From the NCBI GenBank assembly GCA_017886645.1, contig JAGHJM010000043.1, positions 1-32,917 on the forward strand: a stretch of 32,917 bases of DNA, given 5' to 3'. The first letter of the stretch is position 1, and each line of letters opens with the position of its first letter. This document shows positions 1 to 32,917 of the stretch, piece by piece. Origin of the DNA: Clostridia bacterium (GTDB lineage: Bacteria; Bacillota; Clostridia; TANB77; CAG-508). Below the pieces are notes generated by a model. The model saw only the letters and a program-made list of their open reading frames with translations, was not told the origin of the DNA and made no database searches. A program made the translations under genes and the position numbers.

Positions 1-402
1 ACTTAGTAGCAAACTATAACTGTAAAGTTGAGAATTGTCGAGAGTTGCAAATTATATCATATCAAAACTTAGTAGCAAACTATAACACTAGACTTGTTTT
101 ACACGTTGTTTTTGTTATTATATCATATCAAAACTTAGTAGCAAACTATAACGGTAACGTAGTTGCTTGGAACGGTTTTGTAATTATATCATATCAAAAC
201 TTAGTAGCAAACTATAACTGTGGCTCTTTAGTAGAAGTCCATTTGCCTATTATATCATATCAAAACTTAGTAGAAAACTATAACTTTATATTGCTGAATG
301 TTTTTTGTTTCATATTATATCATATCAAAGCTTAGTAGCAAACTATAACTCCAAAAGTATTAGAACTATTTATTATAGAATTATATCATATCCAAACGTA
401 AC
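1..402 (-). CRISPR. CRISPR array end; repeat (plus strand) ATTATATCATATCAAAACTTAGTAGCAAACTATAAC (36 bp); likely type II-C-like, crRNA sense probably minus strand
   Basis: Partial repeat 1-20; full repeats 51-86, 117-152, 183-218, 249-284 (1 mismatch), 314-349 (1 mismatch); degenerate/truncated repeat 380-402. Spacers 21-50, 87-116, 153-182, 219-248, 285-313 (29 bp), 350-379, all unrelated. Reverse complement GTTATAGTTTGCTACTAAGTTTTGATATGATATAAT resembles GeoCas9-type repeats (GTCATAGTTCCC...GTGGTATAAT). Confidence 0.97.
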
Positions 403-462
403 ATTTAATTGTAATTTTTTATGTTAGAAGTAAAAATGATAATACATTTTGAAAAGCAAATA

Positions 463-471
463 ATTATACCA
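463..471 (-). promoter_or_regulatory. Candidate extended -10 promoter (TGGTATAAT) directed toward the CRISPR array
   Basis: Minus strand reads TTGTTA-18 bp-TATAAT with TGG directly before TATAAT; about 60 bp from the degenerate terminal repeat. Confidence 0.4.
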
Positions 472-739
472 TAAAAGTATGGACTTTAACAAAATATATT
501 ATATTCAAAGAATGAAATTCGAATTGAAAATATGAAATACTTTTAAATATAATAATTATGCCAGAAAAATGCAATATTAAAATTATATTAATTTTTTAGT
601 GGTAATATACAAAAAAATAAAAATATTTCTAACATTGTAACAGATACTAGATATGTGAAAATTATAAAAATTAATCAGAAAAAGCAATATTAGATAATCT
701 ATATAATCAAATTTATGAAAAATTTATTATAAGGTTATA

Positions 740-780
740 TTGACTTTAACAGATATATAGTATATACTCTATGCATAGAG
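740..780 (+). promoter_or_regulatory. Promoter plus palindromic putative operator of padR operon
   Basis: TTGACT (740-745), 17 bp, TATACT (763-768); perfect 14-bp palindrome CTCTATGCATAGAG (767-780) at the expected transcription start. Confidence 0.6.
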
Positions 781-807
781 ATTATATGTATATAAAGGAG
801 GGGTGAT

Positions 808-1152
808 ATGGCAAAAAGTTATAACTTTAATAGAAGTGATATTAAAATGTTACTATTAAGTTTACTTTCAAAAAAAGATATGTACGGCTATCAGTTAATT
901 CAGGAATTAAAAGAATTATCCAAAAACTATTTTTCATTGAAAGAAGGTTGTTTATATCCAATATTACATTCTTTGGAAAATGATGAACTCATAAAATCAT
1001 ATTGGGAAGAAACTGAAAGTAAAAGAAAGAAAAAATATTATCATATAACGGAAAATGGTATGAAATTTTTAAAAAAAGAAAAGAATGAATGGAAAAAGTA
1101 TGCTAATTGCATTAACAATGTAATTGGAGGTGTTTCCTTTGAATATGAGTAA
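808..1152 (+). CDS. PadR family transcriptional regulator
   Basis: MYGYQLIQEL...LKEGCLYPILHSLE...RKKKYYHITENGMKFL typical PadR winged helix; RBS AAAGGAGG upstream. Confidence 0.93.
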   Translation: MAKSYNFNRSDIKMLLLSLLSKKDMYGYQLIQELKELSKNYFSLKEGCLYPILHSLENDELIKSYWEETESKRKKKYYHITENGMKFLKKEKNEWKKYANCINNVIGGVSFEYE

Positions 1153-1588
1153 AGATGTTAATGATTTTCTTCAACTTGTAAGTGAAAATATTATATATTC
1201 TCCTATAAGAGAATCTGTAAAAAGTGAATTATACGAGCATATATTGGAGGGAAAGAAAAATTACATAGAGGCAGGATTAGATAGTAAAGAGGCTGAAATT
1301 AAAGCAGTAACTGATATGGGGGATCCTGAGCAAATAGCAAAAGACTTTAATAAAGTTTATAAAAGAAAATTGGATTGGAAAATGCTAATCATTTTTATAT
1401 TACTAATAGTGACAAACGCTTTATTAACTATAACTGTCGCAGTAGAAAAAAATAGCATGGAATATATTTCTAGAAATATACTATATATTGTTATAGGGAT
1501 AATTATTTCTATTGTATTATATTTTATTGATTATAAGAAGTTACAAAAGTTTTACATTCGGTATAGGACTTTTGGGAATATTAGTTAA
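1139..1588 (+). pseudogene. N-terminal part of HAAS/permease-prefix-domain + FtsW/RodA-like membrane protein, apparent frameshift; TTG start at 1139 likely
   Basis: SPIRESVKSELYEHILEGKKNYIEAGLDSKEAEIKAVTDMGDPEQIAKDFNK is a permease-prefix/HAAS-like helical domain, then TM segments. GGAGG at 1126-1130 is 8 nt before TTG 1139. Reading continues in another frame near 1547-1560. Confidence 0.65.
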
Positions 1589-2423
1589 TTTTTCTAATAT
1601 TTATTTATACAATAATAATTATTTTGAAATACTAAATAATGTGCATATAAACTTAAATATTATAGCTGTATTTGCATATATTTTATCTTTTTCTGCATTT
1701 ATCAATAATTTAAATGTAAAAGATAAAAGAAATTTAATAATATTTATAACATTCACAATTTTTTCTTTGGCATTACTTTACGTTTCCAATGATATGATAC
1801 TTTTTATTATAACTTTAACTATATATATGATACTATCAACAATTAAAGTTTTTACTTTAAATATAAAAAAGTACAATAAAGTTACAATTGCTATAATATT
1901 CTGCATATTTATTATAATTATTTCAAATATAACACTTGCACAGCCACATTTATTATCAAGAATGTTAAATCCAGATGCTGAACTTTCTTATATGCAAGAT
2001 AGATTGAATAGTTCGAAAATGATAGGAAGTTCTGATAATATAAGTGAGATGGATGCAGATTATTATTATATGAATTTTTCAAATTATTCTTTTATATACT
2101 TAATAGAACAATATGGTAAAGTTTTGGGAATAGTTATAGTTTCTTTGTTCACATTATTAACTATAAAGGCGATATTTAGCTATAAAGCTGTAAAAGATGA
2201 ATATGGTAAATTGTTAATCATAGGGTTAGGCTCTTTTATATTTATACAATGCTTATTAAACTTATTTACCATACTTGGAATAATAAATATAGGTTTAACT
2301 ACTATGCCATTTATAACACATGATAACGCTAGTATAATTATCTATATGATGTCGATTTCATTGATATTGTCTGTTTATGGACAAAAAAACTTTTATAAAA
2401 CAGATGTGGTTAAGTGTAATTAG
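1512..2423 (+). pseudogene. C-terminal part of FtsW/RodA/SpoVE-like protein (frame-shifted relative to the upstream ORF)
   Basis: Multi-TM; NYSFIYLIEQYGKVLGIVIV...LLIIGLGSFIFIQCLLNLFTILGIINIGLTTMPFITHDNASIII resembles the SEDS C-terminal region; no own RBS at the ORF start. Confidence 0.65.
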
Positions 2424-2579
2424 TAATATCTAAATAAAAGTCTATAATTATGTATACAAAAATTGTAATAGATAATTATAGACTTTATATTTTATCACTT
2501 GAGATTTTTATTTATATAATTCTACTTTATTTTGATGATTTGTGGTAGTAAGAGCATAAATGTTCAAAATAGTCTAAGC

Positions 2580-2610
2580 AATAAAAATCCTCCTGTAATC
2601 AGGAGGATGG
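2580..2610 (-). terminator. Intrinsic terminator
   Basis: ATCCTCCT GTAATC AGGAGGAT hairpin with T-run on the minus strand, just after the 2616-2822 gene. Confidence 0.85.
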
Positions 2611-2615
2611 GGTGC

Positions 2616-2822
2616 CTAATCCATTCTGTTCATATAGGAGAGAGCACTCTGAGAAAGGTATTCGGAAGCATCTAAAATACGAGGGCCTTCTATAACAGGA
2701 TGGAAACATACGAGAGACTTGTTCAGACGTTCGACTTCAGCAACCAACTCCTTAAAAAATAAAAATCGCCTTCTGTAGATTTTGCAGTGATTGGAATCGA
2801 CCAACTTAATCTCAATCCGCAT
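2616..2822 (-). CDS. Hypothetical small protein (68 aa; start MRIEIKLVDSN...)
   Basis: GGAGGTGAC RBS just upstream of ATG at 2822; the tracked TTG start at 2837 lies inside the RBS; followed by a strong terminator. Confidence 0.7.
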   Translation of the reverse strand: MRIEIKLVDSNHCKIYRRRFLFFKELVAEVERLNKSLVCFHPVIEGPRILDASEYLSQSALSYMNRMD

Positions 2823-3077
2823 TTTTGTCACCTCCAATAAATGATATAAATATTATAAAAAAATTAAAAAAAAATGCAAATCGATAAAGAGAAGTTTTAT
2901 AAGTATAGTATCTTAGATAGTAATAAGTCAGAAAATAAGATTATTAAAAATAGATGAGTATGATGAAACGATGTGTGAGTTTGAAACAGATTTAGAAGTT
3001 ACACTACATATAAGCGATAGTATGAATAAATTAAACAGATTGGAATTATTATTGAAAGAATAATTAGTAAGATAAAA

Positions 3078-3101
3078 TAAAAAAGCCCGCATAAGCGGGA
3101 A
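3078..3101 (-). terminator. Intrinsic terminator
   Basis: CCCGC ATAA GCGGG hairpin followed on the minus strand by CTTTTTTATTTTA. Confidence 0.88.
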
Positions 3102-3105
3102 GCCA

Positions 3106-3255
3106 TTAATTATTGGCAAGTTTGAGGTAACCTCTAATAAAATAGAGGGCAAAAAGGATAGACATTATTGCTAAGGGCCATTCTTGATCAAGCATATGGT
3201 CAAATACGAAGAAAACCCAAAGAATAGACCAAACATAATAATACCATTTCAGCAT
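3106..3255 (-). CDS. 49-aa predicted membrane microprotein MLKWYYYVWSILWVFFVFDHMLDQEWPLAIMSILFALYFIRGYLKLANN (not in ORF track)
   Basis: GGAGG 9 nt before ATG; upstream TTGAAT-17-TATAAT with TGC extension; terminator just downstream; hydrophobic. Confidence 0.65.
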   Translation of the reverse strand: MLKWYYYVWSILWVFFVFDHMLDQEWPLAIMSILFALYFIRGYLKLANN

Positions 3256-3337
3256 TTTAGCATACCTCCAAAGTGTTTAATATATCTATTATAGCATAAT
3301 TTAGCATAAAATTCAATGCTATACAAACACACCTCCA

Positions 3338-4618
3338 CTACTCATAAAGCGGATGCTTCTTACAAAGCATTTTCACTTCATTTTTTACTTCACTTTCATA
3401 GTCCAAATAATTATGTTCAGTCATCATATTAATTAATCTGGCAATAACTACCATATCATCTTCTACAAATCCTCTTGTGGTTAAAGCAGGTGTGCCTAAC
3501 CTAATACCGCTTGTAATTGTTTTCTTTTCTGTATCAAATGGAACAGCGTTTTTATTAACAGTAATACCAACTTTATCCAATCTTCCTTCTAATTCCTTTC
3601 CAGAAATTCCTTTATTTCTTAAATCTAACAAAATAAGATGATTATCGGTACCTCCAGTTAATACATTAAAGCCATATTTAATTAAACTCTCAGCTAATTT
3701 TTTGGAATTGGCAACTACTTGCTTTATATACTGAGTAAATTCTGGTTTTAGATCTTCGCCAAAACATACAGCTTTAGCAGCTACAACATGTTGAAGACCA
3801 CCACCTTGCAATCTAGGGAAAACAGCTAAATCTATTTGTTTAGCCCATTCTTTTTTACATAGAATTAATCCTCCTCTAGGACCTCTTAAAGTTTTATGAG
3901 TGGTAGAAGTTACAAAATCGCAATATGGAATAGGGCTTGGATGTAGACCTGTAGCAACAAGACCAGCAATATGTGCCATATCACACATAAGCAAGCATTT
4001 GGTTTCTTGAGACAATTCACCATTTTTAGATTTAACTTCATTTACTTTATCAGTAATTTCTCTAAATTTTTTAAAATCAATTTGTCTAGGATAAGCACTA
4101 GCTCCACATATAATAAGCCTTGGTAAGTCTTCTAATGCTAATTTTTCAACTTCATCATAGTCTATTAAGTAAGTATTAGGATTTACATCATAATATATAG
4201 GGGTGTAAAATCTACTTTGGGCAGTAGCAGAAGACATATGAGTTATGTGAGCACCTGAATTTAATGTCATTGTTAATACTTTGTCACCAGTTTTTAAACA
4301 AGCAATATAAACTGCTTCATTTGCTTGGGCACCACTATGGGGCTGAACATTTGCATGTTCTGCATTAAATAATTTACAAGCTCTATCTCTTGCCAAATTT
4401 TCTGTTATATCTACAAATTCACATCCAGCATAATATCTGTTCCCAGGATAACCTTCTGCATATTTGTTAGTATGATAACTTCCCATAGCTTCCATAACAG
4501 CCAAACTTGTAAAGTTTTCGCTAGCTATTAGTTCTAAGCAATTTTGCTGTCTCCCTTTTTCAGCAATTAAAGCATTATAAACTTCCTTATCTACTTTTAG
4601 TACATTTTCAAATTCCAT
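3338..4618 (-). CDS. glyA: Serine hydroxymethyltransferase
   Basis: [22 protein letters not shown]...[20 protein letters not shown]...[17 protein letters not shown]. Confidence 0.98.
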
Positions 4619-4746
4619 ACATTACCTCCTTTACAATATTTAAAAATTATATTTATTATATCATATTGATAATAAAATATTGTATTGCAAATAATAGTTT
4701 TTTTTAATAAAATAAATAAAAATAATAAAAAGTAAAGGAAAGAAAT

Positions 4747-5211
4747 ATGGTTAGTGTATTATTTGTTTGCTTAGGAAATATTTGTAGATCTCCTATGGCA
4801 GAATTCATTTTTAAAGATTTAGTAAAAAAAGAAAAATTGCAAGTAAAATTTAAAATAGAATCGGTTGCTACAAGCTATGAAGAAATTGGTAATGATATGC
4901 ACCAAGAGGCAAAAAGAAAGTTACAGGAAAATGGTATACCTTATGAAAAACGTAAAGCAAGAAGGCTAACTAAAGAAGATTATAATAAGTTTGATTATAT
5001 AATTGGAATGGATAGTTCAAATATAAGAAATATATTAAGAATAATTGAAAAAAATGAAAAAAATAAAGTATGCAAACTATTAGACTTTACTAAAAATACT
5101 AGAGATATAGAAGATCCATGGTACACGGGAAATTTTACGAAAGCATTTAACGATATTTATGATGGATGTAATGCTTTATTAGAATATATAAAAGTTAATA
5201 ATGTAATATAA
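4747..5211 (+). CDS. Low molecular weight protein-tyrosine phosphatase
   Basis: VLFVCLGNICRSPMAEFIFKDLV (CX5R signature); C-terminal DIEDPWYTGNF. Confidence 0.95.
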   Translation: MVSVLFVCLGNICRSPMAEFIFKDLVKKEKLQVKFKIESVATSYEEIGNDMHQEAKRKLQENGIPYEKRKARRLTKEDYNKFDYIIGMDSSNIRNILRIIEKNEKNKVCKLLDFTKNTRDIEDPWYTGNFTKAFNDIYDGCNALLEYIKVNNVI

Positions 5212-5246
5212 AAGGAAAACAGCCACTAGTAGTACTAGTAGCTGTT
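5210..5246 (-). terminator. Intrinsic terminator between convergent genes
   Basis: ACAGC-CACTAGT-AGT-ACTAGTA-GCTGT imperfect hairpin, then TTTTCCTTTT on the minus strand. Confidence 0.75.
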
Positions 5247-5254
5247 CTAAAATG

Positions 5255-5632
5255 CTAAATGATAATTATTACCCAAAGAATCGTAACGAGTATTGCAAGT
5301 CTGTGTGCGATAACAGGATTAAAGTATCTCATAAGAATTGTCCGGTTACCACGATAAATACGCGGGACTGCGTGAATAAATGCGCGTATAAGCCATTTGA
5401 TAGCCATAAAAATTTGTGACCCAATAAACTTAAGCAACTGAAAAACTCCGGAGATGATAGAAGATCCAGGATTGGGAACACGAATCCCTACCGCACTTAA
5501 AAGCAGTACAATTCCAAAGAGTACGATTAAAGCTATTAGTAAGTTGTCAAAGATGTATCCAGTAAGATTCACTGACCGAGGTAATACTACTTCTGTAAGA
5601 AGATAAAACAAAATAATAAGCATTTTTTTCAT
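5255..5632 (-). CDS. Hypothetical membrane protein (125 aa)
   Basis: Long hydrophobic segments; AAAGGATG RBS region upstream; own promoter and terminator. Confidence 0.75.
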   Translation of the reverse strand: MKKMLIILFYLLTEVVLPRSVNLTGYIFDNLLIALIVLFGIVLLLSAVGIRVPNPGSSIISGVFQLLKFIGSQIFMAIKWLIRAFIHAVPRIYRGNRTILMRYFNPVIAHRLAILVTILWVIIII

Positions 5633-5708
5633 CCTTTCTTTTTCTAAGATGACGTAAATTATATGTAAACACCATTAGGTGATATTAGAAAGTAACTATA
5701 TATAAAAA

Positions 5709-5766
5709 TGGGTTATTACCCATAACATATTAATTATACCATACTTTACATAAAATGACAAACAAA
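5709..5766 (-). promoter_or_regulatory. Promoter with early 5'UTR hairpin upstream of 5255-5632
   Basis: Minus strand TTGTCA-17 bp-TATAAT with TGG extension; just downstream ATGGGTAATAACCCAT hairpin followed by TTTTATA. Confidence 0.6.
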
Positions 5767-5793
5767 GACATTTCATATTGAAATGTCTTTGTT
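5761..5793 (-). terminator. Intrinsic terminator of the 5798-7372 gene
   Basis: AACAAAGACATTTCA TAT TGAAATGTCTTTGTT, perfect 15-bp stem. Confidence 0.85.
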
Positions 5794-5797
5794 AAAA

Positions 5798-7372
5798 TTA
5801 ATTCATAGATACTGTTGGATAACCGTTGGCATTTTTTATAAATAAAATTTTTCCATTATATTCAGAGTCTATTGATTTGTTTAAACTATCAGCTAAAGAC
5901 TCATTTTTCATAGCATCTGAATCTAATGTAGTTATGCCACCAAATTCTACGCCTGGCAATTGTTTGTATTTATCATCTTCAGAAACGTCGTTTAAAGTAT
6001 AACAATTACTCATATTACTACTTAAACCAATTGATAAACCTTTTGAAATACCCATTTGTGAAAAGAAAGAACAGGATACATTAGTGACACCTACATTATA
6101 GCAATTTTGTATAATACCTTTTTCAGAACTACTAATTCCAGATACGATAGTATTTGATAAAGTAGCATCCCCACTTAAATTTCCAAGATTATATGAATTA
6201 TATATTTTACCATTTGTTTGACCTTGATAATTATTAGCTGATATTCCAGAAATAATCGATTGTTCCGCATTATTTGTAGATAAAATACCAGAATTGTAAC
6301 AACCATTTATTTCGCCAACATTATTATTTGCAATACCACTAAAAGATGCTGTTCTATAAGTTATTGCTACAGGTACAATAGCACTACCATAAATGTCACT
6401 GAAAGTAGCATTTATATTACCTTCATTTGCTGACATTAAAATTTTACCATAGTTATTAGTACAAATTCCAGATGCCGCAATTGTTATTTTATCTGTGGTA
6501 AAATTTATATTAGCTTTATTATAACAATTTTTAATTGTACCATAATTGTTTCCAGCTATAGAAGAAAAATATATATTTGTATCTGTTCCAGATATATCGC
6601 CTGTAACACTACAATTTTCAATAGTTCCATTATTTAAGAAGCAAAGACTTGTAATGTATACATCATCATCTATAGAACTAGTAGAAGAAATATCCATACT
6701 ATTTATATTTAAATTTTTAATAGTTCCATTATTAGATAAAAATAATGCTAAAGCACCGCCCTGTGGTATATGAGATACATTTATGTTATAGTTCTCAATG
6801 GAATGATTTTGACCATCAAACGTACCACTAAACATATTTCCATCTGCAGGAGATGAACCAATAGTACCAATTGGAACAAATCCATTTCCAGTGGTGACTT
6901 CTTCTTTTATAGTAGAAGTTGTGCCATCACCATTAATATCACCAAATTCTGTAGTATTTGGATTTATATAAGAATTATCAGATTCAAAATTTAAGTCTAC
7001 ATCTAAAATAACATTTTTTTCAGAATAACTATTTCCAGAGTTAACATCTTGAGAAAAAGCAACTAAATCTTCTATGCTAGATACTCTGTAAGGATTTTGC
7101 ACTGACCCATCTCCATCAAGATACCCGGAAGAATTATCATCATTTGATGGATTACTATTAAAAACATTATTTATTAAATTATCTAAATCATTTAATGCTT
7201 GTCTATCGGAAAGTTCTGAATTTTCAGTAGCATTCTTTGCTTCCCTTGCTTTAGAAATTATACCATCATTACTAAATACAAGCCTAATTGTAATTCCAGC
7301 TAAGATTAAAAGTACAACAATTGTAACAACTAGAGCTATTAATGTAATACCATAATTATTACTTCTTTTCAT
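5798..7372 (-). CDS. Prepilin-like N-terminus fused to GLUG-motif repeat surface protein
   Basis: N-terminal YGITLIALVVTIVVLLILAGITI type-IV-pilin-like hydrophobic helix; many N-x-G-x-I-x-N-C-Y/S-N repeats (GTIKNCYNKANI, GEINGCYNSGIL, GKIYNSYNLGNL, GIIQNCYNVGVT). Confidence 0.88.
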   Translation of the reverse strand: MKRSNNYGITLIALVVTIVVLLILAGITIRLVFSNDGIISKAREAKNATENSELSDRQALNDLDNLINNVFNSNPSNDDNSSGYLDGDGSVQNPYRVSSIEDLVAFSQDVNSGNSYSEKNVILDVDLNFESDNSYINPNTTEFGDINGDGTTSTIKEEVTTGNGFVPIGTIGSSPADGNMFSGTFDGQNHSIENYNINVSHIPQGGALALFLSNNGTIKNLNINSMDISSTSSIDDDVYITSLCFLNNGTIENCSVTGDISGTDTNIYFSSIAGNNYGTIKNCYNKANINFTTDKITIAASGICTNNYGKILMSANEGNINATFSDIYGSAIVPVAITYRTASFSGIANNNVGEINGCYNSGILSTNNAEQSIISGISANNYQGQTNGKIYNSYNLGNLSGDATLSNTIVSGISSSEKGIIQNCYNVGVTNVSCSFFSQMGISKGLSIGLSSNMSNCYTLNDVSEDDKYKQLPGVEFGGITTLDSDAMKNESLADSLNKSIDSEYNGKILFIKNANGYPTVSMN

Positions 7373-7427
7373 TAGTTTTCCCCCTTTATTATAATTAAAA
7401 ATATTTTACCATTAAGTAATATAGTTT

Positions 7428-8327
7428 TCAATAATACATTCCTTGAAATAAATTCTTTTCTTTCATCAATTTATCTATACCGTTAATAATCCATTTTTTA
7501 TGAAGATTCCATGAGGGAGCAATTAGCAAATCTTTAGGAGCATCTCCAGATATTCTATGTATAACTATGTTAGGATTAATATGTGTTAATACATATAAGC
7601 AACTATTTAAATACTCATCTAATGTTAAAGGTGTATATTTACTTTCTTGATACAATTTTTCAAGTTTCGTGTTTTTAACTATGTAGCAAGAATGAATTTT
7701 AATCCCTTGAATATTATGCAAGTTAATAAAATTTACTGTGTTTTTTATATCTTCTAGAGTTTCATTAGGCAAACCTACAATAATATGTGTAACTACATCA
7801 ATATTATATTTATTTAGAAGAAATACCGCATTAGAAAAATCTTTATTTGAATAACATCTATTTATAAATATACCTGTATTTTCATTAGAAGACTGTAAAC
7901 CTAATTCAACACATACATAATATTTTTTAGAGTAGCTATGTATTAACTTTACTATATCTTCATTAATACAATCTGGTCTAGTTGCTATGGATAATCCAAC
8001 AATCCTATCATCAATTAAAGCAGAATCATACTTTAGCTTTAAATTTTCTATAGTATCATATGTGTTCGTAAAATTTTGAAAATATGCTATAAATTTATTA
8101 GCTCGTTTAGATTTATAGCTTGCAAAATAGTTTTTTACTTGTATAGAGATATTATTTGCATAATTTATATGTTCGCCAGAACCTTTTTCACTACAAAAAA
8201 TACATCCACCTATTCCTTTACTTCCATCTCTATTAGGACAGGAAAACCCGCCATCTATGCATATTTTTAAAGTTCTTTCACCAAACTTATTTTTTAAATA
8301 ATTATTTAAATGATTATATCTTTCCAT
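7428..8327 (-). CDS. TIGR01212-family radical SAM protein (YhcC-like)
   Basis: KICIDGGFSCPNRDGSKGIGGCIFCSEKGSG...ATRPDCI...VCVELGLQSSNENT...HIIVGLPNET. Confidence 0.95.
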   Translation of the reverse strand: MERYNHLNNYLKNKFGERTLKICIDGGFSCPNRDGSKGIGGCIFCSEKGSGEHINYANNISIQVKNYFASYKSKRANKFIAYFQNFTNTYDTIENLKLKYDSALIDDRIVGLSIATRPDCINEDIVKLIHSYSKKYYVCVELGLQSSNENTGIFINRCYSNKDFSNAVFLLNKYNIDVVTHIIVGLPNETLEDIKNTVNFINLHNIQGIKIHSCYIVKNTKLEKLYQESKYTPLTLDEYLNSCLYVLTHINPNIVIHRISGDAPKDLLIAPSWNLHKKWIINGIDKLMKEKNLFQGMYY

Positions 8328-8445
8328 AATGTTATTATTATATCAAAAATTTTTGAAAATTTAAATAACACCTAAAATATATGTGTATACTTGACTGTAA
8401 AAAGATATTATTATAATATAAACCAAAAAATAATAGGAGGATTAT

Positions 8446-8919
8446 ATGGATATTACTTTAGATGTAGAAGATTATAAATTAAATATTAGATCTGCTGCTG
8501 TTATAATACATAATAATAAATTGTTAGTTCATAAAAATATTAATTCAGACCATTATTCCTTAATAGGTGGAAGAGTAGAAATTGGTGAGGATTCAGAACA
8601 TACAGTAAAAAGAGAAATAAAAGAAGAAATTGGAAAAGATGTAGATATTACTGGTTATATAGCAACAATCGAAAATTTTTTTGAAATGAAAGGAAAAAAA
8701 TATCACGAAATATTATTTATACATAAAGCAGAATTTAATAACGATAAAGATAAATTAATTCAAGAAACACTTAAAAATGTAGAAGGAAAAGACTATTTGC
8801 GTTATGAATGGTTGAACTTAAATAATATACAAGATTATCCTTTAAGACCATGTGAAGTAAAAAAAGTATTAGAGGAGAAAATATTTCCCGTACATAAAAT
8901 TAATAAAGAAATAAAATAA
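8446..8919 (+). CDS. NUDIX hydrolase
   Basis: GGRVEIGEDSEHTVKREIKEEIG Nudix box. Confidence 0.95.
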   Translation: MDITLDVEDYKLNIRSAAVIIHNNKLLVHKNINSDHYSLIGGRVEIGEDSEHTVKREIKEEIGKDVDITGYIATIENFFEMKGKKYHEILFIHKAEFNNDKDKLIQETLKNVEGKDYLRYEWLNLNNIQDYPLRPCEVKKVLEEKIFPVHKINKEIK

Positions 8920-8935
8920 AAAAGGAGAAAAATAT

Positions 8936-9298
8936 ATGAAATATTTATTTATTGAATATCCAAAATGCTCAACATGTAAAAAAGCTAAAAAATGGTTAGA
9001 AGAAAATAATATAGAGTTTGAAGATAGACATATTATTGAAAATACTCCAACAGAAGAAGAATTAGAAAAATGGATAAATTTAAGTCAAAAAGAAATTAGA
9101 AATTGGTTTAATACTAGTGGATTAAAATACAAAGAATTAAATTTAAAAGAAAAATTGCCTAATTTAACAGAAAAAGAAAAAATTTCATTATTAGCAAGTA
9201 ATGGAATGTTAATTAAAAGACCAATACTTGTTAATAATGAAAAGGTATTAATAGGTTTTAAAGAAAAAGAATGGATAGAAAACTTAATTAATAAATAA
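8936..9298 (+). CDS. ArsC/Spx-like family protein (arsenate reductase-related)
   Basis: YPKCSTCKKAKKWLEENNIEFEDRHI...FNTSGLKYKELNLK...MLIKRPILVNNEKVLIGFKEKEW. Confidence 0.92.
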   Translation: MKYLFIEYPKCSTCKKAKKWLEENNIEFEDRHIIENTPTEEELEKWINLSQKEIRNWFNTSGLKYKELNLKEKLPNLTEKEKISLLASNGMLIKRPILVNNEKVLIGFKEKEWIENLINK

Positions 9299-9758
9299 TT
9301 CCATTATCTTTTGAATATTTTTCAAATACTTCTATACAATTATCCCTGTCTATTTGATGTAAATTTATAACATTAGAGGTATTTCCCTTTAAATATTCAT
9401 AAATAAAATCATCTCTAAAACCTATATTAGCAGCATCTTGACGACTGCATGCATAATATACTTCTTTAATGTTAGCCCATATTATAGCAGATAAGCACAT
9501 TGGGCAAGGCTCACAGGATGTATATAAAATATAGTCTGATAAATTGTAAGTATTAAGTTTTTCACAAGCACGGCGAATTGCAACAATTTCTGCATGTGCT
9601 GTTGGATCGTTATTTTTTAAAACTTTATTATTTCCAATAGATATAATATTTTTATTTTTATCTAGTATAACAGCACCAAATGGACCGCCTTCATTTAAAA
9701 GCATTCCATTAAGTGCTTCTTTTTTTGCTATATTCATAAATTCATTCATATAAAACAT
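9288..9758 (-). CDS. Nucleoside deaminase, guanine deaminase-like
   Basis: GGPFGAVILDKN...DPTAHAEIVAIRRAC...LYTSCEPCPMCLSAIIWANI zinc deaminase motifs. Confidence 0.94.
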   Translation of the reverse strand: MFYMNEFMNIAKKEALNGMLLNEGGPFGAVILDKNKNIISIGNNKVLKNNDPTAHAEIVAIRRACEKLNTYNLSDYILYTSCEPCPMCLSAIIWANIKEVYYACSRQDAANIGFRDDFIYEYLKGNTSNVINLHQIDRDNCIEVFEKYSKDNGIIY

Positions 9759-9770
9759 TCCTTTCTTGTA

Positions 9771-10271
9771 TTAAAAACTATAGTTTAATAAGTTAATAAA
9801 CATGTCAAAATATATTTCTATGCTATATGCTAATTTATTATTTTTTAACATTAATTTTAAATCATCTACAGAGAACCATTGTACTTCAGAAACTTCCTCT
9901 TTTTGAAGCACCAAATTATTAATTTCAATGTCCATTTTTGCAAGCCAAACATCTACAAAATCATATTTCCTTTTAAAAGATAGTATTAATTCAATGTTTT
10001 CTTCAGGTATTGTTATACCAAGTTCTTCTTTACATTCTCTTAATGCACCTTGTAAAGGAGTTTCATTTGTATCAACTCCACCTCCAGTTTGTGACCACAT
10101 ATTTGGAAAAGTTTTTTTATTTGGAGATCTTTTTTGCATTAAAAATTTTCCTTCACTATTCATAATCCAAGTATGTGCACTTTGTCTAAATTCTCCAACT
10201 ATCTTTTCGGAACGGTCAGATGTTTTTCTTAAAAATTGTCTTTTGTTATCTAACTTATCTACAATTTCCAT
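9771..10271 (-). CDS. NUDIX hydrolase (IPP-isomerase-like subgroup)
   Basis: FRQSAHTWIMNSEGKFLMQKRSPNKKTFPNMWSQTGGGVDTNETPLQGALRECKEELG. Confidence 0.93.
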   Translation of the reverse strand: MEIVDKLDNKRQFLRKTSDRSEKIVGEFRQSAHTWIMNSEGKFLMQKRSPNKKTFPNMWSQTGGGVDTNETPLQGALRECKEELGITIPEENIELILSFKRKYDFVDVWLAKMDIEINNLVLQKEEVSEVQWFSVDDLKLMLKNNKLAYSIEIYFDMFINLLNYSF

Positions 10272-10410
10272 AAAATACTCCCATAAATTAATTTATTAGA
10301 TAATATCATAGATTAATGAAAAAAGGTATAGATAAAATAAAAATGAAATTGTAAATACAAAAAGTATATGTTATACTTTGATATAAAATAAGTACAAGAA
10401 GAGTGATAAC

Positions 10411-10983
10411 ATGGAAGATAAATTATATAAATTATTTGATGAATGTGTAAGTGAACTTAACAAAATAGGAATAAATTTAGAAAACAATAAAGTTGGAAAC
10501 ATAGATATAAAATTATCAAAAAGATCGACCAAAAGATACGGATGTTGCAAGCAAGAAGAGCCTGATAAGAATTATAAAATAATAGAAAAAAGAGGTTATA
10601 GAAGAATAATAAAATACGAAAAATTTAATAAGCATCATATAGAAATAAGCAATTGGGTAATGCAACTTAATGACGAAATAATAAAAAATACAATTATGCA
10701 TGAAATTATTCATTGTTTTCCATATTGTAATAACCATGGCACAAACTTTAAAAAATATGCAACATACATTAATGAAAAGTTAGGATACAATATTACAAGA
10801 ACAGGAAATGTAAAAGAAGATTATGAAAAAAGTAATATAGAATTTAAAAGTAAAGAATTAGAATATAAGTACAAAATTATTTGTACAAAATGCGGTCAGG
10901 AAATTTATAGAAAAAGATTTAATTCAAAACTTATAAAAAGATATAGATGTGGAAAATGTGGAGGAAAACTAGAACTTGTCTAA
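10411..10983 (+). CDS. SprT-like zinc-metalloprotease-domain protein
   Basis: NTIMHEIIHCFPYCNNHGTNFKKYATYIN; C-terminal CxxC...CxxC zinc ribbon. Confidence 0.88.
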   Translation: MEDKLYKLFDECVSELNKIGINLENNKVGNIDIKLSKRSTKRYGCCKQEEPDKNYKIIEKRGYRRIIKYEKFNKHHIEISNWVMQLNDEIIKNTIMHEIIHCFPYCNNHGTNFKKYATYINEKLGYNITRTGNVKEDYEKSNIEFKSKELEYKYKIICTKCGQEIYRKRFNSKLIKRYRCGKCGGKLELV

Positions 10984-10996
10984 TTAGGAGGAAAAA

Positions 10997-12691
10997 ATGA
11001 AAGAAAAAATAAAAAGCAATTTAAACATTATTATTTTTACTATAGTAGTATTTATAATAAGCCTAATAATGATATTTTATATGTCTCAAAAAGAAGGATT
11101 TCATGAAGATGAAATGTTTACATATGGTTCTTCAAACTGTACATATGACAATTTATTTCAGGCACATGGAAAGCAAGATACAACTAATAAAATAGTTTAT
11201 AACTATATTTGGGTTGAAGGAGATTTAGGAAAAACTATAGAAAATGCTATATATTATCTTACACATCAAGATGAATATGATAAACTATTTGCAGAAATAT
11301 CATCTACAGAACATCCTGTATGGAAAACAAAAGAAGAAGCTAAAGATTATTTAACTGTAGCAGAAAATGAAAGATTTAGTTATGGTAATGTATATTATAA
11401 CCAAGCAAGAGATATACATCCACCTCTATATTGTTTATTAAATCATACAGTATGTTCATTTTTTCCTGATACATTTTCTAAATATTTTTTCTTCAGTATA
11501 TCACTAGTATTTTTTATAGCAACATGTTTTATGATTAGAAATATAATGAAACTTTTAGGAAAAGATAATTTATCAATATTAACAGTAATACTATTTGGAC
11601 TTAGTATGGGTGGAATATCAACTGTTATATATGCCAGAATGTATATGTTACTTGCATTTTTTATTACATATTATTTATATTTAACATTAAAAATATATAA
11701 AAACGATTTCAAAATGGATAGAAAAACTAAAGTCGAAATGGTAATTGCTACTGTTTTAGGCTTTTTATCACAATACTATTTCTGCATTTTTGCAGTAGGA
11801 TGTTTTGTGGTAATGGTAATATGTATGATAAAAAACAAAAAGAAAAAAGAATTAATATCATATATTTTAAACCATGTTTTAAGTGCAATAATAGGACTAA
11901 TAATATATCCAATTGCAATATACCATATTTTCTTTTCGTATAGAGGTGTTGGTGGAGCAACAGCTCTACAAGGAAGCTATTTAGCAAATTTATGGTCTTT
12001 TATACAATTATTATTTAAAGCATATAGCATGCCGATAATAGTAGGGATTATAGCACTTATAGGACTTCTAGCTTGGTTTATATATAAAATGATTAAAAAC
12101 AAGAATAAGGGATATTTATTACTTATTTTAGTTCCCATATTGTTAACTGTATTAGTTGTTGCAAAAATTTCGCCATTTAAAGAATTAAGATATTTATATG
12201 GAATATTACCAGTTTTATCAGTAGGAATAATGTTAGGACTTTCAAGCTTTTCAAATAAAGTAGTAAAAAATGAAAAAATTGTACTTGTAGTTTTAAGTGT
12301 TATTATAGCAATTGTATCAATATATGGGTTAATAACAAAAGAACCAGAGCATATGTATAGGGGGTATAGTAATCACATTGAAATTGCTAACCAATACAGT
12401 CATGACCCATTTGTATATATAGGACAAGGGTGGTTTAATCACATACAAAGTATGCCAGAATTTATGATATATGATAAATCACTTATTTTACAAGATACAC
12501 AATTAGAATATTTAAAGGATAATGAAGAACTAGAAAATACAAATGAATTTATATTATGTATAAAAAGCTATATTGGAGAAAGAGAAGAAAAAATGAATCA
12601 GGTATTAGAATATACTGGATATACAAATTATGAACAACTATATGAGGATTATGGGGAAACAGACTGCGTAATATTTAAATTTACTAAATAA
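10997..12691 (+). CDS. Multi-TM GT-C-like glycosyltransferase (GT39/ArnT-like)
   Basis: GFHEDEMFTYGSSN acidic first loop, QARDIHPPLYCLLNH motif, about 10 TM segments. Confidence 0.72.
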   Translation: MKEKIKSNLNIIIFTIVVFIISLIMIFYMSQKEGFHEDEMFTYGSSNCTYDNLFQAHGKQDTTNKIVYNYIWVEGDLGKTIENAIYYLTHQDEYDKLFAEISSTEHPVWKTKEEAKDYLTVAENERFSYGNVYYNQARDIHPPLYCLLNHTVCSFFPDTFSKYFFFSISLVFFIATCFMIRNIMKLLGKDNLSILTVILFGLSMGGISTVIYARMYMLLAFFITYYLYLTLKIYKNDFKMDRKTKVEMVIATVLGFLSQYYFCIFAVGCFVVMVICMIKNKKKKELISYILNHVLSAIIGLIIYPIAIYHIFFSYRGVGGATALQGSYLANLWSFIQLLFKAYSMPIIVGIIALIGLLAWFIYKMIKNKNKGYLLLILVPILLTVLVVAKISPFKELRYLYGILPVLSVGIMLGLSSFSNKVVKNEKIVLVVLSVIIAIVSIYGLITKEPEHMYRGYSNHIEIANQYSHDPFVYIGQGWFNHIQSMPEFMIYDKSLILQDTQLEYLKDNEELENTNEFILCIKSYIGEREEKMNQVLEYTGYTNYEQLYEDYGETDCVIFKFTK

Positions 12692-12796
12692 AAAACTGCC
12701 CAAAAAGTAGAATACACGCCATTTATTAGACACAATAAAAAAAGACTATTGTGTAAAAGATTAAATGGAGGTGTATTTTACTTTTTGGCAGTTTTT
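12691..12796. repeat. 106-bp imperfect inverted repeat (MITE-like hairpin)
   Basis: Left arm AAAAACTGCCCAAAAAGTAGAATACACGCCATTTATTAGACACAATA (12691-12737); right arm (12747-12796) reverse complement AAAAACTGCCAAAAAGTAAAATACACCTCCATTTAATCTTTTACACAATA; 9-nt loop. Confidence 0.88.
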
Positions 12797-12981
12797 AGTT
12801 TTAAAAAGAAATTGTATTCATTAATGAAGATGAAAAATGTCGAAAAAGAAAGATGAAAAGCAATTGAAACTATAAGTAATACATAGTATAATTATAAAAT
12901 AATTTTATTCTATAAATTTATTTCAAAAAATTTTTCCAATATTATACCAAAATAAAAAATTAATATTAAGAAGGTGAAATA

Positions 12982-13821
12982 ATCAAGATTTTAAAAAAAG
13001 ACGATATATTATATCCTCAAAGGCTAAAAAGTATAAAAATGTCTCCAGAAAAATTATATGTTCAAGGAAATATACACTTATTATCTAAAAATAGTATAGC
13101 AATTGTAGGGTCAAGAAACTGTACACAATATGGTATAAAATATGCAGAAAAGTTTGCAAAAGACTTATCTAAAAATAATATATGTATAATTAGCGGATTG
13201 GCAAAAGGAGTAGATACTATTTCACATATTTCCGCTTTAGCGGAAAGAGGAAAAACAATTGCTGTTATCGGTACAGGATTTAACAATATTTATCCAGAAG
13301 AAAACAAAGATTTATATAAAAAAATATTAGAAAACGATGGATGTATAGTTAGTGAGTTTGAGCCAGAAGAAAAAGTAGACATTTCTAAAATTCCAAGAAG
13401 AAACAGAATAATAAGTGGTTTAGCAATTGGAGTATTATTAATAGAAGCAAGGTACAGAAGTGGAAGTAATATAACAGCAAGATTTGCTATAGAACAAAAT
13501 AAAGAATTATTTTGCATACCACATAATTTAGAAACTAAAACAGGATATGGACCAAATTATTTTATAAAAATGGGAGCTAAATTAGTAACACAAGCAAAGG
13601 ATATTCTTCAAGAATTTGAACTACTAGAAGAAAATAAAATAGCTATAGATTCACAATATGAAGAAATTTATAAATATATTAGTGCTGTACCAATTACAGC
13701 AAACGAAATTAGTATAAAAACAAATAAAAATATTTCTGATATAAATGAGGCATTATTTATGTTAGAAATGGATGGAATAATAAAATGTATTCCAGGAAAT
13801 AAGTACATAATTTCAGAATAA
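12982..13821 (+). CDS. dprA: DNA-processing protein DprA (N-terminus extended to a probable ATC/ATA start)
   Basis: IAIVGSRNCTQYGIKYAEKFAKDLSKNNICIISGLAKGVDTISH...GCIVSEFEP...RNRIISGLAIGVLLIEARYRSGSNITARFA. In-frame upstream residues KILKKDDILYPQRLKSIK fit the start of DprA; GAAGG 7 nt before ATC 12982; the tracked ATG 13039 lacks a good RBS. Confidence 0.92.
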   Translation: MKILKKDDILYPQRLKSIKMSPEKLYVQGNIHLLSKNSIAIVGSRNCTQYGIKYAEKFAKDLSKNNICIISGLAKGVDTISHISALAERGKTIAVIGTGFNNIYPEENKDLYKKILENDGCIVSEFEPEEKVDISKIPRRNRIISGLAIGVLLIEARYRSGSNITARFAIEQNKELFCIPHNLETKTGYGPNYFIKMGAKLVTQAKDILQEFELLEENKIAIDSQYEEIYKYISAVPITANEISIKTNKNISDINEALFMLEMDGIIKCIPGNKYIISE

Positions 13822-13834
13822 GTAGGAAGGTTAT

Positions 13835-15370
13835 ATGTTATCAATTATAAAAACAATGTCATTACAAGGACTAGATGGATATCTTATAGATGTACAAGTT
13901 GATGTTACAGGCGGGATTCCCAACTGGGACATAGTTGGTCTTCCAGATACAAGTATAAGGGAGGCAAAAGAAAGAGTAAGAGCTGCTATAAAAAATTCAG
14001 GATTTGAGCTTCAAAGTAGAAAAATATTGGTTAATTTAGCTCCAGCAAGTACAAAAAAAGAAGGATCTTTATTTGATTTGCCAATAGCAATTGGTATATT
14101 GTGTAGTATAGAAAAAATAAAAAAAGAAAATTTAGAAAAAACGGTTTTCATAGGAGAGCTGTCTTTAGATGGAAGAATAAATTCTGTTAGAGGAATTTTA
14201 CCAATATGCATAGAATGCAAGAAAATAGGTGTAAAAAGATTAATTATCCCTAGCGTTAATTCATTAGAAGCAAGTATTGTAAATGGAATAGAAATAATAG
14301 GTGTAAATACATTAAAACAAGTAGTAAATTTTTTAAATAATGAAGAAAAAATATTACCTTCGAAAACAGATTGGACAGATGTTATAAAAAATATAAACAA
14401 GTTGTCATTAGATTTTTCGGATGTAAGAGGACAAGAAGAAGCAAAAAGAGCAATTGAAATTGCAGCAGCAGGAGGACATAATATACTTCTTATTGGTAGT
14501 CCTGGCAGTGGAAAAACTATGTTAGCAAAAAGAATTTCAACAATTTTACCAGATTTAAGTTTTGAAGAAGCTTTAGAAGTAACAAAAATACATAGTATAG
14601 CAGGAACTTTGCCTAAAAATTTACCTATAATTACAAATAGACCATTTAGAGCACCACACCATACAATATCTCCAATATCTTTAGTAGGAGGTGGCAGAAT
14701 TCCAAAACCAGGGGAAGTAAGCCTAGCACATTATGGGGTACTGTTTTTGGATGAATTATTAGAATTTAATAGAAATACATTAGAGGTATTAAGGGGACCA
14801 CTGGAAGATGGAATAGTAAATGTAAGCAGAGCTAATGCAAGCCTAACATATCCATGTAACTTTATGTTTGTGGCATCAATGAATCCGTGTCCTTGCGGAT
14901 ATTATGGGGCAAAAGATAAAGAATGCACATGTACACCTCAAGCAATTACAAAATATATGGGGAAAATTAGTGGACCTTTATTAGATAGAATAGATATACA
15001 AATAGAAATAAGCCAAGTGAAGTATGAAAAATTAGATAATATGCAAAAAAACGAAACATCTCAAATTATAAAAGAAAGAGTAAATAAAGCAAGAAAAATC
15101 CAAATAAAAAGATATAAAAACGAAAAAATATATTCAAATTCAGAATTAACTCCTAAACTAATAGAAAAATATTGCAAGTTAAATAATGCAAGTAAAGAAA
15201 TATTAAAAAATGCATTTGAAAGATTAGGATTAAGTGCAAGAGCTTATGGAAGAATATTAAAAGTTGCTAGAACAATTGCAGATTTACAAGATTGCATTAA
15301 TATAGAAAAAAGACATATTGCTGAGGCTATTCAATACAGAAGTTTAGACAAAAAATATTGGAAAAACTAA
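13835..15370 (+). CDS. YifB/ComM family Mg-chelatase-like AAA+ ATPase
   Basis: DVTGGIPNWDIVGLPDTSIREAKERVRAAIKNSG...LLIGSPGSGKTMLAKR...RPFRAPHHTIS...NPCPCGYYG. Confidence 0.97.
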   Translation: MLSIIKTMSLQGLDGYLIDVQVDVTGGIPNWDIVGLPDTSIREAKERVRAAIKNSGFELQSRKILVNLAPASTKKEGSLFDLPIAIGILCSIEKIKKENLEKTVFIGELSLDGRINSVRGILPICIECKKIGVKRLIIPSVNSLEASIVNGIEIIGVNTLKQVVNFLNNEEKILPSKTDWTDVIKNINKLSLDFSDVRGQEEAKRAIEIAAAGGHNILLIGSPGSGKTMLAKRISTILPDLSFEEALEVTKIHSIAGTLPKNLPIITNRPFRAPHHTISPISLVGGGRIPKPGEVSLAHYGVLFLDELLEFNRNTLEVLRGPLEDGIVNVSRANASLTYPCNFMFVASMNPCPCGYYGAKDKECTCTPQAITKYMGKISGPLLDRIDIQIEISQVKYEKLDNMQKNETSQIIKERVNKARKIQIKRYKNEKIYSNSELTPKLIEKYCKLNNASKEILKNAFERLGLSARAYGRILKVARTIADLQDCINIEKRHIAEAIQYRSLDKKYWKN

Positions 15371-15379
15371 GGAGAATAA

Positions 15380-15733
15380 ATGTATATAAAACATATTTTA
15401 GGAAAATTAGGAGAAGACCTTGTAGAGAAATATTTAATAGACAAAAACTATAAAATAATAGAAAGAAACTTTAGAGGAAGTAAAGGAGAAATAGATATAA
15501 TTGCAAAAGATAAGGATGAATATATATTTATAGAAGTAAAAACTAGAAGTAGTGTTATATGTGGAAGACCTAGTGAAGCGGTAAACAAGCTAAAGAAAAA
15601 ACACTTAATTCAAACCATAAAATACTATCTGTATCTAAATAAATTAGAAGATAAAAACATAAGAATAGATGTTATAGAAGTATATATATCAAAAAATAAT
15701 GTATGGATAAATCACATAAAACAAATAATATAA
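15380..15733 (+). CDS. YraN family protein (UPF0102, endonuclease-like)
   Basis: LGKLGEDLVEKYLIDKNYKIIERNFRGSKGEIDIIAKDKDEYIFIEVKTRSS. Confidence 0.95.
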   Translation: MYIKHILGKLGEDLVEKYLIDKNYKIIERNFRGSKGEIDIIAKDKDEYIFIEVKTRSSVICGRPSEAVNKLKKKHLIQTIKYYLYLNKLEDKNIRIDVIEVYISKNNVWINHIKQII

Positions 15734-15787
15734 TTGAAATTATTAACAAATTTATATATAATTAGCTAAAGTTAAGGAGAGAAGAAT

Positions 15788-16534
15788 ATGAAAGCTTTAG
15801 TTACAGGGGCTTCTTCTGGAATAGGAAGAGATATTGCCAAAGAACTTAGTAAAAAAGGTTATGAGCTAATACTAGTTGCAAGAAATAAAGAGAAGTTAGA
15901 GGAAACACAGAAAGAATTAGTAACAAATTCTAAAATTATTTGTATGGATTTAAGCAATAATGAAAGCTGTATAAAACTAAAAGAACTCACTGGAGATGTA
16001 GATGTATTGATAAACAATGCTGGATTTGGAGATTTTGGTAGCTTTGAAGAAACAGATTTAAACAAAGAGTTAGACATGATAAAAACCAATATAATGGCAA
16101 TGCATATTTTAACAAAAATATATCTAAAAGATATGAAAAAGAAAGATAAAGGCTATATTTTAAATGTAGCTTCAATTGCAGGTTTTTTGCCAGGACCATT
16201 AATGAGTACTTATTATGCTACAAAGGCATATGTTGTAAGTTTAACTGAAGGGATTAGCGAAGAATTAAGAAGAAGTAAGTCAAATGTAAAAATAAGTATA
16301 TTATGCCCAGGACCAGTAAAGACAAATTTTAACAATGTTGCAAATGTGAAATTTAGTATACCATCACAATCAAGTGAATATGTTGCAAAAAAGGCAGTAG
16401 AATGTATGTTAAAAAATAAGCTAATTATTATTCCAGGAGTTAAAATAAAAATGGTAAAATTCTTTAGTAAAATTATACCAGATAAAATACTTGCTTTCTT
16501 TTCGTATAATATGCAACATAGAAAATATGGGTAA
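15788..16534 (+). CDS. SDR family oxidoreductase
   Basis: ALVTGASSGIGRDIAKELSKKGYELILVAR; YYATKAYV catalytic motif. Confidence 0.96.
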   Translation: MKALVTGASSGIGRDIAKELSKKGYELILVARNKEKLEETQKELVTNSKIICMDLSNNESCIKLKELTGDVDVLINNAGFGDFGSFEETDLNKELDMIKTNIMAMHILTKIYLKDMKKKDKGYILNVASIAGFLPGPLMSTYYATKAYVVSLTEGISEELRRSKSNVKISILCPGPVKTNFNNVANVKFSIPSQSSEYVAKKAVECMLKNKLIIIPGVKIKMVKFFSKIIPDKILAFFSYNMQHRKYG

Positions 16535-16556
16535 AATAGAATTAAATTTATAAAAA

Positions 16557-16592
16557 GCTCTTTTCATAAAATATTATGGAAAGAGTTTTTTT
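16557..16592 (+). terminator. Intrinsic terminator
   Basis: CTCTTTTC...GGAAAGAG stem followed by TTTTTTT. Confidence 0.8.
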
Positions 16593-16797
16593 GATTGTTG
16601 AAAATAAAGTTATTGTTTAGTCTCACAAAAAATTGTAATAAACATAAAATATACTAAGAGATTTTATATAAGGCAATAATTGTAAATACTTTGACAACAA
16701 TAAATCTAAAAAAATTTAAATATAAAAATATAGTAATTAGTACAACAAATTATTGTTTGTTTTTTAGCTTATGCCTTTAGAAGGGAATGGTAAAATA

Positions 16798-17541
16798 ATG
16801 AAAAAGATATTAGAACTTAATAATATAGGCAAAAAATATCAGGCTAAAAATGGAGAAATAGAGGCATTAAAAAATATAAACTTAAAAGTAAATGAAGGAG
16901 AATTTATTAGCATAATAGGACCAAGTGGGTGTGGAAAATCTACCCTTTTGTCAATAATAGCAGGATTGGAAAAACAATCATCAGGAGAACTATATATAGA
17001 TGGGGAGATAGGATATATGTTGCAAACAGATAGCCTTCTTCCATGGAGAACTATTTATAAAAATGTATTGTTTGGATTAGAAATACGAAAAAGCAAGACT
17101 GAAGAAAATGAAGAATATGTAAAAGAACTTCTAAGAAAGTATGATTTATATGATTTTAAAGACAAATATCCTAGCCAACTGTCAGGAGGTATGAGACAAA
17201 GAGCAGCATTAATAAGAACTTTAGCTATAAAACCTCGAATATTATTATTAGATGAAGCTTTTTCTGCACTAGATTATCAAACTAGAATAATGGTAACAAA
17301 TGATATTTTTAAAATTTTGAAAAATGAAAATATTACATCTGTTATGGTAACACATGATATTTCAGAAGCAATAAGTATGTCTGACAGAGTTGTCGTGCTA
17401 ACCAATAGACCAGGTACTGTTAAAAATATTCACAATATAGACTTTGAAATGGAAAATAGAAATCCTATAAACTGTAGAGAAAGTCCTAAATTTAGTAAAT
17501 ATTTTGATACTATTTGGAAGGAGCTTGATGTATATGCATGA
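16798..17541 (+). CDS. ABC transporter ATP-binding protein (SsuB/TauB-like)
   Basis: Walker A GPSGCGKST, signature LSGGMRQRAAL, DEAFSALD; AGAAGGGA RBS before ATG 16798 (tracked start 16771 lies upstream of this RBS). Confidence 0.93.
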   Translation: MKKILELNNIGKKYQAKNGEIEALKNINLKVNEGEFISIIGPSGCGKSTLLSIIAGLEKQSSGELYIDGEIGYMLQTDSLLPWRTIYKNVLFGLEIRKSKTEENEEYVKELLRKYDLYDFKDKYPSQLSGGMRQRAALIRTLAIKPRILLLDEAFSALDYQTRIMVTNDIFKILKNENITSVMVTHDISEAISMSDRVVVLTNRPGTVKNIHNIDFEMENRNPINCRESPKFSKYFDTIWKELDVYA

Positions 17542-18334
17542 GAATAACATATCAGAAGAAAGAAAAAAGTACTTAAGAAAAATTAAAAAAAATAAGATAC
17601 TAATCATAATTGTTAGACTGCTTATTGTTATAGTATTTATATTAGGTTGGGAAATTCTTGCAAATATAGGAGTAATAGATAGTTTTATTGCAAGTAGCCC
17701 ATCTAGAATATGGGATACATTTATTAACTTATCATCTACTAATCTTATGGAACATGTTGGAGTAACCTGCTTAGAAACTATTATAGGTTTTACTTTAGGT
17801 ACTGCTTTAGGAATAATTATTGCAATTATTCTTTGGTGGTCAAAATTTTTGTCTAATGTATTAGAACCATTTTTGGTAGTTTTAAATAGTTTACCAAAAG
17901 TAGCTTTAGGACCAGTAATTATTATATGGGTTGGAGCTGGAATGCCGGCAATTATAGTAATGGCACTTGCAATATCGCTTATTGTAACAATAATGGAAAT
18001 ATTAAATGGATTTTTAGAAACAGATAAAGAAAAAATTAAAATGGCACAAACATTTAATGCAAATAAACAACAAATACTTACTAAAATAATTATACCAGCT
18101 AATATTCCAACATTTTTTAATTCTTTAAAAGTAAATATAGGTTTATCACTAGTAGGAGTGATAACTGGAGAGTTTTTAGTTTCAAAAGCAGGGCTAGGAT
18201 ATTTAATTGTTTATGGAGGGCAAGTATTTCAATTAGATTTAGTTATGACAGGAGTTATAATACTTGCAATAGTGGCAGCAATTATGTACCAAGCGGTAGT
18301 AATTACCGAGAAAATAATTGTAAAAAGGGGTTGA
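17504..18334 (+). CDS. ABC transporter permease (SsuC-like)
   Basis: BPD-transport-like permease, SLPKVALGPVIIIWVGAG; overlaps upstream gene. Start probably at the internal ATG near 17531. Confidence 0.9.
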   Translation: MILFGRSLMYMHENNISEERKKYLRKIKKNKILIIIVRLLIVIVFILGWEILANIGVIDSFIASSPSRIWDTFINLSSTNLMEHVGVTCLETIIGFTLGTALGIIIAIILWWSKFLSNVLEPFLVVLNSLPKVALGPVIIIWVGAGMPAIIVMALAISLIVTIMEILNGFLETDKEKIKMAQTFNANKQQILTKIIIPANIPTFFNSLKVNIGLSLVGVITGEFLVSKAGLGYLIVYGGQVFQLDLVMTGVIILAIVAAIMYQAVVITEKIIVKRG

Positions 18335-18338
18335 TTTC

Positions 18339-19349
18339 TTGAAAAAGATAATAATAGTAATTGTAGTTATTGCAGTTATAATAGCTGGAATTACAATATA
18401 TAGTTTAACTAATAAAACAAATGAAAATAATTTGAAAACAATAAGTGTAAATGAAGTGACGCGTTCTGTATTTTATGCACCACAATATGTAGCTATAAAA
18501 AACGGTTTTTTTGAAGAAGAGGGATTAGAAATAGAACTTACCACAGGTCAAGGTGCAGACAAAGTAATGACAGCAATTTTAGCAAATCAATGTGACATAG
18601 GATTTGCAGGACCAGAAGCTGCGATATATGTATATAATGAAGGAAAAGAAGATTATGCGGAAGTATTTGCACAAATGACTAAAAGAGATGGATCGTTTTT
18701 GGTTAGTAAAACTGCTACAGATAATTTTAGCTGGTCAGATTTAAAGGGTAAAACCATTATTCCTGGAAGAAAAGGTGGAGTTCCATATATGACATTTGAA
18801 TATGTTCTAAAGAAGAACGGGATTGATCCACAAAATGATGTAGTATTAGATGATAGTATAAAATTTGATTTAATGGCAGGCGCTTTTTCGGGAGGAGATG
18901 CAGATTATGTTACTTTGTTTGAACCAACAGCATCTATGACAGAAGATGCAGGAAAAGGATATGTTGTAGCATCAGTTGGAGAAGAAGCAGGAGAAATACC
19001 ATATACAGCATATTTTGCTAAAAAAAGCTATATAGAAAGTAATGAAGATATTATTCAAGGTTTTACCAATGCGATATATAAAGGACAAAAGTGGGTAAAG
19101 GAACATAGTGCAAGGGAAATAGCAGAAGCTATACAAGAATTTTTTCCAGATACAGATTTAAATATGCTAGAGGAATCAATTCAAAGTTATATGGATATAG
19201 ATGCATGGAATACAGATCCAATTTTAAAACAGGAATCTTATGATTTATTACAAGAGGTAATGAAAGAAGCGGAAGAATTAGAAAAAGAAGCACCATATGA
19301 TAAAGTTATTAATAATAAATTTGCGGAAGAGGCGATTAAAAACTATTAA
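18339..19349 (+). CDS. ABC transporter substrate-binding protein (NMT1/THI5/SsuA-like), TTG start
   Basis: RSVFYAPQYVAIKNGFFEEEGLEIELTTGQGADKVMTAILANQCDIGFAGPEAAIYVY. Confidence 0.92.
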   Translation: MKKIIIVIVVIAVIIAGITIYSLTNKTNENNLKTISVNEVTRSVFYAPQYVAIKNGFFEEEGLEIELTTGQGADKVMTAILANQCDIGFAGPEAAIYVYNEGKEDYAEVFAQMTKRDGSFLVSKTATDNFSWSDLKGKTIIPGRKGGVPYMTFEYVLKKNGIDPQNDVVLDDSIKFDLMAGAFSGGDADYVTLFEPTASMTEDAGKGYVVASVGEEAGEIPYTAYFAKKSYIESNEDIIQGFTNAIYKGQKWVKEHSAREIAEAIQEFFPDTDLNMLEESIQSYMDIDAWNTDPILKQESYDLLQEVMKEAEELEKEAPYDKVINNKFAEEAIKNY

Positions 19350-19493
19350 AAACAACATGTTATTGTCACAAAGACATAAAAACATGCAATCAAAATGTCA
19401 AAAAAAGAAGCGAAAGTGGCATAAATTATAATATTACAAATTGTGAAAAAATATGGTGAATAAAAAAATAAAAAAACTTGAAAAATGATAACT

Positions 19494-19543
19494 AAAAAAC
19501 GAGAACTTGAAAAAAATGATTTTTTAAAAAGTTCTCGTTTTTT
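19494..19543 (+). terminator. Strong intrinsic terminator
   Basis: AAAAAACGAGAACTT...AAGTTCTCGTTTTTT, 15-bp perfect stem. Confidence 0.85.
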
Positions 19544-19947
19544 GAATGCAAAATATAAAGAATAAAAATGTTAAAATACAGTTATAGCAAAGAAAAATGT
19601 AAAATATTAAAAGAAAATTAATATAAAAAATGTTTTGAAAACGTAGAAATAGAAAAAATCATTTTTATAAAACATAAAAAAGATAAAGAAAAATATAAAA
19701 AAATTCAAAACGTTTATAAATCAATGCTTTGACACTCGAAAGTACTGAAAAATATGGAAAAATCAAAAAATGTAACAAAAATGTAATATTTTTGTAATAT
19801 TTTAAAAAAAAGAATAAAAACACTATTGACAAGTGAGTTTTAAAAATGGGATACATAATATTAAACTTAGTGACATATTGACAAAAAAACGTAAAACACA
19901 TGAAAAATAAACTAAAAAAGCGTTCGAATTACATAAAAGATATGCGT

Positions 19948-19976
19948 TTGACATTATAGAAATACTGAATTAATAT
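19948..19976 (+). promoter_or_regulatory. Putative promoter upstream of nrdD
   Basis: TTGACA (19948-19953), 17 bp, TAATAT (19971-19976). Confidence 0.55.
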
Positions 19977-20073
19977 AGCATTACAAAACAAAATCAAAGT
20001 GCAAAGGTAAAAACAAATGACAATCTCTTTAGAAATAAGAGTAATATAAAAACATTAATAAGGGGGAACTAAA

Positions 20074-22266
20074 ATGCAAGTAATAAAAAGAGATGGGAGA
20101 ATAGTAGATTTTGATAGGCAAAAAATATCAGCCGCAATAGGAAAAGCTAATGCAGAGGTAAAGCCAAGAGAAAGGGCAAGCAAAGAAGATATTAAAGGTA
20201 TTATTGAATATGTAGAAAGCCTAGATAAAAAAAGAATTTTGGTAGAAGATATTCAAGATATCATTGAAGAAAAGTTAATGGAGTGTGGAAAATATCTTTT
20301 AGCAAAAAAATATATTACATATCGTTATACTAGAGAATTAGTAAGAAAAGCAAATACAACAGATCAATCAATTAAAGAGTTAATTGATGGTGAAAGTGAA
20401 TATTGGAATAACGAAAATTCTAATAAAAATGCAAGAGTTGTAACAACCCAAAGAGATTATCTAGCAGGTATTACAAGTACAGATATTACAAGAAGATTTT
20501 TATTACCAAAAGATATAGTAGAAGCACATGATGAAGGTATAATACACTTCCATGATGCAGATTACTTTGCACAAAATGCATTAACAAATTGTGAATTAAT
20601 TAACCTAGATGATATGTTACAAAACGGTACTATTATGAATGGAGTTATGATAGAAAAACCACATAGATTTTTAACTGCTATGACAATAGCAACACAAATT
20701 ATTCTAGCTGTTACATCTTCTACTTATGGTGGAGCAACTGTATCACTTACTCATGTAGCACCTTTCGTAAGAAGCAGCTATGAGAGATATTATAAAAAAT
20801 ATAAAGATAGAGGATTAAGTGAAAAACAATGCAAAGAATATGCTGATCAAGATACTAGAAAAGAAATTTCAGATGGTGTACAAACATTTAATTACCAAGT
20901 AAATTCTATGACAAATACAAATGGACAAGCTCCTTTCTTATCTGTATGTATGTACTTAGGTGAAACAAAAGAATATAAAAAAGAACTTGCAATGGTAATA
21001 GAAGAATTCTTAAAACAAAGAATGGAAGGATTTAAGAATGAAAAAGGAGTTTATATTACTCCAGCGTTCCCTAAATTATTATATGTATTAGAAAAAGATA
21101 ACATTACAGAAGACAGTGAGTATTGGTATCTAACAGAACTTGCAGCAAAATGTACTGCAAAAAGAATGGTTCCTGACTATATTTCTGAAAAGAAAATGTT
21201 AGAATTAAAAATCGATAAAAATGGTAATGGAAATTGTTATCCTTGCATGGGATGCCGTTCATTCTTAACACCATATGTTGATCCAAAAACTAATAAACCT
21301 AAGTATTATGGAAGATTTAATCAAGGTGTTGTAACAATAAACTTAGTAGATGTAGCATTATCATCAGATAAAGATATGGACAAGTTCTGGAAAATTTTTG
21401 ATGAAAGACTAGAATTATGTCATAGAGCATTACAGGTAAGACATGAAAGATTAAGTAAAGTAACAAGTGATGTAGCACCTATTTTATGGCAAAACGGAGC
21501 TTTAGCAAGACTAAAGAAAGGTGAAAGCATTCATCCATTATTACATGGTGGATATTCAACAATATCTCTTGGATATGCTGGATTATATGAATGTGTAAAA
21601 TATATGACTGAACATAGCCATACAGATAATGGAGAAGGAAAAGACTTTGGAATTCAAGTAATGCAAAAGCTAAATGATAAATGCAAAGAATGGAAAGCTG
21701 CAGAAGATATAGACTACAGTGTATATGGAACACCAATAGAGTCTACAACATACAAATTTGCAAAGTGCTTAAAGAAAAGATTTGGAGTAATAGAAGGAAT
21801 AACAGATAGAGATTATATAACAAATTCTTATCATATTCCTGTATTTGAAGAAATTGATGCATTCTCTAAATTAAGCATAGAAAGTCAATTCCAACAATTA
21901 AGCCCAGGTGGAGCTATTTCATATGTAGAAACACCAAACTTACAAAATAATATAGAATCTGTATTACAAATTATTAGATTTATTTATGACAATATTATGT
22001 ATGCAGAACTAAATACAAAATCAGATTATTGCCAAGTATGTGGATTTGATGGAGAAATTTTAATAGATGATAATCTAGAATGGTATTGCCCAAATTGCGG
22101 AAATAGAAACCATGATACACTAAATGTAGCAAGAAGAACTTGCGGATATATAGGAAGCCAATTCTGGAATAAAGGAAGAACACAAGAAATAAAAGAAAGA
22201 GTACTTCATATAGATAACAAAGATGCAGAAATGCCAAAAAAGGAAAAAACAAAAGTAGCAGTATAG
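20074..22266 (+). CDS. nrdD: Anaerobic ribonucleoside-triphosphate reductase
   Basis: N-terminal ATP-cone; HFHDADYF; C-terminal YCQVCGFDG...WYCPNCGNR zinc site and TCGYIGSQFWNKGRTQEIKERVLHI. Confidence 0.97.
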   Translation: MQVIKRDGRIVDFDRQKISAAIGKANAEVKPRERASKEDIKGIIEYVESLDKKRILVEDIQDIIEEKLMECGKYLLAKKYITYRYTRELVRKANTTDQSIKELIDGESEYWNNENSNKNARVVTTQRDYLAGITSTDITRRFLLPKDIVEAHDEGIIHFHDADYFAQNALTNCELINLDDMLQNGTIMNGVMIEKPHRFLTAMTIATQIILAVTSSTYGGATVSLTHVAPFVRSSYERYYKKYKDRGLSEKQCKEYADQDTRKEISDGVQTFNYQVNSMTNTNGQAPFLSVCMYLGETKEYKKELAMVIEEFLKQRMEGFKNEKGVYITPAFPKLLYVLEKDNITEDSEYWYLTELAAKCTAKRMVPDYISEKKMLELKIDKNGNGNCYPCMGCRSFLTPYVDPKTNKPKYYGRFNQGVVTINLVDVALSSDKDMDKFWKIFDERLELCHRALQVRHERLSKVTSDVAPILWQNGALARLKKGESIHPLLHGGYSTISLGYAGLYECVKYMTEHSHTDNGEGKDFGIQVMQKLNDKCKEWKAAEDIDYSVYGTPIESTTYKFAKCLKKRFGVIEGITDRDYITNSYHIPVFEEIDAFSKLSIESQFQQLSPGGAISYVETPNLQNNIESVLQIIRFIYDNIMYAELNTKSDYCQVCGFDGEILIDDNLEWYCPNCGNRNHDTLNVARRTCGYIGSQFWNKGRTQEIKERVLHIDNKDAEMPKKEKTKVAV

Positions 22267-22297
22267 ATAGAGTTAAAATTTTGTAATACTGCAGAAA

Positions 22298-22374
22298 CAA
22301 AAATATAACGATTCTAGGACCTTGAGATTTAATTTAATCGCTACTAGGTAATTATTGAATTCGTTATATTTTTG
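22298..22374. other. Structured nrdD-nrdG intergenic element (inverted repeat)
   Basis: CAAAAATATAACGA (22298-22311) and TCGTTATATTTTTG (22361-22374) perfectly complementary, enclosing 49 nt that can fold internally. Confidence 0.7.
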
Positions 22375-22431
22375 CTTTTCAAATGATTACAGTTAATATG
22401 AAAAATAAAAAAATAGAAAGAGGCAAAAATT

Positions 22432-22932
22432 ATGAGATATAATAAAGTTAGAAAAATGGATATTTCAAATGGACCAGGAGTTAGAGTATCTATATTTATG
22501 CAAGGTTGCACTTTTAATTGTAAAAATTGTTTTAATCCAGAAACACATGATTTTATGGGAGGAGAAGAGTTTACAGAAGATGTAATAGATGAGGTACTAA
22601 AATTATGTGAAAATGAGCATGTTGAAGGTTTATCTATATTAGGTGGTGAACCAATGCATCCAATTAACATTGAAGGAACAACAGAACTTGCTAAAAAATT
22701 TAAGGAAAAGTTTCCAAATAAAAACTTATGGGTTTGGACAGGTTTTTTATTTGATAGAGACTTGCAAAATAAAGAAGTACTAAAATATATTGATGTTTTA
22801 GTAGATGGACAATATGTAGATGAATTAAGAGATCCAAGACTAAAATATAATGGTTCTTCAAATCAAAGAGTAATTGATGTACAAAGTAGCTTAAAAAATG
22901 GTAAAGTGGTACTTTATAAAGATATAATATAA
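22432..22932 (+). CDS. nrdG: Anaerobic ribonucleoside-triphosphate reductase activating protein
   Basis: NGPGVRVSIFMQGCTFNCKNCFNPETHDF radical SAM CX3CX2C motif, follows nrdD. Confidence 0.97.
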   Translation: MRYNKVRKMDISNGPGVRVSIFMQGCTFNCKNCFNPETHDFMGGEEFTEDVIDEVLKLCENEHVEGLSILGGEPMHPINIEGTTELAKKFKEKFPNKNLWVWTGFLFDRDLQNKEVLKYIDVLVDGQYVDELRDPRLKYNGSSNQRVIDVQSSLKNGKVVLYKDII

Positions 22933-23047
22933 AAAGAGTAAATGAAGCAAAACTACTAATAGACTTATTTGAATTTGAAAATAGTCTTAATTAACTTTAA
23001 AAACTAAGAAATTTAAATTTATAAAATATAAGTAGAAAAAGAATGAA

Positions 23048-23083
23048 CGAGGATGGCTATAAGCCATCCTCGCTTATTTTTTT
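23048..23083. terminator. Bidirectional intrinsic terminator
   Basis: CGAGGATGGCT ATA AGCCATCCTCG, 11-bp stem, T-run on plus side. Confidence 0.88.
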
Positions 23084-23096
23084 AAGAAAATTACCT

Positions 23097-24713
23097 TTAG
23101 AAAGAAATTGATTTTACTATATATACGCCATCCTCAGAGGATTTTGTATACTCAACTTTAACAATTGTGCCTACTTGGAGAAGAACCTGCCTATTGCTGT
23201 TTTCGATAGAACTCATGTACAGATTATTACTATCCACCAGAGTGAAGTAGAAATACGTGTATCCATCAATTTCAGCAGTATACAAAAATTCAATCTCACC
23301 AGAGACTGATAGTGTCTCTATGGGTTCTTCTTGAGAAGTGACCTCTGTTCCAAGTATTTTACGGTAACCTGCTAATGTCTCTTCAAGAGTACTTGCTTGG
23401 AAAGCTTGGGTGTAATTTGCAACATCACACAGAGCATATCGCTGAATTAAACCTGCATTGTCCTTTAGGGTCATAAAATATGTAGGTTTTCCATCGACAT
23501 TTATGATTGTTGGAAAAGTTGCAACATAACCAAGGTTTTGCACAAGCCCTTGAACGGCTGCCTGAGCAGAAGATTCTTCTGCTCCAGAACAATCATAGAA
23601 CTTTACTACACCAGTTCTTGGGTTAGCTAAAATAAAACCAAGAACAGACTCTGCATTATTTGCTGGTGTAACGCCAGTATAAAAAACCACTCCATCAGTA
23701 GAAAGAGTTGTATTATAACCTACAAAATCTTCACTTCTATAGTTATAAGATGTACGATTAACGCCTGTACTAGAGAAGTTGAAGAAACCATTGATGTATT
23801 CATATTTATAGTAAACTAGATTCATCAAATAGCTAAGGTCAAACGCATGATCAATCCATTCAGGGAGGTTTTCTACTGTATATTCCGTGCTTTCGCCTGT
23901 ACAAGCATCTGTAATAACAAAAGAACTCTCTTTTTGTCCACCTACTAGCCCAATGGTAGGAGTTTTTACAGATGTAATCCAGTAAGGATTTCCATCATCG
24001 TCAATCTCGAAAAAGGATGTACCAAAAATATAAGCAGGATACTGATTTCTTAAATGCCTTGTTAAGTAATAGGAAAAATAGGCACTTGGAGAATAACGAA
24101 TAGGAGAATCCAAAGTTACTAGAGTTGCCTCTTGAGTAATACTGTTTACCAGTACATATCCGGGAATGCCATGAGTGCTAGCATTTAAATACTTAAAAAA
24201 TCCGCCATAGTTAATTGGAGAAAGTCTATACTGTTCTCCTTTATAGATAATGAGATTATACTCATTGTCTACTTCGTACCACGAGGGATTATCAAGAGCT
24301 GCTATAGTACGATCGCCCACTTTTTGTGCAGTTTCAACATCAACAACTGAGATGTTTTGAATGTTGTCAGCTGTTACTACTTCTTCCGCAAAATTACCAT
24401 CCTTAATATTAATTAAAGACCGGTAGCTAGAAGCATGAAAAATTTGAGCAGAAGTAAAAAATGCGATAATACCCAACAATGCTATAATGGCAATTCCACC
24501 AATGGAAATCATTGTGCCTATTCTGACTTCTCCTAAAAAACTTTCGATTATACCAAATGAAATTAACGCTAATATAAATACGAAAAATAAAAAAAGGAGA
24601 AACCCCAATGAATGGATATTCCAAGCTGGTAAAAAAAGGTAGTTAAGTAAAAAACCGAAGATTAAGATCACCAAAAATGCCACTAACCGAGATACGATAC
24701 TTTTTGTTGTCAT
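23097..24713 (-). CDS. Conserved-type hypothetical membrane protein with large extracytoplasmic domain (538 aa)
   Basis: About 3-4 N-terminal TM segments followed by a roughly 420-aa soluble region; own promoter and terminator. Confidence 0.85.
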   Translation of the reverse strand: MTTKSIVSRLVAFLVILIFGFLLNYLFLPAWNIHSLGFLLFLFFVFILALISFGIIESFLGEVRIGTMISIGGIAIIALLGIIAFFTSAQIFHASSYRSLINIKDGNFAEEVVTADNIQNISVVDVETAQKVGDRTIAALDNPSWYEVDNEYNLIIYKGEQYRLSPINYGGFFKYLNASTHGIPGYVLVNSITQEATLVTLDSPIRYSPSAYFSYYLTRHLRNQYPAYIFGTSFFEIDDDGNPYWITSVKTPTIGLVGGQKESSFVITDACTGESTEYTVENLPEWIDHAFDLSYLMNLVYYKYEYINGFFNFSSTGVNRTSYNYRSEDFVGYNTTLSTDGVVFYTGVTPANNAESVLGFILANPRTGVVKFYDCSGAEESSAQAAVQGLVQNLGYVATFPTIINVDGKPTYFMTLKDNAGLIQRYALCDVANYTQAFQASTLEETLAGYRKILGTEVTSQEEPIETLSVSGEIEFLYTAEIDGYTYFYFTLVDSNNLYMSSIENSNRQVLLQVGTIVKVEYTKSSEDGVYIVKSISF

Positions 24714-24720
24714 TTCAAAT

Positions 24721-24811
24721 CAACCTTTCTGGGAGTACACTCCCGTTTAATATAAAAATTGCGCTGGGCTAACATTGCAATTATACCATAGATTACATAA
24801 TGTAGCAAGTT
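24721..24811 (-). promoter_or_regulatory. Promoter and structured 5'UTR of the 23097-24713 gene
   Basis: Minus strand TTGCTA-17 bp-TATAAT with TGG extension; downstream ATTGC...GCAAT-TTTTTATAT and palindrome GGGAGTGTACTCCC just before the RBS. Confidence 0.6.
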
Positions 24812-24918
24812 GCACATATAATTAGTATAAGAATTTTTGTAAAGCGTGGAGTGAAAAGTTAAATACAACAATACAACTTTTTAAAAATTTAAATAAACTA
24901 TAAATTTTTTTAGAGATA

Positions 24919-24947
24919 TTGACAAATTTAACCAAGATTAGTATAAT
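24919..24947 (+). promoter_or_regulatory. Consensus sigma-A promoter of rpsU
   Basis: TTGACA (24919-24924), 17 bp, TATAAT (24942-24947). Confidence 0.85.
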
Positions 24948-25036
24948 TAAATGCATGAGTGGTACACAAAAAAGAATTGTGTTCACAAAAGAAAATCCCA
25001 CACGTAAGAGTGTAATTACTGAAGGGAGGGGAAATT

Positions 25037-25207
25037 ATGTCAGAGGTTAAAGTTAATAATGGGAATATAGAAGATGCCTTAAAAAGATTTAAAAGACAAT
25101 GTGCAAGAAATGGAGTATTGCAAGAAGTTAGAAAAAGAGAACACTATGAAAAACCAAGTGTTAAAAGAAAGAAAAAATCAGAGGCAGCTAGAAAAAGAAA
25201 ATTTTAA
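25037..25207 (+). CDS. rpsU: 30S ribosomal protein bS21 (not in ORF track)
   Basis: [67 protein letters not shown]. Confidence 0.97.
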
Positions 25208-25222
25208 TATATAAAATAAGGG

Positions 25223-25257
25223 GCGTTTTCCAAAATGGAAGACGCTTTTTGTTTTTT
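25223..25257 (+). terminator. Intrinsic terminator after rpsU
   Basis: GCGTTTTCC AAAAT GGAAGACGC then TTTTT. Confidence 0.88.
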
Positions 25258-25366
25258 GTTTAAAAATATTGACAAATTATCGATAAAAATTTAAATTATA
25301 TAATTAGCTGTGTATAAAATTTCCAATTTGTATTATAATAAGGAAAAAGTTAGAAAGGATGATAAA

Positions 25367-26617
25367 ATGGAAGGTATAATTATTCACAAAATAGAAACAA
25401 ATCAATTTAAAACTAATTTATATGCTGTTTTTTTAGCAATTCCTTTAAAGAGAGAAAATGTTACAAAAGATGCTTTACTAACGGCTGTATTAAGAAGGGG
25501 AACAGAAAATATAAAATCACAGGATGAAATTAGTAAAAGACTAGAAGAAATGTATGGAGCAAGTTTTGACTGTGGTATAGAAAAAACAGGAGATAATCAT
25601 ATAATAAAATTTTATTTAGAAGCTTTAAATGAAGAGTTTTTGCCAGAAAAAGAAAATTTTACACAAAAGTGCATAGAAATATTGTTAGATATAGTTACAA
25701 ATCCATTAGTAGAAAACGGTGGATTTATAGAAGAATATGTAAATGGAGAAAAAGAAAATTTAAAACAAATAATAAATGGAAAAATAGATAATAAAACACG
25801 TTATGCATTAGATAGGTGTATAGAAGAAATGTTTAAGGAAAAACCTTATGGATTATATAAATATGGATATATAGAGGATTTGGAAAGAATAACTCCACAA
25901 AGTTTATATGCCTATTATACAGAGCTTATTCAAAAATGTAAAATAGATATATATTATTCTGGAATATTTACAAATAATGATGTAGAGAAAATTATTATAG
26001 AAAAACTAAAAAAACAAGAAATACAAGCAAGAACGCCAGTATATATAATAAATAATGAAACAACAGAAATAAAAGAACAGTGTGATACTAAAAATATAAA
26101 TGAAAGTATGGATATAACACAAGGAAAATTAGTATTAGGATTAGATATAAATAATAATGAAAAAGATTCTAGATTTATAGCATCTGTTTATAATGCAATA
26201 TTAGGGGGAGGAGCAAATTCAAAATTATTCCAAAATGTAAGAGAGAAAAATAGTTTGGCATATACAGCAAGTTCTAGCTATATAAGAACAAAAAATGTAA
26301 TATTAGTGTATTGCGGAATAGATATAGAAAATTATGACAAAGCATTAAAAACTATAAAAGAACAATTAGATGATATGAAAGAAGGAAAATTTACTAAAGA
26401 AGATATAGAGGATGCTAAAAAATTAATAATATCAAGCATTAAAAGTATATCTGCTGAGCAAGATACAGAAATAACATATAATTATGGACAAGAACTATCA
26501 AAAGAATATTTAAAATTAGAAGATTATGAAAAAAAGGTTACAGAAGTAAGCAAAGAGCAGATAATAAATTTAGCAAATACAATTTCTATTAATACAATTT
26601 ACTTTTTAAAAAAATAG
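25367..26617 (+). CDS. M16 family peptidase-like protein (YmfF-like; likely inactive partner)
   Basis: Pairs with downstream M16 protein; no HxxEH motif; GGGANSKLFQNVREKNSLAYTASSSY typical M16 C-terminal region; RBS AAAGGA before ATG 25367. Confidence 0.9.
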   Translation: MEGIIIHKIETNQFKTNLYAVFLAIPLKRENVTKDALLTAVLRRGTENIKSQDEISKRLEEMYGASFDCGIEKTGDNHIIKFYLEALNEEFLPEKENFTQKCIEILLDIVTNPLVENGGFIEEYVNGEKENLKQIINGKIDNKTRYALDRCIEEMFKEKPYGLYKYGYIEDLERITPQSLYAYYTELIQKCKIDIYYSGIFTNNDVEKIIIEKLKKQEIQARTPVYIINNETTEIKEQCDTKNINESMDITQGKLVLGLDINNNEKDSRFIASVYNAILGGGANSKLFQNVREKNSLAYTASSSYIRTKNVILVYCGIDIENYDKALKTIKEQLDDMKEGKFTKEDIEDAKKLIISSIKSISAEQDTEITYNYGQELSKEYLKLEDYEKKVTEVSKEQIINLANTISINTIYFLKK

Positions 26618-26645
26618 AATACAATCAAGAAGGGAGACAAGTTAT

Positions 26646-27929
26646 ATGAAAATAATAGAAAGTTCCAAAATAAAAGAAAAGGCATATATAGAAAAATTAG
26701 AAAATGGAATGGAAATAATTATAATTCCAAAAAAAGATGCTATTAAAAAATATATAATATGGGGAACACATTTTGGATCAATAGATAATCATTTTATTAT
26801 GCCAAAAACTGGTGAAGAAGTATATATTCCTGATGGAGTAGCACATTTTTTAGAACATAAAATGTTTGAACAACCAGATGGAACAAATAGTTTAGACACA
26901 TTAATGGCATTAGGTATAGATGCAAATGCATATACAACAAATGACCATACAGCATATTTATTTGAATGTACAGATAATTTTTACGAAGGTTTAGATGAAT
27001 TAATGAATTATGTTCAACATCCATATTTTACAGAAGAAAATGTGGAAAAGGAAAAAGGAATAATTGGACAAGAAATTGGTATGTATGATGATGACCCTGG
27101 CTGGAGACTATATATGAATGCTATGGATTGCATGTATAAAGAAAATCCTATAAAAATTGATATAGCAGGAACTGTTGAATCAATAGCTAAGATAACTCCA
27201 GATGTTTTGTATAAATGTTATAGTACTTTTTATAACCCATCAAATATGACGATGGTGGTATGTGGAGATTTTGATCCAGAGAAAATTATAAATGAAATAA
27301 AAAACAGATTATTACCAAAAGAAAATCAAGGAGAAATTAAAAGAATTTATACTGGAAAAGAAGATGGAATTAATAAAAAATTAAAAGAAGAAAATATGGA
27401 AGTAAGTAATCCAATATATTTAATAGGATATAAAGATGAACAAAATAATTCTGATAATAGAAATATTGTAAAAAAACATATAGCAATAGAAATAATATTA
27501 AATATGGCAATAGGAAAAAGCTCTAAATTGTATAAGAAACTATATGAAGAAGGTATAATATTAGGAGAACCAGATTTTGACTATGAATTTAGCAATCAAT
27601 ATGCCCATGTTATTATTTCTGGACAATCTAAAAATCCAAAAAAAATTTATGAAAGTTTAACAAATCAGATAAAAGAATTTATAGAAGAAGGACTTGATGA
27701 AGAACATTTTAATAGAATAAAAAGAAAAATATATGGAGACTATGCAATAGAATATAATAGTGTAGCAGACATAGCAAAAATGTTTTTAGCAGATAAAATG
27801 AAGGGAATAAATAGTTTTGACTACATGGAAGAATTTAATACAGTAACAAAGGAATATACAGAAGAAGTTTTAAAAGAAGTATTTAATGAAGAAAGAGAAA
27901 TTTTATCTATAGTAAACCCTAAAAAATAG
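26646..27929 (+). CDS. M16 family zinc metallopeptidase (YmfH-like)
   Basis: PDGVAHFLEHKMFEQPDGTNSLDTLMALGIDANAYTT (HxxEH). Confidence 0.95.
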   Translation: MKIIESSKIKEKAYIEKLENGMEIIIIPKKDAIKKYIIWGTHFGSIDNHFIMPKTGEEVYIPDGVAHFLEHKMFEQPDGTNSLDTLMALGIDANAYTTNDHTAYLFECTDNFYEGLDELMNYVQHPYFTEENVEKEKGIIGQEIGMYDDDPGWRLYMNAMDCMYKENPIKIDIAGTVESIAKITPDVLYKCYSTFYNPSNMTMVVCGDFDPEKIINEIKNRLLPKENQGEIKRIYTGKEDGINKKLKEENMEVSNPIYLIGYKDEQNNSDNRNIVKKHIAIEIILNMAIGKSSKLYKKLYEEGIILGEPDFDYEFSNQYAHVIISGQSKNPKKIYESLTNQIKEFIEEGLDEEHFNRIKRKIYGDYAIEYNSVADIAKMFLADKMKGINSFDYMEEFNTVTKEYTEEVLKEVFNEEREILSIVNPKK

Positions 27930-27941
27930 TGAGGAGACTAA

Positions 27942-28775
27942 ATGCAAACGGTAGAATTTCCCATGTTTAATATAAAATTAAATATTTCTCAAGTAGGTTT
28001 TAAAATATTTAACATAGAAATTTATTGGTATGCAATAATAATAGTTTTTGCTATTATTATTGCATTATTATATTGTAAAAAAATAAACAACATGTATAAT
28101 ATTAAATTTGATACTATTCTAAATATTAGCATATATGTAATACCAATAGGATTTATATGTGCAAGATTGTATTATGTAATATTTGAGCCTGATTATTTTC
28201 TAGAAAATCCTTTAGAAATATTAAATTTTAGAGAAGGAGGAATAGCCATATATGGAGGAATAATTGGGGGAATAGTTACAATTATTGTATATTGCAAAAA
28301 TAAGAACATAAATTTATTAGATTTACTTGATTATATGGCACCTGCTATAGTAATTGCACAAAGTATAGGAAGATGGGGAAACTTTGTTAATGTAGAAGCG
28401 TATGGACTAGAAACAAACTTACCATGGAAGATGGGAATAATGGAAAACGGAATACAAAAATATGTACACCCAGCATTTTTGTATGAATCTATTTGTACAT
28501 TTTTAATTTTTATAATATTATGTTTTTCTCAAAAAAATAGAAAATTTAAAGGAGAAATTGTGTATATATATTTGATTTTATATTCTTTTGTAAGATTTTT
28601 TATAGAAGGAATAAGAATTGATAGTTTAATGTTGTTTAATTATAGAATTTCTCAACTTTTGTCTGTAGCTATTTTTATAGTATTTTCGATAATTTTTGTA
28701 GTAAAAGAAGTGAAAAGTCATAAAATGTCGAAAAAAGAGATAAAAAGTAGAAAAAAGTCAACCGAAAGTTATTAA
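27942..28775 (+). CDS. lgt: Prolipoprotein diacylglyceryl transferase
   Basis: FNIEIYWYAIIIVFAI...GGIAIYGGIIGGIV...QSIGRWGNFVNVEAYG...PAFLYES. Confidence 0.97.
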   Translation: MQTVEFPMFNIKLNISQVGFKIFNIEIYWYAIIIVFAIIIALLYCKKINNMYNIKFDTILNISIYVIPIGFICARLYYVIFEPDYFLENPLEILNFREGGIAIYGGIIGGIVTIIVYCKNKNINLLDLLDYMAPAIVIAQSIGRWGNFVNVEAYGLETNLPWKMGIMENGIQKYVHPAFLYESICTFLIFIILCFSQKNRKFKGEIVYIYLILYSFVRFFIEGIRIDSLMLFNYRISQLLSVAIFIVFSIIFVVKEVKSHKMSKKEIKSRKKSTESY

Positions 28776-28877
28776 AACTCTACATACTCTAAGAAAAATA
28801 CGTTGACATTTATGTAAAAATATGGTATTTTTAAAATATACATAATGAAAAATGCATAAAAAAAGGAGAGTGGTTAT

Positions 28878-29084
28878 ATGTTAAATGATGAGATTTGTAA
28901 ATTAAGAGAAAAATTAAACGAAAGTATAATCAACAACGAAGACTATAGTATTACATACAAAATCAGTGTAGAACTAGATGAATTAATAGCACAATACTAC
29001 AGAACTACAATAACGATAAAACCAAAGAATAAGAAAAATACAAGAAGAATAAAAGACATGCAAAAATTTTTCTTAGATAAATAA
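28878..29084 (+). CDS. Spo0E-like aspartyl-phosphate phosphatase family protein
   Basis: 68 aa; KLREKLNESI...SVELDELIAQYY matches the Spo0E SxxLDxLI motif. Confidence 0.8.
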   Translation: MLNDEICKLREKLNESIINNEDYSITYKISVELDELIAQYYRTTITIKPKNKKNTRRIKDMQKFFLDK

Positions 29085-29086
29085 AT

Positions 29087-29133
29087 ACATAAAAAAAGAA
29101 ATTAAGATTATTACTTAATTTCTTTTTTTATGT
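29087..29133. terminator. Intrinsic terminator
   Basis: ACATAAAAAAAGAAATTAAG ATTATTA CTTAATTTCTTTTTTTATGT, 20-bp perfect stem. Confidence 0.88.
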
Positions 29134-29295
29134 ATTTACAGTAATATCCTTAAAAGATAAGCTTAACAATTTAAGTTTATCTAAATTTTGCAAGATAAAA
29201 AATATTACGAATATATTACAAAATAAAAAAATATGTAGAAAAAAATAAAAAAGTATGCTATCATAAAAATAATATATAATTATTAGGGGAAAAAT

Positions 29296-29682
29296 ATGGT
29301 AAATAAAGCGTTAAAATTAATTGGTAAAATAGTAATATTAATAATTGTGTGTGCAATTATATTTTCTTTATCTACGGTAAATGCTCAAGGAGGAATTAAC
29401 GTAAATGATTATAATCCAGGAGGAACTCCAAGCATTCCCACTGAAGTAACAGATAAAATAAATCCAATAGTTGGAGTTATAAGCTTAATAGGTATGATTA
29501 CATCAGTTCTAGTGCTTGTAATTTTAGGTATAAAATATATGATAGGAAGTGTAGAAGAAAAAGCAGAATACAAAAAAAGTATGATTCCATACTTAATTGG
29601 TGCAGTAATGGTATTTTCAATATCTACATTTTTGACAATAATTATGAATATGACAAATAATTTATTTACAACAACCCCTTGA
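29296..29682 (+). CDS. VirB2/TrbC-like T4SS pilin, paralogue A
   Basis: Signal peptide plus two TM; LGIKYMIGSVEEKAEYKKSMIPYLIGAVMVF. Confidence 0.82.
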   Translation: MVNKALKLIGKIVILIIVCAIIFSLSTVNAQGGINVNDYNPGGTPSIPTEVTDKINPIVGVISLIGMITSVLVLVILGIKYMIGSVEEKAEYKKSMIPYLIGAVMVFSISTFLTIIMNMTNNLFTTTP

Positions 29683-29725
29683 AAATACAAGAAAAATGTA
29701 GTATATTAAAATAAAGGGGGAAAAT

Positions 29726-30115
29726 ATGAAAAAAAATGTAATTATAAAGTTAATATCTATAATAATAATATTTTTAGTAATTTTTTCTCCAATAAGTACT
29801 GTACAAGCTAGTGGAATAACTAATTTAATAGGTAGTGGAGACAATTTTATTAGCACAGGAGAGAACCAAACTACACCAATTAACGATACTAATATGAGGG
29901 ATTTATCAAATGACTTATATAATATTTTATTAGTTGTTGGAATTGTAATTGCATTAATAATAGGAATGATTTTAGGAATTCAGTTTATGACAGGAAGTGT
30001 AGAACAAAAAGCAAAAGTAAAAGATTCTTTAATTCCATATGTCGCAGGATGCGTAGTTATATTTGGTGCATTTGGTATATGGAAATTAGTAGTAACACTT
30101 ATGCAAGGCATATAA
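29726..30115 (+). CDS. VirB2/TrbC-like T4SS pilin, paralogue B (divergent)
   Basis: Signal peptide; LGIQFMTGSVEQKAKVKDSLIPYVAGCVVIFGAFGIWKLV. Confidence 0.8.
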   Translation: MKKNVIIKLISIIIIFLVIFSPISTVQASGITNLIGSGDNFISTGENQTTPINDTNMRDLSNDLYNILLVVGIVIALIIGMILGIQFMTGSVEQKAKVKDSLIPYVAGCVVIFGAFGIWKLVVTLMQGI

Positions 30116-30177
30116 ATTTGATTTTATAATTATCTTAACATAGATAAAAATATATAAATAAAAAGGGAGGAAACTAA

Positions 30178-30558
30178 ATGAGCAACATAACAAAAAGAAA
30201 TAGAATGGTGAAAATATTTTCTGCAATTTTAGTAATAAGCATGGTTTTATTTACAGCTAATATGGTTTTTGCAAGTGACCCATTTGATAATATTAAACCA
30301 GACTACCATGGTACAAATGGAATTACTGATATTGGTAATACAGTAATAGGAATAGTTACAGTAATAGGAATGGTTGCATCTGTTTTGGTATTAGTAGTTT
30401 TAGGTATTAAATATATGATGGGTAGTGCAGAAGAAAAAGCAGAATACAAAAAAACAATGATACCATACTTAATTGGTGCAATATTAGTATTTGCTGCATC
30501 AGCAATAGCAGGAATTATTAGAAATATTGCAACTCAAGGATTTAATAATACACCATAG
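30178..30558 (+). CDS. VirB2/TrbC-like T4SS pilin, paralogue C
   Basis: Signal peptide; LGIKYMMGSAEEKAEYKKTMIPYLIGAILVFAASAIAGI, closest to paralogue A. Confidence 0.82.
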   Translation: MSNITKRNRMVKIFSAILVISMVLFTANMVFASDPFDNIKPDYHGTNGITDIGNTVIGIVTVIGMVASVLVLVVLGIKYMMGSAEEKAEYKKTMIPYLIGAILVFAASAIAGIIRNIATQGFNNTP

Positions 30559-30590
30559 TACATATATTACAAAAATATTACAAGTATATT

Positions 30591-30620
30591 AAAAGTGCAT
30601 GTCAATGCACTTTTTTTTTA
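30591..30620 (+). terminator. Intrinsic terminator after pilin genes
   Basis: AAAAGTGCAT GTCA ATGCACTTTTTTTT. Confidence 0.88.
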
Positions 30621-30696
30621 TTTAGTATACCCTTTTTCTACATTTTTTGATATAATATAAAATAAGAATAAATGTAAACTTACGAAGGAGGAAAAT

Positions 30697-31044
30697 ATGG
30701 GAACATACAATTTACCCAGAAATGTTAAAGGTGAAGGTAGAATTCTATTCATTTTTACAGGAAAAAGCTTTATATATGCAATAGCTGGAGGAGGGATAGG
30801 CCTTATTTTCTACCTTATATTTGCTGCAATGGGATTAAATATGGTAGGTGTTATTATAACAGTTTTATTTGCAGCAATAGGATTCGCGATAGGAACATTT
30901 AAAATGCCAGAAATTTCAGGTTTAGCATTCACAAAAAAAGTGGGCGGAGAAAACTTAGATGATATAATAAAAAGAGCCATAAAATTTAAAACAAAAGGAA
31001 GAAAAATATACATATATAAGGAGGGAAAAAATAATGCTAAATAG
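30697..31044 (+). CDS. PrgI family / VirB3-like T4SS inner-membrane protein
   Basis: YNLPRNVKGEGRILFIFTGKSFIYAIAGGGIGLIFYLIF...MPEISGLAFTKKVGGENLDDIIKRAIKF; position before VirB4-like genes. Confidence 0.78.
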   Translation: MGTYNLPRNVKGEGRILFIFTGKSFIYAIAGGGIGLIFYLIFAAMGLNMVGVIITVLFAAIGFAIGTFKMPEISGLAFTKKVGGENLDDIIKRAIKFKTKGRKIYIYKEGKNNAK

Positions 31045-32260
31045 TGTAAATACAGTTACAACAATATTAATAATAGCCTTAGTAGTAATGGTAGTCTTAT
31101 TAGGAATTTTAGCAATTGTATATTTTACTTCTAAAGCAAAAGAGGAAAAAGAAAATAAACCAAATAGTAGTACTGGAAAAGCAGGAACAACAAGTAAAGC
31201 AACAAAATCTTATTCAGTAGAATCTGTATTTGATTTTATGGAATTTGATAAAATTGAAGATAATATGATTTCACAAAAAAATGGTGAAAGATACATAATG
31301 GTGGTAGAATGCCAAGGTGTAAATTATGATTTAATGTCAGAAGTAGAAAAAAATGCAGTGGAAGAAGGATTTATACAATTTTTAAATACTTTAAGACATC
31401 CTATACAAATATATACACAAACAAGAACTATCAACTTAGAAAGTAGTATTCAAACTTATAAAGAAAAAGTACAAGAGCTAGAAGATAGATTAGATAGGCA
31501 AAGAATGCAATATCAAAGCATGGTTGATTCAGGAAAATATTCTAGGCAACAATTAGATCAAGCATATTATGAATTAACTAAACAAACTAATTTATGTGAA
31601 TATGGAAAAGACATTATATATAATACAGAAAAAATGAGTTTAAATAAAAATGTATTAAATAAAAAATATTACATAGTAATTCCATATTATACAGCAGATT
31701 TAGGGCAAAATGAATTTGATAAAGAAGAAAAGAAAAACTTGGCATTTTCAGAGTTATATACAAGGGCGCAATCAGTTATAAGAACATTGTCTGTTTGTGG
31801 AATAAATGCAGGAATATTAGACTCAAATGGATTAGTAGACTTACTATATGTTGCTTATAATAGAGATGATGCAGAAGTATATGGACTAGATAAAGCTATT
31901 CAAGCGGGATATGATGAACTATATTCAACTGCACCAGATGTATTAGATAAGAAAATGAGAACACTAGATGCAAAAATAGAACAAGAAGCATTTAAGAAAG
32001 CTAATGAAGCAGTTATAGAAGCAAAATCTAGAAAAGAAAAAGCTTTGGACAGAAAAGAAGCTAGAATGGATGACTTAATTGCACAGATGGCACAAATTAT
32101 TATAGATGAAAATAGAGCAGCAATAGGAAATAAAGTAGCAAATGATGCTAAAGAAATAGTTAAAGAAGAAAATGCAAAGAGAAAACAAGAAAAAGGAGGT
32201 ACAAAAGAGGATGAGCAAAAAGAAAAACAAACAAGAAGTAGAACTACAAGGACAGCGTAA
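31034..32260 (+). CDS. Membrane-anchored protein resembling the VirB4/TraC N-terminal domain, no Walker motifs
   Basis: One N-terminal TM then VFDFMEFDKIEDNMISQKNGERYIMVVECQGVNYDLMSEVEKNAVEEGFIQFLNTLRHPIQIYTQTRTINLE; coiled-coil and charged C-terminus. Confidence 0.65.
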   Translation: MLNSVNTVTTILIIALVVMVVLLGILAIVYFTSKAKEEKENKPNSSTGKAGTTSKATKSYSVESVFDFMEFDKIEDNMISQKNGERYIMVVECQGVNYDLMSEVEKNAVEEGFIQFLNTLRHPIQIYTQTRTINLESSIQTYKEKVQELEDRLDRQRMQYQSMVDSGKYSRQQLDQAYYELTKQTNLCEYGKDIIYNTEKMSLNKNVLNKKYYIVIPYYTADLGQNEFDKEEKKNLAFSELYTRAQSVIRTLSVCGINAGILDSNGLVDLLYVAYNRDDAEVYGLDKAIQAGYDELYSTAPDVLDKKMRTLDAKIEQEAFKKANEAVIEAKSRKEKALDRKEARMDDLIAQMAQIIIDENRAAIGNKVANDAKEIVKEENAKRKQEKGGTKEDEQKEKQTRSRTTRTA

Positions 32261-32917
32261 TGATTATACAAAACCAGATGAATATCAAATATTAAAAAAG
32301 AAAACTATAAAAGAATTAATTGCACCATCTGGAATAGACGCAAGTAATATTGATCACTTAGAAATAATATCAAATGTTACTAGATATGCAAGAAGCTTTT
32401 TTGTATCAGCTTTACCAAGAATGTGTACATTCCCAGAATTGTTTAGAGATATGTATATGTTTGGAGATATAAATACATCTATTTATATAAATCCAATTTT
32501 AGAGTCAAAATCACAAAATGATTTAAATAGAACCATTAATGAATTGGAAACAGAAAGAATTGTTGCAGCAGATAAGGGGAATATAAATAGAGAAAGTAAT
32601 TTAGCACAAAAAAGAATGGAAGCAGAACAGCTAAGAGATGAAATTGCCGCAGGATACAATAAATTATATGAAGCTTCTATAGTTTCAACATTATTTGCAT
32701 ATAGCTTAGAAGATTTAAACAAATTTACTAAATTACTATCAACTGAAGTTTCCAAATCATTAGTAGGTATAAAAACAGCATGGGGAATGCAAGAAGATGC
32801 ATTCAAATCAAACTTACCACTAATGGAAGATAAAATTAAAAAAACACATACATTTGACCGTAGGTCCATGGGAACAGTTTTCCCATTTACTACATCAGAA
32901 GTAGGACATCCAACAGG
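32211..32917 (+). CDS. VirB4/TraC-like T4SS ATPase, N-terminal part, truncated by window end (not in ORF track)
   Basis: AAAGGAGGT RBS; open to the window end; MSKKKNKQEVELQGQRNDYTKPDEYQILKKKTIKELIAPSGIDASNIDHLEIISNVTRYARSFFVSALPRMCTFPELFRDMYMFGDINTSIYINPI...FDRRSMGTVFPFTTSEVGHPTG typical of the VirB4 family upstream of Walker A. Confidence 0.85.
   Translation, partial: MSKKKNKQEVELQGQRNDYTKPDEYQILKKKTIKELIAPSGIDASNIDHLEIISNVTRYARSFFVSALPRMCTFPELFRDMYMFGDINTSIYINPILESKSQNDLNRTINELETERIVAADKGNINRESNLAQKRMEAEQLRDEIAAGYNKLYEASIVSTLFAYSLEDLNKFTKLLSTEVSKSLVGIKTAWGMQEDAFKSNLPLMEDKIKKTHTFDRRSMGTVFPFTTSEVGHPT

Follow-up and report, generated by a model that had tools for sequence, protein, structure and literature searches.

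A conserved trio of divergent VirB2-like pilin genes beside a chromosomal type IV secretion system in an order of gut Clostridia

Introduction

The pilin VirB2 of type IV secretion systems (T4SS) forms a membrane hairpin after the removal of its signal peptide and is later extracted, and the diderm systems with the pilins VirB2, TrwL or TraA, such as those of R388 and Agrobacterium, have as a rule one pilin per system. According to a 2025 review, VirB2 pilins are absent from the Gram-positive T4SS apart from those of Patescibacteria (PMC12857230), in which arrays of 2-11 divergent pilins, one of them essential, have been described, including the six-pilin VirB2-like array of Southlakia epibionticum (PMC12102498, PMC12857230). 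Several tandem pilin genes in one T4SS are also found in the Trw system of Bartonella and the VirB2 system of Anaplasma, whose arrays are read as surface-variation copies (cited in PMC12102498). The Mbov_0395 family pilin-like protein (NF045849) of mycoplasma integrative conjugative elements (ICEs) belongs to the same hairpin family, but to a mobile-element context.

The window analysed here is an entire contig (JAGHJM010000043.1, 32,917 nucleotides) of a 1.46 Mb draft genome of a Clostridia bacterium (assembly GCA_017886645.1; GTDB lineage Clostridia; TANB77; CAG-508), which is 81% complete and consists of 116 contigs. The first-pass annotation of this DNA had proposed three tandem VirB2/TrbC-like pilins near the contig end, with the remark that most T4SS encode one; this remark understated the contrast, as the Gram-positive T4SS are reported with none save those of Patescibacteria (PMC12857230, PMC12102498).

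The locus resembles the patescibacterial systems in a chromosomal monoderm-type T4SS with PrgI/VirB3, a TrsD-like protein, VirB4 and VirB6, mostly without a relaxase, and, by its layout, in the tandem divergent pilins of the T4SS_pilin/TrbC families beside virB4. However, it belongs to Clostridia (Bacillota), its pilins are a defined set of three whose orthologues recur from genus to genus, and it is distinguished by a VirB1-like CHAP hydrolase downstream, by a terminator conserved behind the array and by long ectodomains that sit mainly on one pilin class; the trio, terminator and ectodomains were not found described in the accessible portions of PMC12102498 and PMC12857230. With the pilins of R388 and Agrobacterium it shares the signal peptide and the two-helix hairpin, whose loop is short and charged, and one of its pilins passes the TrbC/VirB2 threshold, whereas the host is a monoderm and the direct similarity is weak. 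Unlike the Bartonella and Anaplasma arrays, it keeps class identity across genera.

Results

Three pilins of one hairpin family

The open reading frames A, B and C are intact and lie in tandem on the forward strand where the first-pass annotation had placed them, and each encodes a signal-like N-terminal segment and two hydrophobic segments by hydropathy. Pilin A (29296..29682; 128 aa) consists of a signal peptide (about residues 1-30), a short mature N-terminus with NDYNPGG and the hydrophobic hairpin segments at about 54-87 and 95-120; the genus and family consensus N-P-x-x-Y-K-P ahead of the hairpin is kept only in part, as Y-x-P-G. Pilin B (29726..30115; 129 aa) has a signal peptide (about 1-28), a helix at 31-47 around GSGDNFISTG, and a hairpin at 54-89 and 92-128 carrying the class motif IPYxxGCxVIFGAFGIWKL, while pilin C (30178..30558; 126 aa), the most conserved of the three, has a signal peptide (about 1-32) and the hairpin at 46-81 and 84-123. 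The arrangement of a signal peptide and a two-helix hairpin was found by hydropathy and in the AlphaFold2 models of B and C (pLDDT 81 for each). The shared motif reads LGIKYMIGSVEEKAEYKKSMIPYLIG in A, LGIQFMTGSVEQKAKVKDSLIPYVAG in B and LGIKYMMGSAEEKAEYKKTMIPYLIG in C.

All three proteins exceed the curated cut-off of Pfam T4SS_pilin (PF18895; 3.5e-11 for A, 1e-6 for B and 2.7e-10 for C). The TrbC/VirB2 family (PF04956) is passed only by C (1.5e-10), while A (26.6 bits) and B (26.2 bits) fall short of its cut-off of 27.9, and the Mbov_0395 family model NF045849 gave 1.8e-8, 3.5e-5 and 2.3e-8 for A, B and C, respectively, all below its cut-off. By BLASTP, A and C are 59% identical over 78 aa (E 2e-27), A and B 39% over 64 aa (E 1e-15), and B and C 30% over 123 aa (E 5e-16). 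Thus, the three consecutive signal-peptide proteins with two transmembrane segments and a common motif are real, the pairing of A with C and the divergence of B were read rightly at first pass, and the pilin assignment is borne out by Pfam, so that the homology to an unrelated family that had been named as a refuting outcome did not appear. The closest natural PDB sequence for C was the TrwL pilin of R388, at a non-significant E of 0.094. Foldseek searches with the monomer models of C and B returned no solved pilin and nothing at E<=0.001, a lone helical hairpin holding little signal. A search of Rfam gave no match. A fourth pilin match in the same genome (contig C33) was rejected as a false positive, being an FtsW/RodA-like protein.

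A putative separate transcription unit at a conserved chromosomal site

An intrinsic terminator (AAAAGTGCATGTCAATGCACTTTT-TTTTT; 30591..30622, +) stands between pilin C and the PrgI gene. Of the 44 A-B-C loci, 43 have such a terminator after C, in most cases with the pattern GTGCA...TGCAC-T(n), and none has one after A or after B (0/44 each), against 1% in shuffled sequence. Upstream, between a Spo0E-like gene and pilin A, a hairpin flanked on each side by A/T tracts (29087..29133, no strand assigned) divides the pilin unit from the preceding genes. The trio therefore looks like a transcription unit of its own ahead of the machine genes, since the terminator follows C and never A or B. A scan for sigma-70 promoters found sites no more frequent than in shuffles.

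Immediately upstream lies a syntenic gene for a Spo0E-like sporulation regulator (28878..29084, +; PF09388, 5.9e-10), which is not claimed as a part of the T4SS; it adjoins the pilins in most loci and is matched in 44 of the 57 loci longer than 15 kb, and a tie to Spo0A control may exist. Two M16-type peptidase genes (25310..27929, +), whose family was named by sequence inspection, are likewise no T4SS parts and mark the conserved chromosomal site, with homologues at 47 of the 57 VirB4 loci over 15 kb. At the other end of the window, positions 1-370 hold the end of a CRISPR-like array with six copies of a repeat that contains ACTTAGTAGCAAACTATAAC, at a spacing of 65-66 nt; the start of the contig cuts the array.

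The secretion machine

Downstream of the terminator follow a PrgI family (VirB3-like) protein (30697..31044, +; PF12666, 2e-7, above cut-off), a membrane-anchored protein of 408 aa resembling the VirB4 N-terminus and TrsD (31034..32260, +; NCBIfam VirB4_plasma 1.8e-8 and TrsD 5.6e-4, neither reaching its curated cut-off), and the N-terminal 235 residues of a VirB4 ATPase (32211..32917, +), which matches the genus VirB4 profile at E 1.4e-149 and the NCBIfam CD1110-family VirB4 in part (2.7e-17), and at which the contig ends. In a related genome (G018, locus L036) the cluster continues with a VirB4 of 658 aa (P-loop_TraG), a VirB6-like protein of 1022 aa with a weak TrbL-like match (TrbL_4, below cut-off) and a pilin-like segment, a membrane protein of 323 aa, a VirB1-like protein of 835 aa with a CHAP domain and a weak lysozyme match, and a protein of 451 aa with weak DUF3887/DUF4864 matches, which may by inference be VirB8-like; the last gene of the G027 cluster encodes a D,D-carboxypeptidase. 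VirB4, VirB3/PrgI, VirB6 and a cell-wall hydrolase thus stand in one cluster (L036), as in the monoderm PrgI/VirB4-type (MPF-FATA-like) systems, a label that rests on the cluster genes and not on a VirB4 phylogeny.

Among the annotated operon genes of the clusters in L036 and G027 there was no relaxase, and the relaxase family searched, PF03432, occurs in only 8 of the 30 genus genomes. The VirD4 coupling protein is encoded in 28 of the 30, and its gene in G022 stands apart from the cluster amid housekeeping genes; the link of VirD4 to the T4SS is not tight, because it persists in G011, which is without the three-pilin system. With PF03432 this rare, no relaxase in the operon and a fixed syntenic site, the locus does not have the features of an ICE: the T4SS is chromosomal, vertically inherited and fixed in its site. 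Because a relaxase is usually missing, its probable role is the transfer of proteins from cell to cell, or of DNA by some other route, in place of the conjugation of a mobile element.

Some further observations concern the same families. VirB6-like proteins contain a segment resembling the pilin hairpin (e.g., residues 190-274 of L036 11042-14107), which in several of them exceeds the PF18895 cut-off and reaches 82-93% probability in profile-profile comparison; platform and pilin possibly have a shared ancestry. Four tandem diverged copies of the VirB6-like gene (780-1000 aa) are present in G025 and G027 (L051 10020-19999, L055; L061), an arrangement that recalls Rickettsiales. A second T4SS-like locus (L064 7315-10804; G022:C1), near gyrA/dnaC-like genes, encodes a distant VirB4 (~630 aa), a TrwB-like coupling ATPase (574 aa), a T4SS_pilin-like protein of 118 aa and a multi-transmembrane protein of 294 aa; its VirB4-like matches are found in most genus genomes, also in G011.

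Age and conservation of the trio

Exactly three tandem pilins precede PrgI in all 26 genus genomes, among the 30 compared, in which the region is intact; in the other four, VirB4 is absent (G001, G003, G011) or cut by the contig end (G020). The genus tree of 78 pilins, labelled by gene order alone, recovers B as one clade (support 100/100) and C as another (98/96), with A not resolved from C. B likewise forms a single clade (100/100) in the family-wide tree, built from 112 pilins, in which A and C do not part cleanly; the A/B/C labels require three changes against the minimum possible of two and a shuffled mean of 53, although these labels were assigned by profiles, so that their agreement with the tree is not fully independent. 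The dN/dS ratio was 0.06-0.50 in each of the six pairs tested, for all three genes, which indicates purifying selection. The trio is thus not a matter of chance, being conserved in 26 genus genomes under such ratios.

Of 80 VirB4 loci taken without selection, a set that overlaps the genus genomes, 70 show the pilin region, and A, B and C are all present in 64 of these. Some lineages have four to six pilins, pilin duplications occurring in the family, and fused double-hairpin pilins are found in L127, L128, L131 and L138 and, elsewhere in the order, in further families. A loss of B in the apparent 'AC' loci was rejected: B is there a long protein beyond the 260-aa length filter, with the exception of L135, whose contig begins inside the pilin array. 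Across the class, the profile of pilin C matched 15 of 391 genomes at the sensitivity used, all in the order of the window, and PF18895 itself matches a few others, at no more than two places each. Among the related records are samples of goat colon, water deer reticulum and wild mice, which suggests a mostly animal-gut habitat. One whole order of gut Clostridia carries a T4SS with a dedicated multi-pilin operon at a fixed chromosomal place, with three pilins in the genus of the window.

As judged from the sequences, A, B and C are ancient, distinct paralogues and no strain-specific duplication. The phylogeny across related genomes that had been suggested at first pass thus returned old, diverged genes, B being a supported clade in genus and family alike, and the identical copies in this strain only, which were to refute the idea, were not met with; a recent triplication is rejected by the trees and by the distribution across genus and family.

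Ectodomains and the specialisation of B

Outside the genus of the window, B is often 310-550 aa long and has a signal peptide and an ectodomain of 170-430 aa ahead of the B helix and hairpin, which are conserved. In the unselected set B exceeds 200 aa in 12 of 66 loci, some being long for another reason, e.g., that of L123 with C-terminal zinc ribbons; further loci were chosen for a long B and hence give no frequency, and five of them repeat loci of the unselected set. Two genomes contain two long B each, and the ectodomain changes much faster than the hairpin, as these duplicates retain 93% (G171) and 94% (G380) identity in the hairpin against 27% and 39%, respectively, in the ectodomain. In L098 and L108 the ectodomain is on A instead, and B is short. 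In the long B ectodomains Pfam gave no convincing domain match beyond the pilin hairpin. The specialised subunits that had been proposed at first pass are supported for B in particular, by its 100/100 clade and the large ectodomains of sister genera. C-terminal zinc-ribbon-like CxxC pairs, which are odd for an exported subunit, were seen in some pilins (L123 7144-7794; L131 2409-2912 and 2916-3806; L128 414-1151).

Discussion

On balance, A, B and C are probably VirB2-like pilins with three distinct functions in one monoderm T4SS at a fixed chromosomal site, with C as the shaft and B at the tip or contact end; a division of labour among them is supported by their sequence evolution, while we infer the filament, its stoichiometry, the position at the tip and the substrate. 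By analogy with VirB2, each pilin would enter the cytoplasmic membrane as a hairpin once its signal peptide is removed, and the VirB4 ATPase would help to extract the pilins onto the VirB6 platform; the separate terminator-closed unit would allow an excess of pilin over the machine. C would most likely be the main shaft subunit. B would be a minor subunit with a specialised role, and its most likely place is the tip or contact end, since in sister genera the variable ectodomain of 170-430 aa is carried mainly by B. As B has no ectodomain in the genus of the window, the tip role of the B encoded here would be extrapolated from those genera. A would be a third, adapter-like subunit, able to assume the ectodomain role, as two lineages suggest, and the CHAP cell-wall hydrolase and VirD4, encoded elsewhere in the genome, would serve the machine.

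The main rival reading makes A, B and C the hairpin proteins of a membrane channel in a pilus-less T4SS, e.g., of a heteromeric ring on VirB6. Such a channel would agree with the known Gram-positive T4SS without VirB2 pili (PMC12857230), with the double-hairpin fusions, and with the pilin-like hairpin of the VirB6-like protein, so that a hairpin can serve as a membrane module. However, the pilin genes form a unit of their own, bounded by a terminator, ahead of the machine genes, their products have signal peptides, C exceeds the VirB2 profile cut-off, and the large ectodomains are most easily read as surface-exposed, so we consider this reading somewhat unlikely.

Pilin expansion for antigenic or host-surface variation, which is the reason given for pilin arrays elsewhere (PMC12102498), would suit the fast-varying B ectodomains with their duplications in G171 and G380 and the lineages with four to six pilins. 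It would, however, make the copies interchangeable, differing in exposed loops and with no fixed division of labour, and interchangeable copies would give copy-number turnover and species-wise clustering, against which stand the invariable number of three in all 26 intact genus loci, the single clade of B, the near-minimal number of label changes (three against two) and the single operon with its single terminator. For the whole trio it is largely refuted by the deep A/B/C orthology and seems quite improbable, but it could hold for the B ectodomain alone. A recent redundant tandem duplication, or an ordinary ICE happening to have three pilins, can hardly be credited: the tandem layout and the pilin and VirB6 duplications in the family would fit it, yet the orthology across genera, the purifying selection on each gene, the syntenic site by the M16 peptidases (47 of the 57 long loci) and the rarity of PF03432 (8 of the 30 genus genomes) oppose it, and the family-wide distribution already refutes it.

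Starting from three functionally distinct pilins, a further-reaching proposal may be offered tentatively, namely, that the order builds a composite VirB2-type pilus of at least three non-interchangeable subunits, in which B, and sometimes A, with its fast-diversifying receptor-binding ectodomain would be a pilin-fused tip adhesin, for a core cell-to-cell function and not for conjugation.

In the literature searched, no description of this T4SS in these Clostridia was found. Pilin arrays are already known in Patescibacteria, and what appears new is such an array in Clostridia, with an orthologous trio and with ectodomains mainly on one class. VirB2-like pilins are thus found genus- and family-wide in an order of Clostridia, in a mostly relaxase-less chromosomal T4SS, against the general absence from Gram-positive systems stated in the review (PMC12857230). 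The fixed orthologous trio makes it testable whether VirB2-type filaments may be built from several different subunits and whether one of them may serve as the contact tip.
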